From Bdellovibrio sp. KM01 (lineage in GTDB: Bacteria > Bdellovibrionota > Bdellovibrionia > Bdellovibrionales > Bdellovibrionaceae), in contig NZ_CP058348.1 of NCBI RefSeq assembly GCF_013752535.1, positions 3,534,001 to 3,598,000 on the forward strand: a stretch of 64,000 bases of DNA. The letters are read 5' to 3'. The position numbers and the translations under genes are program-made. Positions 1 through 64,000 of this stretch are shown in pieces (the first letter of the stretch is position 1; every line of letters begins with the position of its first letter). The notes under the pieces are model-generated. The model did no database searches. It worked only from the letters and a program-made list of their open reading frames with translations, and was not told the DNA's origin.

Positions 1-510
1 GGCTATGTGGAAGTGGGCATGGATCACTTTGCTCTGCCAACTGACAATCTAAGCATCGCGATGGATGAAAAACGCCTGCACCGTAACTTTATGGGTTACA
101 CGGATCAAAGAACTGATGTTCTTTTGGGCTTGGGTGTTTCTTCGATTTCTGAAACTCCATTCAGCTTCCATCAAAATGAAAAAGTTCTGCCTTTGTACGA
201 ACAGGCTTTGAATGAAGGTGTTTTGCCAACAATGCGTGGCCACATCCTGACAGAAGAAGATCAAGTTCGCCGCCGCCAGATTTTGAAATTGATGACAGAG
301 TTTGAAGTAGAATTCCTCAGCGCCGAGCAAGAGCAAGGTGCCAAAGAATTCTTGGCCGAGATGATCAACGATAAGCTTTTGATCATCCAAGACCACAAAC
401 TGGTTGTTCTGGAAGCAGGCAGACCGTTCCTGCGCAACGCTTGCGTGTACTTTGACGAACGTTTAAAGACCAAACAACCTCAAACCAAAATCTTCTCTCA
501 ATCTATATGA
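1..510 (+). CDS. hemN: Oxygen-independent coproporphyrinogen III oxidase, C-terminal part
   Basis: Radical-SAM enzyme of heme biosynthesis that decarboxylates coproporphyrinogen III to protoporphyrinogen IX without oxygen, in the cytoplasm. The gene is open at the left edge, so the CX3CX2C cluster motif is outside the window. The visible 169 residues match the C-terminal part of HemN: GMDHFALP near the start, then LHRNFMGYT and LLGLGVSSIS, and the HemN C-terminal helical domain ending near a conserved RPFLRNACVYFD stretch. The stop codon overlaps the next start as ATGA, which suggests translational coupling with the protoporphyrinogen oxidase gene. Identification by motif recognition is firm; only the missing 5' part is unknown. 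Confidence 0.93.
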   Translation, partial: GYVEVGMDHFALPTDNLSIAMDEKRLHRNFMGYTDQRTDVLLGLGVSSISETPFSFHQNEKVLPLYEQALNEGVLPTMRGHILTEEDQVRRRQILKLMTEFEVEFLSAEQEQGAKEFLAEMINDKLLIIQDHKLVVLEAGRPFLRNACVYFDERLKTKQPQTKIFSQSI

Positions 511-1718
511 AGAAGATCACGGTTGTCGGAGCTGGTTTCGCGGGTTTAACTATTGCCCTGAAACTGGCACAAAAAGGATTCGAAGTTGAAGTTCACGAAA
601 AGTCGTCTCGTGTAGGTGGCCTTTTAGGAACTGATTACTCAGAGCATGGTATGGCCGAACGTGCCGCCAACTCTTTGATCCTTTCCAACCGCTCTGAAAA
701 ACTCTTCCAAGAAATCGGCCTTGTACCCGCATTGCCATTAGAGTCCTCTAAGAAAAGATTCATTTACCGCGGATTTCCCAAGGCGGTCCCTTTGAATCCT
801 TTTGAAATTCTGGCTGTCGCATTTAAAGTCGTCCCACGGGTGCTTTTTGCCAAAGCGAGTTTGAAACCCAAAGCTTTTGAATCTTTAGAGGCTTGGGGTC
901 TTCGTCGTTTGGGCAAAGCGCCGACTCGTTTTCTGTTGGGCCCTGCCATGCAAGGTATTTACGCCAACGAACCTCAAGATTTAAGTGCCTCACTGATTAT
1001 TGCGCCTTTGTTCAATAAAGAACGTGAAAAATTCCGTGGCATGATGACCGGCGCAAATGGCATGCAGGATTTAGTCGATCACCTGCAACAAGCTTTAGAA
1101 AAGTTAGACGTAAAAATTCATTTAAACTCCTCTGTGGATATTGCAAGTATTCAAGGCCCTGTGGTTTTGGCGACTTCGGCTTTCGCTGCGACGGAGCTTT
1201 TAAAGTCCTATGCTCCTGAAGTTTCGGCTTTGCTTGCCCGCGTGCGTATGTCGTCTTTGATCAGCACAACGGTTTTCTTTGATAAGGCCCAGACAAAGTA
1301 CAAAGGCTTCGGCTGCCTGATTCCTCGTGGTTTGAACCTGCGCACTTTGGGTGTGTTGATGCCGCCTTATATTTTTGCAGGCCGAGACAAAACTTATAAC
1401 GAAACGTGGATCATGGGTGGCAATAACAATCAGGATTTAGTAAATCTGACTGATAAAGAATTGCTGAGCTTGATTGGGACAGAAAGAAAACGCCTGTTCA
1501 AACGCCAAGATGGCATCTTGTCGGCCAAGATCAACCGCTGGGATCGTGCTTTACCCATTTACGACCTGGAACTTGAAAAAGTTCAAAATGAATTGGCGCA
1601 AATAAAGTTACCAGCAGGCCTTTTCCTGCACGGAAATTATCTTTCGGGTATTGGTTTAAGTAAAATTCTGGAGCGCAGTGAACGCCTCAGTGAAGAGATT
1701 GTGAGTCAACATGGCTAA
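507..1718 (+). CDS. hemG: Protoporphyrinogen oxidase (HemY/PPOX type)
   Basis: FAD-dependent oxidase that turns protoporphyrinogen IX into protoporphyrin IX, the step between HemN and HemH. The 403-residue protein opens with a dinucleotide-binding motif, GAGFAGLTIALKLAQKG (about residues 8-24), followed by EKSSRVGGLL, typical of the HemY/amine-oxidase fold. The C-terminus has a NYLSGIGLSKILE stretch that fits the FAD-binding C-terminal motif of PPOX. It is a little shorter than the usual 440-470 residues. The ATG start overlaps the hemN stop (ATGA), and the gene overlaps hemH by 8 bases. Context between hemN and hemH supports the call over other FAD amine oxidases. Some databases name this oxygen-dependent form hemY; I use hemG for the activity. 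Confidence 0.88.
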   Translation: MKKITVVGAGFAGLTIALKLAQKGFEVEVHEKSSRVGGLLGTDYSEHGMAERAANSLILSNRSEKLFQEIGLVPALPLESSKKRFIYRGFPKAVPLNPFEILAVAFKVVPRVLFAKASLKPKAFESLEAWGLRRLGKAPTRFLLGPAMQGIYANEPQDLSASLIIAPLFNKEREKFRGMMTGANGMQDLVDHLQQALEKLDVKIHLNSSVDIASIQGPVVLATSAFAATELLKSYAPEVSALLARVRMSSLISTTVFFDKAQTKYKGFGCLIPRGLNLRTLGVLMPPYIFAGRDKTYNETWIMGGNNNQDLVNLTDKELLSLIGTERKRLFKRQDGILSAKINRWDRALPIYDLELEKVQNELAQIKLPAGLFLHGNYLSGIGLSKILERSERLSEEIVSQHG

Positions 1719-2715
1719 AACAGGTGTTTTACTTTTAAATATTGGCAGCCCTCGCACTTATGAAGTTCCTGATGTTAAAAGGTATCTGAAGCACTTCTTG
1801 ATGGATAAAGAAGTGATCAATCTGCCGTTTATTTTCCGTTGGCCTTTAGTAAATCTTTTAATCGTTCCTAAGCGTGGTCCTATCTCTGCTGGAAACTATA
1901 AAAAGATCTGGCTGGAAAATGGGTCTCCCTTAACGGTGTATACGAATCAATTCGCAGAAAAACTGCAAAAAGATTTGGGCGATAAGTATCTGGTGAAAGT
2001 GGGAATGCGCTATAGCGATCCCGATATTCCCTCTGCCCTGAAAGCTTTTGCCGATGCCGGAGTTGAAAATGTTTTGTTGGCGCCCATGTATCCTCAATAC
2101 GCAGACGCAACGACGGGATCCTCGCTTCGTGAAGTTCAGCGCCAAATCAGAAAACTGAAACTGAATTTCAAAGTTAAAAGCATCCGCGATTTCTATCAAC
2201 ATTCGTCCTTTGTGGATCCCAGCGTGGAAATCGCGCAAGAGTTCCTCAAGGGAAAAGACGTCACTCACTACCTATTCTCTTTCCACGGCTTGCCCGAAAG
2301 CCACGTGAAAGTGAATGCAGGCTGCTTGGTCACATCTGACTGCTGCGTAAAACCTGGTGCCTGCGATAAACCTTGTTACCGTGCCCAATGCTTGGCGACG
2401 GCAACTTCGATGGCTTCAAAAATGGGACTGTCTAAAGATCAATGGAGCTTGTCTTATCAATCACGTTTGGGTCGCGCGGAATGGCTTAAGCCTTCGACAG
2501 AAGAAACCATCGCGAAACTTGCTGATAAAAAAAGCATCGCCGTTTTGTGCCCCTCCTTCGTTGCTGATTGCATCGAGACTTTGGAAGAAATCGGCATCGG
2601 TGGAGAGGAAACTTTCCATCACGCAGGCGGTAAAGACTATCACTTGGTGCCTTGCGTGAACGTGAATCCAAACTGGGTATCTAAGTTTGCACGTTTCGTA
2701 GAATCTCAAAGTTGA
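1711..2715 (+). CDS. hemH: Ferrochelatase with internal cysteine cluster
   Basis: Inserts ferrous iron into protoporphyrin IX, the last step of protoheme synthesis. The 334 residues include the family markers LLLNIGSP at the N-terminus, PMYPQYADATTGSS (about 125-138) and the catalytic His192 in FSFHGLPESH. Directly after this lies a cysteine-rich segment with Cys205, 211, 212, 218, 222 and 227. Ferrochelatases with a [2Fe-2S] cluster held by cysteines in such an internal segment are known from Myxococcus and relatives; cluster binding here is inferred. The C-terminus ends without the three cysteines used by animal-type enzymes. Third gene of the heme operon, overlapping the previous stop by 8 bases. 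Confidence 0.96.
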   Translation: MAKTGVLLLNIGSPRTYEVPDVKRYLKHFLMDKEVINLPFIFRWPLVNLLIVPKRGPISAGNYKKIWLENGSPLTVYTNQFAEKLQKDLGDKYLVKVGMRYSDPDIPSALKAFADAGVENVLLAPMYPQYADATTGSSLREVQRQIRKLKLNFKVKSIRDFYQHSSFVDPSVEIAQEFLKGKDVTHYLFSFHGLPESHVKVNAGCLVTSDCCVKPGACDKPCYRAQCLATATSMASKMGLSKDQWSLSYQSRLGRAEWLKPSTEETIAKLADKKSIAVLCPSFVADCIETLEEIGIGGEETFHHAGGKDYHLVPCVNVNPNWVSKFARFVESQS

Positions 2716-2803
2716 TACATTACTCTATTTTGACCCGCTGCAGTTTGCTATCCAACAACTCCTGAACAAAAATTGGGGTCCTAATTATTCAGGAGTAGCA
2801 ACT

Positions 2804-4702
2804 TTGAAAACGACATCATTGAAGTCAGTTCTGTTCGTACTGGCTCTGGCTCTATCTGTTCCCGTTCAGTCCCATGCAGGTTTGGATATTTTCGAACCTT
2901 CTAAAGTTCTAGAAAAAATCCGCAAACAAATCGCGAAGCAAGATATCGGTGCGACAATTGGCCTCAGTGCTGACATCATCGATGGCTTGAGTGTTTCTTT
3001 AAAATACAAAGCGAAGTCTGAACCTTCATACTTGGATGGTTATTACACTCGTTTAGATAAATACATCATGACGACAGATGTGAATGTCGGTGATCTATTG
3101 AATGGCGATATCACACCATTTGGTTTCGATGTTGAACAGGGCACTGAAGTTTACTTTGCCCGTCAGTTCAAATCTCAAGGCGATTCCATCAAAGCTCTTC
3201 CCTACACTTTGGATCGCATTCCATTTACAGCTCAAAAAGCTGTTCAAAAATTGAAAGTCGGCGATTTCGTGGCCCTTCAAGGCAAGCTTTCCATCGTTTT
3301 CTCGGTGGGAGCCGATACGGATTTGAATCCGACAGTTTCTTTGGGTGGCTCCACTCATATTTATATGTCAGGTGATTTCATGATTCACTTGTACCGCATG
3401 GAAAACGATAAAATCCGTGTGAAACTGATTACACTAAGAAGCCGCGGCACGGGCGCTAGTGCCAGCATCGACTACTTGGGCAGACTTAAAGTTGTGGGTC
3501 TTCGTGTCGTAGACAGAAAGCTTGAGCGTTGGATTGACTTGAAACCAGCGTCTTTGAACTTCGGTAAATCTTTGAATGATGTTTTCATGTTGGACTATGT
3601 GTTTGATTTGAAAAATCCAGCCGCAGCGACGGCCTTTAATAACTTCATGAGCAAAAAAGTGAAGTTTAAAAATTTGAAAGTCATCGACCCAACGGCTTCC
3701 CGACCTGAATTGCAAAATGAACTTTTGACGGACATGTCTGAAGTTGAAGACATGTATATGGAAGACCATACGTTGCCTGCGGATCAACGCCGTATCGACC
3801 GCGTGTTTAAAGGTTCAAACACTTCCGTCGACATCATGTCTCGCTATAAGCTTTCCATGAGCATCCTGCGCCTGGAAGCCAACACGATGTACTCGCAAAA
3901 CAAATTGCAAAACTACGATGCGAACAACATCGAGAAGCAATACATCCTGGACACTTACCAAAAATCAGCTCAGTCCAAAATCTTCTATGGTATTTGGGGG
4001 AACAAGATCACTGAAGGCGATCACATTATCTTTAATTCCAATCCACAATGGACTCCGGGCTCCTTGGTTACGACTTCCCATTTTTATGAAGCACGTATGA
4101 GAAACGTTTCCAAAAAAGATTTCGGAAAAATGCAAAACCGTGCGCAAGACGTTTTGCCAGAATGGATCTATCGACAAATCGACTGGAAACACTGGGACTT
4201 CTCTAACGGCGACATCGTGAATGGTTACTTCCGTCACCAAGTCTGCATCAGCCCCGAAGCCTACGAAGCGATTCCAAAATACTCTGCCAGCCAGATCGAA
4301 AAAATGTTCTCTGCGTACCTTGACTCCCAAGATCAAGACTTGGATCAGTTAAGACACAAAAAGATCGAAAAGATCGCCGTGAATTTGGCGTACTTGCTTC
4401 AACCGGTCATGTCAGACAAAGCTCGCTATGAAGCATTCAGAAATCTGCAAAAAATTGCGATGTGGCGTGATCACGGCGCTTATTTCGTACTGACTCTTTT
4501 GCCGGAAAATCGTTTCGAAGATCTTGTGACTTATGAAATGACTTTCTCAGGTCGTAAATCCGATCAGATCAATTTCCGCTTTGGTAACTTTGAAAAACAA
4601 CAGCTTTACCAAACGCTGTTATATATCCAAAACTTGATCAACGATCGTTCCTTCGATCTGCGTCTGGTGACGGATTCCACAGGCGGAAAAACAAAACCAT
4701 AG
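2804..4702 (+). CDS. Exported protein of unknown function, 632 residues
   Basis: Not recognised. The protein starts with a clear signal peptide: Lys2, a hydrophobic core VLFVLALALSVPV, and a probable cleavage after SHA near residue 26, so it is exported to the periplasm or outer membrane. The body is soluble-looking, mixed in charge and without further membrane segments. The start is TTG, chosen because AGGAG sits 8 bases upstream at 2791-2795, the signal peptide begins there, and no ATG occurs near. It stands alone 88 bases after hemH and is closed by a strong terminator, so it is probably a single-gene unit. An envelope role is inferred only from the signal peptide. Confidence 0.85.
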   Translation: MKTTSLKSVLFVLALALSVPVQSHAGLDIFEPSKVLEKIRKQIAKQDIGATIGLSADIIDGLSVSLKYKAKSEPSYLDGYYTRLDKYIMTTDVNVGDLLNGDITPFGFDVEQGTEVYFARQFKSQGDSIKALPYTLDRIPFTAQKAVQKLKVGDFVALQGKLSIVFSVGADTDLNPTVSLGGSTHIYMSGDFMIHLYRMENDKIRVKLITLRSRGTGASASIDYLGRLKVVGLRVVDRKLERWIDLKPASLNFGKSLNDVFMLDYVFDLKNPAAATAFNNFMSKKVKFKNLKVIDPTASRPELQNELLTDMSEVEDMYMEDHTLPADQRRIDRVFKGSNTSVDIMSRYKLSMSILRLEANTMYSQNKLQNYDANNIEKQYILDTYQKSAQSKIFYGIWGNKITEGDHIIFNSNPQWTPGSLVTTSHFYEARMRNVSKKDFGKMQNRAQDVLPEWIYRQIDWKHWDFSNGDIVNGYFRHQVCISPEAYEAIPKYSASQIEKMFSAYLDSQDQDLDQLRHKKIEKIAVNLAYLLQPVMSDKARYEAFRNLQKIAMWRDHGAYFVLTLLPENRFEDLVTYEMTFSGRKSDQINFRFGNFEKQQLYQTLLYIQNLINDRSFDLRLVTDSTGGKTKP

Positions 4703-4711
4703 TTAAGGAAA

Positions 4712-4737
4712 AGGGCTTCACAAGAAGCCCTTTTTTA
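4712..4737 (+). terminator. Intrinsic terminator after the 632-residue exported protein
   Basis: Stem GGGCTTC (4713-4719), loop ACAA, stem GAAGCCC (4724-4730), then six T. It lies 10 bases after the stop codon at 4702. Confidence 0.93.
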
Positions 4738-5062
4738 TTTCTCACTCTCGAGTAAGAGTGTTCCCTGCAGATTTTAATTGAGTAATTTGAGACGGCGCGA
4801 CATCCCCCTGTTTTCCAAAGAAAAAACACCCGAGCGAAAGATAAAAGCTTGGCTGCTTAACCTCCCCATATGTTTAACGTTTTCCCTCTGAAATCCCCCT
4901 GTGAACGGCCTTTTGGAAATTAATACAAACCCGTGCTTCGTCGAGAAAGGAAATAATCTCGGCGACTCCATTTAGAGCTTTAGATTAAAGGATTTTAAGT
5001 ATATTAACCGAACCCTAGTTGCTAAGTAGACCAGCTCAATTACATCTATAACTAAGGGGAAA
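4738..5062. other. Gene-free stretch upstream of the PBP4-type gene
   Basis: About 325 bases between the terminator at 4737 and the ATG at 5063. I see no coding potential: short reading frames on the minus strand have no recognisable product. A weak hairpin, CACTCT/AGAGTG, lies near 4742-4760 without a T run. The AT-rich part at 4980-5040 is the likely promoter region for the downstream gene, but I cannot pick a convincing -35/-10 pair. Confidence 0.5.
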
Positions 5063-6367
5063 ATGGTGTCATTCTTGAGATTCCAACTGGCATTGACTGC
5101 TTTGATTGTCGGCTTCACGACATCGTCTGCTTATGCAAAAGTCTATTTGAACTCCCAGTGCACGATGAAAGCCAACTCTGGTAAAATCGAAGGCAACGGT
5201 TCTAAAGACGAAAAATTCCCTCTCGCTTCCATTTCTAAACTTGTCACTTCGTTGTGGGCCATTGAAACTCTGGGCGCCAACTACCGCTTTGAAACTAAAA
5301 TCCACGTTACTAAAGTTGGCCCTAAAGCCTACAACATGCATTTCGAAGGCAGCCGTGATCCTTTGATGGGGCGTAATGTCGGCTATTTCATCCTGGCTCA
5401 ACTGACCATGAAACAGCTTGGTATAGAAAGAGTTGAAAACTTAACCTTCGACGAAAACTTCCAAATGGAATGGAACGTGGAGGAGCCGGTCGCTGTTGCC
5501 GGTGACACAAAATTGTTCACCGATATCGCAGAACAAGCTGCTCATGTTCAGCACGAATTGGAAAATGGCTTCATCACACCGATTGCCGATAACTCCTACA
5601 CGTACCTGCGCAAGATTTCTAAATCGGTGGGTGTGACTCTGCCGCAAGAAAAACCAAGGATCAATTTTGGCAGCGTATCGTTTTTGGCAAAAGCCGACTT
5701 TAAAAAAGCCAACGACACTCAAACGTTCGTTTACAAATCCGCTCCCCTTTATAAGATCGTTAAGAACATGAATAACAAGTCCAATAACTATGTGGCTGAC
5801 CACTTGTATTGGAATTTAGGCGGCACTCCGGCGTTCAATGCTTACTTGGCAGAGAACCTGAAAATGGACAACCGCGATCTTGAGTTCAACTTGGGATCCG
5901 GTAACAACGCGGACTATATCTCTAAAAAGAAATACGACTATAACGAAGGCACTTGTACCGCGATGATCAAAGTTTTGATCCGCTTGAACGAGGTTTTGGC
6001 GACACAAAAACTGGTTTTGACGGACGTAATGGCGGTTGCTGGTAAGGACAGCGAATCCACATTGGTGCGCTATGATGGCGTTATGGGCGATGCTATGACG
6101 GCTAAAACCGGAACGGTTGATAAAGCGAAAACTTTGGCGGGCACGATCTCTACAGGAAACGGGACGATCTATTTCGTGATCCTGATGCACAAGGATTCTT
6201 CGGGTGAAAACGGGTCTGCAGCGAATGCGATCAAAAACCGCATCCGTGCCTTATTCACAATCAATAACGGCTCTAAGAAAATAAACTATTCAGAAACTAC
6301 GCCTCTTCCCTTCGATAGCCAATCGGCTCTGGTTCTGGGATATGGGCCTCATTTAGGAATGTTCTAA
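5063..6367 (+). CDS. dacB: D-alanyl-D-alanine carboxypeptidase/endopeptidase, PBP4 type (peptidase S13)
   Basis: Periplasmic penicillin-binding protein that trims or cuts peptide cross-links in peptidoglycan. The 434-residue protein has a signal peptide cleaved near SSAYA (about residue 25). It carries the three active-site motifs of the family: S-I-S-K (SxxK) in PLASISKLV, S-N-N (SxN) in NKSNNYVADH, and K-T-G in TAKTGTVDKA. It is somewhat shorter than E. coli DacB (477), so the insert between SxxK and SxN is reduced. Start ATG has AAGGGGA just upstream. The stop TAA shares one base with the next ATG, so it is coupled to the ankyrin gene. In a predator such enzymes may act on self or prey wall; the sequence does not tell which. 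Confidence 0.88.
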   Translation: MVSFLRFQLALTALIVGFTTSSAYAKVYLNSQCTMKANSGKIEGNGSKDEKFPLASISKLVTSLWAIETLGANYRFETKIHVTKVGPKAYNMHFEGSRDPLMGRNVGYFILAQLTMKQLGIERVENLTFDENFQMEWNVEEPVAVAGDTKLFTDIAEQAAHVQHELENGFITPIADNSYTYLRKISKSVGVTLPQEKPRINFGSVSFLAKADFKKANDTQTFVYKSAPLYKIVKNMNNKSNNYVADHLYWNLGGTPAFNAYLAENLKMDNRDLEFNLGSGNNADYISKKKYDYNEGTCTAMIKVLIRLNEVLATQKLVLTDVMAVAGKDSESTLVRYDGVMGDAMTAKTGTVDKAKTLAGTISTGNGTIYFVILMHKDSSGENGSAANAIKNRIRALFTINNGSKKINYSETTPLPFDSQSALVLGYGPHLGMF

Positions 6368-7050
6368 TGATCAGTGTGACGCTTTGGATTTTTTATGTTT
6401 TGGTTGCGATGTTCACCGTTTTTGGCCCTGTGCGTGCCAGCGGTTACACCGTCGAGAACTTAAACAAAGCGATCGAACTCCAAAAGAACAAAGAAGTTCA
6501 GCAACAAATCCAGTCGAAAGCTTTCGATCCCGGCGTGGGTGATTCGGACGGAATCACTCCCTTGATGGCAGCTGCCATGAACGGGAACGTGAAAGCTTTG
6601 AACTTGTTAATGCAAAAAAACGCCAACCTTGAACAAAAAAATAAATTCGGTGATACAGCTTTGGCCCTAGCCGTTTCTAACGACCAAGATGCCGCTGCAA
6701 AAACATTGATCGCTGCTGGTGCTAAGGTCGACGTTGCGGTTCTTTCCGAGAACAAAGACACTCTGTTGATCACGGCCGCGAAAAGTAGTGAGAAAACGAC
6801 TCGTCTGATCCTGCAAAAAAATAAAAAGGTCATCAACCAGACAAATGCTTTAGGTAATACGGCCCTGATGGAATCCATCATGGCGGGTTATCCTAAGATC
6901 GCAAAACTTCTGGTGGACAATGGCGCCGACGTGACCGTTAAAAACAACGATGGCAAAACCGCATTGGATTTCTCCAAAGAGATGAAAAACAAAAGCCTAT
7001 CAGATCTTCTGACGAAAAAGGCGAAAGCCATCGACTCTGCTAAAAATTAA
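6367..7050 (+). CDS. Exported ankyrin-repeat protein
   Basis: The 227-residue protein has an N-terminal hydrophobic segment (VTLWIFYVLVAMFTVFGPV) followed by VRASG, consistent with export to the periplasm. From about residue 55 it contains four ankyrin repeats, each with a recognisable G-T/I-T/A-P/A-L-M/A core: DSDGITPLMAAAMNG, NKFGDTALALAVSN, ENKDTLLITAAKSS and NALGNTALMESIMAG, with the last continuing into NNDGKTALDFSKE. Ankyrin repeats mediate protein contacts, and a periplasmic one next to a D,D-peptidase suggests a partner or inhibitor of that enzyme; this is inference from a one-base overlap between the two genes. Confidence 0.85.
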   Translation: MISVTLWIFYVLVAMFTVFGPVRASGYTVENLNKAIELQKNKEVQQQIQSKAFDPGVGDSDGITPLMAAAMNGNVKALNLLMQKNANLEQKNKFGDTALALAVSNDQDAAAKTLIAAGAKVDVAVLSENKDTLLITAAKSSEKTTRLILQKNKKVINQTNALGNTALMESIMAGYPKIAKLLVDNGADVTVKNNDGKTALDFSKEMKNKSLSDLLTKKAKAIDSAKN

Positions 7051-7080
7051 TCGAGATTAAATCATCTAAAATAAATAAAA

Positions 7081-7118
7081 AAACCCCGGGGATTGTAGTC
7101 GCCGGGGTTTTGTTTTTT
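7081..7118. terminator. Bidirectional terminator between the ankyrin gene and the helicase gene
   Basis: Stem AAACCCCGG (7081-7089) pairs with CCGGGGTTT (7102-7110); T run 7109-7117 on the plus strand and A-rich flank 7068-7083 for the minus strand. It separates two convergent genes. Confidence 0.9.
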
Positions 7119-8766
7119 AAGAGAACAACTTTTTGATGAAGCTGGAAATCTTTTTACCGATTGTCTGCTTCGCTGGTGGTCTGCGTGTCGCGCTTGCACC
7201 TTTGCGCGGCTCGTGGCGCTTGTGGGCACCTTGACCCTGGCGGTTGTCGCCGCGTTTTTGCTGGCCATGAGCTGGAGCTTTTGCACCGTGCTCAGGACGC
7301 TTCGCATGTCTTGGATTTGGTCCGTCAGACTTTTGCGCAGAAGCGCCTTTGCGCTCTTCACGTGGAGGTCTGTTTTCGCCACCGCGGTTTTCACCACGAG
7401 GTCCACGTCCACCTTCGCGACGTGGTCCACGATCACCCTCACGACGAGGACCGCGATCACGATTTCCACCGCGACCAGGACCACCTTCACGACGAGGACC
7501 ACGATCTCCGCGCTCACCGTCCAATGATTTTGGATAATGGCCTTCGAAGCGATCCGGGAATGGTTTGAACTCTTGAAGAAGCTGATCGTTTTCCAAATAG
7601 CCCACTTCAATCTTGTGTTTCAAATAATCTTCGATGCGAGTCAAAGACTCGATATCTTTTTCGCCCACCATCGAGAATGCCTGACCTGTCGTGCCCGCGC
7701 GACCAGTACGGCCGATACGGTGAACGTAAGATTCAGAATCCATTGGTAATTCATAGTTGATAACCAGGTCGACACCTTTGATATCCAAACCTCGAGCCGC
7801 AACGTCCGTCGCCACCAAGATGTTCAGATGATTTTCCGCTTTGAACTGCTCGATCACGCGATTACGTTGAGCTTGAGTCAAAAGACTGGAAATCGCCATC
7901 GCTGGCACGTCGTTATCAATTAAGAACTTAGTGATCTTTTCCACGTTCATTTTAAAGTTCGTGAAGATGATCGCTTGCTTAGGATTGTGCACTTTAAGCA
8001 AAGACAAAAGATGCTGCGGTTTTTCAGCGTTGCCCACGTGGAAAATCTGGTCTTTCACGTTTTCAGCTTTGGCTTGGTCACGGCTGATATTGATTTCAAC
8101 CGGCTCTGAGCCAAATTGATAGGCTGTATTCAAAACATCGAAGTTCAATGTTGCCGAGAAAACCAGGAACTGACGTTCACGAGGCACTCTTTGCAAAATG
8201 AATTTCATATCGTCTTTGAAGCCCATGTCGAACATGCGGTCCGCTTCGTCAAAAACGATGGCGCGAACTTGCTTCAAATCGACCAAGTGTTCTTTGTACA
8301 AATCAATCAAACGGCCTGGAGTTGCCACGATGAATTCAACACCGTTTTTAAGCGCCTCTTTTTGTTTGTCATAACCTGTACCACCGTAGATTGCGAAACC
8401 ACGAAGGCCGCTTTCCGCGCTGAACTTGATGATGTTGTCTTGAACTTGCTCTGCCAACTCACGAGTGGGAACCAAAACCAAAATAAAATTTTGTGGCTTC
8501 CAATCTTTGAACGCACGTTTTTCGATGATTTCTTTTTCGGAATCAGAAACTTCGCCGTGAGCGGGGCGAGCACGTAAAATACGCTCCATCAATGGCAGAA
8601 CAAATGCTGCTGTTTTGCCGGTGCCTGTTTGTGCCAGGCCGGCGACGTCTTTACCATCCAAAATGTAAGGCATGGCTTGCGCTTGAATCGGTGTGCAATC
8701 ATCAAAACCAGTTTTCTGGATTGCAGACACTAGCGCGGGATCTAAATTTAACTCTGAGAATTTCAA
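7117..8766 (-). CDS. rhlE: DEAD-box ATP-dependent RNA helicase with RGG-rich tail
   Basis: Cytoplasmic RNA helicase that unwinds or remodels RNA using ATP. The order of motifs is canonical: Q motif (FDDCTPIQAQ, about 21-30), Walker A AQTGTGKT (45-52), PTRELAEQ, TPGR, DEAD, SAT, then ARGLD and HRIGRTGR in the second RecA domain. The final ~120 residues are low-complexity, with repeated R-G-P-R-R-E-G-G units, followed by a basic His/Lys-rich end; such tails bind RNA. RhlE and CsdA-type proteins share this plan, and I use rhlE for the domain layout; the exact orthologue is less sure. The gene ends at the shared terminator with the ankyrin gene. Confidence 0.93.
   Translation of the reverse strand: MKFSELNLDPALVSAIQKTGFDDCTPIQAQAMPYILDGKDVAGLAQTGTGKTAAFVLPLMERILRARPAHGEVSDSEKEIIEKRAFKDWKPQNFILVLVPTRELAEQVQDNIIKFSAESGLRGFAIYGGTGYDKQKEALKNGVEFIVATPGRLIDLYKEHLVDLKQVRAIVFDEADRMFDMGFKDDMKFILQRVPRERQFLVFSATLNFDVLNTAYQFGSEPVEINISRDQAKAENVKDQIFHVGNAEKPQHLLSLLKVHNPKQAIIFTNFKMNVEKITKFLIDNDVPAMAISSLLTQAQRNRVIEQFKAENHLNILVATDVAARGLDIKGVDLVINYELPMDSESYVHRIGRTGRAGTTGQAFSMVGEKDIESLTRIEDYLKHKIEVGYLENDQLLQEFKPFPDRFEGHYPKSLDGERGDRGPRREGGPGRGGNRDRGPRREGDRGPRREGGRGPRGENRGGENRPPREERKGASAQKSDGPNPRHAKRPEHGAKAPAHGQQKRGDNRQGQGAHKRHEPRKGASATRRPPAKQTIGKKISSFIKKLFS
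7385..7535. repeat. Imperfect tandem DNA repeat coding the RGG tail of the helicase
   Basis: On the plus strand this reads as repeated ACGACG/ACCACGAT/CACCTTCGCGACG units, about 18-27 bases each with variation. It encodes repeated R-G-P-R-R-E-G-G on the minus strand. The repeat makes several long but spurious open frames on the opposite strand. Confidence 0.7.
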
Positions 8767-8811
8767 TTTCGTATACTCCGGTTCGTAAGCCCAAACCTAC
8801 TTTTCGGTGCC

Positions 8812-9627
8812 CTAAAAGTCACCAACAAAGCTTTTTAGGCTCTCTATAAAAGCCTGAGGCTGATCTGAATGGACCCAATGTCCAGCCCCAGGGATTTCGA
8901 CGCCCTTAATCATCGGGTTCTCAGCCAAGATTCTCTGATAAACGTCAGATTTTAGCTCTTGAGATTTTTCTCCCCGAATCCAAAGCGTCGGCATTTTAAG
9001 GCCACGGACTTGGTCCCAACGATCAAACGTATGTCCGGCCTTCACTGATTCAATGATACCATACTTGGAAAAGCGCCAATCAACGGTCCCGTCCGGTTTT
9101 TCAACCATATTCGAGTAAAAGTACTGAGCCATGACTTCGACTTTTTCTCGCGTCTTAGCGATTTTAACAAAGTCTTCCATGAAGAACTTACGGGCTTCCT
9201 CTCGAGTGGCAAACGGAGTCGGCGCCAGATTTAAGAGATACTCATAGTACTCATAGGCGTTGGGTGCCGCTTCGGGCCCGATATCTTCCACGATCAGTTT
9301 TTCAACATAATCTGGATACAAGGAAGCAAAGGCCAAAACGTTTCGCCCCCCCATGGAGTGACCCACCAGAATAAACTTTTTCCAGCCAAGTTCGTCGACA
9401 ATCTGTTTTAAGTCGTTAGCGTAATCTTCAGGCGAGTAGCCCGATTCGGGCTGAAAAGAACGCCCATGCCCACGCTGATCGTATGCCAGGCATCTTTCAG
9501 AGGCTTCAAGCCCTGAAATGATCCGGCGCCAATTTTGCCCGTAGCCCATAAGCCCATGAATAAAGACCCATTTTCGCCCATCAACTGGACCATAGAACTG
9601 GTGATTGAAGTTGTCCAAGTATGCCAT
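8812..9627 (-). CDS. Alpha/beta-fold hydrolase (esterase-like, YbfF type)
   Basis: Serine hydrolase of unknown substrate, 271 residues. Motifs: oxyanion region FIHGLMGYGQNW near residue 25, YDQRGHGRS, the nucleophile elbow GHSMGG with the catalytic Ser, and a late GAGHWVHSDQP with the catalytic His. No signal peptide, so cytoplasmic. The start was set at the ATG at 9627 (MAYLDNFNHQ), since the upstream extension in the open frame has no homology-like features and would run into the divergent gene; an AGGAT motif sits upstream. It is divergent from the nucleotidyltransferase gene with about 80 bases between starts. Substrate cannot be told from sequence. Confidence 0.85.
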   Translation of the reverse strand: MAYLDNFNHQFYGPVDGRKWVFIHGLMGYGQNWRRIISGLEASERCLAYDQRGHGRSFQPESGYSPEDYANDLKQIVDELGWKKFILVGHSMGGRNVLAFASLYPDYVEKLIVEDIGPEAAPNAYEYYEYLLNLAPTPFATREEARKFFMEDFVKIAKTREKVEVMAQYFYSNMVEKPDGTVDWRFSKYGIIESVKAGHTFDRWDQVRGLKMPTLWIRGEKSQELKSDVYQRILAENPMIKGVEIPGAGHWVHSDQPQAFIESLKSFVGDF

Positions 9628-9704
9628 ATCGAACCTATCCTGCGCCCCTTGAAGGGGTATTTCAAGTTTGAATTTTGGAACGAAGGAGAGTAGATTCAGC
9701 GACA

Positions 9705-10892
9705 ATGAGTTCCTCGAAAAAGCCCCAGCTTCATGAAGACTGGATTGATCCTTACGCATTAAGAATTGTCAAAAACCTCCAAGATTCTGGTTTTGAAACC
9801 TATTTGGTGGGCGGATGCGTGCGCGATCTGATGGTGGGAATTCATCCGAAAGACTTCGACATTGCAACCAGCGCACACCCCAACCAAGTTCGTAAGAAAG
9901 TTCCCAATGCTTATGTCATTGGTCGCCGTTTTAAACTCGTTTTGGTGAAACGTGGCGATCTGCAATTCGAAGTCGCTACTTTCCGTCGTAATGTCAGCGC
10001 CGAAGAAATCGCTGCGACTCCTGAAGAGGAAACAATCGAGGGCGACAACTATTTCGGAACCGTGGAAGAGGACGCCAAACGTCGTGACTTCACTGCGAAC
10101 GCTGTATTCTATGATCCAGCCAATAAAAAGCTGATCGATTTCTGCGGTGGCATTCAAGATATCGAAAATCGCGTCTTGCGCATGATCGGCGATCCGAAAG
10201 ATCGCTTCATCGAAGATCCAATTCGTATTTTGCGTGCAATTCGTCTGTCTCACAAGCTTCACTTCTCGATTGAATCAAACATGCGCCACGCGATTGTTGA
10301 AACCAGTTCTGAATTGAAAAAATCAGTTCTGCCTCGTCGTCGTGAAGAATGGCTTAAATTCCTGCGCCTGGATGAACCCCATCTGGCATTCATGGAACTT
10401 TTCGATTTGCATATTCTTGAACAAATTCTTCCAGGCTTGCACTCGGTCTTTATGGATCCGGCAAAAATGGAATTGTTTGAAATGCATTTAGCTCGTATCA
10501 CGCAAGTCGGTATCAACAAGCAAGATCCGTTGGAATTGTTTGCGGGTGTAATGTTTGCTTTTATGAAAGCTCAATACGGCGAAGGCCAATGGAATCAGGA
10601 TGAAATTCTGAATGACCCAAAATTGGCTTATTTCATGCGCGAGGAAATGGGTATCTTCAAACAAGAATCGGCCGTTTTCTTTAAAGCTTTGCATTTGATG
10701 TCGGGACTTAAAAAAATCGATAATTATTCCCGTAAGGGTGAGCGTCGTCAGATGGCTTTCGTTTTAAATGAAGCTTTTGGTTTGGCGATGAAACTTTCAA
10801 TGATGGATTTCTCTTTATCTGCGTCCGAGACTCACTACTGGATGCAGCAGTTAGAAAAATTCACGGGCGGGAAAGTTACGCAAACACACTAA
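9705..10892 (+). CDS. pcnB: Poly(A) polymerase / CCA-adding enzyme family nucleotidyltransferase
   Basis: Class II nucleotidyltransferase that adds nucleotides to RNA 3' ends in the cytoplasm. The head domain motif LVGGCVRDLMVGIHPKDFDI contains the catalytic DxD (D-F-D). It is followed by IGRRFKLVLVKRGDLQFEVATFR, the RRDFTANA motif and the helical neck starting at EDPIRILRAIRLS. The GRRF form after the DxD is more typical of poly(A) polymerases than of CCA enzymes, hence the symbol; a CCA role cannot be excluded. The ATG at 9705 (MSSSKKP) was chosen over an upstream TTG. The 3' end overlaps the convergent histidine kinase gene by 4 bases. Confidence 0.85.
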   Translation: MSSSKKPQLHEDWIDPYALRIVKNLQDSGFETYLVGGCVRDLMVGIHPKDFDIATSAHPNQVRKKVPNAYVIGRRFKLVLVKRGDLQFEVATFRRNVSAEEIAATPEEETIEGDNYFGTVEEDAKRRDFTANAVFYDPANKKLIDFCGGIQDIENRVLRMIGDPKDRFIEDPIRILRAIRLSHKLHFSIESNMRHAIVETSSELKKSVLPRRREEWLKFLRLDEPHLAFMELFDLHILEQILPGLHSVFMDPAKMELFEMHLARITQVGINKQDPLELFAGVMFAFMKAQYGEGQWNQDEILNDPKLAYFMREEMGIFKQESAVFFKALHLMSGLKKIDNYSRKGERRQMAFVLNEAFGLAMKLSMMDFSLSASETHYWMQQLEKFTGGKVTQTH

Positions 10893-12988
10893 ACGCGGGC
10901 CAGAAGTTTTTTTGCCAGAACTTCTTCCAGCATCGACATATCAATCGGCTTACTCAAATACCCATCAAATCCTGAATTCAGACATTCTCTTTGTCCTTCA
11001 GAGCTCGCTTGGGCCGTCAGAGCCACGATAGGCTTTAGGTAACCGCGGGCACGCAACTCTTTCACCGCTTCATGACCTGACATTCCTGGCATTTTAATAT
11101 CCATCAAAATCAAATCATAGCCTTCCGCTTTCAGCGCGTAAGAAACAGCTCCGGCACCACTGTCACAGATATCCACCATGGCGCCGTGACGAAGTAAATA
11201 GCGATTCATCAAATTGCGCAGGTCTTCGGAATCATCCACCACCAAGATACGGCGATCCTTCAGATACTCAGAATTTTTATTCTGCGGCAGATTGCGCTCC
11301 AGAACCATGCGATTGGCGTGGTGAGCCTCTACCAACTTTAATGGCGTCACCGATCCGACACTGATGGAGTATTCAAAGATACTGCCTTTGCCTTCAACCG
11401 ATTCAATCAAACACAAGTCCCCACCCGACAGGCGCGCCAGACGTTGAGACAAAGCCAGCCCCAAGCCTGAGCCCACGACTTTTTGAACTTCGCGACTTTC
11501 CCCTCGGATGAATGGCTGGAACAGATTCATCTGAGTCTGCACATTCATACCGATACCAGAGTCAGTGACACGAATTCTTAATGTGCCTTGATTTTCAGTA
11601 TCCATTCCAAAAGAAACCAGGACTTGAATTTCTCCTTGCGGCGTAAACTTCACGGCATTGGACAGAAGATTGATTAAAACCTGACGGAAGCGAACCGAAT
11701 CCATTTGAATTTCATCCGGCAGCAACGTTGTGTACTTCAAGGTCAGGCGATGTCGCGCATCGATCACGGTGCGAATCACTGAAACGGAATCTTCGATTTC
11801 TTGAACCGGACTCATCGGCGCATTCTGCAAGAAAAGCTTTTTACTTTCAATTTTAGATAAATCCAAAAGATCATTCACCAGGGACGTCATGTACTTACCC
11901 TGTCTTTGGATAGAATGAATGTCTTTGTAAGCAGCTTCGTCCAAATTTGGATTGGCCAGCATCGCCTCTGAAAAACCCAGAATTGCTGCCAGTGGAGTGC
12001 GAATTTCATGGCTGGCATTGGCTAATAAAACTGACTTAGCTTCATTCGCCGCTTCGTGCAGATCTCTTTCGCGCAGCAGGAAATCCTGATTACGCTTGAT
12101 TGTGACGTCCCATACGATACCGGAGGTACGCAGGACTTTGCCACTCTCACAGCGCTCGATCTTTCCCCGGAATGCCAAAGAACGGGCTCCGCCATTGTCA
12201 CTCGCCAGCAAAAATTCAAAATCGAGTTCGCGATTTTCGTGAAAGTTCGAACGCAAAATATCTTTTAACAAGGCTTGTTCCGGTAAGAGCTGCAGATTTC
12301 CCTCGCGGTAAATCATGTCTTGCTGAATATCCCAATCCCAGGTCATAGCTTCTGAAGAAGCCATGGCCATGCGAACGCGCTCTTCACTGCGTAACAAAAT
12401 TTTGTCGACGCTGAACAAAGTCATTATCGAACGATTTAAAGAACGCCCCAGAAAAATGACCAAAGCCAGATAGATCAACATGATCGCTCCGACCAAGTAT
12501 GTATGAGGCTGCCCCGAAACAACGTATCCCAGCGCCCAACCCACAATAGTAGGTCCGACAACACAAAGCATGGCCGTGCGGTTGGAAACATAAAGTATCA
12601 TTCCGCCAGCGGTCATCACCGCGATCAACATCGCCGTTAGATTTTGAACCGTCGTCCCTGTCCACGGTGCCATAAACCCCATGGCTCCCCAACTCAGTCC
12701 CGAAACGCAAAGCAAACAGTACTTGGCTCTTTTCCAGATATTCAGTTGTTCAATGGATTGAATTTTATCTTTGGCCTCATGCCAGAAAGGCACGATTCCC
12801 AAACTCAGAGCTGCATAGATATTAATGGTTAAAAACCAGCCAATGATGAACTTGTGGGGGAGCGTATCCCATGCCACAAACGTATAGAAATAGGCCGTCG
12901 TCAAAACTGCCACCATGGCAGTAAAGCTCTGACCTAAAAGAAGGTCCACTTTGCGAATTTCTAGTTCGAGCAGATCATTTTTATTCAT
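10889..12988 (-). CDS. Membrane-bound hybrid histidine kinase with C-terminal receiver
   Basis: Sensor kinase of 699 residues. About six membrane segments occupy residues 15-200 without a large periplasmic domain, so it probably senses within the membrane. A degenerate PAS-like segment (about 205-305) follows. Then comes HisKA with the phospho-accepting His in NASHEIRTPLAAI, a HATPase domain ending in GSGLGLALSQRLA, and a receiver domain with VVDDSEDL and the phospho-acceptor Asp in LILMDIKMPG, finishing with YLSKPID. The gene is separated from cheB by a terminator, so it is not clearly part of the chemotaxis operon. No output gene lies next to it; partner unknown. Confidence 0.92.
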   Translation of the reverse strand: MNKNDLLELEIRKVDLLLGQSFTAMVAVLTTAYFYTFVAWDTLPHKFIIGWFLTINIYAALSLGIVPFWHEAKDKIQSIEQLNIWKRAKYCLLCVSGLSWGAMGFMAPWTGTTVQNLTAMLIAVMTAGGMILYVSNRTAMLCVVGPTIVGWALGYVVSGQPHTYLVGAIMLIYLALVIFLGRSLNRSIMTLFSVDKILLRSEERVRMAMASSEAMTWDWDIQQDMIYREGNLQLLPEQALLKDILRSNFHENRELDFEFLLASDNGGARSLAFRGKIERCESGKVLRTSGIVWDVTIKRNQDFLLRERDLHEAANEAKSVLLANASHEIRTPLAAILGFSEAMLANPNLDEAAYKDIHSIQRQGKYMTSLVNDLLDLSKIESKKLFLQNAPMSPVQEIEDSVSVIRTVIDARHRLTLKYTTLLPDEIQMDSVRFRQVLINLLSNAVKFTPQGEIQVLVSFGMDTENQGTLRIRVTDSGIGMNVQTQMNLFQPFIRGESREVQKVVGSGLGLALSQRLARLSGGDLCLIESVEGKGSIFEYSISVGSVTPLKLVEAHHANRMVLERNLPQNKNSEYLKDRRILVVDDSEDLRNLMNRYLLRHGAMVDICDSGAGAVSYALKAEGYDLILMDIKMPGMSGHEAVKELRARGYLKPIVALTAQASSEGQRECLNSGFDGYLSKPIDMSMLEEVLAKKLLARV

Positions 12989-13027
12989 ATACGTGCGAGT
13001 TCGTTAATATTCCATAGGCGCTAAAAA

Positions 13028-13062
13028 TAAAACAGGGAAAGTCTGAACTTTCCCCGTTTTAC
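13028..13062 (-). terminator. Terminator of the cheA-cheR-cheB unit
   Basis: Stem GGGAAAGT (13035-13042), loop CTGA, stem ACTTTCCC (13047-13054). On the minus strand the stem is followed by TGTTTTATTTTT. Lies just after the cheB stop. Confidence 0.88.
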
Positions 13063-13084
13063 ACGTTCCATAAAGCATCTGTAA

Positions 13085-14146
13085 TTAAGCGGCTTCTCTT
13101 AAATCAAGCTGCCTTAGCAATTCCCCCGCAATTTTATCCAGGGCCATGATCTTATCTGCGGCTCCCAAAGCCACAGCCGCGGCTGGCATTCCGTACACCA
13201 CGCAAGTTTCTTCATTCTGCGCGACTGTATAGGCTCCGGCATTTTTCATCTCCAAAAGACCTTCCGCACCATCTTTACCCATACCCGTCAGAACGACACC
13301 CATCGCATTTTTACCGGCGTATTTCGCGACCGATTTCATCAAGTAATCAGCTGCAGGGCGCACGCTGTGCATAGGAGCATTCTGATGAAGTTTAATATAG
13401 TAAAAGGCACCACTGCGAGTGATTTCCATGTGAAAGTTACCCGGAGCAATCAAGACACGACCTGGGACAACCTGGTCGCCTTCCTGGGCTTCTTTGACTT
13501 CAAACGGAAACATTGCATTTAAATTATCTGCGAAAGACTTCGTAAAACCTGGAGGCATATGCTGAACCACCACTGTTCCAGGGATATTCGCTGGCATGCC
13601 GGAAAGGAAAACTTTCAAAGCCTCCGTACCACCTGTGCTCGATGCGACTGCAATCATTTGATGGGTTGTTCGCGCAAGCGACGTACGATCCACCTTTTTT
13701 ACTGGCGTCGTCGGTGTTGCCACTTTCGTTCTAGATTGGATACGAGCGCGGGCGACCACGCGAACTTTTTCAATAATTTCGCGTCCTAAAACTTCAAGGG
13801 TTTGCGAAACGTCGATGGACGGCTTTTCCATGATCTCAATGGCGCCGGCCTCAAAAGCACGAAGATAAGTTTCAGAACCTGTTTTTGCCAAACTCGAAAA
13901 AATAACTGTTCGGGTTGGAAAGTGCTGCATGACTTTTTCCAGAAAGCTGATGCCGTCCATACGAGGCATCTCCACATCCAAAGTCATGACATCAGGCTTT
14001 AGTTGCACCAACTTATCACGAGCAATGTACGGATCAGAAGCTGTACCAACCACTTCGATATCCGGTGCCGAAGAGAATATTTTCTCTAGCAACTTACGAA
14101 TCACTGCGGAGTCATCAACGATGAGAACTTTGATTTTTTGACCCAT
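13085..14146 (-). CDS. cheB: Chemotaxis protein-glutamate methylesterase/deamidase
   Basis: Removes methyl groups from chemoreceptors and is switched on by phosphorylation from CheA. The 353 residues comprise an N-terminal receiver (VLIVDDSAVIRKLL; phospho-acceptor Asp57 in LDVEMPRMDG) and a linker (about 135-160). The C-terminal methylesterase domain carries the catalytic triad Ser170 (ASSTGGTEA), His196 (VQHMPPGFT) and Asp292 (GMGKDGAEG). Length is normal for the family. It lies 9 bases after cheR and closes the cheA-cheR-cheB transcript. Confidence 0.97.
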   Translation of the reverse strand: MGQKIKVLIVDDSAVIRKLLEKIFSSAPDIEVVGTASDPYIARDKLVQLKPDVMTLDVEMPRMDGISFLEKVMQHFPTRTVIFSSLAKTGSETYLRAFEAGAIEIMEKPSIDVSQTLEVLGREIIEKVRVVARARIQSRTKVATPTTPVKKVDRTSLARTTHQMIAVASSTGGTEALKVFLSGMPANIPGTVVVQHMPPGFTKSFADNLNAMFPFEVKEAQEGDQVVPGRVLIAPGNFHMEITRSGAFYYIKLHQNAPMHSVRPAADYLMKSVAKYAGKNAMGVVLTGMGKDGAEGLLEMKNAGAYTVAQNEETCVVYGMPAAAVALGAADKIMALDKIAGELLRQLDLREAA

Positions 14147-14155
14147 ATTTCCTTC

Positions 14156-15025
14156 TTACAGTTTTTGATAAACTGCGCGTGATAGCGGTTTCAAATGAGT
14201 GTGTTTAATATTTCCTGATTCGGAATGCCCCAAAATCAGATAGCCACCCGGCGCCAGACACGAAGTCAGGCTGTCGATCACTTTTTTTGTCGTCTCTTCA
14301 TCGAAATAGATCAAAACGTTACGACAAAAAATCACATGGAACTTATGTTGAAATTCATACTTAGGACTCATCAAATTGAATTGAGCAAAGCGAACCATGT
14401 CGTGGATATTGTCTTTCGCTCTCCAATATTCAGTTTCGTTCTTTTTAACTTTTTCAAAATACTTCAGACGCTGAGCTGGAGGCAACCCCTGCATTTCGCG
14501 ATCTTCATAGGCACCGATGGAGCCTTTTTTCAAAACCTGCAAATCGATATCCGTCGCCAGCAAGCGTGCCTTCATCCCCGGAATCTGTTGCATGACTTCA
14601 TGTGCAGTCATAGCAATCGTGTAGGGCTCTTGACCCGTACTTGCAGCGGCACACCACATACGGATGTCAGCGCCAAACTTTTTATAAAGCTCAGGAAGTT
14701 GTTGCGCCAGAAAATCAAAGTGATTTCCCTCGCGGTAAAAGGACGTCATATTTGTCGTCAAAGCAGAGATGAACTCCGAAGTGATTTCATGATTTCCATG
14801 TTCAACCATGTCCCAATACTGCTCGTAAGATTTCAAGCCATGACGGCGCAAAAGCTTCACGATGCGGTTACGAATCAACGCATGATTTTTGGGAGAAAAT
14901 GGCAAATCCACGCCCGCCAGGTCATACATGTGCTTGGCGAACTTTGCGAACATCTTTTCAGTAAGCTGAATATCTTCAAACTCATAGAGAGCGCTTACCG
15001 CTTCAGTCTTCTTGAGTGCACTCAT
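14156..15025 (-). CDS. cheR: Chemotaxis protein methyltransferase
   Basis: Transfers methyl groups from S-adenosylmethionine to glutamates of chemoreceptors. The 289-residue protein has the N-terminal all-helical CheR domain, the TSFYREGNHF motif, an SAM-binding region around MWCAAASTGQEPYTIAM, and the conserved FCRNVLIYFDEET and LILGHSES motifs near the C-terminus. No C-terminal pentapeptide-binding extension or TPR is present. It overlaps the cheA stop by 4 bases (ATGA), so translation is coupled. Confidence 0.96.
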   Translation of the reverse strand: MSALKKTEAVSALYEFEDIQLTEKMFAKFAKHMYDLAGVDLPFSPKNHALIRNRIVKLLRRHGLKSYEQYWDMVEHGNHEITSEFISALTTNMTSFYREGNHFDFLAQQLPELYKKFGADIRMWCAAASTGQEPYTIAMTAHEVMQQIPGMKARLLATDIDLQVLKKGSIGAYEDREMQGLPPAQRLKYFEKVKKNETEYWRAKDNIHDMVRFAQFNLMSPKYEFQHKFHVIFCRNVLIYFDEETTKKVIDSLTSCLAPGGYLILGHSESGNIKHTHLKPLSRAVYQKL

Positions 15026-17175
15026 GCTGCTGCCGCCATTCCAGATCCCTTAGAAACGGACTGCAATAATGAACCGGGTTCCAAAATTAGTACGGTACGA
15101 CCGTCACCCAGAATCGCAGCACCTGCGATCTCAGGAATATCAAAGCCCGTCACGATTGGTTTAACAACCACCTGCGCCTGACCCAAGACATCATCCACCG
15201 GGAAGGCCATTTGCCCTGTCACAGACTCGATGATCACCAGCATCGTCTCTTCACGACGCGCGCTCAATGTATCTTTCACCACTGTTTCTTTGGTGCCAAA
15301 CTGACTGTTCAAAGAACCCAATGTGTGTGACACATCAATCACTGGAAGCAGCAAGCCACGAATGTTTGCCACTTTGCCAGCGTTAGAAATATTGGTGTAA
15401 TCCTTCGGTTGCACACGCACGATCTCGCGGATCGAGTGAATCGGAAGGATGTAGCGAGAACCATCCAAAGCCACGATGATACCGTCGGTGATCGCCGTGC
15501 TTAGTGGAATCGTCAAACGGAACGTCGTACCCACGCCTGATTTAGACATGATGTTGATCTTACCGTTGATCTTATCCAGATTTGACTTCACCACATCCAA
15601 ACCAACACCACGACCGGAAAGGTCCGAGATTTTGTCAGCCGTCGAAAAACCAGGATAGAAAATATATTGGAAAACTTGTTCATCCGGAATCGCTGCCGGG
15701 TCTTGGCCCTTAGGAACGAAACCTTTTTCAATGGCTTTCGCCAAAACTTTCTCACGGTTGATACCACCACCGTCATCGATGATTTCGATAACGACGTTAC
15801 CACCGTTTTGCTTTGCAGAAACCGTTACTTTTGCCGTCACAGGCTTACCGCGCTCTTGACGTACTTCACGTTTTTCCACACCGTGGTCCATAGAGTTTCT
15901 GACCAAGTGAACCAAAGGGTCACCCAAGAGTTCAAAAACTGTTCTTTCAACCTCTGTCTCCTCCCCGATCAATTGCAGATCAACGGGTTTATCCAGAGTC
16001 AAAGAGACATCGCGTACGATACGTTGAATTTTAATGAACATGGATTTCAGAGGCGTCATGCGGATGCTTAATGTTTTTTCATAAAGTTCACGCACAGCTT
16101 TATCCAACTGGTCAACGATCGCTTCCAGACGAAGATTTTCACCACTGCGAACAGTGTCGTCGTGGACCAATTGATTTTTCAATACAACCAACTCACCCAC
16201 AGCATCCAACACGGAATCAACACGACCCGTATCCACTTTGATAGTGCTGTTGGCATTTTTTGCAGGAGTTTTATTACCGCCACCGCTGCCACCACCATTT
16301 TCTGATGGAGCTGGTTTTGCTTCAGAAACCACTTTCAATTTCGGAGCTTCTGCCACTGGCTGTGAAGAAGCCGTTGCTGCAGGAGAAACCGCAGGGCCGG
16401 CTGCGACAACAGGAGCGGTTTCCACGGCTGCCACTTCTGGAGTGGAAGCTTCCGCCGGAATTTCAATCGCTGCGTTTTCAATTTCACGGATCAATTCTTT
16501 TTCAGCAGCTTCCGCTGCTTCTTTCGCATGAAACTCTGCTTGGTCCTCTGGAGACAATTGCGCCAGCAACTCTGCCAAAAGATCGTGGTTCACCACATCG
16601 TCAGAAGTTTCCATGTTAGGCTTGGCTTCAGGGACGGGACAATTTGCAGCCGCTGCATCCACATGCTCAAAGAAATCATCAGGCACAGACATTTTAGGCT
16701 CATCGGCAGTCGTGGCTGCCGCTGGAGCCGCAGCTGCGGCTGCCTCTGCTGCTTTCGTGTGAGAAGATTTTTTCCCGGAAAGACTTTCCGTCACAGCCAC
16801 TAATTGTTTTACAAGTTCAGATGGATCCCATGGACCACCTTGACCTTGCTGCAAAGAAGAGATGCGATTTTTCAACTCGTCACCTGCTTGCAAAAGCAAG
16901 GAGATAACATTCGAGTTCACAAGCTCTGGCTTGGAGCGAAGAAGATCCAAAAGATCTTCCGCCACGTGGGCGAATTTCGCAAGATCCGACAATCCTACCG
17001 CTGCCGCTCCACCTTTTACCGAGTGGGCCACACGGAAAATATCCGTCAGATCTTTCGCAGGATCATCACTGTTTTCTAATTTCATCATCGATTCGTCGTA
17101 TTGTTCGAACATGAACAAGGACTCGTTAAGGAAATCCATCTGCAGTTCTTCAAAGAATGCATTATCGCCGCTCAT
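15022..17175 (-). CDS. cheA: Chemotaxis histidine kinase CheA with long Ala/Pro-rich linker
   Basis: Central kinase of chemotaxis that phosphorylates CheY and CheB. Domains in the 717 residues: Hpt with phospho-accepting His51 in VAHSVKGGAAAVG (1-110); a low-complexity Ala/Pro/Glu-rich linker (about 135-305); P3 dimerisation domain (from IKVDTGRVDSVLDAVGELV); P4 ATPase domain (HLVRNSMDHG, DDGGGI, SGRGVGLDVV); and a C-terminal CheW-like P5 domain (ILPIHSIREIVR). I see no recognisable P2 CheY/CheB-docking domain; the linker occupies its place. First gene of a cheA-cheR-cheB unit, divergent from cheW. Confidence 0.96.
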   Translation of the reverse strand: MSGDNAFFEELQMDFLNESLFMFEQYDESMMKLENSDDPAKDLTDIFRVAHSVKGGAAAVGLSDLAKFAHVAEDLLDLLRSKPELVNSNVISLLLQAGDELKNRISSLQQGQGGPWDPSELVKQLVAVTESLSGKKSSHTKAAEAAAAAAPAAATTADEPKMSVPDDFFEHVDAAAANCPVPEAKPNMETSDDVVNHDLLAELLAQLSPEDQAEFHAKEAAEAAEKELIREIENAAIEIPAEASTPEVAAVETAPVVAAGPAVSPAATASSQPVAEAPKLKVVSEAKPAPSENGGGSGGGNKTPAKNANSTIKVDTGRVDSVLDAVGELVVLKNQLVHDDTVRSGENLRLEAIVDQLDKAVRELYEKTLSIRMTPLKSMFIKIQRIVRDVSLTLDKPVDLQLIGEETEVERTVFELLGDPLVHLVRNSMDHGVEKREVRQERGKPVTAKVTVSAKQNGGNVVIEIIDDGGGINREKVLAKAIEKGFVPKGQDPAAIPDEQVFQYIFYPGFSTADKISDLSGRGVGLDVVKSNLDKINGKINIMSKSGVGTTFRLTIPLSTAITDGIIVALDGSRYILPIHSIREIVRVQPKDYTNISNAGKVANIRGLLLPVIDVSHTLGSLNSQFGTKETVVKDTLSARREETMLVIIESVTGQMAFPVDDVLGQAQVVVKPIVTGFDIPEIAGAAILGDGRTVLILEPGSLLQSVSKGSGMAAAA

Positions 17176-17421
17176 TTATTTCTCCAGGGACTGTGTATTT
17201 CTAATCACTAGAGTTATCGGCAACTTAGAACATTTGCTTCTATTACGAAGGACCAGAGCAGAGGGTTGATCCGCCGATTTAGTCATAGGTCCTGAGGTCA
17301 TATCTCAGCTGTCTCATAAGGGCGCGGAAATACGAATTAACAATTATTTTTAACATCCCCTTAAGTTCCCTTGAGATTTCGGCGAATAGTAGGGGGTCCA
17401 ATTACATCGAAAGGCCTTACT
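17176..17421. promoter_or_regulatory. Divergent promoter region between cheA and cheW
   Basis: A 246-base intergenic region between the divergent start codons of cheA (17175) and cheW (17422). Both promoters must lie here. GCCGATTT at 17272 resembles the -10 of flagellar sigma-28 promoters, but no TAAA-type -35 lies 15 bases upstream, so I do not assign it. Confidence 0.45.
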
Positions 17422-17904
17422 ATGAGTGAAATGTCTACAAAAGCAAAAGCTGGTCAATATCTGACTTTCCAATTGATGTCAGAGCAATATGGTGTCGCGA
17501 TTGAAACAGTTCGCGAGATCAACCAGTTTGGTGAAATCACTCCGGTTCCACGCACGCCTGAATACGTTAAGGGTGTCATGAATTTGCGTGGAAAAATTAT
17601 TCCAGTTGTTAATCTTCGCGTAAAATTCGGAATGGATGCTCAAGATAAAACTCGCGACACATGCATCATCGTGATCGACACTGAAATCGGTCAAGTGGGT
17701 ATGATCGTAGATTCAGTTAAAGAAGTTGTGGATCTTCAGGACAACCAAATCGAACCGTCTCCGGTTCTTGGCAACCAAAGCTCTATGCACTTCGTTCGCG
17801 GTATGGGCAAAGTTGATAACAGAGTTGTTATCCTTGTGGATATCGTGGCTGCATTCTCTTCAGATCAAATGGGCCAAATGGCCCAATTCTCCGAAGCCGC
17901 TTAA
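17422..17904 (+). CDS. cheW: Chemotaxis coupling protein CheW
   Basis: Scaffold protein linking chemoreceptors to CheA. It is a 160-residue single CheW domain: QYLTFQLMSEQYGVAIETVREINQ at the N-terminus, then VMNLRGKIIPVVNLRVKFG and IVDSVKEVVDL, ending in ILVDIVAAF. The start at 17422 (MSEMSTK) was preferred to the longer open frame because AAAGG lies a few bases upstream and the family starts there. It is transcribed away from cheA. The TAA stop merges into a palindromic repeat, and a strong terminator follows 55 bases later. Confidence 0.95.
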   Translation: MSEMSTKAKAGQYLTFQLMSEQYGVAIETVREINQFGEITPVPRTPEYVKGVMNLRGKIIPVVNLRVKFGMDAQDKTRDTCIIVIDTEIGQVGMIVDSVKEVVDLQDNQIEPSPVLGNQSSMHFVRGMGKVDNRVVILVDIVAAFSSDQMGQMAQFSEAA

Positions 17905-17931
17905 AGGTACGCCGTACCTTTTGGGGGTGCG
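17903..17931 (+). repeat. Stop-codon-linked palindromic repeat, copy at cheW
   Basis: Palindrome AAAGGTACGCCGTACCTTT (17903-17921), followed by T and GGGGGTGCG (17923-17931). The first bases belong to the TAA stop of cheW (17902-17904). Same orientation relative to the gene as the other copies. Confidence 0.9.
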
Positions 17932-17954
17932 CCGCATCCTTCGTGATAAAGAAT

Positions 17955-17988
17955 AAAAAAGGCACTGATTTCGTCAGTGCCTTTTTTT
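17955..17988 (+). terminator. Intrinsic terminator of cheW
   Basis: Stem GGCACTGA (17961-17968), loop TTTCG, stem TCAGTGCC (17974-17981), then seven T. An A-run before the stem also allows function for the minus-strand gene at 18011-18268. Confidence 0.94.
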
Positions 17989-18010
17989 ATTTGTCTCGAG
18001 AAAACAACAA

Positions 18011-18268
18011 CTAGTCGTTGTAGTCGTCACCTTTGCAAAGATCGTTGATTTTAGAATCCAAGAATTGGATTTTTTGAACCAATGCAGTTCTTTGAGAAAC
18101 CAGCTCTTCAATCACGTCTGCGTTACGAGCATCTTTGATTTTAGAGTTCAAGTAAGCGATTGTAGCTTTCGCTTCAGATTTAGCTTCGATCATTTGACCG
18201 CAAGAAGCTGCGTTTGCTTGAGATGTGAAAAGACCTGCCAAAACCAATGCGCCGATAAGTGCTTTCAT
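18011..18268 (-). CDS. Small exported helical protein
   Basis: An 85-residue protein of unknown function. It has a signal peptide (MKALIGALVLAGLFTSQANA) with probable cleavage after ANA, leaving about 65 residues. The mature part is helical and coiled-coil-like (KSEAKATIAYLNSKIKDA, VEKIQFLDSKI-like heptads) with two cysteines, one at each end (CGQM and LCKGD), which could form a disulfide. An AGGAG motif lies upstream of the ATG. It shares general build with the exported helical proteins at 39298-39714 and 50259-50606. Its role is unknown. Confidence 0.82.
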   Translation of the reverse strand: MKALIGALVLAGLFTSQANAASCGQMIEAKSEAKATIAYLNSKIKDARNADVIEELVSQRTALVQKIQFLDSKINDLCKGDDYND

Positions 18269-18450
18269 TGAAACTCCTAATGGATTGTTATTTTGACCGG
18301 AAACTACCGGATGAGAGCGAAAAATTCCAATTTAATAAATGGCAATTCGTCAATGCATCCAAAAAGTTCACGATTTTCAGAGGAAAAAACAAGAATCTCT
18401 TCATTTTTTACTCCGAAGTTTAACATATGTTAAGAGTCGTTGCGGATCAG

Positions 18451-18963
18451 CTAAAGCAAACCTGCTTGAACAATCTCAATCCAATAGTTGTCGGGATCTT
18501 TGATGAAGGCGATATTTTTCATTCCACCCTCCCCTAAACGCTTTTGGTAAGTGACGTTCAATTTATCAAAACGCTCGCACGCGGCCTTGATATCGGGAAC
18601 CGTCACGCAGATATGACCGAAACCACGAGGCTCTGTGTTGCCGTTGTGGTAAGGTGTCGTCTCTTGCTCCTCAGTGCCCCAGTTATGAGTTAGCTCTAGA
18701 ACAGCTTCGCGACCGAAAGTGTATTTCGCATTCGCTTCATTTTCAGTGGGAACATTTGTGCCTTCAGGAACATATGCCAAGAAGAACAACGAGAATTTCC
18801 ATTCCGCGAAATCAAGTTTGCGTACCAATTTCATACCCAAGATTCGAGTGTAAAAATCCAAAGAAGCTTTTGGATCTTTCACCCGAAGCATCGTGTGATT
18901 AAAAACGTATTTTTTAGTCTCGGCATCTGGGTTCGCACACAAGCCAGGAATATTTTCCGCCAT
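18451..18963 (-). CDS. gloA: Glyoxalase I (lactoylglutathione lyase), eukaryote-like long form
   Basis: Isomerises the hemithioacetal of methylglyoxal and glutathione to S-lactoylglutathione in the cytoplasm. The 170 residues match the long GLO1 class seen in animals, plants, yeast and some proteobacteria. Motifs include TMLRVKDPKASLDFYTRILGM, FSLFFLAY, LELTHNWGTE, YHNGN.EPRGFGHI and the C-terminal DPDNYWIEI with a metal-ligand Glu. The long form is usually Zn-dependent rather than Ni-dependent as in E. coli; metal use here is inferred. The ATG at 18963 was chosen because AAGGAGAAC sits directly before it, inside a slightly longer open frame. It stands apart from its neighbours, downstream of no other gene on this strand except transketolase, which ends at its own terminator. 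Confidence 0.93.
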   Translation of the reverse strand: MAENIPGLCANPDAETKKYVFNHTMLRVKDPKASLDFYTRILGMKLVRKLDFAEWKFSLFFLAYVPEGTNVPTENEANAKYTFGREAVLELTHNWGTEEQETTPYHNGNTEPRGFGHICVTVPDIKAACERFDKLNVTYQKRLGEGGMKNIAFIKDPDNYWIEIVQAGLL

Positions 18964-19002
18964 GATGTTCTCCTTCATTCAAGTTCATCCCAGATATAGC
19001 AT

Positions 19003-19036
19003 AAAAAAAAGGGAGAAGCGTTCACTTCTCCCTTCG
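19003..19036 (-). terminator. Terminator after the transketolase gene
   Basis: Stem GGGAGAAG (19011-19018), loop CGTTCA, stem CTTCTCCC (19025-19032). On the minus strand it is followed by eight T (19010-19003). Confidence 0.9.
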
Positions 19037-19061
19037 AAATTATATTTACGGTATTTCGCAT

Positions 19062-19092
19062 CGCACCCCCAAAAGGTACGGCGTACCTTTTA
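19062..19092 (-). repeat. Stop-codon-linked palindromic repeat, copy at transketolase
   Basis: Read on the minus strand: TAA stop of tkt (19092-19090) runs into the palindrome AAAGGTACGCCGTACCTTT, then GGGGGTGCG. Identical core and order to the cheW copy. Confidence 0.9.
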
Positions 19093-21096
19093 CTTGGCGG
19101 CAGCTACGATCGCAGACGCGTCGATTTTATGCTTCTTGTACAAATCCAAAGCTGTGTATGAGCTTTGACCGAATTCGCCGTGAACGCCCAAAGACTTCAC
19201 TTTGAAATCAACTTGCGCTTGCAACAATGAGTGGCAAAGCATTTGACCGAAACCACCGATCAACTGGTGATCTTCAACAGTCACCAAGCGACCTCCCGTT
19301 TTTGCCAAAGCAGCTTTCACAGTTTCAACATCGGGGTGATTTACTTTCACAACGTTTACAACCACAGAACCGATACCTTGAGCTTCCAAAGTTTTAGAAG
19401 CTTCCAAAGCTTGAAGAACCAAAGAACCTGTTGTTGCGATTGTTACAGACTTCGCTTTACCCGCTGTTGTGTCAGCCAATACTTGCGCTTTGTTCAAATC
19501 GTATTTAGTTCCAGCAACGTAAGACTTAGGGAAGTTTTCGCGTCCCAAGAAGAACACCGCACTGTTTGGAACTTTGCCAGCTTTGCGATCGTTCGCAAAT
19601 TTTTCAATCACAGAATAAACAATGCTGTCAGCTTCTTCGCTGCAAGACAAAGAGTAAACATCCACGTGAGGGATCGAAGAAACCATCGCCATATAAGACA
19701 AAGCTTGGTGAGAAGCGCCGTCAGCCGCATCTTGGAATCCTGTGTGAGAGAATACTGCAATCACTGGAGCTTCGGACAAAGCACCCATTGTGATTGGCAA
19801 AGCACCTTTAGTGACACCGAACTGAGCGAAAGTATCCACCACGGGGATGTAACCCAATTTAGAAAGACCAGCAGCGGCAGAAACCATGTTTGATTCAGCA
19901 ACGCCGACGTCGAAAGAATCCCCAGGGAATTCTTTTCTGAAACCAGCAACCCCTGTTGAACCTGGAAGGTCAGACGTCACGCTAAGAACTGGATAACCAG
20001 CCTTACGAGCACGGATCAAAGCAGAAGAAACACCGTTTTGGATCTTCTCGCCAGAGTCTTTAACTGCGTTGGCTTTGATCTCTGCTTCCCACTTGTTCAA
20101 TTCCTCGATCCAAGTGTTGAATACAGGTGGCAGTGCTTCGCCATTATAAATTTCAGACAAGAACGCTGGCAGTTCAGACGGGCTCTTCAATGGAAAACCG
20201 TGAGCACCAGACGCAGATTCAGCCGTTTTCTTAGTTCCGATTCCTTTCACAGTTTTCGCGTGAATGGCCACTGGAACTTTAGGATTTGCTTTGGCTTTTT
20301 CAACAGCTGTTGCAATAGCATCGTAACACTTTTGCAAGTCATTGCCTTCAGGCAACGAAATCACATCCCAGCCCAAAGTTTTCAAAGAAGCAAATGTGTG
20401 AGACATCGAGAAAGATTCATTATCGATACGACCAGAAAGTTTCGTGTTGTTATCGCTGATTACCATCACGAATGGACCCATCTTACCGTGAGCCGCAAGA
20501 CCCGGAATCGCTGCGAAAGCTTCGCGCGCTTCACCTTCCATGCTGGCACCGTCAGAGATCGCTGTGATCGTCACACGGTTTTTACCAGACAAAGCTTCAC
20601 CCATCGCCAAACCTTGAGTTTGCGGAAGAGCAGAACCCAAAGGGCCATTCGAAACGAAAACGCCCTCAGGGAAACAGTGAACTTCACCGTGACCTGTCAG
20701 GCCTGATTCGATCGAACGGAATTTTTTAAGACTGTTCAAATTAAGACCTGCTGTTTGGTAGTTTGCTTTCAAAGCATACAAACCGTTTTCACAGTGACCA
20801 GCGTCGTTCACAACGTGGAACAAATCATACCAAGGCTTGTTTTCTTTTTGAGCTTGATCAAAAACAAGACCATGCATTGCGGACATCAACTCTGCGAAAG
20901 CTGCAGGACCGCCATAGTGCGAAGCCGCGCCGCCAAGCACTGCATTCATGTCCATCAAGGACACAAGCGCACGCGTCGAGCGAGGATCAGCCACCGGAAT
21001 GGATCTGCCGTCTTTGCTTTTAACAAAGCTTTTGAATTGAGGTTCATGAGTCGGGTTGCCAGCCAATTTTGATTTGATTTGAATAGGTTCAGTCAT
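19090..21096 (-). CDS. tkt: Transketolase
   Basis: Thiamine-diphosphate enzyme of the pentose phosphate pathway; it also supplies erythrose-4-phosphate for the shikimate pathway encoded further on. The 668 residues show the thiamine-binding region ISDGASMEGEAREAF with a downstream N-N (SDNNTKLSG). The pyrimidine domain has GVAESNMVSAAAGLSKLG with the catalytic Glu, and the C-terminal domain has VTVEDHQLIGGFGQ. GDG of many family members is SDG here. The ATG at 21096 (MTEPIQIK) was chosen over an upstream frame extension. Only 36 bases separate it from the divergent adenosine deaminase start. Confidence 0.93.
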   Translation of the reverse strand: MTEPIQIKSKLAGNPTHEPQFKSFVKSKDGRSIPVADPRSTRALVSLMDMNAVLGGAASHYGGPAAFAELMSAMHGLVFDQAQKENKPWYDLFHVVNDAGHCENGLYALKANYQTAGLNLNSLKKFRSIESGLTGHGEVHCFPEGVFVSNGPLGSALPQTQGLAMGEALSGKNRVTITAISDGASMEGEAREAFAAIPGLAAHGKMGPFVMVISDNNTKLSGRIDNESFSMSHTFASLKTLGWDVISLPEGNDLQKCYDAIATAVEKAKANPKVPVAIHAKTVKGIGTKKTAESASGAHGFPLKSPSELPAFLSEIYNGEALPPVFNTWIEELNKWEAEIKANAVKDSGEKIQNGVSSALIRARKAGYPVLSVTSDLPGSTGVAGFRKEFPGDSFDVGVAESNMVSAAAGLSKLGYIPVVDTFAQFGVTKGALPITMGALSEAPVIAVFSHTGFQDAADGASHQALSYMAMVSSIPHVDVYSLSCSEEADSIVYSVIEKFANDRKAGKVPNSAVFFLGRENFPKSYVAGTKYDLNKAQVLADTTAGKAKSVTIATTGSLVLQALEASKTLEAQGIGSVVVNVVKVNHPDVETVKAALAKTGGRLVTVEDHQLIGGFGQMLCHSLLQAQVDFKVKSLGVHGEFGQSSYTALDLYKKHKIDASAIVAAAK

Positions 21097-21132
21097 AGAA
21101 TATGTTCTACTTCCAGCGCAGAGGAACATCAA

Positions 21133-22155
21133 ATGCAAAAGCTATATGCACACAACATTCGCGATCTTTTAAAAGTAGAGCTTCATCGTCACTTGGACTG
21201 CTCGGTGCGTTGGAGTACATTAGTCGAATTGGCACCTCAAGTTGGCATCAATCTGGCACCCACTTCAAAGCAACAAAAAGAGCAGTTTTTAATTACCGAG
21301 CCCATGAATGATCTGGGAAGTGTATTGAATAAGTTCCTCAATGCTCAAAAAGTTCTGGCGAGCGAAGAAATCCTCACGCGTATTGCTTTTGAAGCCTGCG
21401 AAGATGCTTACAACGATGGCATTCGCCTGCTGGAACTGCGTTACGCGCCCACTTTTATTGCAGAAGGCCACAATTTCCTGACTTTTGAAAAAATCCATCA
21501 GGCTTTAAACAAGGGCGTAAAGATGGCGCAAAAGAAATTTGCCATCGCTGTCGGACTTATCTGCATCGTGCAACGAGTAAAACCATTCGCAGTTGCGGAA
21601 AAAGTTGTGGATTTCGCCATAGACAACAAAGACAGCTTTGTCGCTCTGGATCTGGCTGACAACGAAGAGGGCTTTGACCCGAAAGTATTTGCTCCACTTT
21701 TTCAGAAAGCAAAAAAAGCGGGTCTGCATATCACCGTTCACTCAGGTGAAACACCGAACGATCAAGCTGCGAGCTGGGTCAAAGATTCTGTTGAAATCCT
21801 GGGAGCAGAACGTATAGGTCATGGCATTCAAATCGTGCGCAATCCTGAGGTTTTAAATTTTATCCGCGATCGCAAGATTCCGTTGGAAGTTTGTCCGATC
21901 AGTAACTACCTGACTCAATCATTTAAAACTTACGAAGAGCATCCGATCCGTCAGCTTTTAAATGCGGGTGTTTTGGTGACGGTCAATTCCGATGATCCAG
22001 GAGTATTTGCGACGAACTTAAGTGACGACTATGAAGTTCTTCATCGCGTGCATTCCTTCACGACGGAAGATTTCAAGCGCTGCAATCAAATTGCCTTCGA
22101 CGCAAGCTTCATTCCAAAAGCAGAAAAAGAAAAATTCAGAAAGGATTTTTTCTAA
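21133..22155 (+). CDS. add: Adenosine deaminase family protein
   Basis: Zinc enzyme that deaminates adenosine (or a related purine) to inosine. The 340 residues contain the metal-binding HRHLD motif (ELHRHLDCSVRW), the HSGE motif (ITVHSGETPND) with catalytic Glu, RIGHGI, EVCPISNYLT and the late NSDDPGVF with metal and catalytic Asp. The CPISN motif fits adenosine deaminase well. Start ATG at 21133 has GAGGA 7 bases upstream. In a predator this would serve salvage of prey nucleosides, which is inference. The stop TAA shares one base with the next ATG. Confidence 0.92.
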   Translation: MQKLYAHNIRDLLKVELHRHLDCSVRWSTLVELAPQVGINLAPTSKQQKEQFLITEPMNDLGSVLNKFLNAQKVLASEEILTRIAFEACEDAYNDGIRLLELRYAPTFIAEGHNFLTFEKIHQALNKGVKMAQKKFAIAVGLICIVQRVKPFAVAEKVVDFAIDNKDSFVALDLADNEEGFDPKVFAPLFQKAKKAGLHITVHSGETPNDQAASWVKDSVEILGAERIGHGIQIVRNPEVLNFIRDRKIPLEVCPISNYLTQSFKTYEEHPIRQLLNAGVLVTVNSDDPGVFATNLSDDYEVLHRVHSFTTEDFKRCNQIAFDASFIPKAEKEKFRKDFF

Positions 22156-22757
22156 TGGCCACTGATTGGAAAGCGATTGCCGAAGATATTCAGCACATGA
22201 TGAGAGAGGATACAGCGGTTCGCGAAGTCCTGGCTTCAACAGGAGAACTTTTTCACGGTTACGCCCCCGCGATGGAGAAAGTTCACCTAAAGCACGCACA
22301 ACATTTGAAAACCCTGATTGATGAACACGGCTTCCCCACGATCTCTAAAGTCGGCCGGGATGCAGCGATTGATGCGATGAGATTGATTTTGCATGCGATC
22401 AGCTGGCCTGAATTCATGCGTTCGATGGAAGCGATCACGGTGGATTTAGCCAAAGCTGGCGAAGTTCCAAAAGATTATGTCGCTAGACTGATAGATCGCA
22501 TTCGTTTCTATGAAGGACGCAAACAAATCTATGGAACCAACGCGGACTGGGACGATAATGGAATTTTGCGCATCACTGATGTGGAAGACGAAAGCAAACT
22601 GAACGCACGCCGGGCCGAAATGGATTTACCTCCCCTGGAAAGCCTGGTGATCACTCCGCTGGATGGAGATTTTCATCCCGCCGATCCCAAGAAGCGTCAC
22701 GAAGAATATGTGGCATGGACTCTAAAAGTGGGATGGCGTACAGTCGCTATGCCCTAG
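22155..22757 (+). CDS. DUF6624-family protein
   Basis: A 200-residue cytoplasmic protein without signal peptide or membrane segment. The pattern TLIDEHGFPTISKVGRDA, followed by LILHAISWPEFMRSM and RLIDRIRFYEGRKQIYGTNADWDD, matches what I know of the DUF6624 family, whose function is unknown. It overlaps the end of add by one base and precedes the iminopeptidase gene by 13 bases, so the three form an operon. A role tied to purine or peptide salvage is only suggested by this context. Confidence 0.8.
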   Translation: MATDWKAIAEDIQHMMREDTAVREVLASTGELFHGYAPAMEKVHLKHAQHLKTLIDEHGFPTISKVGRDAAIDAMRLILHAISWPEFMRSMEAITVDLAKAGEVPKDYVARLIDRIRFYEGRKQIYGTNADWDDNGILRITDVEDESKLNARRAEMDLPPLESLVITPLDGDFHPADPKKRHEEYVAWTLKVGWRTVAMP

Positions 22758-22770
22758 CAAAGGATCAGAA

Positions 22771-23733
22771 ATGGAAAAACAAACTCTTCGCGATTTTTAC
22801 CCACCAATCGAGCCATACAACAAAGGCTTTTTAAAAGTTTCAGATATTCATAATCTTTATTTTGAAGAGGTTGGAAATCCTGCTGGTAAACCCATCGTGT
22901 TTTTACACGGCGGTCCTGGCGGTGGTGTTGCTCCTGATCATCGTCGCTTCTTTGATCCGAAAACTTATCGCATCATTTTGTTCGACCAACGTGGGTCAGG
23001 CCAATCCACTCCTTGCGCTGAACTTCGTGAGAACACAACGTGGGATCTGGTTGCAGACACCGAGCGTATTCGCGAGCATTTGAAAATCGACAAATGGGTT
23101 GTCTTTGGCGGGAGCTGGGGTTCAACACTGGCTTTGACTTACGCGATTAAACATCCCGAGCGCGTGAAAGCTTTGGTTCTGCGCGGAATTTTCCTGTGCC
23201 GTCCTTCAGAAATTAAATGGTTTTATCAAGAAGGCGCTTCTCAAATTTTCCCTGACGTATGGGATGAGTATTTGAAAGTGATTCCTCAAAACGAACGTCA
23301 CGATATGGTGACGGCTTACTATAAACGCCTGACTCATGAAAACCGCGACGTGCGCTTAGAGGCCGCGAAAGCCTGGAGTAAATGGGAAGCTGCAACTTCT
23401 CGTTTGTATATTGATGCTCACGCGATCGAAGAGTTCGATGATCCAGATTCTGCGTTAAGCTTTGCACGCATCGAGTGTCACTACTTCACAAACAATGCGT
23501 TTTTTGAAACCAATAACTGGATTTTGGAAAACGTAAGCAAGATCCGCCATATTCCTGCATGGATTGTTCAAGGCCGTTACGATGTGGTGTGCCCGGCGAC
23601 TTCGGCGTGGGAACTTCACAAAGCTTGGCCGGAAGCCAAATTCCAAATGATCCCCGATTCAGGTCACGCGGCCGCCGAACCTGGCACCCGTTCTGCCTTG
23701 GTCGAAGCCACAGATGCCTGTAGATCGCTTTAA
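22771..23733 (+). CDS. pip: Proline iminopeptidase
   Basis: Serine peptidase of family S33 that removes N-terminal proline from peptides. The 320 residues contain LHGGPGGGVAPDHRRFFDP, FDQRGSGQSTPC, the nucleophile motif GGSWGSTLAL with catalytic Ser, and C-terminal RYDVVCP and DSGHAAAEPG with the catalytic Asp and His. The protein lacks a signal peptide and is cytoplasmic. An AGGATC motif precedes the ATG. Third gene of the add operon; use in digesting prey-derived peptides is inferred. Confidence 0.95.
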   Translation: MEKQTLRDFYPPIEPYNKGFLKVSDIHNLYFEEVGNPAGKPIVFLHGGPGGGVAPDHRRFFDPKTYRIILFDQRGSGQSTPCAELRENTTWDLVADTERIREHLKIDKWVVFGGSWGSTLALTYAIKHPERVKALVLRGIFLCRPSEIKWFYQEGASQIFPDVWDEYLKVIPQNERHDMVTAYYKRLTHENRDVRLEAAKAWSKWEAATSRLYIDAHAIEEFDDPDSALSFARIECHYFTNNAFFETNNWILENVSKIRHIPAWIVQGRYDVVCPATSAWELHKAWPEAKFQMIPDSGHAAAEPGTRSALVEATDACRSL

Positions 23734-23883
23734 TTCGTTTTAGCGACCCGACGACTGCATTTTTTTCAATATGAGGAGCGGGAAATTGTTTCCCGGTCCT
23801 TATTTGATCTTTCAAATTCCGTGAACTTCAGGTTATATGGCTCAACGCATCATTTCTTTGGTGATGCAATTCCTGGGGGAAAA

Positions 23884-24819
23884 TTGGGGTCTTTAAACCG
23901 CTGTTTCTTATTCCTAGCACTCTGCACTTTAAGCGCCTGCTCGCAGGCACTTAAGATGCCACTTTCCAAAAAGAAAACAGATTCTGCCATCATCGGTGGT
24001 GAAGTTGTCACAGGCCGTGATTTGACTTCCCAAAGCGTTGTCGGTGTTTTGACCCAAAACAAACAAACCGGTGATGTTGAAATTTGCAGCGGAACTCTTT
24101 TAAAAAACAAACTTGTTTTAACAGCTGCTCACTGTGTCTCTGATCCAGAAGGCAATCTTAGCGTTTCAGTAGTTTTCGATAACGTGATCAGCCCGACGGG
24201 TAATACCATCACGGCCATTCGTGCGGTTTCTCGCACAGCGATTCCTGCATGGTGGGGCGCTGAAACGCATTTAGAAACTGATACAGGTGATATCGCTCTT
24301 CTACAGTATGTCGGCGATACTCCCAGTGGCTACGCACCGATCACGGCCTTGGCTTCCGAGGAAGACCTTGTTAACAATAAGCAAATTCTGATTGCTGGTT
24401 TCGGCGTAAATAAAGTGACGACGAAACCTATAGACGTAAACACATTCCCGGATTTGATCGGAGCTATTCAGTCAGGTCAAGTCAGCTGCAAAGACCCCGT
24501 TCGTCTGCAAGGCTGCGTGGAAGTATCTATGGAAGGTGCTGGGACATTAAGACAAGCCACTTCCAAAATTAAAAACAACCGTTATTCCAGCTCTGAAATC
24601 GAAGTCGCTCCCCAATCCGGCAATACTTGCCATGGTGATTCGGGTGGCCCGGCGTTCATCGTAAAGAATAATAAATTGTATCTATGGGGAGTGGCCAACC
24701 GCTCTGCCAATAACAGACTTACTGATTGTTCAACGAATTCAGTCTATGCAAGTGTGCCTTTCTTTAGAGAATGGCTGAACCTGGCAGCGGCAAAACTTCA
24801 GGAAGAATCAGTAAAATAG
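23884..24819 (+). CDS. Trypsin-like serine protease, lipoprotein (first of two)
   Basis: Secreted S1-family protease. The signal peptide NRCFLFLALCTLSAC ends in a lipobox (L-S-A-C), so the mature protein is probably lipid-anchored. Motifs: activation-like IIGGEVVTG, TAAHC (catalytic His), DIALLQY (catalytic Asp) and GDSGGPAF (catalytic Ser), with four or more further cysteines for disulfides. The start is uncertain: TTG at 23884 gives the tidiest signal peptide and has a G-run just upstream; the open frame continues back to a GTG at 23821. The gene is followed after 2 bases by a second protease of the same family. Confidence 0.85.
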   Translation: MGSLNRCFLFLALCTLSACSQALKMPLSKKKTDSAIIGGEVVTGRDLTSQSVVGVLTQNKQTGDVEICSGTLLKNKLVLTAAHCVSDPEGNLSVSVVFDNVISPTGNTITAIRAVSRTAIPAWWGAETHLETDTGDIALLQYVGDTPSGYAPITALASEEDLVNNKQILIAGFGVNKVTTKPIDVNTFPDLIGAIQSGQVSCKDPVRLQGCVEVSMEGAGTLRQATSKIKNNRYSSSEIEVAPQSGNTCHGDSGGPAFIVKNNKLYLWGVANRSANNRLTDCSTNSVYASVPFFREWLNLAAAKLQEESVK

Positions 24820-24821
24820 TT

Positions 24822-25634
24822 ATGAAAAAAAACATTTTCCTGATCCTGACTCTCGTATTGTTAAATGGCTGCCAACCTGAAAACCCAGCTATCGATTCAA
24901 ACGTAGATGAAGTGACTGAAGAAATCGTCGGCGGAAGCACCGTATCTCGGGTTGATTCCATCTCAAAGCACTTGGTTTTTATTTACAGCAACCGTGATTC
25001 TTCATATTGCACAGGCACAATCATTTCAGAAAATCTGATTTTAACAGCGGCTCACTGTATTAAAAATACGTCTGACACTTTAGTTCTTGGCTTTGGTTTG
25101 GATCGTTCCAAGGGCACAATGCAGGCTCGAACCAGCAACGGCATGGTTAAACACGTCGCTTATAAAGCGAATCTAACAGCGGAACGCAATGATATCGGTT
25201 TGATTTCATTTTCCGGTGGTTTGCCAGAGGGTTTTGAACCCGCCCCCCTCGCGAATGCGAAAATATTCGCCAAAGTAAAATCAGAAATCATCGCGGTTGG
25301 CTATGGCCGGGTGAAAGGCGTTCGCAACGTTTCCCCTGATGACAGTGGCTCTGGTCGTCTTCGTAAAGTGACATTGAAAATTCAATCCAAGTCTGCAAAC
25401 GGCAAAGCTTTTGAGGTCAGCCAACAAGACGGTCGAGGCATTTGCTATGGCGATTCCGGCGGTCCCGCTTTCGTCAAATCAAACGGTCAGTATTACCTTG
25501 TGGGAGTGACTTCCGCAGTGCTTTGGTACAAACCCAAAGATTCCGTCTATGACTTGTGTAAAGAGCACTCGATGTTCATGGATGTGAAGTTTTATAAACC
25601 GTGGATCAACGCCCAATCAGGACAATTGCTGTAG
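24822..25634 (+). CDS. Trypsin-like serine protease, lipoprotein (second of two)
   Basis: S1-family protease of 270 residues. The signal peptide MKKNIFLILTLVLLNGC ends in a lipobox (L-N-G-C). The catalytic motifs are complete: TAAHC, NDIGLISF and GDSGGPAF, with an IVGG motif after a short propeptide. It starts 2 bases after the first protease and shares its layout, so the two likely arose by tandem duplication and have since diverged strongly. The 3' end overlaps the convergent menH gene by 18 bases, so there is no room for a terminator between them. Confidence 0.9.
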   Translation: MKKNIFLILTLVLLNGCQPENPAIDSNVDEVTEEIVGGSTVSRVDSISKHLVFIYSNRDSSYCTGTIISENLILTAAHCIKNTSDTLVLGFGLDRSKGTMQARTSNGMVKHVAYKANLTAERNDIGLISFSGGLPEGFEPAPLANAKIFAKVKSEIIAVGYGRVKGVRNVSPDDSGSGRLRKVTLKIQSKSANGKAFEVSQQDGRGICYGDSGGPAFVKSNGQYYLVGVTSAVLWYKPKDSVYDLCKEHSMFMDVKFYKPWINAQSGQLL

Positions 25635-26369
25635 GATTTGTTTGATTTTTTCTGCGACTTCGCGGGGACGATCAAACAGCACACGGTGAGAGGCATCTGG
25701 CGCCACCACATAATCCAAGCCCGTCTGGTGATGCAGACTTTGCGTCATCGAGACAAACTTTTCGTCTTTCTCTCCGACCATCCACATTACTTTTTGTCTT
25801 AAGGCGCTGATGATATTGCGCATGTTTTGTTGTTCCGCTAAGGACCATCTGGTCAACGCAAGACTTAGGAACTCACGATTATAGTCTTTTTCCAAACGAA
25901 CCGGCTCACTGCCACCGCCGAATACAGGCTGGGCATTCCAGTTTCTCATCACCATATCCCACGGAGCTTTCAGAAACTCCTCTGCCCAATAGGAATCATT
26001 CAACCAGCGTTGACGGCGCTGTTCAGAACTTGGATCAAAATGTCGTAAATTATCGTCAAAGCCAGGATTGGTAGAGATCAATAAGGCTTTGAACCATTGA
26101 GTGGGATTTTGTGCGAGTGCTTGTAAAGCCAAGCGACCACCCAAAGAATAACCGACAATCACATTGCGACCAGTGTTTTTGGTTTCGTCATAAACCCAGT
26201 CATTAAAGTTTTCGGCCCATTGATCAAAACCATGTACGGAGTTGAGCTCATCGTCTTTGAAATAGTCAGGAGTATAGATGCGCAGATTCGACACCGGAGG
26301 AAGAGAAGCTTTTACTGCTTCCCAATCCGAGGGTCTGCCTAAGAATCCGTGTAAAAGAAAAAGGTTCAC
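25617..26369 (-). CDS. menH: 2-succinyl-6-hydroxy-2,4-cyclohexadiene-1-carboxylate synthase (MenH-like)
   Basis: Alpha/beta hydrolase that removes pyruvate from the MenD product in menaquinone synthesis. Motifs: NLFLLHGFLGRPSDWE (oxyanion), the nucleophile VGYSLGGRLAL, and DASHRVLFDRP with the catalytic His; the family also has a conserved Asp late in the chain. Function rests on position directly after menD in a menF-menD-menH unit; sequence alone would only say alpha/beta hydrolase. The start was set at GTG 26369, which overlaps the menD stop as GTGA; a TTG at 26399 gives ten more residues. Confidence 0.85.
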   Translation of the reverse strand: MNLFLLHGFLGRPSDWEAVKASLPPVSNLRIYTPDYFKDDELNSVHGFDQWAENFNDWVYDETKNTGRNVIVGYSLGGRLALQALAQNPTQWFKALLISTNPGFDDNLRHFDPSSEQRRQRWLNDSYWAEEFLKAPWDMVMRNWNAQPVFGGGSEPVRLEKDYNREFLSLALTRWSLAEQQNMRNIISALRQKVMWMVGEKDEKFVSMTQSLHHQTGLDYVVAPDASHRVLFDRPREVAEKIKQILQQLS

Positions 26370-27937
26370 TCTTTCCAAAGGGTTTCGATTTCCTTCCAAA
26401 ACTGCTGGGTCTCATTCCAATCAGGGACCATCTCAATAACTTGAAGATTGTCCAGTTCCAAACTCGTGGGAACAGTATGCCACTTTTGATATGACCAATT
26501 CCACATTTTTGCCCACGATTCGAATGAAATTTCGTGCTTATTCAGGAAAATCTCTTTCTTGAACATCCGTGAGAAGATTTGGCCACCACCATTGTTGATT
26601 ACAACTACTCGTAATTTCTGCGCTTCTAACTGAGAAGTTGCCCAAAGTGCCGAAAGATCATACATCGCAGTCAGATCCCCGACCAGACACCAGTTCTGTG
26701 TATCTGTGTGCGCCCAACCGAGGAAAGTCGAGATCTGCCCGTCTATACCATTTGCTCCACGATTTGCTGCCACTCTCAATGGAGAACTATCTAAATCAGC
26801 ACATGAATCCCATTCACGAATTGGCAAAGAATTTCCAAGATAAACAGAGTGACCCTTCATATGTTTGGAAGCCGCATAGATCATGCCTTGTTCAGACTTA
26901 GGATATTTCTCAAGCAATGACTTCATTTGTTGGGTGCGAGATTCATCTTCCATTGCGATCTGATAGTTCTCTCTGTGAACAGAGGCGAACTCCACCTGGC
27001 TGAGCAAATCCAGCGAAGGGCAATGGTCTACCGGACGACTTAAGCCCGTATAGTGATTGAATCCGACTGAAAAAACGGGAAGCTCGCGATAACGATCTTC
27101 AAGATCACGCCACAGACGAATGGTGGGAATCCCTCCAATTCGCAAAATGGAGTCACAGGTTCCAGACTTTAAAAGTTTATGAATCATCTGCTCGCCCGAG
27201 CGAATTTGCAGATCCTTTAAATCAGGATGCCCGCGAAGACTGGAAATACCTTCGGCATACACAGGAGCTTTGTACTGTTTTAAAAAATCCAAAACAGTGC
27301 CATAAGCTTTCTCTGGCAAAATCCCCACCAGCACCAAGGGTTTGTGCGTGTTAAGGAAATCCTCTAACTGCTTTAACATGCCCATCGGTAATTGACCTGG
27401 AAGTTTTGTTCTTTCCGAATTTGCTGCAACTTTGATTTGCGGAACAGGTCCATCAATCAACGGCTCTTCGAAACAAACATTCACGTGAATGGGTTTTTTC
27501 CACGATAAACTTTTGAACGACAAATGCGAATTTTCAGCATCGATGTCCAACGCCACTTCGTTGTAGTAAGAAAAAATACCGACTTGCTCAATCGTTTGCG
27601 GAGCACCGGAACCACGATAGCGCTTAGGACGATCCGCAGTGATCATAATCAAAGGTAAAGAAGAATAAGTCCCCTCAACTGCGGCTGGCAAAAGTTCTGC
27701 AACGGCAGTTCCTGAGGTGGTGAAAATTGCCACGGGACGACGGTACCCGGCAATGCGACCCAAAGCGAAGAAAGCGGCAGAACGCTCCTCAAAGAAAGAA
27801 TAAACCTTCAGGTTTTTGTTTTCATCCAGGATGTGAACCAGAGGACTGTTGCGGGCTCCAGCACAAAGAATGAATTCACGAACGCCGGTGTCCACCAGCT
27901 CTTGAATAACTTTTGCCGCCAATTCCATGTTTGTCAT
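26366..27937 (-). CDS. menD: SEPHCHC synthase (MenD)
   Basis: Thiamine-diphosphate enzyme joining 2-oxoglutarate and isochorismate in menaquinone synthesis. The 523 residues start with AAKVIQELVDTGVREFILCAGARNSPLV, the usual MenD opening, followed by FFEERSAAFFALGRIAG with the catalytic Glu. They contain FTTSGTAVAELLPAAVEG and MITADRPKRYRGSGAPQTIEQ, and end with the thiamine-binding GDLTAMYDLSALW and NNGGGQIF. The gene overlaps the menF stop by 4 bases (ATGA). Length is a little below the 550-560 common in the family. Confidence 0.96.
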   Translation of the reverse strand: MTNMELAAKVIQELVDTGVREFILCAGARNSPLVHILDENKNLKVYSFFEERSAAFFALGRIAGYRRPVAIFTTSGTAVAELLPAAVEGTYSSLPLIMITADRPKRYRGSGAPQTIEQVGIFSYYNEVALDIDAENSHLSFKSLSWKKPIHVNVCFEEPLIDGPVPQIKVAANSERTKLPGQLPMGMLKQLEDFLNTHKPLVLVGILPEKAYGTVLDFLKQYKAPVYAEGISSLRGHPDLKDLQIRSGEQMIHKLLKSGTCDSILRIGGIPTIRLWRDLEDRYRELPVFSVGFNHYTGLSRPVDHCPSLDLLSQVEFASVHRENYQIAMEDESRTQQMKSLLEKYPKSEQGMIYAASKHMKGHSVYLGNSLPIREWDSCADLDSSPLRVAANRGANGIDGQISTFLGWAHTDTQNWCLVGDLTAMYDLSALWATSQLEAQKLRVVVINNGGGQIFSRMFKKEIFLNKHEISFESWAKMWNWSYQKWHTVPTSLELDNLQVIEMVPDWNETQQFWKEIETLWKE

Positions 27938-29022
27938 ACGTTAAGCCCCAAAATCTTTCTTACAGACAGGCGTTTTTGAAAGAGTTCCCGCCACTCTCTG
28001 GAAAATTCACTTGCCGCTACAATGCCGCAACCAGAACCAATCATAGATTCGTTCGAACTCCACTGCAAATTCCGAATCGCCACAAGACACAGAGCCTCCT
28101 CTGCGCCAAAGAACGCAAAGGGTGCTCCATAACCACGGCGGCCCTCCTGACCTGGTAAAGTCTGCATCCAACCGTAACCGGCTGCACGCGGGGCGACTCC
28201 CAATGCTGGTGTCGGATGAAGCTCCATCACCAGTTCGCGGAAATCAGGGCGTTGATTGCACTTCACCTGAAAATCAGTTTTCAAGTGAAACAGTGTTGGC
28301 AATTCCAGGATCATCGGACCCTGACTTTGCACGTCTCCCCATTGCTTTAGGCGTTGGGAGAGATCTTCAACCACCAGATGATGCTCTTGCATTTCTTTTT
28401 CATCAAGCAACAATGATTGGCGTTCCGCCTTGTCACTCTTGGGACACGTACCCGCGAGCGCCATCGTTTGCAGGAAACCCTGCTCGTAACTGAAAAGTGT
28501 TTCCGGAGTGGCTCCCAGAATGCCTTGACCCTTTTGCCAAAAACCAAAGACGTACAAAGTCTCTGGGGCCGACAACAAATTCAAAATCATTTGCGCGCGT
28601 TCCGCCGCCGTCACTGTCTGCGACGAGCGCGCAAAGATCACGGGCACTGCTTTTTGAATTTCATTTTTTGCGATCTTGCCTTGGATCACCTCAAGGTCTT
28701 TTTGGAAGTCGGACTCTGCCGGTTCACTCCACTGGGCCTTACTTAGGGGGCCTTGGGGACGCGGGTTTACGGCCAGGTAGTTTTCCAGCAGGGATTGGAG
28801 TTCTTGGGTGCTCAAAGTGTTTTGGGCAGTTCCCCACCACAGAGGGTGTGAATCCTGCTCATAGAAATCAGGGCAAAACACTGAAATCTCTGCACTATTG
28901 GCAGATTTTACAGGGCTAAAAGGACCCTCAATGAGAGTCCACTGCCCCTTATGGCGCAAGAGGGCCCCCGAGTCCAAAAAGTTTGTAATGCCTAGAGGCG
29001 ATATGCTATGTTTGCGATCCAC
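27934..29022 (-). CDS. menF: Isochorismate synthase
   Basis: Converts chorismate to isochorismate, first committed step to menaquinone. The chorismate-binding C-terminal half is clear: ILGATPETLF, ALAGTCPKSD, a basic DLSQRLKQWG, LFHLKTDFQVK, the ELHPTPALGVAPR motif, then YGAPFAFFG and GSGCGIVAASEFSREW. The N-terminal third is divergent. The start is uncertain: GTG at 29022 gives 362 residues but leaves only 16 bases to the divergent aroF start; a TTG at 28977 is an alternative. The divergent layout with aroF places the maker and a user of chorismate under linked promoters. Confidence 0.9.
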   Translation of the reverse strand: MDRKHSISPLGITNFLDSGALLRHKGQWTLIEGPFSPVKSANSAEISVFCPDFYEQDSHPLWWGTAQNTLSTQELQSLLENYLAVNPRPQGPLSKAQWSEPAESDFQKDLEVIQGKIAKNEIQKAVPVIFARSSQTVTAAERAQMILNLLSAPETLYVFGFWQKGQGILGATPETLFSYEQGFLQTMALAGTCPKSDKAERQSLLLDEKEMQEHHLVVEDLSQRLKQWGDVQSQGPMILELPTLFHLKTDFQVKCNQRPDFRELVMELHPTPALGVAPRAAGYGWMQTLPGQEGRRGYGAPFAFFGAEEALCLVAIRNLQWSSNESMIGSGCGIVAASEFSREWRELFQKRLSVRKILGLNV

Positions 29023-29038
29023 AGTGAGAGTTCGTAAT

Positions 29039-29872
29039 ATGGAAACGCAAACTATGCAAACAAGTCCCTCAACCCAAATCGTCAATGTTGGCGGGTTTAA
29101 TATTGGGGGTCCCGAATTCACGGTCATCGCCGGTCCGTGCTCTATCGAAAGCCACGCTCAATTTCTTGAGACCGCTTCCGGTGTTAAAGCTTCTGGCGCA
29201 CACTTGCTTCGCGGCGGTATCTGGAAAATGCGTACGTCCCCGACAGCCTTCCAAGGCTTGGGCAATTCCTCTTTCGATATCGTTAAAGATGTTTGCAAAC
29301 AGCTCAATATGAGCCTGGTTTCCGAAGTCACTGACATCCGTCAAATTGAAGAAGTTTACGACATCGTGGAATGCTTCCAGGTGGGTTCTCGCTCTATGCA
29401 GAACTACGAACTTTTGAAAGAGTTGGGTCGCCAAAACAAACCGGTTCTTTTGAAACGTGGTTTGGCTGCTTATATCGAAGAATGGGTTAAAGCCTCCGAA
29501 TACGTGATCAAAGCTGGTAACAACAATGTGATCCTTTGTGAACGTGGTATCCGTACTTTCGAAACAGCGACTCGCAACACTTTGGATTTGAACGCTGTGG
29601 CTTTCGCCAAGAAAAATACAAATCTTCCAGTTATCGTGGATCCTTCTCATGCAGTGGGTATTCGCGCATTGGTTCCTGATTTGGCTTACGCAGCTGCGGC
29701 TGTGGGAGCTGACGGCATCATCGTGGAAGTTCATCCTCGTCCAGCAGAAGCTCTTTCTGATGGTATGCAAGCCCTGACTTTGCAGGACTTCGAAATGATG
29801 ATGAGAAAACTTGAAAGAATCCTAGTCGCTATCGATCGTCCTCTACACAAGGTGACAGCACATGCACACTGA
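29039..29872 (+). CDS. aroF: 3-deoxy-7-phosphoheptulonate (DAHP) synthase, type I beta
   Basis: Condenses phosphoenolpyruvate and erythrose-4-phosphate, the entry step of the shikimate pathway. The 277-residue protein matches the short I-beta class: [83 protein letters not shown] and [13 protein letters not shown]. There is no ACT or chorismate mutase domain attached, so no feedback module is visible in the protein. ATG at 29039 has GAGAG about 9 bases upstream. The 3' end overlaps ubiE by 11 bases. Confidence 0.95.
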
Positions 29873-30584
29873 GAATCAAAAACACTCTCCAAATCCTGAA
29901 ATCATTCGCAGCATGTTCTCTAAAGTGGCGGCGAACTATGACAAAGGAAACAATGTGCTTTCCATGGGTGTTCACCACTTGTGGAGAAAAAAATTGGTTA
30001 AATATTCTGGCGCGAAATTGGGCGACAGAGTTTTGGATTGCGCAACGGGTACTGGTGATCTGGCGATCGAATTCAAACAGCAAGTGGGTTCTGCGGGTCA
30101 GGTAACAGGAACTGATTTCTGTGCCGAGATGTTGATCCCCGCTCCAGGTAAAGCAGCTCAGCGCGGTTTGGATATCAAGTTTGAACAGGCTGACGTGACT
30201 CAACTTCAGTATGCTGATGATTCATTCGATATCTCTTCCATCTCTTTTGGTATTCGCAACGTTGGCAACCCGGTGAAGGGTTTAAGCGAAATGGCGCGCG
30301 TGACTAAATCTGGTGGCACAGTGATGGTTTTGGAGTTCGGCCAAGTGAACATTCCGGTGTTCGGCGCCCTTTACAATTTCTACTCACAAAACATTCTTCC
30401 AAAAATCGGTGGCTTGGTAACTGGTCAAAAAGATGCTTACGAATATTTGCAAAAGTCTTCTGCGGCTTTCCCTTGCAAAGAAGGCTTCCTGGATTTGATG
30501 AAACAAACCGGCGCTTTCTCCCACACAGAGTACATCACTTTGACAGGTGGCATTGCGTACATCTACAAAGGCACAGTTAAGTAA
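29862..30584 (+). CDS. ubiE: Demethylmenaquinone methyltransferase
   Basis: SAM-dependent C-methyltransferase that performs the final step of menaquinone synthesis (also called menG). The 240-residue protein has MFSKVAANYDKGNNVLSMGVHHLWR, SAM motif VLDCATGTGDLAIEF, and later FDISSISFGIRNV and LEFGQ motifs typical of UbiE. The start lies inside the aroF 3' end (11-base overlap), tying the first shikimate step and the last menaquinone step in one transcript. UbiE can serve ubiquinone too; with a men pathway in the window, menaquinone is the likely substrate class. Confidence 0.94.
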   Translation: MHTENQKHSPNPEIIRSMFSKVAANYDKGNNVLSMGVHHLWRKKLVKYSGAKLGDRVLDCATGTGDLAIEFKQQVGSAGQVTGTDFCAEMLIPAPGKAAQRGLDIKFEQADVTQLQYADDSFDISSISFGIRNVGNPVKGLSEMARVTKSGGTVMVLEFGQVNIPVFGALYNFYSQNILPKIGGLVTGQKDAYEYLQKSSAAFPCKEGFLDLMKQTGAFSHTEYITLTGGIAYIYKGTVK

Positions 30585-30618
30585 TCTGCTTCATGCATAA
30601 CGTAAAAGTCTAAACTAC

Positions 30619-30675
30619 TTCGGCGAAGCCGAATAGCAAGACAGCAAAGGCGTTCCACAAGGACGCCTTTTTTAT
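30619..30675 (+). terminator. Two hairpins after ubiE, the second a terminator
   Basis: First a perfect hairpin TTCGGC-GAA-GCCGAA (30619-30633). Then GGCGTTCC (30649-30656), loop ACAA and GGACGCC (30661-30667), one bulged T, ending in a run of T at 30668-30673. Confidence 0.85.
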
Positions 30676-30761
30676 TTTGTTTTCAAGGCCTCTAAAATTT
30701 GACTCCGACTTCAGTTCGTTGAACAGTAGTCAGCAAGTTGATTCGAATAAAGGAGTCCCTG

Positions 30762-31199
30762 ATGAAATGGATGGCTTTGGTTTTGATGTTTGCAGTTGGT
30801 TCCACAGCAGTTGCCAGTGAACTTTGTCCTTCCTCTGAAGATTACGAAGCTCAAGGCTGGGTTGTGCACAATCCAGAAAACTTTGCGAAACTTGAAAAGA
30901 CTTTCGATACGATGCTATCTGCCGGTCAAAAAAACGGTCAGATCATCGACGACATGAGCGGTCACATGGTAACTGGCGATCTTGATAATAAAGAAATCAT
31001 GCTAGCTGTGAAGTCTTACGAAGATCTGCGCACACCAGACATGGTGATGTACGGCGACCACGCAACGTACACTCATTTGGAAACTCAAGAGCGTGTTGAG
31101 ATCCGTTGGTTCAATGGGAAAAAGAATTTAGTGATCAATCCCAAGTACATCAAATGCATCACGGGACAGCCGCCAGTGGCCGAGAATGTGATCCTGTAA
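30762..31199 (+). CDS. Small exported protein of unknown function
   Basis: A 145-residue protein with a signal peptide (MKWMALVLMFAVGSTAVA, cleavage after VAS or AVA). The mature part is a compact mixed domain with two cysteines, one near each end (LCPSS and KCITG), possibly disulfide-linked. Nothing in it is recognisable to me. ATG at 30762 has AGGAG 6 bases upstream, which decides the start over an upstream ATG in the same frame. It is framed by terminators on both sides, so it is a single-gene unit. Confidence 0.82.
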   Translation: MKWMALVLMFAVGSTAVASELCPSSEDYEAQGWVVHNPENFAKLEKTFDTMLSAGQKNGQIIDDMSGHMVTGDLDNKEIMLAVKSYEDLRTPDMVMYGDHATYTHLETQERVEIRWFNGKKNLVINPKYIKCITGQPPVAENVIL

Positions 31200-31221
31200 A
31201 AAACCTCCACCCGGGGTAGTA

Positions 31222-31250
31222 AGAAGGCTGAGTGATCCTCAGCCTTTTTT
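31222..31250 (+). terminator. Intrinsic terminator
   Basis: Stem GGCTGAG (31226-31232), loop TGATC, stem CTCAGCC (31238-31244), then six T. Closes the small exported protein gene. Confidence 0.93.
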
Positions 31251-31357
31251 GATAGTTAACTCGCATCCGAATGAAAAATCGCGAGATACGATCTTTGTCA
31301 TATAGAGTTCTTCCGACCTACCGAAAAGCATAGTGAAATAAACCTGCGAGGTGCACT

Positions 31358-31768
31358 ATGTCTGACAATTTCTTTAAATGGGACCAGGAACGTCTCACAA
31401 CTCACGTCGATGCGATGGATAACGAGCATAAAAAATTGATCGATATCATGAATCGCCTGTACGACCGCTATGAAGCGAAAGCGACGAAACCAGAATTGCA
31501 ATCCATCGTTCGCGAATTGGCTTCCTGGACAATCACCCATTTCGAACATGAAGAAAAATTCTTTGATACTTTGGATTACTCGCAAGCTTCGGTTCATAAA
31601 AAAATTCATAAGGATTTGATCGAACGCTTGAAAAGCCATGCTGCCGAGTTTGATAAAACAGGCGTACTAACGCCTGCATTCTTCCAATTCCTGAAAACCT
31701 GGCTGACAGCCCATATTATGGGAATCGATACCAAGTATGGCGTCATTGCCGCTCAGAAGTCTGCTTAA
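31358..31768 (+). CDS. Bacteriohemerythrin
   Basis: Non-heme di-iron protein that binds oxygen, 136 residues, a single four-helix hemerythrin domain. Visible ligand motifs are HVDAMDNEHKKL (His16 and His24), THFEHEEKFF with His and Glu ligands, VHKKIHKDL, and HIMGIDTKYG near the C-terminus with the last His and Asp ligands. No membrane or regulatory domain is attached, so it is likely cytoplasmic and used for oxygen storage, delivery or sensing. A strong terminator follows. Confidence 0.93.
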   Translation: MSDNFFKWDQERLTTHVDAMDNEHKKLIDIMNRLYDRYEAKATKPELQSIVRELASWTITHFEHEEKFFDTLDYSQASVHKKIHKDLIERLKSHAAEFDKTGVLTPAFFQFLKTWLTAHIMGIDTKYGVIAAQKSA

Positions 31769-31772
31769 GAAA

Positions 31773-31808
31773 CTAAAAAGGCTGGTTCATCACCAGCCTT
31801 TTAGTTTG
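31773..31808. terminator. Bidirectional terminator between hemerythrin and ilvE
   Basis: Long stem AAACTAAAAAGGCTGGT / ACCAGCCTTTTAGTTT around a TCATC loop (about 31770-31807). It closes both convergent genes. Confidence 0.92.
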
Positions 31809-31825
31809 AATCTTTGAGGGTCACA

Positions 31826-32890
31826 TTAAACGAGTGGAGAAATCCAGTTCATTGAATCTTTCACTGTGCCTTTTTGAATCCCCGTGATTTCGTTATAAAG
31901 CTCAGTACTCAATGGACCCGTTTCGTTGCCATTGATCATCCAGTCTTTTTCATTGTAGTGAATCACGCCAATTGGTGAGATCACTGCCGCTGTTCCAGTA
32001 CCGAATGCTTCCTTCAACTCGCCTTTTTCCAGGCGTTCAATCACCTCTGTGATTGTGATACGTCTTTCGACGATCGGAAGATTTTTCTTCTTCAAAACTT
32101 GAATGATTGCATCGCGCGTCCCTCCGGACAAGATGCTGCCGTTTAAAGCTGGAGTTACGATCTCGTTATTGAAAACAAAGAACGCATTCATAGTACCGAC
32201 TTCTTCGATACCCAAACGCTCCACATCCAACCACAAAACTTGAGCATAGCCCTTTTGTTTCGCTTCCAAAGCCGCTTTCAAACTGGATGCATAGTTCGCA
32301 CCGGCTTTCACCGCGCCCAAGCCACCTGGAGCTGCACGCAAGTATTTTTCTTCCGTCCAGATTTTCACTGGTTTTGCGCCTTCAGAGTAATATGAACCCA
32401 CTGGAGACAACAAAATAAAGAATGTCGTTTCACGAGAAGGACGAACACCAAGGAAAGCCTCCGTACCGATCAAAGTTGGACGGATGTACAAAGAAGTATT
32501 TGGACCATGAGGAATCCAACGCTCGTCAACTTTCGTCAATTCATGCAAACCTTGCATGAAAAGCTCCATAGGCGGAGCTTGGAGACACATACGCTCGGCA
32601 CCCTCAACCAGGCGGTTGTAATTGAAATCAGGGCGGAAGAACACAACCTTGCCATCGTTTTGGCGAAAAGCCTTCATACCTTCGAAAAGCGCCTGACCGT
32701 AATGAAATACCGATGCCCCTGGGTCCACAGAAATAGGGCCATAGGGAACGATCGAAGCCTCATACCAACCTTTCCCTTCCGCGTACTTCGCCACAAACAT
32801 GTGGTCTGTGAAGTACTGACCAAAACCAAGTTGATCAGACGGAGGAAGAGCCTTCGGGGATTTCACGAGAGTTGTAGAGATATTTGTCAT
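31826..32890 (-). CDS. ilvE: Branched-chain amino acid aminotransferase
   Basis: PLP enzyme interconverting leucine, isoleucine, valine and their keto acids. The 354-residue length and motifs fit the class that includes mitochondrial BCATs: YGQALFEGMKAFR, FFRPDFNYNRL, YIRPTLIGTE, the PLP lysine in GAVKAGANYASSL, EVGTMNAFFVF, LNGSILSGGTRDAI and EAFGTGTAAVISP. No signal peptide. It shares a bidirectional terminator with the hemerythrin gene. Apparently transcribed alone: the lipoprotein gene upstream on the same strand ends 74 bases before. Confidence 0.96.
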   Translation of the reverse strand: MTNISTTLVKSPKALPPSDQLGFGQYFTDHMFVAKYAEGKGWYEASIVPYGPISVDPGASVFHYGQALFEGMKAFRQNDGKVVFFRPDFNYNRLVEGAERMCLQAPPMELFMQGLHELTKVDERWIPHGPNTSLYIRPTLIGTEAFLGVRPSRETTFFILLSPVGSYYSEGAKPVKIWTEEKYLRAAPGGLGAVKAGANYASSLKAALEAKQKGYAQVLWLDVERLGIEEVGTMNAFFVFNNEIVTPALNGSILSGGTRDAIIQVLKKKNLPIVERRITITEVIERLEKGELKEAFGTGTAAVISPIGVIHYNEKDWMINGNETGPLSTELYNEITGIQKGTVKDSMNWISPLV

Positions 32891-32963
32891 GAGACTGTGG
32901 TACCTAATTTCAATCCATCGGTCAAACCGCAGTGCCCGTGAAATGCATTTGTGGCAGTTTTTT

Positions 32964-33173
32964 CTATGCGAGCATCACTAAGAAATAAGGGCTTGGCCCC
33001 ACTAAGGGAGCCCGTCCACCCATCACATCCAATTGACGGCGGCTCATAGTGACATCTTGGCTTTGTGCTTGGGGTTCCGGTGGTTTTGGTGGTGGAATTT
33101 TCGGCTGCTCTCGAGTGGGACAACCCGATAAAACCAGAGTCGCAAAAAAAAGGAGGAGATAACGCCGTTTCAT
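32964..33173 (-). CDS. Small proline-rich lipoprotein
   Basis: A 69-residue protein beginning with Arg-rich MKRRYLLLFFATLVLSGC, a clear lipoprotein signal with lipobox L-S-G-C. The mature part of about 50 residues is Pro- and Gln-rich (IPPPKPPEPQAQSQ) and without known motif. A strong GGGAGGAG lies about 10 bases upstream of the ATG, which supports that it is expressed. An overlapping frame on the same strand (32887-33123) is judged spurious. Function unknown; short Pro-rich lipoproteins are common envelope components. Confidence 0.75.
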   Translation of the reverse strand: MKRRYLLLFFATLVLSGCPTREQPKIPPPKPPEPQAQSQDVTMSRRQLDVMGGRAPLVGPSPYFLVMLA

Positions 33174-33214
33174 GGCTTTATTCTCCTCCCACTAAATAAG
33201 AATTTGTACTTAAT

Positions 33215-33238
33215 TAGGGCTGTTTTTTAATAGCCCCA
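33215..33238 (-). terminator. Possible weak terminator after menB
   Basis: Stem GGGCT (33217-33221) with AGCCC (33232-33236) around a T-rich loop. No T run follows on the minus strand, so terminator function is doubtful. Confidence 0.4.
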
Positions 33239-33248
33239 AAGCGCATTT

Positions 33249-34148
33249 TTAGTAATGCCAAGGGAACTTTGAGAAATCTCTTTCACGTTTCTCGACGAAA
33301 GCTCCACGGCCTTCGACTGCTTCTTCTGTACCGTAAGCCAGTCGAGTCGCTTCTCCTGCAAACAATTGCTGCCCCACCAGACCATCATCGATCATATTGA
33401 AACCAAACTTCAACATGCGCATTGCTGTTGGGCTTTTTGTATTCATTTCTGCAGCCCACTCTAAAGCGACCTTCTCAAGATCTTTATGCGGGATCACGGC
33501 GTTGACCATACCCATTTCAAAAGCTTCTTGTGCAGAGTAATTGCGCCCCAGGAAGAAAATTTCACGGGCACGTTTTTGACCTACCATGCGCGCAAGGTAG
33601 GCTGAACCATAACCGCTGTCGAAGCTTGCGACATCTGGATCAGTTTGTTTAAAGATCGCGTGCTCTTTACTTGCCAGCGTAAGATCGCAAACAACGTGCA
33701 AAGAGTGACCACCACCGACAGCCCAACCAGGGACTACGGCAACCACGATTTTAGGCATAAAGCGAATCAAGCGCTGAACTTCCAAAATATGCAAACGACC
33801 CAAACGAGCCAAGTCAGCTTTGCCAGAGGCTTCTTTGTCTTCGTATTTATAACCGTCTTTACCACGGATTCGTTGGTCCCCACCGGAACAGAAAGCCCAA
33901 CCCGCGTCTTTCGGAGAAGGTCCATTTCCTGTGATCAAAACCACACCGACATCAGGAGTGATACGAGCATGCTCCAAAGCCATGTACAATTCATCCACAG
34001 TTTGTGGACGGAAGGCATTGCGAACTTCAGGGCGATTGAAAGCGATACGTACCGTGCCCTGATTTTTGGCACGGTGATAAGTGATATCTTTAAAATTAAA
34101 ACCAGGGACTTCAGTCCACCATTCAGGTGTGAAAATATCGGAAACCAT
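33249..34148 (-). CDS. menB: 1,4-dihydroxy-2-naphthoyl-CoA synthase
   Basis: Crotonase-fold enzyme closing the second ring in menaquinone synthesis. Motifs: TVRIAFNRPEVRNAFRP, FCSGGDQRIRGKDGY, VVPGWAVGGGHSLHVVCDL and FKQTDPDVASFDSGYGSAYLARMVG, all typical of MenB rather than other enoyl-CoA hydratases. Length 299 is normal. ATG at 34148 was chosen; the open frame continues upstream into repeat DNA. The G-run of the repeat (34157-34153) lies 4 bases before the ATG and may be its Shine-Dalgarno sequence. The gene follows aroC on the same strand across two repeat copies. Confidence 0.95.
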   Translation of the reverse strand: MVSDIFTPEWWTEVPGFNFKDITYHRAKNQGTVRIAFNRPEVRNAFRPQTVDELYMALEHARITPDVGVVLITGNGPSPKDAGWAFCSGGDQRIRGKDGYKYEDKEASGKADLARLGRLHILEVQRLIRFMPKIVVAVVPGWAVGGGHSLHVVCDLTLASKEHAIFKQTDPDVASFDSGYGSAYLARMVGQKRAREIFFLGRNYSAQEAFEMGMVNAVIPHKDLEKVALEWAAEMNTKSPTAMRMLKFGFNMIDDGLVGQQLFAGEATRLAYGTEEAVEGRGAFVEKRERDFSKFPWHY

Positions 34149-34152
34149 ATAA

Positions 34153-34178
34153 CCCCCAAAAGGTACGCCGTACCTTTC
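34153..34178 (-). repeat. Palindromic repeat copy directly upstream of menB
   Basis: Minus-strand reading: AAAGGTACGGCGTACCTTTT, then GGGGG and TTAT before the menB ATG. Same family as the stop-codon copies, but this one is not at a stop codon; it is the second of two tandem copies between aroC and menB. Confidence 0.88.
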
Positions 34179-34189
34179 TGAAACGCAGT

Positions 34190-34219
34190 GCACCCCCAAA
34201 AGGTACGGCGTACCTTTTA
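34190..34219 (-). repeat. Stop-codon-linked palindromic repeat, copy at aroC
   Basis: Minus-strand reading: TAA stop of aroC (34219-34217) merges with the palindrome AAAGGTACGCCGTACCTTT, then GGGGGTGC. Same phase and orientation as at cheW and tkt. Confidence 0.9.
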
Positions 34220-35245
34220 GAGTTTGTCTGTTTTAGCCCAGAGGTGGTGGTCTGCCAATACTAGCCATGTCATGGCCTCCAGCACTGGGATTGCGCGGGT
34301 GACGATGCAAGGGTCGTGGCGGCCTTTTTTTGCCACATCCAAAATAGAGCTGGTGGGTTTAAAGGAAACTCGCAATAAAATGTCATCGCCCGTGGAAATA
34401 CCACCGCGAATTCCTCCGTAAACGTCCTGAGAGCCCTGATGGAACTTTGTTCCCTGAACCTCGGCTGAATCGAAACCCAAACCCAACTCAAATCCGTTCG
34501 CAGCCCCTACGCTCATGAAAGCCATGGCCAGGTCCGATTTCAATTTATGAAATACGGGCTGACCTAGGTGCGCCGGCGGAGCCTGAATCAAAATTTCTGC
34601 GATACCACCATAGCTGTCGCCGTTTTCCTGCGCTTTCTTTAAAAGCTCTGCGACCTTTTGATCGTCTTTAGAGGGGAAACGCGCTTGATAGGAATCGACA
34701 TCGACATTGGCCACATTTTTACGATCAGCTTCTGGCAATTGCATGGGACCAATCTGTGAAGCATAGCCAATGACCTTGGTGCGAGCACTGACTTCGTTCA
34801 ACAACATTTTCGCAACCGCACCGGCCATCACCCGAGACACCGTTTCGCGTCCTGAAGAACGCCCCCCACCTCTGTGATCACTGTGACCAAATTTATTCTT
34901 CCAAACATCATCAGCGTGACCTGCACGTGGAGAGCTTTGAATTTTTGAATAATCCTGAGAACGCGCATCTTGATTTCTTACGATGATCGCGATTGGAGTC
35001 CCCAAAGTTTTTCCGTCAAAGACACCACTTAAAACTTCCGGAACATCGGTTTCCTGGCGGCCAGAAACAATTTGTCCCGATCCATGGTGCCCCGGTCGAC
35101 GTCTTTCCAATTCACGAGTCAGAAGACTCGCATCGAATTGAACTCCCGCAGGACAGCCATCAATTAAAACACCCAGAGCTGTTCCGTGACTTTCACCAAA
35201 AGATGACATTGTAAAGCGAGATCCAAATTGATTTGCTGAACTCAT
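34217..35245 (-). CDS. aroC: Chorismate synthase
   Basis: FMN-dependent enzyme making chorismate from EPSP, the last step of the common aromatic pathway. The 342 residues show the family signatures: SFGESHGTALGVLIDGCPAG at the N-terminus, RRRPG, RETVSRVMAGAVAK (with GRSSGRET) and IRGGISTGDDILLRVSFKPTSS near the C-terminus. It overlaps the aroKDE stop by 4 bases (ATGA). It is the last gene of the aroB-aroA-aroKDE-aroC run. The TAA stop is built into a palindromic repeat. Confidence 0.97.
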   Translation of the reverse strand: MSSANQFGSRFTMSSFGESHGTALGVLIDGCPAGVQFDASLLTRELERRRPGHHGSGQIVSGRQETDVPEVLSGVFDGKTLGTPIAIIVRNQDARSQDYSKIQSSPRAGHADDVWKNKFGHSDHRGGGRSSGRETVSRVMAGAVAKMLLNEVSARTKVIGYASQIGPMQLPEADRKNVANVDVDSYQARFPSKDDQKVAELLKKAQENGDSYGGIAEILIQAPPAHLGQPVFHKLKSDLAMAFMSVGAANGFELGLGFDSAEVQGTKFHQGSQDVYGGIRGGISTGDDILLRVSFKPTSSILDVAKKGRHDPCIVTRAIPVLEAMTWLVLADHHLWAKTDKL

Positions 35246-37068
35246 GCTTTTTCCTCACACTCTTTCCAGAAAACTCGCTGTAGCTGAGCCTGGGCAATAA
35301 ACATCTTCAAACCGGATTCATAGTTGGCGCCACACAACTGCGCGTACTCTCTGCCCACTGAATCTTCTTTGTAATTCAAATCAAAAACCATGGCTGGCTT
35401 CCATTCCGCTGGGGGCATATAAGTCTCGTCCACTCGCGGTGCCGCCCATACAATGACTTTAGGAACAAAGTCAGCTGAAGCTTTAGAACCATCACGGGGC
35501 TCACCCGTGCGAGCAGAATAATAAGAGGCATGAGGCAGAACTTTTTCAATCATCGGCAATGTGCCACCGCCGCCCCAGACGACAATCTCTTTTTGCAAAG
35601 GCGCGAGCATGCCCACACCTTCGATCAACTCGACAAAGCCAGCTTCATCCGTTGATGCTCCCTGCCACTTCCCTTGTTTTTTATTATAATACAACGTGTT
35701 CACAGCGCTAAGGGTTGAATGCTGACACCATTTCGCTGCGGGCTCTTTGTGCGGAGCTGTGACGGCAGCATATTGCAGCCCCATTTCCTGCAATACGGGC
35801 ATCGCCTGATCCCACTCATCACGGGCAATGCGAATTGCAAAAACCGGAATATTTCTTTCAAAGAAAAAATCAGAATGTTCAACCGGAGTAAAACTGTGGA
35901 CCACCGGATCACCCAGGACCGCCGCAAAATTCGCTGGTTTTGCAGATGTCATCATCCACTGAAACAAGCTGGGTTGATCGCCGGCACTGCCTTCGCCTTC
36001 ACGCCAAAAGTTAATCAGTTGTTGGCCTTTTTGGCGAAGTCGGTACCACGTCCAACGACCGTCCGTTGAGCGCGGAATAAAGCTGCGTGCTTCATCCTGT
36101 TCTTGTTGCCAGTGATGTAAGCGTGACAGATCTTTGAAACTTTCAATCAGTGGAGCAAATTTTAAATGCGCAACTTCCGATTCCAATTTCTGCAAATCCA
36201 GATAATGCGCGCTCTCATGGGCCGACAGAATGATTTTTTCTTTCGGGAGATTTTCTAAGACATCAGTCGGTGCGCCCAGCTCCAGGGGCCAATCAATCCA
36301 AGTCGCTTTATTCAAAATGAACTGGGCATTATCAGATTTCCACCAACCGGCGCGGTCTTTGGCAGCACGGAATGAAAAGATAAATTTATCCTGAGGAAAC
36401 TCACCGATGAAGTGCAGGATGTTTTCCTCACTTAGAAAATCATCCCGCAGTTCAAAGTACTCAACGCCACGACCCGCATAACGTTCTTTGAACATAGGCA
36501 GGCGATGGGGTTTTTCAAAAATGGACGCAAGAACCGTCACTCCCCCGCCGATGTTTTGTAATTGATGAGAAAGAATTCGACGTTCCAGATTTAAAACCTG
36601 GTGATGATGTTCAAATACGCCTTCTGGCATTAAGTACACTTCGTCGGCCACCGCTTGATAGCGAACTTCACGGGGACTTGCTCGTTTGATGAATTCCTGT
36701 AACGGAGTCATGTCGGGATTCAAACGCGGACGATTTAAAAAGATGCGCCCATCCAAATCTGTTTGCCTTTTGACCCACAGTACATGCAGGTCATTGGGAA
36801 TGATGCTGACATCGAAACCCGCTCCTAAAACCAGAAAGATGTCTTTATAAGGTTTTTGCAAAACCTCCAGGAACATCTGTCTTTCCATTTCACGGAAATA
36901 GGCCTCCCCATGCTCCATGAAAAGTTCTCGGATAGTTTTACCGATGCGTTTTTCGATCTCATCATCCAGATCCAAGTAAGCGACATTCGGATTTTGCATG
37001 GTTAAGCTCATGCGCTTGATCAATTCTGTTTTGCCGGTGCCACGATGTCCGATGATTAATGTAATCAT
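35242..37068 (-). CDS. aroKDE: Trifunctional shikimate kinase - 3-dehydroquinate dehydratase (type I) - shikimate dehydrogenase
   Basis: A 608-residue fusion. Shikimate kinase (about 1-165) has the P-loop GHRGTGKT (7-14), DLDDEIEKRIGKTI and RPRL. The middle part (about 172-375) fits type I dehydroquinase: Glu206 in FELRDD, Arg234 in SFRAAK, Glu263 in PLELG, candidate catalytic His284 in LSAHE and Schiff-base Lys303 in HLKFAP, and GDQPSLF. It is compact, with shorter spacings than usual. Shikimate dehydrogenase (about 380-608) has GDPVVHSFTPVEHS, VTAPHK (Lys441), AVNTLY, STDEAG (Asp474) and GLKMFIAQAQLQ. The domain order equals the C-terminal three domains of fungal AROM. Start and stop overlap aroA and aroC by 4 bases each. 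The symbol aroKDE is descriptive. Confidence 0.92.
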   Translation of the reverse strand: MITLIIGHRGTGKTELIKRMSLTMQNPNVAYLDLDDEIEKRIGKTIRELFMEHGEAYFREMERQMFLEVLQKPYKDIFLVLGAGFDVSIIPNDLHVLWVKRQTDLDGRIFLNRPRLNPDMTPLQEFIKRASPREVRYQAVADEVYLMPEGVFEHHHQVLNLERRILSHQLQNIGGGVTVLASIFEKPHRLPMFKERYAGRGVEYFELRDDFLSEENILHFIGEFPQDKFIFSFRAAKDRAGWWKSDNAQFILNKATWIDWPLELGAPTDVLENLPKEKIILSAHESAHYLDLQKLESEVAHLKFAPLIESFKDLSRLHHWQQEQDEARSFIPRSTDGRWTWYRLRQKGQQLINFWREGEGSAGDQPSLFQWMMTSAKPANFAAVLGDPVVHSFTPVEHSDFFFERNIPVFAIRIARDEWDQAMPVLQEMGLQYAAVTAPHKEPAAKWCQHSTLSAVNTLYYNKKQGKWQGASTDEAGFVELIEGVGMLAPLQKEIVVWGGGGTLPMIEKVLPHASYYSARTGEPRDGSKASADFVPKVIVWAAPRVDETYMPPAEWKPAMVFDLNYKEDSVGREYAQLCGANYESGLKMFIAQAQLQRVFWKECEEKA

Positions 37069-38243
37069 GGCTTAATCCCGATCATGTCCCAGAATTCCGG
37101 AAAACTTTTATTGATAGCTTCGGGATGTTGAATTTTTATTTCATGTCCCATCAACTTCATCAAGACCGCAGCCATCACCATGCGATGATCTTCGTCAGGA
37201 TTAAAGACGATGCCTTTTTTCAAAGTTTGGCTGGGATTCCCATGAATGACCATGCCATCCTCCAGGACTTCGTGTTGAATTCCCAAAAGATTGAAAAGAT
37301 CTGCCACCTTGGCGATACGATTGGATTCTTTCGCGACCAAGTGAGGTGCTCCATGCAATTTTGAAACGCCTTCTGCAAAACTGCAGACGACCGCTAGCAC
37401 CGGGAACAGGTCCGGGCATTGAAACAGATTCCATTCCACAGCACGCAAGTGCTTGGGTTTACTAATCGTCAGAGTTCTGCCGTCCAGCTGAACTCCGACG
37501 CCCATTTTTTTAAAGATATCGACGAAAACTTTATCGGGCTGCTCTGTCACTTCCGGAAAATTTTCAATGACTGACGTCCCAGCCAAGGCGCCTGCTGAAG
37601 CCATGGTAAACATCGAGCTCATGTCAGCTTCGACTTCGTAAGCCAGTTTTTCCAGACGTTGTTCTGCAGGAACCAAAAATCCTGTGGGAGTTTGCTTGAT
37701 GCGCAAACCCATTTTTTTAAGCATTTCCAGTGTCAGCAGAAAATAGCTTTCAGAAACTTTGCTGCCGACCAATTCAAAATCCAGATCAAAACTTAAAAGC
37801 CAGGAATTAAGAATCAAGGCAGAGGCGTATTGGGAAGACTCGGTCGTGTCGACTTTAATCGGCACGCCTCTGAACTTCTTCCAGCCTTCACTGACGATAT
37901 GCATTTCATTTTTTTTGATTTGCGCCTGAACTCCCAGCTGACGAAGAAGATCAATCAAACCTTTTTGAGGACGGGACATCAAACGCGGGCTGCCTTTCAG
38001 AACATGCACGCCACGAATGCGCGAGGCTCTTAAGGCCATAAAACGAAACGTGGTTCCACCCTCTCCACAATCAATGCGACTGCTTGCTTTCAGCCCCTTA
38101 AGGCCTTCTCGCATAAAGCGCACATCATCACATCCCGCAAAACCGTGCAGATCCAAAACTGGAAAATAGCTTTGGACAATCAATGCACGATTGAAAACAG
38201 ATTTGGATCCCGGGATGCTTCCTTGAAAGTGGAACTTAGCCAT
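37065..38243 (-). CDS. aroA: 3-phosphoshikimate 1-carboxyvinyltransferase (EPSP synthase)
   Basis: Adds enolpyruvyl from PEP to shikimate-3-phosphate. The 392-residue protein is short and divergent (typical 427) but has the key motifs: PGSKSVFNRALI at the N-terminus with the PEP-binding Lys, CGEGGTTFRFMALRAS, LKGSPRLMSRPQKGLIDLLRQLG, the shikimate-binding TTESSQYASALIL, and late KESNRIAKV and NPDEDHRMVMA. It overlaps aroB by 8 bases and aroKDE by 4, so the block is strongly coupled. Position between aroB and the kinase domain is the AROM order. Confidence 0.94.
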   Translation of the reverse strand: MAKFHFQGSIPGSKSVFNRALIVQSYFPVLDLHGFAGCDDVRFMREGLKGLKASSRIDCGEGGTTFRFMALRASRIRGVHVLKGSPRLMSRPQKGLIDLLRQLGVQAQIKKNEMHIVSEGWKKFRGVPIKVDTTESSQYASALILNSWLLSFDLDFELVGSKVSESYFLLTLEMLKKMGLRIKQTPTGFLVPAEQRLEKLAYEVEADMSSMFTMASAGALAGTSVIENFPEVTEQPDKVFVDIFKKMGVGVQLDGRTLTISKPKHLRAVEWNLFQCPDLFPVLAVVCSFAEGVSKLHGAPHLVAKESNRIAKVADLFNLLGIQHEVLEDGMVIHGNPSQTLKKGIVFNPDEDHRMVMAAVLMKLMGHEIKIQHPEAINKSFPEFWDMIGIKP

Positions 38244-39291
38244 GAAGCTCCTCTTCGCGCTGGCGACAGATCTCGATTAAAAGATCATCGACACTGACTT
38301 CTTGGATAACGGTCTTGCCAGGTTTTTGTAAGAACACAAAACGCAACGTGGCCGCTTTGGTTTTCTTTTTATCATTTAAAAGCAAACGACGATATTCTTT
38401 AAGGTCATTGCTTTTAATGGAAATCATATCATCACGCAGTGGTGATAACAGGAATCCCATAATCGGCTCTGAATAAATTTTCTCAGCCTCTGCGGGTTTC
38501 ATGATTTTCTTTTGCACACTAAAGCGCACGGCAAAATCCAAACCATAGTTAATAGCGATTCCATGAGGCAATTCGTAATAGCTTTCCAAAACGTGGCCGA
38601 CAGTATGGCCCAGGTTCAGAACATGACGAACGCCTTTTTTCTCTTCAGGATCTTTGGCGACAACTTTGTATTTGGCTTTAACCGCCGACTCCAGATGCTT
38701 CCACAGAACTTTGGAATTCACCTGGCGTTCTTTGGCTAAAGAGCTCCACAACTTTCCACCCTCGATCAGAGCGATCTTTACCAGCTCTCCGAACCCCTCA
38801 TAGGCACGGGCTTCGGGTTGCGACATCAGCACCGAGCGAACCATCAAGATTTGCTCTGCAGGATAAAATGTGCCGATTTGATTTTTCGCGCCACCAACAT
38901 TCAGCGCTGTTTTTCCTCCGTGTGCGGAATCAATCGCCGCTAACCACGTTGAAGGAATATGGATCAAGCGCACGCCGCGCTTTAAAATACTTGCAACAAA
39001 CCCACCAAAATCACCCAGGCTGCCACCACCCACCACAACGATCGTGAGTTTTTTTACAGAAGTTTGTTCTGTTAATTTAGTAATTGCTTTGATGTGACGA
39101 GGGAATTGCTCGATATCTTTTAAATGCTCACCCGCTTTCACTGCATATCTTAGGGCGATTTGCTGGGACCATTTTTTAAAGACAGGAGATTTCTGCGCAA
39201 GGATCTGATCGTAAATCAGAAGAAGTTCCTCCCCCAGTTTTTTTACTGGAGGAAGTTCGTTCGAAAAGACTAGCGTGCTTTGAGATTTCAT
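38236..39291 (-). CDS. aroB: 3-dehydroquinate synthase
   Basis: NAD- and metal-dependent cyclisation of DAHP to 3-dehydroquinate. The 351 residues show GGGSLGDFGGFVASILKRGVRLIHIPSTWLAAIDSAHGGKTALN, a classic AroB pattern in two halves, plus KNQIGTFYPAEQIL, GFGELVKIALI and HVLNLGHTVGHVLE with the metal-binding His residues. The ATG at 39291 was chosen; a TTG lies one codon upstream. It begins 6 bases after an exported coiled-coil protein gene, and overlaps aroA by 8 bases. First enzyme of the operon. Confidence 0.95.
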   Translation of the reverse strand: MKSQSTLVFSNELPPVKKLGEELLLIYDQILAQKSPVFKKWSQQIALRYAVKAGEHLKDIEQFPRHIKAITKLTEQTSVKKLTIVVVGGGSLGDFGGFVASILKRGVRLIHIPSTWLAAIDSAHGGKTALNVGGAKNQIGTFYPAEQILMVRSVLMSQPEARAYEGFGELVKIALIEGGKLWSSLAKERQVNSKVLWKHLESAVKAKYKVVAKDPEEKKGVRHVLNLGHTVGHVLESYYELPHGIAINYGLDFAVRFSVQKKIMKPAEAEKIYSEPIMGFLLSPLRDDMISIKSNDLKEYRRLLLNDKKKTKAATLRFVFLQKPGKTVIQEVSVDDLLIEICRQREEELHG

Positions 39292-39297
39292 CAATGC

Positions 39298-39714
39298 TTA
39301 CTTTTGCTCTGCGTATTCAGATTTAGCTTTTGCGTAAGAATCAGAAATTGAATCCCAAGCTTTGCTCATGCCATCTTTCATATGGCTCCAAGCCTTGCCC
39401 GAGCTCTTTTTAAGTTTGGAAAGATCTTGCGACATGCTTTCTTGTTTTTTCTCAAGAGCAGCAATTTGATCATTCATTTCTTTTTTAGCTTCGCCAGTTT
39501 TATCCGCAGCGGCTTTTTTAAGTTCTGCAGTTTCCTTTTTCATTTCAGCAAGTTTCGCTTCCATCTCTTTTTGGAAAGCGTCTTTTTGTTCTTTGGAGTA
39601 GTTGGCTGCCGAAGTAGCGGCGTCAGAGGTTTTTTGTTTAACTTCCTCTGCAGTAGTTGCAAATGCGGGTTGAAATGCAGAAAGGGCGATCAAAAGTGCG
39701 AATACAGATTTCAT
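39298..39714 (-). CDS. Exported coiled-coil protein
   Basis: A 138-residue protein with signal peptide MKSVFALLIALSAFQPAFA. The mature part is Lys/Glu/Ala-rich and almost wholly helical, with heptad-like stretches (KEMEAKLAEMKKETAELKKAAA, IAALEKKQESMSQDLSKLKK) and no cysteine. This looks like a periplasmic coiled-coil protein, perhaps envelope-stabilising. It is followed 6 bases later by aroB, so it is probably co-transcribed with an unrelated biosynthetic operon. Its Shine-Dalgarno sequence lies inside a perfect hairpin (see separate entry), which may limit its translation. No family recognised. Confidence 0.85.
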   Translation of the reverse strand: MKSVFALLIALSAFQPAFATTAEEVKQKTSDAATSAANYSKEQKDAFQKEMEAKLAEMKKETAELKKAAADKTGEAKKEMNDQIAALEKKQESMSQDLSKLKKSSGKAWSHMKDGMSKAWDSISDSYAKAKSEYAEQK

Positions 39715-39718
39715 ATAT

Positions 39719-39741
39719 GGTCTCCTTAATTCAAGGAGACC
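39719..39741 (-). promoter_or_regulatory. Hairpin that buries the ribosome binding site of the coiled-coil gene
   Basis: On the minus strand GGTCTCCTT, a 5-base loop and AAGGAGACC form a perfect 9-bp stem. The AAGGAG at 39727-39722 is the ideal Shine-Dalgarno, 7 bases before the ATG at 39714, and it is fully paired. No T run follows, so it is unlike a terminator for ung upstream. Confidence 0.7.
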
Positions 39742-39753
39742 AGTTTACATGCC

Positions 39754-40362
39754 CTATAGGCTCCAGTCCACAGGCTCTTTACCCTTGGACTTTAGATACT
39801 CATTCGCTTTTGAGAATGGCTTTGTTCCGAAAAAGCCGCGATGTGCCGACAGCGGCGACGGATGAACAGATTCAATAACGAAGTGCTTTTTACGGTCAAC
39901 GAAGGCCGCCTTCTTCTGGGCATAGGCGCCCCACAAGATAAAAACAATGTTTTCTTTTTCTTCATTAAGAACATGGATGATCTTATCCGTGAATTCTTCC
40001 CAGCCTTTACCTGAATGCGCAGCTGCCTTCCCGTCTTCCACCGTCAAGACGGCATTGAGTAAAAGCACTCCATTTTCTGCCCACTTGGTCAACGAACCGC
40101 TTTTAGGAATCTCCACTCCCATGTCGGCCTTCAGTTCCTTAAAAATATTCAGCAATGACGGCGGGAAACGCACTCCATCACGCACTGAGAAACACAAACC
40201 ATGCGCTTGACCGGGACCGTGATAGGGATCTTGGCCGACGATGACCACTTTCACCTTATCAAGCGGTGTCAAATTCAGCGCCGCAAAGTATTCATCGCCT
40301 TGCGGATAGATAGTTTTTCCTGCTTTGGACTCTTTTTGCAAAAATGCTGTCAGACTTTTCAT
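39754..40362 (-). CDS. ung: Uracil-DNA glycosylase, family 1 (start uncertain)
   Basis: Removes uracil from DNA. Motifs: VVIVGQDPYHGPGQAHGLCFSV with the catalytic Asp, PPSLLNIFKEL, WAENGVLLLNAVLTV, and the late ESVHPSPLSAHRGFFG with the catalytic His. The first ATG in frame is 40362, giving 202 residues. Yet the frame stays open upstream to a stop at 40486-40488. Codons just upstream read I-E-L-H-P-S-W-K-A-K-L-A-S-E-F-E-K, which fits the normal N-terminus of this family. No ATG, GTG or TTG exists in that stretch, so a rare start (ATA at 40419, ATC, or CTG) or an error must be considered. Apparently single gene. Confidence 0.94.
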   Translation of the reverse strand: MKSLTAFLQKESKAGKTIYPQGDEYFAALNLTPLDKVKVVIVGQDPYHGPGQAHGLCFSVRDGVRFPPSLLNIFKELKADMGVEIPKSGSLTKWAENGVLLLNAVLTVEDGKAAAHSGKGWEEFTDKIIHVLNEEKENIVFILWGAYAQKKAAFVDRKKHFVIESVHPSPLSAHRGFFGTKPFSKANEYLKSKGKEPVDWSL

Positions 40363-40608
40363 GGAGTCTTTTTCGAACTCTGATGCCAGTTTCGCTTTCC
40401 AGCTCGGGTGTAATTCTATTTTATGTTTGGTATTAGATAAATTTTCGATTTTGCCGCTCGTCTCAGAATGATACTCGTCAATAGTCTAGTTTCGCGATTC
40501 TAATTCAAACCTATTGGTTTTCAAATTATTTTTCATGCCGACGTTAACTTGACCAGACAAATCTAAGCCTCATTGTTAAACTAGTTATAAGGAAAAGGAG
40601 GCCCGCCT

Positions 40609-41010
40609 ATGACGAACCTTCCAAACCCCACTATTCAACTTATTGAGGATAATCCAGAAGTTAAGTCCTTTATCTATCAACAGATAGCGGAATTTGACGG
40701 CTTTGTTACTCCTGAAACTGTGGTCACCGTTGTGGCCAGAAATCCGAAAAAACTCGCGCTTCAGTATGAAACGGAAGGCAAGGAATTCAATCGTCGCGAT
40801 TTGAGCAAGCTCTATCGTATTGCGATTGTTCTATCGGATGGCGAAGCCAAGGTCGAAGCCGAAGGTGTGCATCAAGACATCTATCTTGCGATCAAACTGG
40901 CAAAAGACAATCTGATGTTGAAGCTGGTTGAGATTCAAGACTCTGTTGTGAGTCACCAAGATCGCTTGGTGGAGATCAATCACTATCTGCAACCACAGAC
41001 TCTGCACTAA
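40609..41010 (+). CDS. Ribosome hibernation factor-like protein (HPF/RaiA-related)
   Basis: A 133-residue cytoplasmic protein. The middle part reads ALQYETEGKEFNRRDLSKLYRIAIVLSDGEAKVEAEGVHQDIYLAIKLAKDNLMLKLVEIQDSV. The alternation of strand, helix and the AEG...DIYLAIKLAKDNLMLKL pattern resembles the sigma-54 modulation/ribosome-associated family (HPF, YfiA), in which a small beta-alpha-beta domain binds the 30S subunit. I am moderately sure; it could be a different small double-stranded RNA-binding-like fold. An AAGGAGG-type site lies about 8 bases before the ATG. It converges with the desaturase gene 3 bases further on. Confidence 0.65.
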   Translation: MTNLPNPTIQLIEDNPEVKSFIYQQIAEFDGFVTPETVVTVVARNPKKLALQYETEGKEFNRRDLSKLYRIAIVLSDGEAKVEAEGVHQDIYLAIKLAKDNLMLKLVEIQDSVVSHQDRLVEINHYLQPQTLH

Positions 41011-41013
41011 ACT

Positions 41014-41928
41014 TTAATCGACTCTCTTCAAGCTGATTGGAGGGAGTCTTCCTTTAAGATAGCGGAAGGGATGAGCCATAAGTCCCGGGATGTCTTTAGG
41101 GATATTCTCACCTTCAACTCCGACGGCGCCGACATGCTGACCTTGCGGGTTGTACCACGTCTTAAAAACCACATCCCATAGCGATAAAACTTTTCCGAAA
41201 TTCTTTGCAGAAATCTCTGGCGTGACCGAGTGATGCCAGCGATGCAGTTGAGCCGTATTAAAGATTTTATTAAGCGGTCCCATTTCAAAATCGACATTCG
41301 CATGTTCCAGCAATCCCGTCACAGCATTGACCAGTAAAAATAATGCGATCAACTCTTGGGGCACCCCCAACAGGAAAAGCGGGAAAAAATAAAAGAGCCA
41401 GTTAAAAAACAAATCCACCGGGTGAAAAACACCTGCATTATCCCAATACACGCGCTCGACCACGTGATGAATGGAATGAAATTTCCAAAAGGCTGTCACC
41501 GTGTGACCAAGACGATGGGTCCAGTAAAAAAAGAATTCGCAGATCAAAAGCGCCGGCACCAGCTGCATAAGTAACGGCCACTCTTTGGGCCACAGCGTGT
41601 GAATATTGTCGTGGATAAATCCAGATGTAGAACTTAAAAAAGCAAACCCTAAAATGATCTCAACAATCTTTGAAAGTATCGGCAGGACGATGTTCGTCAA
41701 AGTAAAATTGTAAATGCGATCCCCGCGAGGAATATTCCATTCTGCACGGTAAGGCATCAATCGCTCTGTAACCGCAATAATCACAATTGCGCCAATAGAA
41801 ATCAGCGCTGTAAGCACGGCGAGCTTTTCACCCGGAAAGTTGTTCTTGAACAGAAAAAAGAGATAAACCGCAGCTGCTAAAAGAGCTGGATAGTAAACAC
41901 AGCGGATTGTTTGATGAAGGGCTTTCAT
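41014..41928 (-). CDS. Sterol desaturase / fatty acid hydroxylase family membrane protein
   Basis: Integral membrane di-iron oxygenase, 304 residues with about five hydrophobic segments (for example YYPALLAAAVYLFFLF, AVLTALISIGAIVIIAV, LFLLGVPQELIALFLLVNAV). The eight-histidine metal site is visible as FFYWTHRLGHTV, FHSIHHVVERV, and LEHANVDF with LHRWHHSV. In this family substrates are lipids such as sterols, ceramides or carotenoids; none can be assigned here. Membrane lipid hydroxylation is a plausible role for an organism with specialised envelope lipids, but this is inference. Convergent with the HPF-like gene. Confidence 0.9.
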   Translation of the reverse strand: MKALHQTIRCVYYPALLAAAVYLFFLFKNNFPGEKLAVLTALISIGAIVIIAVTERLMPYRAEWNIPRGDRIYNFTLTNIVLPILSKIVEIILGFAFLSSTSGFIHDNIHTLWPKEWPLLMQLVPALLICEFFFYWTHRLGHTVTAFWKFHSIHHVVERVYWDNAGVFHPVDLFFNWLFYFFPLFLLGVPQELIALFLLVNAVTGLLEHANVDFEMGPLNKIFNTAQLHRWHHSVTPEISAKNFGKVLSLWDVVFKTWYNPQGQHVGAVGVEGENIPKDIPGLMAHPFRYLKGRLPPISLKRVD

Positions 41929-42143
41929 ATTTCCTCTTTTTCCTTTTCATTATCCAAGCAAGAAGCAGACCCGAAAAGCCCCAGAGATAAGCAATAGGTA
42001 AGATCCTGGAAGGATGTAGTTCCAAGGACCGAAACTCGCGGGCTGACGTCAAAAAGTTCGACGTGCTAATCCCTTTTAAAGGCGTTTAGTTCTCCTCTGA
42101 GCACCTCTGTGCTGGCACGCCCCTGGCATTTGCTTTCCTCTAT

Positions 42144-43124
42144 ATGAAAACATCCGTTAAACGCCTGATTCAAATAGTTTCAATTTTCTTAGTTTGCCAG
42201 TCTGCGCTGGCATCTGAAACAGATAATTTCACAAGACGTAATCTTGAAGTTGACGCTCAGGAATGGCTCAACTTGCAGATGAACGAAGCGATTCAAAACG
42301 CGGTTCAAAAAGCGGATCCCAACGTGCCTTATTCAGTTCATAAAATTTTATTTAAATCTTTGGGCGGAGTGTTCTGGGCCAAAATTGAAAAGTGGTCTGA
42401 CAATCCTGTTTCCCCGGCGGAGCAAGTTCAATTCGAAGAATCTATATTCCGCGACGTCGGCCATTTCAAAGGGACTTCCAGTTTTATTCGTCGCCTGGTA
42501 AAATTCAAAAGCTATTACTCCCCCGGCATCTATCGCATGGGTGATACAGTCTTTGGAGCCGACAAGTTAGGTCACTTCCTGCAATTGGGTTATTCGATGT
42601 ATCTGGCTGACGGCCAAAAAAGAAAGCCGGAGTTCAAAGACGTAAGACCTCTGTTTGCAAGATTCGCGGATGTTATTTCTGGCGACGCGAAATTCAGAAA
42701 GCAATTGCAATCAAAAGGTTTAGATTTGGCTTACGAATACAGCCACTTTCAAGAAAACGGGGAATGGGGACTTAAAGGCCCGATGGCCCGCTCGTGGGCC
42801 GACATGGCTGCCAACGTAGAAGGATATAAATTCTGGTCAGAGCTGACTGGTGGCTCAGACCCCTATGTTAAAAAAGGGGCTGATGGTCGCTGGGTGCAGG
42901 TAAAGAAATTCGACTGGGGTCGCTATGTAACACCGGCCTGGGACGAAGCCGTGAATCACACAGACTATGATGAACGATTCCACGATCAAGTTGTAAAGCG
43001 CAGCAAAGAGGCGATGGAGAAATCAGGATATACTCTGCCAAGCATTCAAAGTATTTATGACAAATACGGCTTGGATACGAATCAAGTATTTAACAATCAG
43101 TGTTCAAAGATATTCGTGTTTTAA
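42144..43124 (+). CDS. Exported protein of unknown function
   Basis: A 326-residue protein with signal peptide MKTSVKRLIQIVSIFLVCQSALA (cleaved near residue 24). The mature part contains VFGADKLGHFLQLGYSMYLADG in its middle; a D-K-x-x-H-F motif of this type occurs in poorly described periplasmic families. It also has a WADMAANVEGYKFWSELTGG segment. Aromatic-rich and without repeat or membrane segment. No SD-like motif strong enough to confirm the ATG, but the signal peptide fixes it well. Followed by a terminator shared with the convergent M14 peptidase gene. Function not assigned. Confidence 0.85.
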   Translation: MKTSVKRLIQIVSIFLVCQSALASETDNFTRRNLEVDAQEWLNLQMNEAIQNAVQKADPNVPYSVHKILFKSLGGVFWAKIEKWSDNPVSPAEQVQFEESIFRDVGHFKGTSSFIRRLVKFKSYYSPGIYRMGDTVFGADKLGHFLQLGYSMYLADGQKRKPEFKDVRPLFARFADVISGDAKFRKQLQSKGLDLAYEYSHFQENGEWGLKGPMARSWADMAANVEGYKFWSELTGGSDPYVKKGADGRWVQVKKFDWGRYVTPAWDEAVNHTDYDERFHDQVVKRSKEAMEKSGYTLPSIQSIYDKYGLDTNQVFNNQCSKIFVF

Positions 43125-43142
43125 TTGAATCGATTTGGAAAT

Positions 43143-43170
43143 TAAAAAGGCTCCTGTTGGAGCCTTTTTT
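43143..43170. terminator. Bidirectional terminator between the unknown exported protein and the M14 peptidase
   Basis: Stem AAAAAGGCTCC (43144-43154), loop TGTT, stem GGAGCC (43159-43164), then six T; the A-run serves the minus strand. Confidence 0.93.
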
Positions 43171-43185
43171 CATGATTTCTTTCAA

Positions 43186-44094
43186 TTATTTTCCAACTTC
43201 AAAAGCGAGTGGCAGATACTTACTTGAATTCGTCGCTGATGAAGTATTCGCTGCTTTTCTTGCCGCATCCAACTTCACCAGTGTTCCGATGATGTCTTGC
43301 AACTGATCAAACGGCGCCAGGTTCGGTGGAAGGTTTTCTTTCAGCTCCATCGTTAATACCGGAGTGCTTCTTTCCATCCACATGTAGCGACCAAGACTGC
43401 CCGGATAGTTTCCTAAACTTCTCCACGGCAAGTAATCAAACTTTGGCGGTGGAGAAAATTTCGGACCATCGAAATCCAAAACTTTTAGCGGAGTGTGCAC
43501 GGACACGATGAAATCAGGTTTGAAATCATCAATATGGTGAAGGGCACATTTCGTTTCCGGCTCGCTGCCACCTTCTTTACCTGGGAAGCGACGAGGATTT
43601 TCACTTGTTGTTTTCTTCCAGGAAGCAATCGCGCCCGCATCCCAATCTTTTGTTGGGAAGTTGCGATTCACGTCGATCTTGTTCGCGTTTGTGCGAGTTT
43701 TGTATTTCACACCGTCAGGATTTAGAACCGGAACAACTCGCCACGTATTTCTTGGAGCGATACTTTCCAAACGTTCCATCCAATAACGGCCCACTGTTCC
43801 CGCATGTGTTTCATCACCATGAATCAGACTGATCACCAAGATACGTTTCGCACCAGTATCACTAGCTGTTTTGTCATAGTGATAAATAGGACGACCCTCA
43901 ACGCTCACGCATTGCGGATCCATTGTCACTTTAGCACAAGCTTGTTGCAAAAGTTTGTCATCCCACGCGCCTGGGAATTTTTTAAGATCGTTCACGCAGG
44001 TCTGATCAAGGTTTGCAAACTCCGCATGCGCTGCGGATACCCCTGCGAGTGAACAAATCATGCTTACTATTAGGTAACGAAGTGGCTTCATCAT
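43186..44094 (-). CDS. Exported M14-family zinc carboxypeptidase (murein peptide amidase-like)
   Basis: A 302-residue protein with signal peptide (PLRYLIVSMICSLAGVSAAHA). Metal and catalytic motifs of family M14 are visible: HGDE (His and Glu zinc ligands in SLIHGDETHAG), NPDGVKYKTRTNANKIDVNRNFP with the substrate-binding Asn-Arg, VSVHTPL with the third ligand His, and LTMELKE with the catalytic Glu near the C-terminus. The R-T-N-A-N-K-I-D-V-N-R-N-F-P run is typical of MpaA-like enzymes that trim murein peptides. Periplasmic location here contrasts with cytoplasmic MpaA in E. coli. Peptidoglycan is a likely but unproven substrate. Confidence 0.88.
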   Translation of the reverse strand: MMKPLRYLIVSMICSLAGVSAAHAEFANLDQTCVNDLKKFPGAWDDKLLQQACAKVTMDPQCVSVEGRPIYHYDKTASDTGAKRILVISLIHGDETHAGTVGRYWMERLESIAPRNTWRVVPVLNPDGVKYKTRTNANKIDVNRNFPTKDWDAGAIASWKKTTSENPRRFPGKEGGSEPETKCALHHIDDFKPDFIVSVHTPLKVLDFDGPKFSPPPKFDYLPWRSLGNYPGSLGRYMWMERSTPVLTMELKENLPPNLAPFDQLQDIIGTLVKLDAARKAANTSSATNSSKYLPLAFEVGK

Positions 44095-44168
44095 TTCTAT
44101 CTATTATCCCACGTCTTTGAATTCTCTCAAGATGAGAAAATGCCTTTTTTCGATCCAATCTGAGAATC

Positions 44169-44195
44169 GCTATAAAACGACTAAAGTCTTATAGC
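44169..44195. promoter_or_regulatory. Nested inverted repeat upstream of the small gene at 44259
   Basis: GCTATAA (44169-44175) pairs with TTATAGC (44189-44195), with an inner GACT-AA-AGTC. It has no T run and sits in the likely promoter region between two divergent genes, so an operator is possible. Confidence 0.4.
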
Positions 44196-44258
44196 CATTC
44201 GTCCGTAATGTAAAAGGTGATGTTTTTAGCACTCATGTTGTAGTTTTAGGAGGAAGGT

Positions 44259-44480
44259 ATGGTTAATAAAGGTGGTTTTAGTTTCGTCGCGATGTTGGTG
44301 ATAAATCCCGTCGTGATACTCTTCTACCAAAACTGCTCGATGAGCCCCATCAGCCACGCGCAGAACTCTCCTCCCAAAGTGATCGAGCGTAAAGTCGCTT
44401 CTGAGGTGAAACCTATTTTAGCTGAGGTAAAACCAGCTTGTGACACGAACAAAAAAGAGTGCCCAACCCTTAAGGAGTAA
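44259..44480 (+). CDS. Small exported or membrane-anchored protein
   Basis: A 73-residue protein of unknown function. The N-terminal segment FSFVAMLVINPVVILFYQNC is hydrophobic and ends in Y-Q-N-C, which might be an imperfect lipobox; the rest is hydrophilic, with two more cysteines near the end (ACDTNKKEC). A very strong AGGAGGAAGG lies directly upstream of the ATG, and a strong terminator follows, so it looks like a real single-gene unit. No family recognised. Confidence 0.7.
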   Translation: MVNKGGFSFVAMLVINPVVILFYQNCSMSPISHAQNSPPKVIERKVASEVKPILAEVKPACDTNKKECPTLKE

Positions 44481-44510
44481 GCCTTTCTCCTGATAAATAA
44501 TGTTGTTGTT

Positions 44511-44546
44511 CAAAAGCCCTGGCGCATAAAATGCCGGGGCTTTTGT
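44511..44546 (+). terminator. Intrinsic terminator before lexA
   Basis: CAAAAGCCCTGGC (44511-44523) pairs, with one mismatch, with GCCGGGGCTTTTG (44533-44545); T-rich at the end. It separates the small gene from lexA. Confidence 0.9.
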
Positions 44547-44593
44547 TTTGTCGTTGGCGCGGCGCTGAAATGAAAAACTAGACCATTTTCTTT

Positions 44594-44633
44594 TTGACTT
44601 ACACATTATTTACACTGTAAGTTCATATGTAAG
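44594..44633 (+). promoter_or_regulatory. lexA promoter with LexA operator
   Basis: TTACACTGTAA (44610-44620) is a perfect TTAC-N3-GTAA palindrome, the LexA box form reported for Bdellovibrio. It lies 16 bases before the lexA start and is flanked by a second, outer inverted repeat: CTTACACAT (44598-44606) and ATATGTAAG (44625-44633). A TTGACT at 44594-44599 is a likely -35 element and overlaps the outer left arm. Autorepression follows from the position. Confidence 0.85.
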
Positions 44634-44635
44634 TT

Positions 44636-45355
44636 ATGACAAAGAAATTGCCCCTCCCATCACTGACACCTAAAGAAAAATCCGTCCTCGAGTATATCGA
44701 GGCGCACATCTTAAGTTCAGGTATTTCTCCGTCATATCAAGAAATTAAGGATCACTTCGGTCTAGCATCGTTCAATTCGGTTCAGAATTATCTGAAGCAA
44801 TTGACGACGAAGGGTTACATCACAAACCCAGTTAACCAGAAGCGAGCCATCCAAGTGCTTCATTCAGCATCAGCTGTTCAGGATCACTTGCAAGCAAAAG
44901 TCTCGACGACGACGGGATCTCATCGCACTAAGCTCCTCCAGGCTCGTGACGAGATCCTGTCCCTTCCCTTACTTGGGAAAGTGGCTGCGGGACAACCTAT
45001 TGAAAATTTCAAACATGATGAATTCGTAGATGTTCCACCCTCCATGGTTCGCAATCCTTCAAAGTCATTTGCTTTGAAAGTGCAAGGTGATTCCATGATT
45101 GATGACGGCATCTTTGATGAAGACATCATTCTTGTTCAGGAACAAAAGTCTGCGGGCAATGGTGACATCGTGGTTGCAACTGTCGACAATGAAGCAACGG
45201 TGAAACGTATTTACCTACGCCCTCGCCCTGACAGTGGCAACTCAGATAAACAAGTTGAGCTGCGTCCGTCCAATTCCACAATGAAATCTATGTGGTTCAC
45301 ACCAGATCAAGTTGAGATTCGCGGAATCGTTGTCGGATTGATTCGCAAATTCTAA
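44636..45355 (+). CDS. lexA: LexA repressor
   Basis: SOS repressor that cleaves itself when stimulated by RecA. The 239-residue protein is longer than usual (about 200) because of a stretched linker around residues 78-105. The N-terminal winged helix has LTPKEKSVLEYIEAHILSSGISPSYQEIKDHFGLAS, and the C-terminal S24 domain has the cleavage pair Ala118-Gly119 (KVAAGQP), catalytic Ser153 (VQGDSMIDD) and Lys190 (ATVKRIY). No Shine-Dalgarno stands in the usual place: the bases before the ATG are part of the operator. Autoregulated through the dyad upstream. Confidence 0.97.
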   Translation: MTKKLPLPSLTPKEKSVLEYIEAHILSSGISPSYQEIKDHFGLASFNSVQNYLKQLTTKGYITNPVNQKRAIQVLHSASAVQDHLQAKVSTTTGSHRTKLLQARDEILSLPLLGKVAAGQPIENFKHDEFVDVPPSMVRNPSKSFALKVQGDSMIDDGIFDEDIILVQEQKSAGNGDIVVATVDNEATVKRIYLRPRPDSGNSDKQVELRPSNSTMKSMWFTPDQVEIRGIVVGLIRKF

Positions 45356-45485
45356 TCTCAAATTCATACGGCTGAATTTTTCTAGATGGTCCTGGTTTGT
45401 TCTCAGTCCGGTTCCGTGGAGTGGGTCTTGCCTGCTCCCTAAGCTCCTTTCATAATGTTAAGAAACAGCTTAACCGGGACGTTCA

Positions 45486-47459
45486 ATGAAATTTGTTTTT
45501 AGCAGCTTGCTAGTAATGGCTATGATGGCCTTTGTTCAACCTTCGTTAGCCAAATCAAAAAAGAAGTCCACCAAAAAAGACGCAGCCACAGTGACAACGC
45601 CAGCACCTGAGGCCACTCCGACCCCAACAGCAACACCTGCTTTAACTCCCACGTCTTCTGCCCCCCCCGCAGAAACGCCAAAAGCCGAAGCCAAAGAATC
45701 AGACGATTACACTCGCCCTGTGTTCTTCTCAGTTGAAGAGCCTGATGTAAAAGTCAAAAACCCAACAGTTTCATACGATTTAAAGTCTGATAAAGGTCGT
45801 TCTTTAAAGATCGCGGATTTTGTTTTCAACAACGATTCTCTGCGCGCGTCGATTGAGGAAAAAAATCTGCGCATCACTTGGGACACGATGATTATACCAA
45901 CTGGTGATCTTTCGATCATCGATAGTTATGGTAAAGAATTGTGGAAAGTGAGTTTAGACAAATCCGGTGATTGGAAGTTCTCTGATTTTAAAAGTGAAAA
46001 AGCACCTCAGTGGCAATCAGGAAACCACTTCCGCTTTTGCTTAAGATCAGAAAGCGGCAAAGGTTTTACCGCGATGTGCACACAAACCTACGGTGTTGAG
46101 ATCAAAGACGACACGATCACGCTGGATTACACGAAGTCTGAAACTGCTCCTCGCGTAATTGCATTAAACGAAGAACGTAAAAACTTGAAAGACGATATCG
46201 AAGTTGCCGTTGGTGCACCTATTGGCTTTTTAGCTACTTTGAAGTCGGGGGCGACATATGAATTTATGTCAGAACCTATTGCTTTGGATCTTAAAGATTT
46301 CGTCGAAAGCGAACAAAAAGGAAATGTGACTTTCAAAGGCGCCCTGCCCGCTCCGATTGGTGACACCAAAATTCTGCCCGGAATTGAATACGGTGCTGTG
46401 ACGAAGGCTTTGGGCTTTCAAAAATCCATTGCCGAACCCTTAGACCTTTGGCAACTCGACGTTCCTTTGAAAAATCCTCGTCTGCATTTCCATGGAAAAT
46501 ATGGCGGTGTCTTTACCTATAATTTGGAAATTAAAAACTATCCGAGGCTAAAAGACCGTATATTCCTTCATAAAAATGCATTGAAAGGCACTTATAATTC
46601 AAAAGATCAAGTCACTGTCAAAGTCGACAAAGATTCAAAAATCGAAGGACTGGCTCCTGCGAATGAAAAAGACAAAGAATCTGATTTAAGAATCTGGAAA
46701 TTTGAGACGGGGGAAAAATATGCGCTGAACAAGCCCCAACTTCTTTTGAGTGAAGGTGAGACAGGCAAAAGCGAACCCCACAAAGCCTATATCGAAATTT
46801 ATCGTGGTGGCTCTGGCGAAGCAAGCTTGCGTCTTAGCGGTATTTCCACAACATCAGGAGGCTCTACGTTCATCGGCGAAGCCCATTTGCAATATTGGTT
46901 TAATGACCTTTTCGGCTGGCAAAACAATTACCTATCCAAACAACGCTGGGGTGTTTCCGCAAAATACTTCACAACATTAGCTGACGTCGATGCGCAAAGA
47001 GAAAACGGCGGCACAGAAAAAGTAAGCCTATCATCTACAGAAGTAGACTTGCGCTACCGCTTTGCCCAGGGCCTCTGGGAGCGCGACGAAACCGTCGGTG
47101 CCATCGCAGCCTACGAAGCCCTCTCTGTTGGCGAACAGAACGCCAACAAAATTGGTGTCGGTCTATTCTGGGCCCGTTCAATGCCAAAAACATTCGACAA
47201 CTGGTTAAACAAGATCTCTTTCTTTAACCACCCCAAATACGTCGACATGGAATTCATCCAATTCGTTAGCTCTACCGACAGCGGAACAAAAATGGGAAAT
47301 GATTTCCTATTAAACTTCCATGGTAAAATCCTATTCACAAACACCTTCTTTGGCGAACTGGGTTTCGGATTGAAGAAGTACGATTTCACCAAAGCCGACG
47401 ACTCGGGTGCGAGTCTATCAAGCTTCTACGGCACAATCGGTGCCGGTGTGGATTTCTAA
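45486..47459 (+). CDS. Exported protein, probable outer-membrane beta-barrel C-terminus
   Basis: A 657-residue protein with signal peptide (MKFVFSSLLVMAMMAFVQPSLA), a Lys-rich and then Thr/Pro/Ala-rich linker (about 25-75), and a large domain beginning with FFSVEEPDVKVKNP. The last ~200 residues alternate hydrophobic and polar residues (for example ASLRLSGISTTSGGSTFIG, KIGVGLFWARSMPK, FFGELGFGLKKYDF) and end in GVDF, the pattern of an outer-membrane beta-barrel ending in Phe. The family is unknown to me; it is not a classic porin or TolC. A strong terminator follows. Outer-membrane location is inferred from the C-terminus. Confidence 0.82.
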   Translation: MKFVFSSLLVMAMMAFVQPSLAKSKKKSTKKDAATVTTPAPEATPTPTATPALTPTSSAPPAETPKAEAKESDDYTRPVFFSVEEPDVKVKNPTVSYDLKSDKGRSLKIADFVFNNDSLRASIEEKNLRITWDTMIIPTGDLSIIDSYGKELWKVSLDKSGDWKFSDFKSEKAPQWQSGNHFRFCLRSESGKGFTAMCTQTYGVEIKDDTITLDYTKSETAPRVIALNEERKNLKDDIEVAVGAPIGFLATLKSGATYEFMSEPIALDLKDFVESEQKGNVTFKGALPAPIGDTKILPGIEYGAVTKALGFQKSIAEPLDLWQLDVPLKNPRLHFHGKYGGVFTYNLEIKNYPRLKDRIFLHKNALKGTYNSKDQVTVKVDKDSKIEGLAPANEKDKESDLRIWKFETGEKYALNKPQLLLSEGETGKSEPHKAYIEIYRGGSGEASLRLSGISTTSGGSTFIGEAHLQYWFNDLFGWQNNYLSKQRWGVSAKYFTTLADVDAQRENGGTEKVSLSSTEVDLRYRFAQGLWERDETVGAIAAYEALSVGEQNANKIGVGLFWARSMPKTFDNWLNKISFFNHPKYVDMEFIQFVSSTDSGTKMGNDFLLNFHGKILFTNTFFGELGFGLKKYDFTKADDSGASLSSFYGTIGAGVDF

Positions 47460-47480
47460 TAAATCACAGAAAATCCAAGA

Positions 47481-47512
47481 AAAAAGGAGCTCTCAAGGCT
47501 CCTTTTTTTTTG
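47481..47512 (+). terminator. Intrinsic terminator
   Basis: AAAAAGGAGC (47481-47490), loop TCTCAAG, GCTCC (47498-47502) and nine T. Closes the 657-residue protein gene. Confidence 0.92.
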
Positions 47513-47708
47513 AATCTATTCCGCCCGCCAACCCGCAGGAACCAGAACATTAAAAAATATTCTGCTCCTTTTTTAAAAAGTAAAATGGTTACGTTTCCTA
47601 TTTTTTATACACATTTGCTAGTAGTGAACGAACTCTGTTGAGACGCCCTTCACTTTTCTTCCTCCCTTCCGAATTTAGTACGGAATAATTAACCAAGGGG
47701 GAGGAACC

Positions 47709-49268
47709 ATGTTTATAAAATCCATTCTTGGAATGTTGCTCGCTGCAAATATTGCTGGCGCAGCGACTTCCAAAGTAGATGATTCTGACAAGGGGTGGAC
47801 CTGGTATCGTATCGGTGCATACGCGGACGATGATGCTTATAAGTTGATTGCCCACGGCACTCACAACCGCAACGGTTACAGCCAATACACATTTAATGGC
47901 ACAGGAGTCGCTGTTTATGGGTGGCAAGGTCCTAACGGTGGACAGCTTGAGTTCATAGTCGACGGCGTATCACGCAAAACAGTCAGCGTCGCCAGTTCTG
48001 TTGAACGCTATAACTTTAAAATGTTTGAAATCGCAAACCTCAGCAAAGGCAACCACACTCTTAGAATTGTTTCAAAGAATACGAGATGGGTGATGATCGA
48101 CTATCTATTGATTGAAGATGGCGTCACGACGACACCAGCTCCAACACCGTCACCTACCGTTTCTCCGTCTCCCTCACCAACTGTGACGCCGACACCAACG
48201 GTAAACCCTTCACCAACCGCAACGCCACAGGATCCAACTCGTTACACCGATGATCGCGAATTAGTTGTGCGCACGATTGCAAACTTCTCTAAAGCAGATG
48301 ACGTCGTGAAATTCCTGGATATGGCAAAACGAAACAACTTCAATATCGTCTCCGTTTCCATCAAACAGGACGAAGATGAAAATGTTCCTTCAGGAACTGT
48401 TTTCTATCCAAGTAAAATTGCGCCAGTCGCAGCAGTTTACAAAAACTTTGATGTGATCGGCACGATAATCACGGAAGCCGCGAAACGCGGTATTCGTGTC
48501 AAAGCCTGGATCCCGCAATTCCACGATCAGGTGGCGGCTCGTAAGAACGCTGACTGGGCGATGAAAGCTTTGGTGAACGGCAAGATCGTTCCATTCCAGG
48601 GAAGCAATCCTGACAGCCCGGAATATTTCGTAAATCCCATCAATCCGGAAGTTCAGGATTACGAAATCTCTATCATCAAAGAATTCCTATCCATGTACAA
48701 AGTGGATTCCGTAGCCATCGACTGGTTGCGCTTTGATAACTGGAATATGGACATGAGTGATAAAACGCGCAGTGATTTCCAAGCGATCTATGGATATGAT
48801 CCAGCGACTATCAACTTTGCGCAAAGCTCAACAAAACGAACTCAGTGGAATGAATTCCGCATGCAAAAAGTAGCGGACTACGCTGGCCGAGTAAAAGCCG
48901 CAGTAAAATCAGTACAAAACGTCCCACTAGGCTCTTACACTCTGCCACCAGAATTCATAGAATGTGCCCAAAGCGCAAAACGCTTAGCACAGCACTTAGA
49001 TTTCTTCAGTCCAATGGCGTACTACGACGACTGGGGCTATCAACTAAACTGGGTCTATGACAGCGTAATCGCCGATCTAGTATCGGAAGTAGGTATCACT
49101 AAAAAAATCATCCCGGCCTACAACTACTACTGGTCAATAAGCGAGTTCCAGCAAATCTATAAAACGCTAAACACACGCTACCCACAGATCCGAGGAGGCT
49201 CCTTCTTCAAATACGGAAAATGGACCGAATCCGACATGACCACAGCCGACCAAGGCAGCAAAAAATAA
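47709..49268 (+). CDS. Exported multi-domain glycoside hydrolase-like protein (GHL10-type)
   Basis: A 519-residue protein. Order: signal peptide (FIKSILGMLLAANIAGAA), a beta-sandwich carbohydrate-binding-like module (about 22-138, with YSQYTFNGTGVAVYGWQGPNGG), a Pro/Thr/Ser linker (about 140-178), and a TIM-barrel-like domain. The last has FNIVSVSIKQDED, AAKRGIRVKAWIPQ, NPINPEVQDYEISII and DSVAIDWLRFD, which fits the GHL10 (DUF187) superfamily that includes the peptidoglycan glycan-cleaving DigH. Substrate is not certain; a bacterial wall glycan is a reasonable guess in a predator. GGGGGAGG lies before the ATG. Confidence 0.82.
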   Translation: MFIKSILGMLLAANIAGAATSKVDDSDKGWTWYRIGAYADDDAYKLIAHGTHNRNGYSQYTFNGTGVAVYGWQGPNGGQLEFIVDGVSRKTVSVASSVERYNFKMFEIANLSKGNHTLRIVSKNTRWVMIDYLLIEDGVTTTPAPTPSPTVSPSPSPTVTPTPTVNPSPTATPQDPTRYTDDRELVVRTIANFSKADDVVKFLDMAKRNNFNIVSVSIKQDEDENVPSGTVFYPSKIAPVAAVYKNFDVIGTIITEAAKRGIRVKAWIPQFHDQVAARKNADWAMKALVNGKIVPFQGSNPDSPEYFVNPINPEVQDYEISIIKEFLSMYKVDSVAIDWLRFDNWNMDMSDKTRSDFQAIYGYDPATINFAQSSTKRTQWNEFRMQKVADYAGRVKAAVKSVQNVPLGSYTLPPEFIECAQSAKRLAQHLDFFSPMAYYDDWGYQLNWVYDSVIADLVSEVGITKKIIPAYNYYWSISEFQQIYKTLNTRYPQIRGGSFFKYGKWTESDMTTADQGSKK

Positions 49269-49493
49269 ATCCCGAGGCGGAGGGCACGGACCACAGCGCA
49301 GGCGTACTCCAAGTACGCCGAAGCGAGGACCGCTCCCGACAACGCAGTCGATTGGGCTATTTTCACGAGCCGAGCCCCAAAAATACGAAAGGGAACATGG
49401 CTCAGCCCTGCTCCCTTTCAATCCCCTCGAGACACAGTAACTCCTGATTAAGGAGTTACCTTAATATTTAATTTTGTAGCTCTTGCTAATCCG
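49269..49493. repeat. Intergenic palindromic element between the GHL10-like and DksA-like genes
   Basis: Contains a perfect hairpin GGCGTACT-CCA-AGTACGCC (49301-49319), a second one near AAAGGGA/TCCCTTT (49388-49418), and a third GTAACTCCT-GATTA-AGGAGTTAC (49437-49459). The GC-rich middle part is unlike the neighbourhood. It may be a repeated extragenic element; only one copy is in this window. Confidence 0.55.
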
Positions 49494-49865
49494 TTAGCCG
49501 CGAGCGTAGCGTTTGTTCACTGACTCGCGAATCTCAGCACCTTCGATGCTTAGACGAGTCCAAGGAATTGCGCGCAGACGTTCTGGCTCAATTTCCTCTT
49601 CAGTTTCTTCGCAGAAACCGAAAGAACCGTTTTCGATACGTGCCAGAGCCGATTCGATTTCCATAAGCTGCGAACGAAGTCTTTCGTGCATGCTTAGGAA
49701 TTCCTGTTCAGCAAGTACGCGAACCGTTTGGTCGCCTTCGTCGCCGCCCTTTTCCTCGTTCTGGTCCAAATTCAATCGTGCTTCCTTCACTCTATTGAGG
49801 ATATCTTGCTTCGATTGCAAAAGTCTTTGTCTGCATTCGCCGACCAACTTTTCAGAGATAGCCAT
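49494..49865 (-). CDS. DksA/TraR-family protein with degraded zinc finger
   Basis: A 123-residue protein of the DksA/TraR type: N-terminal coiled coil (LVGECRQRLLQSKQDILNRVKEARLN), acidic tip region with GGDEGDQTVRVLAEQEFL, then the C-terminal finger GFCEETEEEIEPERLRAIPWTRLSIEG. In canonical DksA this finger has four cysteines; here only the first remains (others T, S and G), so zinc binding is probably lost. DksA binds RNA polymerase and works with ppGpp; some paralogues with fewer cysteines do so too. ATG at 49865 has a GGGGG run upstream and was preferred over a longer frame. Confidence 0.85.
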   Translation of the reverse strand: MAISEKLVGECRQRLLQSKQDILNRVKEARLNLDQNEEKGGDEGDQTVRVLAEQEFLSMHERLRSQLMEIESALARIENGSFGFCEETEEEIEPERLRAIPWTRLSIEGAEIRESVNKRYARG

Positions 49866-50258
49866 ACTGCCCCCCTCGTTCCTTCGAGCTTGAGTGCCAA
49901 TTTGGAACTGAACTATTAAGTTCCAGCCCTGTATTTTTTGCAAGCACAAAATCTTACATCACCTTACAGCTTTCCAACTCATTGATAATACTTATATTTC
50001 AATGTTTGTGGACAATGATGCGACTATGCTAAATACCCGAAAAATCGGGCCTTATGACATCTTCTTTCACATCCTGCAGGGCGTTAACATTATACACCCG
50101 AAGGTTTGGAAAGAAAACAGGGGGGCCTTTGGAAGCTAGTTATTCTCAGATTAGAACAAATAAAACGTGGTCTGCGGAAAAAACAAAAGGCGACCTACTA
50201 GACTTCGGTCGCCTTCAGAACCCCTTATATATGTATAAACAATCTCCCCCGAGACTGC
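49866..50258. other. Gene-free stretch
   Basis: About 390 bases. Contains a small hairpin CCCGA-AAAA-TCGGG (50036-50049) without T run and the terminator for the gene at 50259 (50187-50215). A plus-strand open frame at 50054-50284 has no support. The rest should hold the promoter of the DksA-like gene; none is clear. Confidence 0.5.
50183..50215 (-). terminator. Terminator of the small exported protein gene
   Basis: AAGGCGACC (50187-50195) pairs with GGTCGCCTT (50207-50215). On the minus strand it is followed by TTTTGTTTTTT. Confidence 0.88.
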
Positions 50259-50606
50259 TTAAAGACAATCGGCTACACGAGTAAGGAGGTCGCTAGTTGC
50301 CTCTTGAAGCTTATCCGACATGCGCTTGCCTTGAACCCCGCGTGTGCGGAAAGCTTTCGCCGAGGCTTTCATTTCTTTAGTGATAGATTTCTTGGAGGTC
50401 TCGCCCGAAGCCACAACGAGATTGTCAGAGTACTCTTCCAAAGTGGAAGCAAACGTCTCATGGTTACTAACCAGGCTGTTCATGATTTGGGATTGAGCGT
50501 CTCTCATGGACTGCAGCTCGGTTTTAAGAGCTTTGCAATTGTCATTGGAAGCAGATGCAGCTGTCGTCGCGATGAGGATTGCGGAGGCTAAAATCAGTGC
50601 TTTCAT
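50259..50606 (-). CDS. Exported helical protein of unknown function
   Basis: A 115-residue protein with signal peptide MKALILASAILIATTAASA. The mature ~96 residues are mostly helical (KALKTELQSMRDAQSQIMNSLV, KRMSDKLQEATSDLLTRV), with two cysteines, one near each end (DNCK and ADCL), likely a disulfide. Build and size resemble the exported protein at 18011-18268, including the MKAL(I) signal and terminal cysteines. It ends at its own terminator. Function unknown. Confidence 0.83.
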   Translation of the reverse strand: MKALILASAILIATTAASASNDNCKALKTELQSMRDAQSQIMNSLVSNHETFASTLEEYSDNLVVASGETSKKSITKEMKASAKAFRTRGVQGKRMSDKLQEATSDLLTRVADCL

Positions 50607-50697
50607 GAAGAGACCTTTCGTGTAGATAGGTCTCTTCTAAGCAATCCCCCTGCCACCTCCAACTCGATTTTACAGAGGGAAGAGGTGACATTTCAGG

Positions 50698-51306
50698 CTA
50701 GGATTTGAGAATTTTTTCAAACTCGTCTTTTGTGTCGCCAGCCGTGTAAGGCGCTAGCAAACGAGTCACGTGGCGCTTACCGCGCTCGATTGTACGGCGG
50801 CCCGGTTGGCGTTCCGCAGACTCGAAGAACTGCAGGAACGTCGTGGACATTGCCAGCAACGATTCTGCTACGTATTGCATCTCGTGAACGTCATCGATTT
50901 TCACCATTTTGCCTTCGCGCACCCATTGACGGTACAAGATGACCATCAACTTCATCATTTTCTGAATATGCGTGCGCCACATTTTAGCAAGCTCCACATC
51001 TTTGCGACGAAGAGCATACATTTCGCGGTGGAAGAAACGGTAGCGCCAGTAAAGATCGAAGTTGTCGTTGATGAATTCTTGTGGAGAGACTTTTTTTACG
51101 CGACGAGGACGCCATACATCGTATGTTTCCTTAGCCATGCGCTTGAACAGTTCCACCAGGATTTCTTCTTTGTTGTCATAGTGGAAATAGAGGTTGCCAG
51201 GGCTGATATCCATCGCTTTTGCGATGTGATTCGTGGTGACAGCAACAACGCCACTGCGATTAAAGAGATCGATGGATGTGAGAAGGATGCGTTCTTTAGT
51301 CTTCAT
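50698..51306 (-). CDS. TetR-family transcriptional regulator
   Basis: A 202-residue DNA-binding protein. The N-terminal helix-turn-helix is typical: ERILLTSIDLFNRSGVVAVTTNHIAKAMDISPGNLYFHYDNKEEILVELF (split in two motifs of the TetR_N type). The C-terminal ligand domain is helical and Arg-rich. It resembles TetR members with DUF-type C-terminal domains that respond to lipids or small molecules, but no ligand can be given. Its divergent neighbour is the transpeptidase gene 139 bases away, which may be a target; no palindromic operator stands out. Confidence 0.92.
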   Translation of the reverse strand: MKTKERILLTSIDLFNRSGVVAVTTNHIAKAMDISPGNLYFHYDNKEEILVELFKRMAKETYDVWRPRRVKKVSPQEFINDNFDLYWRYRFFHREMYALRRKDVELAKMWRTHIQKMMKLMVILYRQWVREGKMVKIDDVHEMQYVAESLLAMSTTFLQFFESAERQPGRRTIERGKRHVTRLLAPYTAGDTKDEFEKILKS

Positions 51307-51444
51307 GGTATTAAGTCTTTAGTCCAATTTAACTAGGGAGTCACGTCGTAAACCCTTAAAAGTCGCACTCTGAGCCAGTTTGCCGTGACTTCTTTCGAGA
51401 ATGGCCTTGAAACTGCCAATTTACTGGTGTTACGCTTAAAAGAT

Positions 51445-52734
51445 ATGCGATCTAATAGAAAACCTAATTTGTTGAAACTATTCATATTTTCGAGCGTTTG
51501 CGGAGTAGCAATTTACTCTCTTGTGGGCTTCACTAAAGCCAGCACTCCAGAAGCACAAGCCGAAAAACAACTTCAATCCCAAATCGAACAGCGTTCTCAA
51601 ATTGCCAAAGCATTGAACGACAAGATCAAAAACAACGAATTGCCTTCTAAGATGAACGTGCAATGGGATGGCCATGACGAGCAGTTCGCGGTCAACTACA
51701 CGATCGATTCGTCTCTGCAACAAGAGGCAGATCGTCTTTTGAAATCCTACAAACCTGATTACGGCGCGATCTTTATGATCGATGCGACAACAGGCGAAGT
51801 TTTGGCTATGTCGAGTTTCCAACGCGACAACCCCACAGGGAACAACTTGAACCTCCAAGCGACTTTCCCGGCCGCTTCGGTTTTCAAAGTTGTGACAGCG
51901 ACGGCTGCAGTTGATAAAGCTGGCGTCGAGCCATCCCACAAAATCCACTACAACGGTGGAGCATATACTCTATACAAAAAGAATGTTTTATCGGACCGCG
52001 TAACACGTTGGACGAATGTGATTTCGTTGAAAGACGCTTTCGCACGTTCCATCAATACAGCGTTCGGTCGTTTGAGCATCGAAAACCTTCACCCAGAAGA
52101 TTTGAACGAGTACTCGAACCGTTTCATGTTCAATCAAGAGATCGCTGCTGACTTCCCAGTGGACATGGGCGTTGCCTATATCCCACCGGGCAAAGGTTTC
52201 GAAATGGCAGAGGCGGCTTCTGGTTACAACAAAATGAACCGTATGAGCCCTGTTCAAGGTGCCATGATCGCAGCTTCGGTTGCGAATGACGGTAAAGTTG
52301 TTGTTCCTTACATCGTAAACTCGATGCAAGACAAAGAAGGCAAAACAGTTTACCAAGGTCAAACTATGCACAAAGGCGAGACGATGACTAAAGAGTCTGC
52401 TTTGAAAGTGCGTGAGTTGATGGAGCAAACAGTTATTGCTGGTACTTCTCGTCGCTCTTTCCGCCCGATCACAAAAGATCGCAAGTTTAAAGAAATCGAA
52501 ATGGGTGGAAAAACAGGTCACTTGACAGGTGACAACCCTAAGGGCCGCGTTGATTGGTTCGTAGGTTACGCTCTGGAAGAAAACAGAAAGATCGCCGTTG
52601 CAGCGATCACTGTGAATAAGAAGTTCTGGACAGTTAAATCCGCTCACTTGGGTCAAAGCATGTTTAAGAAATACTTTGCTCCAGTGATCGCAGCTCAACA
52701 AGCGAAACGCAGCATCACTTCTGTAGAAAACTAA
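51445..52734 (+). CDS. Small class B-type penicillin-binding transpeptidase
   Basis: A 429-residue protein with one N-terminal membrane anchor (KLFIFSSVCGVAIYSLVGF), a helical Gln-rich linker (about 35-75) and a transpeptidase domain. Active-site motifs: S-V-F-K in FPAASVFKVV, S-I-N in ARSINTAFG, and K-T-G in GGKTGHLTG. The large N-terminal dimerisation domain of FtsI and PbpA is missing, so the protein is nearly only the catalytic part. Role likely in septal or side-wall cross-linking. The ATG at 51445 (MRSNRKP) was chosen over an upstream in-frame ATG. A decayed copy of the palindromic repeat lies at its stop. Confidence 0.88.
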   Translation: MRSNRKPNLLKLFIFSSVCGVAIYSLVGFTKASTPEAQAEKQLQSQIEQRSQIAKALNDKIKNNELPSKMNVQWDGHDEQFAVNYTIDSSLQQEADRLLKSYKPDYGAIFMIDATTGEVLAMSSFQRDNPTGNNLNLQATFPAASVFKVVTATAAVDKAGVEPSHKIHYNGGAYTLYKKNVLSDRVTRWTNVISLKDAFARSINTAFGRLSIENLHPEDLNEYSNRFMFNQEIAADFPVDMGVAYIPPGKGFEMAEAASGYNKMNRMSPVQGAMIAASVANDGKVVVPYIVNSMQDKEGKTVYQGQTMHKGETMTKESALKVRELMEQTVIAGTSRRSFRPITKDRKFKEIEMGGKTGHLTGDNPKGRVDWFVGYALEENRKIAVAAITVNKKFWTVKSAHLGQSMFKKYFAPVIAAQQAKRSITSVEN

Positions 52735-52753
52735 AAGGTACGGACACACTTTC
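52732..52753 (+). repeat. Decayed copy of the stop-codon-linked repeat
   Basis: The TAA stop (52732-52734) continues as AAAAGGTACGG, the first arm and centre of the repeat; the second arm is degenerate (ACACACTTTC) and the G5 tail is absent. Confidence 0.65.
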
Positions 52754-52770
52754 TCCACAAAATTTAAAAA

Positions 52771-52804
52771 TAAAAAAGGCAGGATCATCTCCTGCCTTTT
52801 TTTC
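52771..52804. terminator. Bidirectional terminator between the transpeptidase and repeat-protein genes
   Basis: GGCAGGA (52778-52784), loop TCATC, TCCTGCC (52790-52796), then eight T; A-run on the other side serves the minus-strand gene. Confidence 0.94.
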
Positions 52805-54076
52805 TTAGTTCACTCGCTTGCTGATGTACTGAGGAGCGCGGAAATAAACTTTTCCATCATCATTGTCACGAACAGCGACAATACCACCTTGGTAAACGCC
52901 CACAACCTGGCCCATATAGTAAGCGCCATTTGTCATAGGACCTGACATCACACGGTCACCCTCGCAGATGCCCTTGGATTTTTCACAACGGATGCTTTTC
53001 TTAACAGTTTTTGAATTACGGAAGTAAGACTTGCCATCATCATTATCGCGAACCTGGAAAATTCCATTGTCATAAACAGCGATGATGCTGCCGAAATAGA
53101 ATTTATCCGAAGTCATGGGACCCGAAAGAACGCGGTCGCCAGTGCATTTACCGTCAAAGCATTGAATAGCTTTAAATACGCTCTGCGGATTGCGCAAATA
53201 GCTTTTCCCATCATCATGATCGCGAACCAAAACAGTCCCGTTCGTGTAAGCTCCAATGACAGTTCCTGTATAACCTTTAGAGTCAGATAAAATCGACAGA
53301 ACTCTGTCGCCGGAGCACATAGGTTTCGAAGTCACACATTCAATTTTTTTGAAAACAACTGCTGACGAGCGCACATATGTTTTGCCGTCATCGTTATCGC
53401 GCACCTGAACTTGGCCATTGTCATATACTCCCACGACAACACCGAAATAGTATTTCGAGCCGGCGATACTAACGACCGCATCACCCGTTCTTAAGCGACC
53501 GGCAGATGATGGCGGAGGTGGGTTGCCCGGGCCTGGTGGCGCCGGTTGTGGAGGGAATACATCACTTAAAGACAATTCAGGCCAACGCTCATCTGAAGAT
53601 ACCAAGACCGTGACATCGGCTTCGCCGCCGTAAGCTTCCATACGCAAATCGATAGTGAACACACGTTCGTTCAGGTATTCAGAACTCATTGCCGCGCCCG
53701 CAGTTAAGAGATCAGGGCTTACCAGGTTGCGTACTGGCGTTGTGTTCACACGCGCGCCACTGATTAGTACTTTACCGGCATTCACGCGGATGGAAACTCT
53801 TTGAACAACAACACCCGGGCGAACAGAGATACGGTAGACCGTTCCACCAGAAGCTCTTGAAACATTTGAAATACGCAAAGTACCCGCTTCAGAAGCAGGT
53901 GTGCTGGGCTCAGATGGTGGAGGCGGTGGAGGAGGTAGAGGCGTTGGATTTTGATTTTCCGCGGAGCCAGATTCTGAACCCGGATCCAAATCAGGAAGGT
54001 CTTCGATGCTATCAGCGCGCGCGATAAGTGAAACTGACAGAATGACTGCAACAAGGGAAAGTAAGGCTTTTTTCAT
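52805..54076 (-). CDS. Exported protein with four RDNDDGK repeats
   Basis: A 423-residue protein of unknown function. It has a signal peptide (ALLSLVAVILSVSLIARA), a Pro-rich segment (about 43-62), a beta-rich domain (about 65-170), a second Pro-rich linker, and four tandem repeats of about 55-60 residues (197-255, 256-312, 313-372, 373-423). Each repeat has G-D-x-V-x-S, then a Y/F-x-G motif, V-Y-x-x-G, VRDNDDGKxYxR and, in the first three, a pair of cysteines before the next unit. The repeats look like small beta-barrel (SH3/Tudor-like) modules, but I recognise no family. Surface or periplasmic location is likely. Confidence 0.86.
   Translation of the reverse strand: MKKALLSLVAVILSVSLIARADSIEDLPDLDPGSESGSAENQNPTPLPPPPPPPSEPSTPASEAGTLRISNVSRASGGTVYRISVRPGVVVQRVSIRVNAGKVLISGARVNTTPVRNLVSPDLLTAGAAMSSEYLNERVFTIDLRMEAYGGEADVTVLVSSDERWPELSLSDVFPPQPAPPGPGNPPPPSSAGRLRTGDAVVSIAGSKYYFGVVVGVYDNGQVQVRDNDDGKTYVRSSAVVFKKIECVTSKPMCSGDRVLSILSDSKGYTGTVIGAYTNGTVLVRDHDDGKSYLRNPQSVFKAIQCFDGKCTGDRVLSGPMTSDKFYFGSIIAVYDNGIFQVRDNDDGKSYFRNSKTVKKSIRCEKSKGICEGDRVMSGPMTNGAYYMGQVVGVYQGGIVAVRDNDDGKVYFRAPQYISKRVN
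52808..53488 (-). repeat. Four protein-coding tandem repeats (RDNDDGK modules)
   Basis: DNA of the four repeated modules in the preceding entry, each about 165-180 bases. Sequence between units has diverged, while codons for V-R-D-(N/H)-D-D-G-K are kept in all four. Confidence 0.85.
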
Positions 54077-54193
54077 ATTGCGAGCTTAGATAACAGATCA
54101 CCACAAGAAGCCACTACAATTTCCGAAGTCGGTTCTAAAAAAACCGGTGCCTTCAGGTCAACAGGCAGAATTTTCAGACTCTGCCTTGTAAGC

Positions 54194-54805
54194 CTACTCG
54201 TCTTTCTTCTTTTCTTGATGAGTGATTTCAATCGGTGTGACGTCCAACACTTCAACGTCTGTGAGTTCACGCTCTTGAGGGGCCTCTTCGTTTATGTCTC
54301 TGAAACCTGAACCATCATTGCGAAATTCGTAATATTTAAAGCCACCAGGACCGCCAGCCTGGGGACCACCGCCGCCCATGCCACCCATGCTGCCAAAGCC
54401 GCCGAACCCAAAGGGCCCGCCACCGCCGAAGTTAAAGACACGCGCAGAACCGCTGGCCATTTTTTTCGCCATGTAAAGCTTAAATCTCCACACGATCAAA
54501 TGACGAAAACCCGGAAGCAATAGGAAAACACCCGCGATGCGAGTAAAGGCAGAAGGGACCAGGAAGCACAAACCAGAAATAAATACCGCGCCTGAGTGCA
54601 AAAGTTTATTCGCTGGCAGCTGCCCACGCGAAACCGTGCTTTGCAAACTCATCATGGCCATGCGACCCACGGTGTTCACAATCAGAATACCCAGCAAGCA
54701 CGGCACAAAGTAAATCAACATGGTGTTGAAAAAACCCGCGATACGCACAACCGAGAAAAAAATAATAATTTCAGCAATCACCCACGGCAGAGGAAGTACG
54801 AACAT
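54194..54805 (-). CDS. fxsA: FxsA-family membrane protein with glycine-rich insert
   Basis: Small inner-membrane protein, 203 residues. Hydrophobic segments at the start (VLPLPWVIAEIIIFFSVVRIAG, TMLIYFVPCLLGILIVNTVG), then ISGLCFLVPSAFTRIAGVFLLLPGFRHLI, match FxsA, a suppressor of F-plasmid exclusion of phage T7 in E. coli whose own role is unclear. After the membrane part there is a Gly/Phe-rich stretch (VFNFGGGGPFGFGGFGSMGG...) and an acidic end with a KKKDE tail. The glycine-rich part is a feature of long FxsA members. It starts 12 bases after the exonuclease III gene. Confidence 0.87.
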   Translation of the reverse strand: MFVLPLPWVIAEIIIFFSVVRIAGFFNTMLIYFVPCLLGILIVNTVGRMAMMSLQSTVSRGQLPANKLLHSGAVFISGLCFLVPSAFTRIAGVFLLLPGFRHLIVWRFKLYMAKKMASGSARVFNFGGGGPFGFGGFGSMGGMGGGGPQAGGPGGFKYYEFRNDGSGFRDINEEAPQERELTDVEVLDVTPIEITHQEKKKDE

Positions 54806-54817
54806 AAAACGTCCTTT

Positions 54818-55609
54818 TTAAAATTCCAAAGTCGCAACCACTGGGCAGTGATCGGAACCCTCAACTTGATCCAAGATATCAGCAGAAACCAGATGCTTCT
54901 CAAGACCACGAGAAATACAGATGTAATCAATGCGCCAGCCACTGTTTCTGTCGCGGGCAAAGTCATAGTACGACCACCAGGAGTAACGATGCTCTTCGTT
55001 CGGCTTAAAGTAACGAAAAGTATCGATGAATCCCAAATCCAAGAACGAATCAAACCACGCGCGCTCTTCTGGTAAAAAACCGCTGACTTTGCTTAGGCGA
55101 ATCGGATCAAAGACATCAATATCATCGCGAGCGACGTTATAGTCACCCACCACAACTATCTGTTTGCCAGTCGCCAGTTTTTCCTTCAGATGTTCGTTCA
55201 AATCTTTTAGAAACTGTTGTTTGAAGCTATGGCGTTCATCCCCTGAACCACCATTTGGAAAATAAATATTGTACAGATCAAAATGCGGATGCTCCGTAAT
55301 AACGATGCGGCCTTCGGAATCATAGGCTTGAATGCCAATTCCATGTTTCACATCTTTGGGTTCATTGACCAAAAAAGTTGCGACTCCTGAATATCCTTTT
55401 TTAACAGCAGAAGACCAGTAAGCGTGAGGACGGTGCAACTGACGCGCCTCCACCTCTACCTGATCGATGTGAGCTTTGGTCTCTTGAACACAAAAAATAT
55501 CTGGATTTTCACGTTTCACGAAATCCACCAAGCCCTTCTTATGGCAGGCACGGATCCCATTCACATTCCAAGAGATGATTTTCACAGTTTCTCCTTGTTT
55601 TTCACTCAC
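54818..55609 (-). CDS. xthA: Exodeoxyribonuclease III family AP endonuclease
   Basis: DNA repair nuclease of the EEP superfamily, cutting at abasic sites. The 263 residues contain KIISWNVNGIRACHKKG, FCVQETKAH (metal-ligand Glu), YNIYFPNGG, VVGDYNVARDDIDV (Asp and Asn), WRIDYICIS and the C-terminal GSDHCPVVATL with catalytic Asp-His. N-terminal extension before KIISWN is short; an alternative GTG start lies at 55585. It is followed by fxsA after 12 bases, and is divergent from the ATP-grasp gene with 16 bases between starts. Confidence 0.95.
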   Translation of the reverse strand: MSEKQGETVKIISWNVNGIRACHKKGLVDFVKRENPDIFCVQETKAHIDQVEVEARQLHRPHAYWSSAVKKGYSGVATFLVNEPKDVKHGIGIQAYDSEGRIVITEHPHFDLYNIYFPNGGSGDERHSFKQQFLKDLNEHLKEKLATGKQIVVVGDYNVARDDIDVFDPIRLSKVSGFLPEERAWFDSFLDLGFIDTFRYFKPNEEHRYSWWSYYDFARDRNSGWRIDYICISRGLEKHLVSADILDQVEGSDHCPVVATLEF

Positions 55610-55625
55610 AAACCGCTATCTATGA

Positions 55626-56822
55626 ATGCAGGCTGTTTTAGCAGGAGTTCGAGTGGGCTTAAAGACAAAATTCATTGCGCAACTTAAAAAATCTTTCCCA
55701 GGGCTCAATACAGAGCAATTGGAGAGTCTGGTTGCCGATAACTTGCTTTCCCCATTCCATGTTGAGCTGCCCAAGTCGGTTTTAGAACAGGCGCAACAAA
55801 TCGTTTCCACGTTCTTTGCCTTGCGTGAAAAGGACTCGTACAAAAGCCATTATCGTGACCTTGCGGCCCTTAAGGGTTTCAAAGATCCCGGCAACAAATC
55901 AATCATGATGAGCTATGATTTTCACTTGGATGAAAATCAACAACTAAAGTTGATTGAAGTAAATACCAATGCCTCCTTCTTGGCTTTGGGTCATGAAATG
56001 TACAAAACTTTAGAGCTTCCCCTGCCCGTGGCAGACTTCACATGGGATGAAGTTCGCAATGACATTTTGAATGAAATGAAATTACAGGGACATCCTGTGG
56101 GCTCGGGACCATTCCGCGTGGCGATCACCGATGAAAAACCTTCAGAGCAAAGACTGTTTGCGGAGTTCCTGGTTTACAACGAACTTTTCAAATCCTGGGG
56201 ATGGGACTCGCGTATCGTGGACTATCGCGAGCTCTTCAATAACTTTGACCCGCAGTTTATTTACAATCGCTACACAGATTTCTTTTTGTCCGAAGAATCC
56301 AGCCAGGTTCTAAAGAACAAATTTGTTAACGGTGACGTATGTCTGTCGCCAAATCCCTACGAGTACTTGCTTCTTGCCGATAAGCAGCGCTTGATTGAGT
56401 GGAGCCGACCAGGATTCTTGGAAGCCCAAGGCATGACAGAGCAGGAAATCCAGGTTTTGCGAAATGCCGTTCCAGTCTCCTATGATCTAACCACGACAAA
56501 TGCCGATGAGCTTTGGTCGATGCGCAAAAAACTGTTCTTTAAGCCGAAAAACGCTTTCGGTTCGAAACAAAGTTATCGCGGGCATTCGATGTCGCGCAAA
56601 GCTTTCGAAGACCTGCAAACCAGTGCCACGATTGCAATGGAATACATTCCTGCACCGGAAATTCCATTTGAAACGCCGGAAGGCACGCAGAACTTCAAAT
56701 ACGATTTGCGCTGTTATGCCTATCAGGGACGCCTGCAGCTGGTTCTGGCGCGCCTTTACCAGGGGCAGGTCACGAACTTGCGCAGCCCGTACGGTGGTTT
56801 CGCAGGCACTGTCTTCAAATAG
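55626..56822 (+). CDS. ATP-grasp-like protein of unknown function
   Basis: A 398-residue cytoplasmic protein. It contains IEVNTNASFLALG near residue 110, IYNRYTDFFL and ADKQRLIEW in the middle, FFKPKNAFGSKQSYRGHSMS (about 300-320), which looks like the nucleotide-binding Lys and glycine-rich loop of ATP-grasp enzymes, and a C-terminal KYDLRCYAYQGRLQLVLARLYQGQVTNLRSPYGG with metal-ligand character. Such proteins join a carboxylate to an amine or thiol using ATP; the substrate is unknown. It is followed by the SelO-like gene after about 200 bases. Start ATG at 55626 has GAATG... no strong SD; uncertain. Confidence 0.75.
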   Translation: MQAVLAGVRVGLKTKFIAQLKKSFPGLNTEQLESLVADNLLSPFHVELPKSVLEQAQQIVSTFFALREKDSYKSHYRDLAALKGFKDPGNKSIMMSYDFHLDENQQLKLIEVNTNASFLALGHEMYKTLELPLPVADFTWDEVRNDILNEMKLQGHPVGSGPFRVAITDEKPSEQRLFAEFLVYNELFKSWGWDSRIVDYRELFNNFDPQFIYNRYTDFFLSEESSQVLKNKFVNGDVCLSPNPYEYLLLADKQRLIEWSRPGFLEAQGMTEQEIQVLRNAVPVSYDLTTTNADELWSMRKKLFFKPKNAFGSKQSYRGHSMSRKAFEDLQTSATIAMEYIPAPEIPFETPEGTQNFKYDLRCYAYQGRLQLVLARLYQGQVTNLRSPYGGFAGTVFK

Positions 56823-57028
56823 GCTCCCACTCTGAGTCTCCATTGGCCGTCTCATCCTTAGACACTCCCCTGGCCAATTCCAATAAACCAAACTTTAGTT
56901 TTGGTCTAAAGACTATTCTGTCTAGTCCAGTAGGACTTTTGCTCTTTTTAGGGCTTAATATTTAAGTAAGGCTAGAATGGCCTTATTTCTAGTGTGTCTC
57001 ATTTTTTCCGCAAGGAGTGTGGAAGTAC

Positions 57029-58882
57029 ATGACGGTTAAGCACAACGGCGCTAAAAAATTAGCTCAGGAAAGTTTCTATTCCTCATTTGATCAACTCAAT
57101 GGTGTGCATCCGTGGATGGAAGCCGTTCAAGACGGCTTCATTGCTTACCGCGTTCGCCAGCTAAATACCGGTAAAATCGCGTACTTCAATTTTATCCTCG
57201 CAAAAGAAATGGGTTTGATTCCCCCTGATCATCCAGAAACGATGACAGATGAATTGGAAGACAAACTGATCGAGACATTTTCTATTCAAATCATCAACGA
57301 ATACGATGAATTAAACAGCCGCCGCATCGATCCTTCGACAATCCGACCTCATAAATATATGGCCACTCGTTATCTGCAGTTGCAACACGCAAACAAGCAG
57401 GGAAAAACTTCTGGTGATGGTCGAGGTATTTGGAACGGAACCGTTTATAATCGCGGAATGACATGGGACGTGTCCAGTCGTGGAACTGGTGTAACTCGCC
57501 TGTCTCCAGGATCGGTACAGGCTCAGCGTCCATTGAAAACTGGTGGAACCGAATTTGGTTATGGTTGTGGTCTGGCGGAAATCGATGAGCTTTTTGGTGC
57601 GTCGATTCTGGCAGAGGTGATGCATCTGCAAGGCATCCGCACCGAGCGTGTGCTTTGCATCGTCGACTTAGGCAAAGGTTATGGTATCGGCGTCCGTGCT
57701 GCTCCAAACTTGATCCGCCCCGCTCACTTGTTCCTTTATTTAAAGCAAGAACGCATTCAAGAACTGAAAGCTGCGACCGATTACTTTATTGATCGTCAGG
57801 TTTCCAATAAAGCTTGGCCGATCAAAGCTCGTGGCAATGCCAAGTATGACGAGCTTTTATCTTGCGTCTGCAATTCATTTGCGGAATTCACGGCACAGCT
57901 TGATACGGACTATATCTTTGCATGGCTTGATTGGGACGGCGATAACGTCCTGGCAGATGCAGGCATCATCGACTATGGAAGCGTTCGCCAATTTGGCATT
58001 CGTCACGACAAATATCGTTACGATGACGTTGAAAGATTCTCGACAAATTTGAATGAGCAAAAGTCGAAAGCACGTCTGATCGTGCAGGTTTTTGCACAGA
58101 TGGTGGATTACTTGCAAACGGGTCGCAAAAAATCTTTGCGCGCCTTTGCAAATCACCCGGTTATCGAACAGTTCAATAAGCAATTCGACAAATGCCGTGC
58201 AAATCGTATTTTATACCGTATGGGATTCAATGAATCGCAACGTGAAAACATCATGGCTCACAAAGGTTTGTTCGAAAAATACGACAAAGAGTTTTCATAC
58301 TTTGAAAGAGCTAAAATCAGCGGAACAACTGAAAAAGTCGCCGATGGAGTCAACCATGCTGCTTTGTTCAACGTGCGCAACATCCTGCGCGAGTATCCGC
58401 ACCATTTGGCAAAGAATCCTTTGCCATTTGAAAAACGCTTTATGTTGGATAGCGAATTCTTTAAGCAGATTCTGTCCAGCTTTGCGAAAACCCGTGACGC
58501 ACGTTTAAGCGAAAAGCACCGTCGCCACATTCAAGCGTTCCAATCCGCGTATCGCGAGCTGGTAACAGCAGCTGCGGGCAAAAACAAACCAGAACAAATC
58601 CTAAAAGGCATCTGCGATCGAGCAGAAGTTTTGAATTCAGACAAACGCATCACTGGAAATGCCTTGATTGAAATGGTGGATGCGATTATCAATGAGAAGA
58701 AGCGCGGACTTTCAATGACTCAAATTCAAAGAATCATTGACCGTCTGGTTTTTGAAAACAGTGGAGTTCCAGAAACACCTGTCAGCCGTTTTTACAAAGA
58801 GAAAGAAAAAACTGCCGCAGTGAAGATGGATCTTTACGCAAAACTTCTCAGTCTTGTAGAAGAAAACAAAGAAAGCATCTAA
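57029..58882 (+). CDS. Divergent SelO/YdiU-like protein (possible protein AMP-transferase)
   Basis: A 617-residue protein. The central part lines up by eye with the SelO pseudokinase family: SRGTGVTRLSPGSV, EIDELFGASILAEVMHLQGIRTERVLCIVDLG (compare the SEAMHHLGIPTTRAL motif), IGVRAAPNLIRPAHLF, ATDYFIDR, and the metal site WLDWDGDNVLADAGIIDYGSVRQFG (compare NTDNM...TIDYGPF). SelO transfers AMP to proteins; here the sequence is divergent and the C-terminal half (about 350-617) has no match I know. AAGGAG at 57012-57017 decides the ATG at 57029. A lipoprotein gene follows after 3 bases. Confidence 0.65.
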   Translation: MTVKHNGAKKLAQESFYSSFDQLNGVHPWMEAVQDGFIAYRVRQLNTGKIAYFNFILAKEMGLIPPDHPETMTDELEDKLIETFSIQIINEYDELNSRRIDPSTIRPHKYMATRYLQLQHANKQGKTSGDGRGIWNGTVYNRGMTWDVSSRGTGVTRLSPGSVQAQRPLKTGGTEFGYGCGLAEIDELFGASILAEVMHLQGIRTERVLCIVDLGKGYGIGVRAAPNLIRPAHLFLYLKQERIQELKAATDYFIDRQVSNKAWPIKARGNAKYDELLSCVCNSFAEFTAQLDTDYIFAWLDWDGDNVLADAGIIDYGSVRQFGIRHDKYRYDDVERFSTNLNEQKSKARLIVQVFAQMVDYLQTGRKKSLRAFANHPVIEQFNKQFDKCRANRILYRMGFNESQRENIMAHKGLFEKYDKEFSYFERAKISGTTEKVADGVNHAALFNVRNILREYPHHLAKNPLPFEKRFMLDSEFFKQILSSFAKTRDARLSEKHRRHIQAFQSAYRELVTAAAGKNKPEQILKGICDRAEVLNSDKRITGNALIEMVDAIINEKKRGLSMTQIQRIIDRLVFENSGVPETPVSRFYKEKEKTAAVKMDLYAKLLSLVEENKESI

Positions 58883-58885
58883 GTT

Positions 58886-59404
58886 ATGACAGCAAAGTAT
58901 TTGGTCTTGGCGTTGACAGCGGGTCTGTTCACTCTTTCCGGCTGCGCACTCAGCAAAGGCACGATCAAGGATTCTCCCCGCCTTGAGTCTTCCAATATCA
59001 CTATTCCCCCAATGAGCAAACTAAATCCAAAAGCGATGTCTTTGAATATCGTGGATAACCGGGCTCCAGAGTTCAGACAATATTCTGCAGAAATCAAAGC
59101 CGAGATCACTCGTGCTTTAACTTTGGCATTGGGCCGTCAAAATATCGAATTGAAGTCCGGCGCACCAAATGCTCTGACATTGACGATACAAGATTATAAA
59201 ACAGCTGAATTCCAAGAAGGTTGCGTGCAATTAGTGGGAAGCCTGGACATCCCAAAAAAAGGGAAGGCGAATGCTTCAGCTTACAGCTGCATGGAATTTA
59301 AGTCCTTCGGCAGAAAAGTCGGAGCTGATATCGGCGCCGCTTACGAAAACGCTTTGACAGAAGTTTTCAAAGGCATCAATTCAGGAATGGAACAAATTCC
59401 TTAA
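58886..59404 (+). CDS. Lipoprotein, YajG-like
   Basis: A 172-residue lipoprotein: signal YLVLALTAGLFTLSGC ends in lipobox L-S-G-C. The mature part (MSLNIVDNRAPEFRQYSAEIKAEITRALTLALGRQNIELKSG...) resembles YajG, an E. coli outer-membrane lipoprotein of unknown function: V-D-x-R motif, then a small beta-alpha domain. Three bases after the SelO-like gene, so probably the same transcript. Convergent with the esterase gene 27 bases further on, without a clear terminator. Confidence 0.8.
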   Translation: MTAKYLVLALTAGLFTLSGCALSKGTIKDSPRLESSNITIPPMSKLNPKAMSLNIVDNRAPEFRQYSAEIKAEITRALTLALGRQNIELKSGAPNALTLTIQDYKTAEFQEGCVQLVGSLDIPKKGKANASAYSCMEFKSFGRKVGADIGAAYENALTEVFKGINSGMEQIP

Positions 59405-59430
59405 ATCCCTACGCGCAACGCAGAATAAAC

Positions 59431-60072
59431 TTATCTGCCCAGCGTGGACAGTTGGTTACGTACCCATTTTCTGATTAATGGGTACTCTTCGACTTCCAGG
59501 GTGTGTTTCTTTTCCATCTCGACCCACTCCACTTTAAGGCCCGCAGATTTCAATTTCTCAACGCCGTACTTGGTTTCAGGAAGTGGCAAAATATCATCCG
59601 CATGACCGTGAGTGAACATCCATGGCGTTTTCTTGGAATCATCTGCCAGATTGTTTTTCCAGCGAGGATAAAAGTTAAAATACCCACTGATACCAACCAC
59701 ACCACCTAATTTCTTAGGATAGTTCAAACCGATATCGGCACTGATCAGGCAACCTTGGGAAAAGCCAAAGAAGAAAATATTCTCGCTCTTCCAACCCTGG
59801 TTTTCCAGTTCATTTAAAAGAGTGAACAGCTTTTCGCGGATTTTCAGAACGCCATTTGCTTGATACGGAGGCTCTCCGTACCAAGTGTATCCCGTCATAA
59901 ATTTGCGTGGAGCATTCAACAACAGGTAATTCATTTCTGGAATATTCAACTCGTCGTCGAATTGACGAAACGGACGAATGCTGTCGCCACGACCGTGCAA
60001 TACGATCATCAAGTAATCAGACTTCTTTTTCGCAGGGATAAACTTGTGCTTAAACAAATCAGTGGTAATCAT
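59431..60072 (-). CDS. Phospholipase/carboxylesterase family hydrolase
   Basis: A 213-residue cytoplasmic alpha/beta hydrolase (YpfH / carboxylesterase type). Motifs: MIVLHGRGDSIRPF at the start, the nucleophile FFGFSQGCLISAD with catalytic Ser, THGHADDILPL with Asp and MEKKHTLEVEEYP with His. It shares one base with the stop of the S41 protease gene, so the two are co-transcribed, protease first. Substrate (an acyl ester or lysophospholipid) is inferred from the family only. Confidence 0.88.
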   Translation of the reverse strand: MITTDLFKHKFIPAKKKSDYLMIVLHGRGDSIRPFRQFDDELNIPEMNYLLLNAPRKFMTGYTWYGEPPYQANGVLKIREKLFTLLNELENQGWKSENIFFFGFSQGCLISADIGLNYPKKLGGVVGISGYFNFYPRWKNNLADDSKKTPWMFTHGHADDILPLPETKYGVEKLKSAGLKVEWVEMEKKHTLEVEEYPLIRKWVRNQLSTLGR

Positions 60073-61631
60073 TAGTTCACTCCAGCAATCGCTTTAGAAC
60101 AGAATAAAATCTGACGAGCTTTTTTCAGCTGAACGTCCTCGTTCACTGCGCCGTCTTCTGTATCCAAGCAGTCCTTGCTGGAAATTAGATTTTTCAACGA
60201 ACGCACATGGCGCTCGGGAGCCATCAATGGATTCACGAATTGATCTTCTTCACGATCCACAGAGATCTTATCAAAGTTCACGGCCACATCCGGAGACAAA
60301 CCCTTCATCTGCGGAGACCGACCCGATGGCAGGTAATAGAATCCTTTTGTTTCAAACAATGCGATTTTCTTATTCTGTGTCCAGTATTCACCCTCTTGGA
60401 ATGAACCCTTACCGAATGTTCTTTCGCCTACTAAAATCGCGCGATTCAAATCACGTAAAGCTCCAGCCACGATCTCTGCTGCACTTGCAGAACCTGCATT
60501 AATCAGGACGGCCACGGGTTTATCAAAAATCTTAGGCTCGCCACCAAAGTATTCTTCTGCTTTTTTAGATGGATCCAAATAACGAATGTCGAAGATCTTT
60601 TTATCGCCACCCACGAAAAGGCTCGCGATACAAGCGGCCTCTTCCATTTGTCCACCTGGATTGTCACGCAAGTCGAACAACAAGCCACGTACGTGGGCTT
60701 TGTTCACGACTTCTAAGGCTTCCTTCATTTTATCGCAGGAACCTTTGGCGAATTTATTTAAACCAATCACGGCGATCGGTTTGATACCTTCGATCACTTG
60801 AGTTGTTAATGTGGAAACGACGATTTCAGTGCGCTCCAATTTTTTACGAATCGTTTCGCCATCACGGGAAACCAGCAAAGATACTTTCGTACCTTCCTCA
60901 CCCTTTAACATTTCCATCACACGGGCTTGCAACAAAGGGTGAACCGGCTTGCCATCGATTTCCAAAAGAATATCGCCACGCTTAAGACCCGCACGATCCG
61001 CGGCACTGCCAGGCAAAACTTTGCGAATCGCATAGTTGCCATTTAAACGGCCGACTTGCACACCCGCTGTTGTCATCCTGTTATCCGCACGGGAAACGAC
61101 TTCTTTAAACATCGCTACCGGCATCAAGTACGTATGGGGATCACGGAATACGGAAATAAAACCATTCAGCCCCACTCCTACCATCAATGATTTTTGCGAG
61201 GAAGAGATGTATTTGGCCTCGATTTTTTCCCAAACCTTGATGAATGAAAAGCGCGTCGCCTCAGCGGTGTTCTGGTTAAAAAACTGTTTCCATACAGCCA
61301 ATTGTTTCTTTTCAGTGGAAAGATCCTGGATAAATCCATCGTGTGCCGGAAGCACATTGCCCTGTTGATCGACCGTCACGTTGTAACGGTTGGCCACCGC
61401 GATGATCGCGTTGGCACATGCCAGGAAATAGCGTTCAGAACTGGAGCATGTTGTTGAGTCCAAAAGGTCTTCTAATGCGGCGGGCTCCAGACCCGTATCA
61501 GCCCAGTAGCTATCCGTAGATTTCACTGCCGGAACCGACGGCGCATGGTGGTGACGCGTCCACAGGAGGCTCCCCCCAAGGACCGCTACACTCAATGATG
61601 CTAAGAAAAATCGACGTGAGCTCAATAACAC
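60072..61631 (-). CDS. C-terminal processing peptidase (S41) with PDZ domain
   Basis: A 519-residue protein with an N-terminal membrane or signal segment (FFLASLSVAVLGGSLLW). It has an unusual N-terminal domain (about 45-180), a PDZ domain (about 190-265, with YAIRKVLPGSAADRAGLKRGDILLEIDG), and an S41 protease domain with FDLRDNPGG, INAGSASAAEIVAGAL (catalytic Ser) and GERTFGKGSFQEG (catalytic Lys). Similar to Prc/CtpA-type proteases that act in the periplasm. The start is GTG at 61631, supported by GGGAGG a few bases upstream. A paired esterase gene follows in a one-base overlap. Confidence 0.92.
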   Translation of the reverse strand: MLLSSRRFFLASLSVAVLGGSLLWTRHHHAPSVPAVKSTDSYWADTGLEPAALEDLLDSTTCSSSERYFLACANAIIAVANRYNVTVDQQGNVLPAHDGFIQDLSTEKKQLAVWKQFFNQNTAEATRFSFIKVWEKIEAKYISSSQKSLMVGVGLNGFISVFRDPHTYLMPVAMFKEVVSRADNRMTTAGVQVGRLNGNYAIRKVLPGSAADRAGLKRGDILLEIDGKPVHPLLQARVMEMLKGEEGTKVSLLVSRDGETIRKKLERTEIVVSTLTTQVIEGIKPIAVIGLNKFAKGSCDKMKEALEVVNKAHVRGLLFDLRDNPGGQMEEAACIASLFVGGDKKIFDIRYLDPSKKAEEYFGGEPKIFDKPVAVLINAGSASAAEIVAGALRDLNRAILVGERTFGKGSFQEGEYWTQNKKIALFETKGFYYLPSGRSPQMKGLSPDVAVNFDKISVDREEDQFVNPLMAPERHVRSLKNLISSKDCLDTEDGAVNEDVQLKKARQILFCSKAIAGVN

Positions 61632-61805
61632 CCCATGCCTCCCGACAGGTACGAATGGGATTCACCAAAGCAACGTCCATGCCGCCTCAGCTCCAATTGG
61701 TTGCATTTTAGGGCGGTATTTTTGAACTATTTGCAGGTTTGGACAGAGCTTCCACAAGGGCTTTTTCTTGTGTATCCCAAAGGGCTGTAATAGGGTGAAT
61801 TCACT

Positions 61806-62774
61806 ATGATTATTGTAACTGGTGCAAACGGATTTATTGGCAGCGTGATGGTATGGCAACTCAACGAAAAAGGGTTCTCCGATATCATCGCCGTGGATAC
61901 GGTCGATCTTCAAAAACGCAACCTTCTTCGTAAGCGCGTTTACAGTAAATTTCTTAAGAAGGACGATCTTTGGTCTTTCCTTGAAACCGACGAAGCCAAA
62001 AAGAAAGTCACTTGGATCATCCACATGGGAGCTTGTTCTTCCACAACGGAAACCAACAAAGACTTCCTTTGGGAAAATAACACGAACTACACGCAACGCA
62101 TTTTCGAATGGTGTACGAAAAACCAAAAAAGCATGATCTATGCTTCCAGCGCTGCCACTTATGGTGCCGGCGAGTTGGGTTTTGACGACACGACGGATCC
62201 TGAAAAATTAAAACCATTGAACCTGTATGGAGAGTCCAAAGTGTTGTTTGACCGTTGGGCTCTGAAGCAGACGCAAACTCCGGCCCACTGGTACGGTCTT
62301 AAATTCTTTAACGTCTTCGGTCCGAACGAATACGAAAAAGAAGGCATGGCGAGCATCGTTTTCAAAGCGCACAACCAAATCAAAGAAACTGGTGTTCTGG
62401 GACTATTTAAATCTGCTAACCCTGAATACAAAGATGGCGAATTCATGCGTGACTTCGTTTACGTCAAGGACGTAACGGGCTGGATGGCTGAGTTGATGGA
62501 GAAAAAACCAACAAGCGGCATCTACAACATGGGCTTCGGCAAGCCTCGTACCTGGTTGGATTTGGCAAAAGCCACCTTCACAGCGATGGGTAAAGAGATG
62601 AAAATAAACTGGATCGAGATGCCAGAAAATATCCGTGGACAGTATCAGTACTACACTGAAGCCAAAACGGATAAATGGAACCAAGCTGGAATGAGCGCTC
62701 CGAAATGGCCTCTGGAAAAAGCTGTAGATGATTACATTAAGAATTATCTAAGCCAAGAAGACCCCTTGTTATAA
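61806..62774 (+). CDS. hldD: ADP-L-glycero-D-manno-heptose 6-epimerase
   Basis: Last step of ADP-heptose supply for the LPS inner core. The 322-residue protein starts MIIVTGANGFIGSVMVWQLNEKG (Rossmann), then HMGACSSTTETNKDF, the SDR catalytic YGESK with SSAATYGAG, FFNVFGPNEYEKEGMASI, RDFVYVKDV and, near the end, NIRGQYQYYTEA, all typical of HldD (RfaD). It is followed after 12 bases by the aromatic hydroxylase gene on the same strand. Confidence 0.96.
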   Translation: MIIVTGANGFIGSVMVWQLNEKGFSDIIAVDTVDLQKRNLLRKRVYSKFLKKDDLWSFLETDEAKKKVTWIIHMGACSSTTETNKDFLWENNTNYTQRIFEWCTKNQKSMIYASSAATYGAGELGFDDTTDPEKLKPLNLYGESKVLFDRWALKQTQTPAHWYGLKFFNVFGPNEYEKEGMASIVFKAHNQIKETGVLGLFKSANPEYKDGEFMRDFVYVKDVTGWMAELMEKKPTSGIYNMGFGKPRTWLDLAKATFTAMGKEMKINWIEMPENIRGQYQYYTEAKTDKWNQAGMSAPKWPLEKAVDDYIKNYLSQEDPLL

Positions 62775-62786
62775 GAAAGCAATGTC

Positions 62787-64000
62787 ATGGAGACGGACTT
62801 TTTACCACCGCACCTTAGAAAATACGTCGTTGAGCAGCACTATGAAAAGTACACTCCGATTGATCAAGCAGTCTGGCGCTATATCCTGCGCCAGCTAAAA
62901 TCCTATTTGTCCAAACATGCCCACGAAAGTTACGTCGAGGGTTTAAGCAAAACAGGTATTTCCGTTGAACGTATTCCTCGCATCGAAGAAATCAGTAACA
63001 AATTGAAAGAATTCGGCTGGAGAGCTTTGCCTGTGAGTGGATTTATTCCGCCAGCGGCATTCATGGAATTGCAATCCCTGGGTGTTCTTCCGATTGCCTC
63101 TGACATGAGAAGCATCGATCACCTTCTTTACACGCCAGCTCCTGACATCGTTCATGAAGCTGCGGGACATGCACCGATTTTGATTCAGCCAGAATTTGCG
63201 GAATACCTTCGTCAATATGCTCAGGTCGCGAAGAAAGCGATTCTAAGCAAAGAAGACCTCGATATGTACGAGGCGATTCGCGAATTATCTGACTTAAAAG
63301 AAAATCCAGGCTCCACTGCTGCACAAATCAAAGCGGCAGAGCAAAAGCTTGAGACCGTCAGCAAAAATACCACTCACGTATCTGAAGCTGCAGAGCTGGG
63401 TCGCATGAATTGGTGGACGGCAGAGTACGGCTTGATCGGTACTTTGGATAATCCAAAAATTTTCGGAGCTGGACTGCTTTCCAGCAAAGGTGAGTCGCAG
63501 GCTTGCTTGCAACCGACCGTTAAAAAGATCCCTCTGTCAGTTGATTGCATCAAGCAAGGTTACGACATCACGGAACAACAACCACAATTGTTTGTAACTC
63601 CTGATTTTAAAACTTTGGTGCGTGTTCTGAATGAAATGGCTGACCAGATGGCTTTCCGCTTGGGTGGTTTGCCAGGTTTGAATAAAGCGATTGAAGCTCA
63701 ATCGGTGAATTCTGCAGAACTTTCCTCAGGCATTCAAATTTCTGGTCAAATCATTGAAGCGATCACGGATTCCGCGCAAAATGTGGCATACCTTCGCCTG
63801 CAAGGTCCTTCGCAACTTTCGTTCAAAGATAAACAGCTTCCGGGTCACGACAAGTCTTACCACTTGCATGGTTTTGGCACTCCGGTTGGTTTCTTGAAGA
63901 CTTATCCTGCGAAAGACCCCTCCGATCTGACTCGCACGGAATGGGCAGATATCGGTGTCGAGATCGGCAGCAAGTCTCGCTTAGAGTTTGTTTCCGGAGT
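62787..64000 (+). CDS. phhA: Aromatic amino acid hydroxylase, N-terminal part (runs off the window)
   Basis: Pterin-dependent iron hydroxylase (phenylalanine 4-monooxygenase type), open at the right edge after 404 residues. The iron triad is visible: His123 and His128 in PDIVHEAAGHAP, Glu213 in MNWWTAEYGLIG. Also RALPVSGFIPPAAF and IASDMRSIDHLLYTPAPD before the first His. Bacterial PhhA is normally 260-300 residues; this one continues past 404, with an extra domain of unknown nature after about 320. ATG at 62787; the frame was checked directly and no stop occurs before the edge. Probably in an operon with hldD. Confidence 0.9.
   Translation, partial: METDFLPPHLRKYVVEQHYEKYTPIDQAVWRYILRQLKSYLSKHAHESYVEGLSKTGISVERIPRIEEISNKLKEFGWRALPVSGFIPPAAFMELQSLGVLPIASDMRSIDHLLYTPAPDIVHEAAGHAPILIQPEFAEYLRQYAQVAKKAILSKEDLDMYEAIRELSDLKENPGSTAAQIKAAEQKLETVSKNTTHVSEAAELGRMNWWTAEYGLIGTLDNPKIFGAGLLSSKGESQACLQPTVKKIPLSVDCIKQGYDITEQQPQLFVTPDFKTLVRVLNEMADQMAFRLGGLPGLNKAIEAQSVNSAELSSGIQISGQIIEAITDSAQNVAYLRLQGPSQLSFKDKQLPGHDKSYHLHGFGTPVGFLKTYPAKDPSDLTRTEWADIGVEIGSKSRLEFVSG

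Follow-up and report, generated by a model that had tools for sequence, protein, structure and literature searches.

A Bd3459/Bd3460-type predatory endopeptidase and ankyrin gene pair in Bdellovibrio sp. KM01 with a single predicted target, and two matched pair types at the locus within the genus

Predatory endopeptidases of the Bd3459 type are expressed 15 to 30 min into prey invasion and have endopeptidase activity. The function of these enzymes has been described previously (PMC3276566). In Bdellovibrio bacteriovorus HD100, the ankyrin-repeat protein Bd3460 binds Bd3459 as well as the homologous enzyme Bd0816, covers the cleft, and blocks cross-link cleavage; when Bd3460 is lost, the predator rounds up on prey contact, and the enzymes are still secreted into the prey (PMC4686830). 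In the HD100 genome (3,782,950 bp; PMC7137782), bd3459 and bd3460 are flanked by hemG-hemH on one side and by genes for a DEAD helicase, a hydrolase, and pcnB on the other. A more distant parallel is offered by the type VI peptidoglycan hydrolases and their periplasmic immunity proteins, in which a wall-cutting effector is likewise followed by its own inhibitor. In contrast to those pairs, the pair described here contains no secretion-system part or trafficking domain, and its target would be the prey.

The window analyzed here is a 64,000-nucleotide stretch of the Bdellovibrio sp. KM01 genome (positions 3,534,001 to 3,598,000 of NZ_CP058348.1), which is a single contig of 3,961,288 bp. An S13/PBP4-type enzyme gene in this window is followed by a gene for an ankyrin-repeat protein (Table 1). 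An earlier note on this DNA had described the two as overlapping by one base, and both open reading frames are indeed present, with base 6367 common to the stop codon TAA (6365-6367) and the start codon ATG (6367-6369) as TAATG; in HD100 the two genes are instead separated by a short gap. The AGGA within the enzyme gene lies 8 nt ahead of the ankyrin ATG. A promoter and terminator scan gave no signal above that of shuffled sequences. Our comparison took in 141 genomes, 24 of them from the genus Bdellovibrio, and the ankyrin gene was found directly 3' of the enzyme gene in 23 of the 23 genus genomes that have an enzyme at the locus, with a gap of -3 to +16 bp. Measured against its nearest relative (G017), the window has dN/dS values of 0.04 for the enzyme and 0.02 for the ankyrin protein, and both genes are under purifying selection. 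Because the pairing holds throughout these genomes and dN/dS is low, the association of the two genes is not due to chance.

Table 1. Features of the endopeptidase and ankyrin gene pair in the window
Feature	Positions	Strand	Basis
AAGGGG, ribosome-binding-like purine run 5' of enzyme gene, with short spacing (3 nt)	5054..5059	+	Sequence, inference
S13/PBP4-type D,D-endopeptidase gene, 434 aa, ATG start	5063..6367	+	Pfam, Bd3459 match, HD100 synteny, tree
Enzyme signal sequence MVSFLRFQLALTALIVGFTTSSAYA; the mature end, KVYLNS, is that of Bd3459	5063..5137	+	Inspection, alignment
SISK, catalytic serine S56 (S70 of Bd3459)	5228..5239	+	Alignment
SNN motif, S240 (S251 of Bd3459)	5780..5788	+	Alignment
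N281 (N292 of Bd3459), start of predation-type hairpin	5903..5905	+	Alignment
KTG motif, K348 (K357 of Bd3459)	6104..6112	+	Alignment
AGGA, ribosome-binding-like site for ankyrin gene, within enzyme gene	6355..6358	+	Sequence
Ankyrin-repeat immunity protein gene, 227 aa, ATG start	6367..7050	+	Pfam Ank_2, Bd3460 co-linear match, tree
Hydrophobic N terminus MISVTLWIFYVLVAMFTVFGPVRA of ankyrin protein, probable signal sequence, start without basic residue	6367..6438	+	Inspection, inference

In Pfam the enzyme falls in Peptidase_S13 (1.3e-20, above cut-off). Among solved structures it matches only Bd3459 (3e-120, residues 19-423; several entries) and Bd0816 (2e-108), both matches spanning the entire mature protein. 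The catalytic SxxK (S56/K59), SxN (S240/N242), and KTG (K348TG) motifs are intact, and T333 aligns with T342 of Bd3459; the roles of the Bd3459 active-site residues and of N292 are taken from PMC3276566. The protein is co-linear with Bd3459 and has no domain III insert, and its loop before helix 9 is 3 residues shorter than that of the HD100 counterpart. By inspection the signal sequence is clear, with cleavage between AYA and KVYLNS.

The ankyrin protein matches Pfam Ank_2 (6.1e-25) and aligns with Bd3460 (PDB 5CEA; 2e-38) in a single stretch, residues 23-218 against 24-219; the two matches ranked above Bd3460 are long eukaryotic ankyrins with scores summed over many repeats. Among the AR4/AR5 cleft residues named for Bd3460, D132, A139, and A167 are kept, and M136, Q140, A170, and V171 are changed, as is Y174. 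Inspection of the N terminus points to a possible cleavage site between VRA and S, with no K or R before it. Signal sequences without K or R at the start occur in the window and in G014, G017, and G023, unlike in most members of the family, and because of this missing basic residue, export of the ankyrin protein is less certain than that of Bd3460. A single-sequence fold of the protein reached a pLDDT of 44 and was unusable.

The gene order hemG-hemH-x-ENZ-ANK-DEAD-ABH-pcnB is common to the window and HD100. Comparison with Bd3459/Bd3460 (PDB 5CEC, 5CEA, and 3V39), which the earlier note had proposed, bears out the likeness in architecture that it had pointed out: the window pair resembles the HD100 pair in locus, gene order, protein families, catalytic residues, and coupling, with an S13 enzyme preceding an ankyrin protein in both. 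The amino acid identity is 49% for the enzyme and about 40-42% for the ankyrin protein, in which several cleft residues differ. Because the matches to the crystallized proteins are full length and the locus is the same as in HD100, the window pair is, as judged from sequence and gene order, orthologous rather than paralogous to Bd3459/Bd3460. Between hemH and the enzyme gene, the window contains a gene for a 632-aa protein with a signal-like N terminus (2804-4702, plus strand), for which no Pfam, NCBIfam, or solved-structure match was found. This gene is present at the locus only in the clade of the window (G014, G017, and G023) and in G019, and HD100 has in its place two minus-strand genes that are, by eye, probably LrgA/LrgB-like.

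We put at about 90% the probability that, in a Bdellovibrio species having only one predatory endopeptidase, the window pair is the orthologue of Bd3459/Bd3460 and acts as the published pair does, since orthology makes the published mechanism the most likely one. By this mechanism, the enzyme would be secreted at prey entry and would cut the 3-4 cross-links of the prey peptidoglycan, upon which the prey would round up. The ankyrin protein, presumably co-translated, would stay in the predator periplasm, cover the active-site cleft of the enzyme and so inhibit it, and the predator's own wall would be spared. The tight coupling of the genes and the co-evolution of their products described below would suit any obligate partner, including one that serves the enzyme as a chaperone or in its secretion, and the published affinity of Bd3460 is modest, at 26.8 μM (PMC4686830). 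Such a role in place of inhibition is nevertheless quite improbable, because Bd3460 has been shown to block activity in vitro and predators that have lost it round up themselves while secretion of the enzymes continues (PMC4686830), and because homologous enzymes exist without an adjoining ankyrin gene, as does Bd0816 itself.

Outside the genus, an ankyrin partner was found 3' of the enzyme gene in G002, G003, G028, G032, G034, G036, G037, G038 (where it is short), G039, G040, and G058. A homologous enzyme stands alone in G031, G042, G059-G061, G065, and G066, as well as in the genomes inspected from the B. exovorus genus (G045-G057), in the sense that no ankyrin gene lies beside it, with a diverged partner elsewhere in these genomes being possible. 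In several of these genomes the enzyme gene still adjoins the DEAD helicase gene. From the lone enzymes of other genera it follows that the enzyme may be older at the locus than the ankyrin gene, or that the ankyrin gene may have been lost several times. The genome G044, which we take to be that of B. exovorus JSS, has neither the enzyme nor the ankyrin gene at this locus. Absence of both genes from the B. exovorus locus agrees with earlier reports (PMC4686830 and PMC5941755). Two further arrangements were observed. In G035 (L163:11210-13207, minus strand), the DEAD-helicase locus holds a Bd3460-like ankyrin gene with 43% identity to that of the window, and the gene immediately before it encodes a 434-aa protein without a Pfam match, which may be another effector; the Bd3459-type enzyme of this genome is ~150 kb away. 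In G034 (L092:4200-7443, minus strand), a single short ankyrin gene (175 aa) comes after two enzyme genes in tandem.

The genome that contains the window encodes two S13 proteins, namely, the window enzyme and a full-length housekeeping protein of the Bd3244 kind (G000:C1:612571-613869; 276 bits). Unlike in HD100, a Bd0816-type gene was not found in this genome, and the inhibitor would therefore have one target. The two targets, Bd3459 and Bd0816, that the earlier note had brought in from HD100 thus do not apply here, which lowers only the dual-target claim, as a dual target is not a condition of orthology. Bd0816 (PDB 5CER) is bound by Bd3460 and has 46% identity to the window enzyme, but it is encoded at another locus with no ankyrin gene beside it. 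Such second copies were found in only 4 of the 24 genus genomes (G004, which is HD100, G007, G010, and G011), and in a careful tree they join the Bd3459 sequences of the same four genomes (82/92). A topology that keeps all type A enzymes of the Bd3459 locus together with Bd0816 outside was rejected (p-AU 0.007). In the genomes searched, Bd0816 is restricted to the HD100 clade, where it has the look of a duplicate that arose late. This tree and distribution make a derived origin within the HD100 lineage the best reading of how Bd3460 came to have two targets, with moderate support. One other Bdellovibrio genome (G013, 95% complete) has only the housekeeping S13 protein, with no pair and no match to the orthologous DEAD helicase; either the assembly has a gap there or the region has truly been lost.

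The same data bear on whether the window holds a paralogue, either Bd0816-like or part of some other pair, in place of the Bd3459/Bd3460 locus. The identity to Bd3459 is barely above that to Bd0816, but the synteny is that of bd3459/bd3460, the enzyme is the sole one of its type in the genome, and the trees reject the topology given above, so that a paralogue is very unlikely. Where the earlier note had offered the self-protection system or a paralogue of it, synteny and matches uphold the former and not the latter. The enzyme belongs to the S13 family and matches TIGR00666 (PBP4), although below cut-off, but there is very little chance that it is a housekeeping PBP4 for the predator's own wall beside an unrelated ankyrin protein, given that the genome already has a separate full-length S13 protein, that the S13 match of the window enzyme is broken into two pieces, and that this enzyme groups with Bd3459/Bd0816 and shows the predation-type hairpin along with N281. 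Both of these readings were rejected on the basis of genome content, synteny, and trees.

Within the genus, the Bd3459/Bd3460 locus is occupied by pairs of two types, A, which includes the window pair, and B. A type B enzyme is found at the same locus in eight genomes (G006, G008, G009, G016 [NC01], G019, G024, G025, and G026), and in every carrier its own ankyrin gene lies directly downstream, so that the type B pair is like that of the window in place, order, and composition (an S13 enzyme and an ankyrin protein with a signal sequence). Identity to the window proteins is about 27-31% for the enzyme and 29-38% for the ankyrin protein. In the type B enzymes the catalytic motifs are intact, part of the 144-210 region is missing, and position 292 is occupied by Y in place of the N found in all type A enzymes compared. 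The type B loop before KTG is longer and different, and it corresponds to the 346-351 region of Bd3459 that Bd3460 contacts (PMC4686830). Type A ankyrin proteins, including that of the window, keep the length of the longer AR3:AR4 loop singled out in the crystal structure paper on Bd3460 (PMC4686830), and the type B loop has one residue fewer. In G012, one pair of each type is found in tandem at the locus (L073:4258-8400, minus strand).

The type B sequences group together as a single clade in both trees, that of the enzyme (100/100) and that of the ankyrin protein (100/99.9). In contrast, a clade of the type B genomes is rejected by rpoB (p-AU 1e-42) and by the flanking genes (p-AU 5e-69), and the rpoB and flank trees need 4 to 5 changes of pair type. 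Across the 23 pairs compared, enzyme and ankyrin distances are correlated (r = 0.888; partial 0.882 given the flanks and 0.879 given rpoB; 0 of 2000 permutations), also within type A (partial 0.932). The clearest case is the draft genome G019, whose pair and flanks share a contig: it has 98.4% rpoB and 86% flank identity to the window but only 27% enzyme and 30% ankyrin identity, whereas G014, with 89% identity in the flanks, has 76% and 73%, respectively; NC01 is a complete genome. That type B pairs are fast-diverged orthologues following the species tree is ruled out by these G019 and G014 identities, and divergence along the species tree is further ruled out by the rpoB and flank tests set against the fully supported pair clades.

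Because the enzyme and ankyrin trees share a split that rpoB and the flanks reject, the pairs behave like matched effector-immunity cassettes, and they resemble polymorphic effector-immunity pairs, in which matched sets replace one another at a fixed locus. The trees suggest that enzyme and inhibitor evolve and are inherited as a matched set and that such sets have been swapped between lineages. Both whole-cassette transfer and an old tandem with differing losses fit this pattern, and either keeps the partners matched. The matched A/B pattern would be expected of an enzyme and its specific inhibitor, and it is not proof that cross-protection between A and B fails.

A wall-cutting enzyme with a self-protection inhibitor is already known, and the window pair confirms the published system in another species; as a find it is ordinary, since the earlier note had named the right known system. 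What it adds is the single-target state and the matched-cassette pattern. Ortholog tables can hide such pairs: NC01 has been listed without Bd0816, yet its locus holds another pair type, and neither Bd3459 nor ankyrin came up in a search of the main text of the paper with that listing. Cross-protection between type A and type B is a direct question for the bench. A tentative further reading, which we would not yet favor, sees the locus as a polymorphic effector-immunity cassette whose mutually incompatible types, at least the two called A and B here, have been exchanged whole between Bdellovibrio lineages, each inhibitor being type specific. If so, a predator that met the enzyme of the other type in shared prey, or that carried the wrong half of a pair, would be damaged.
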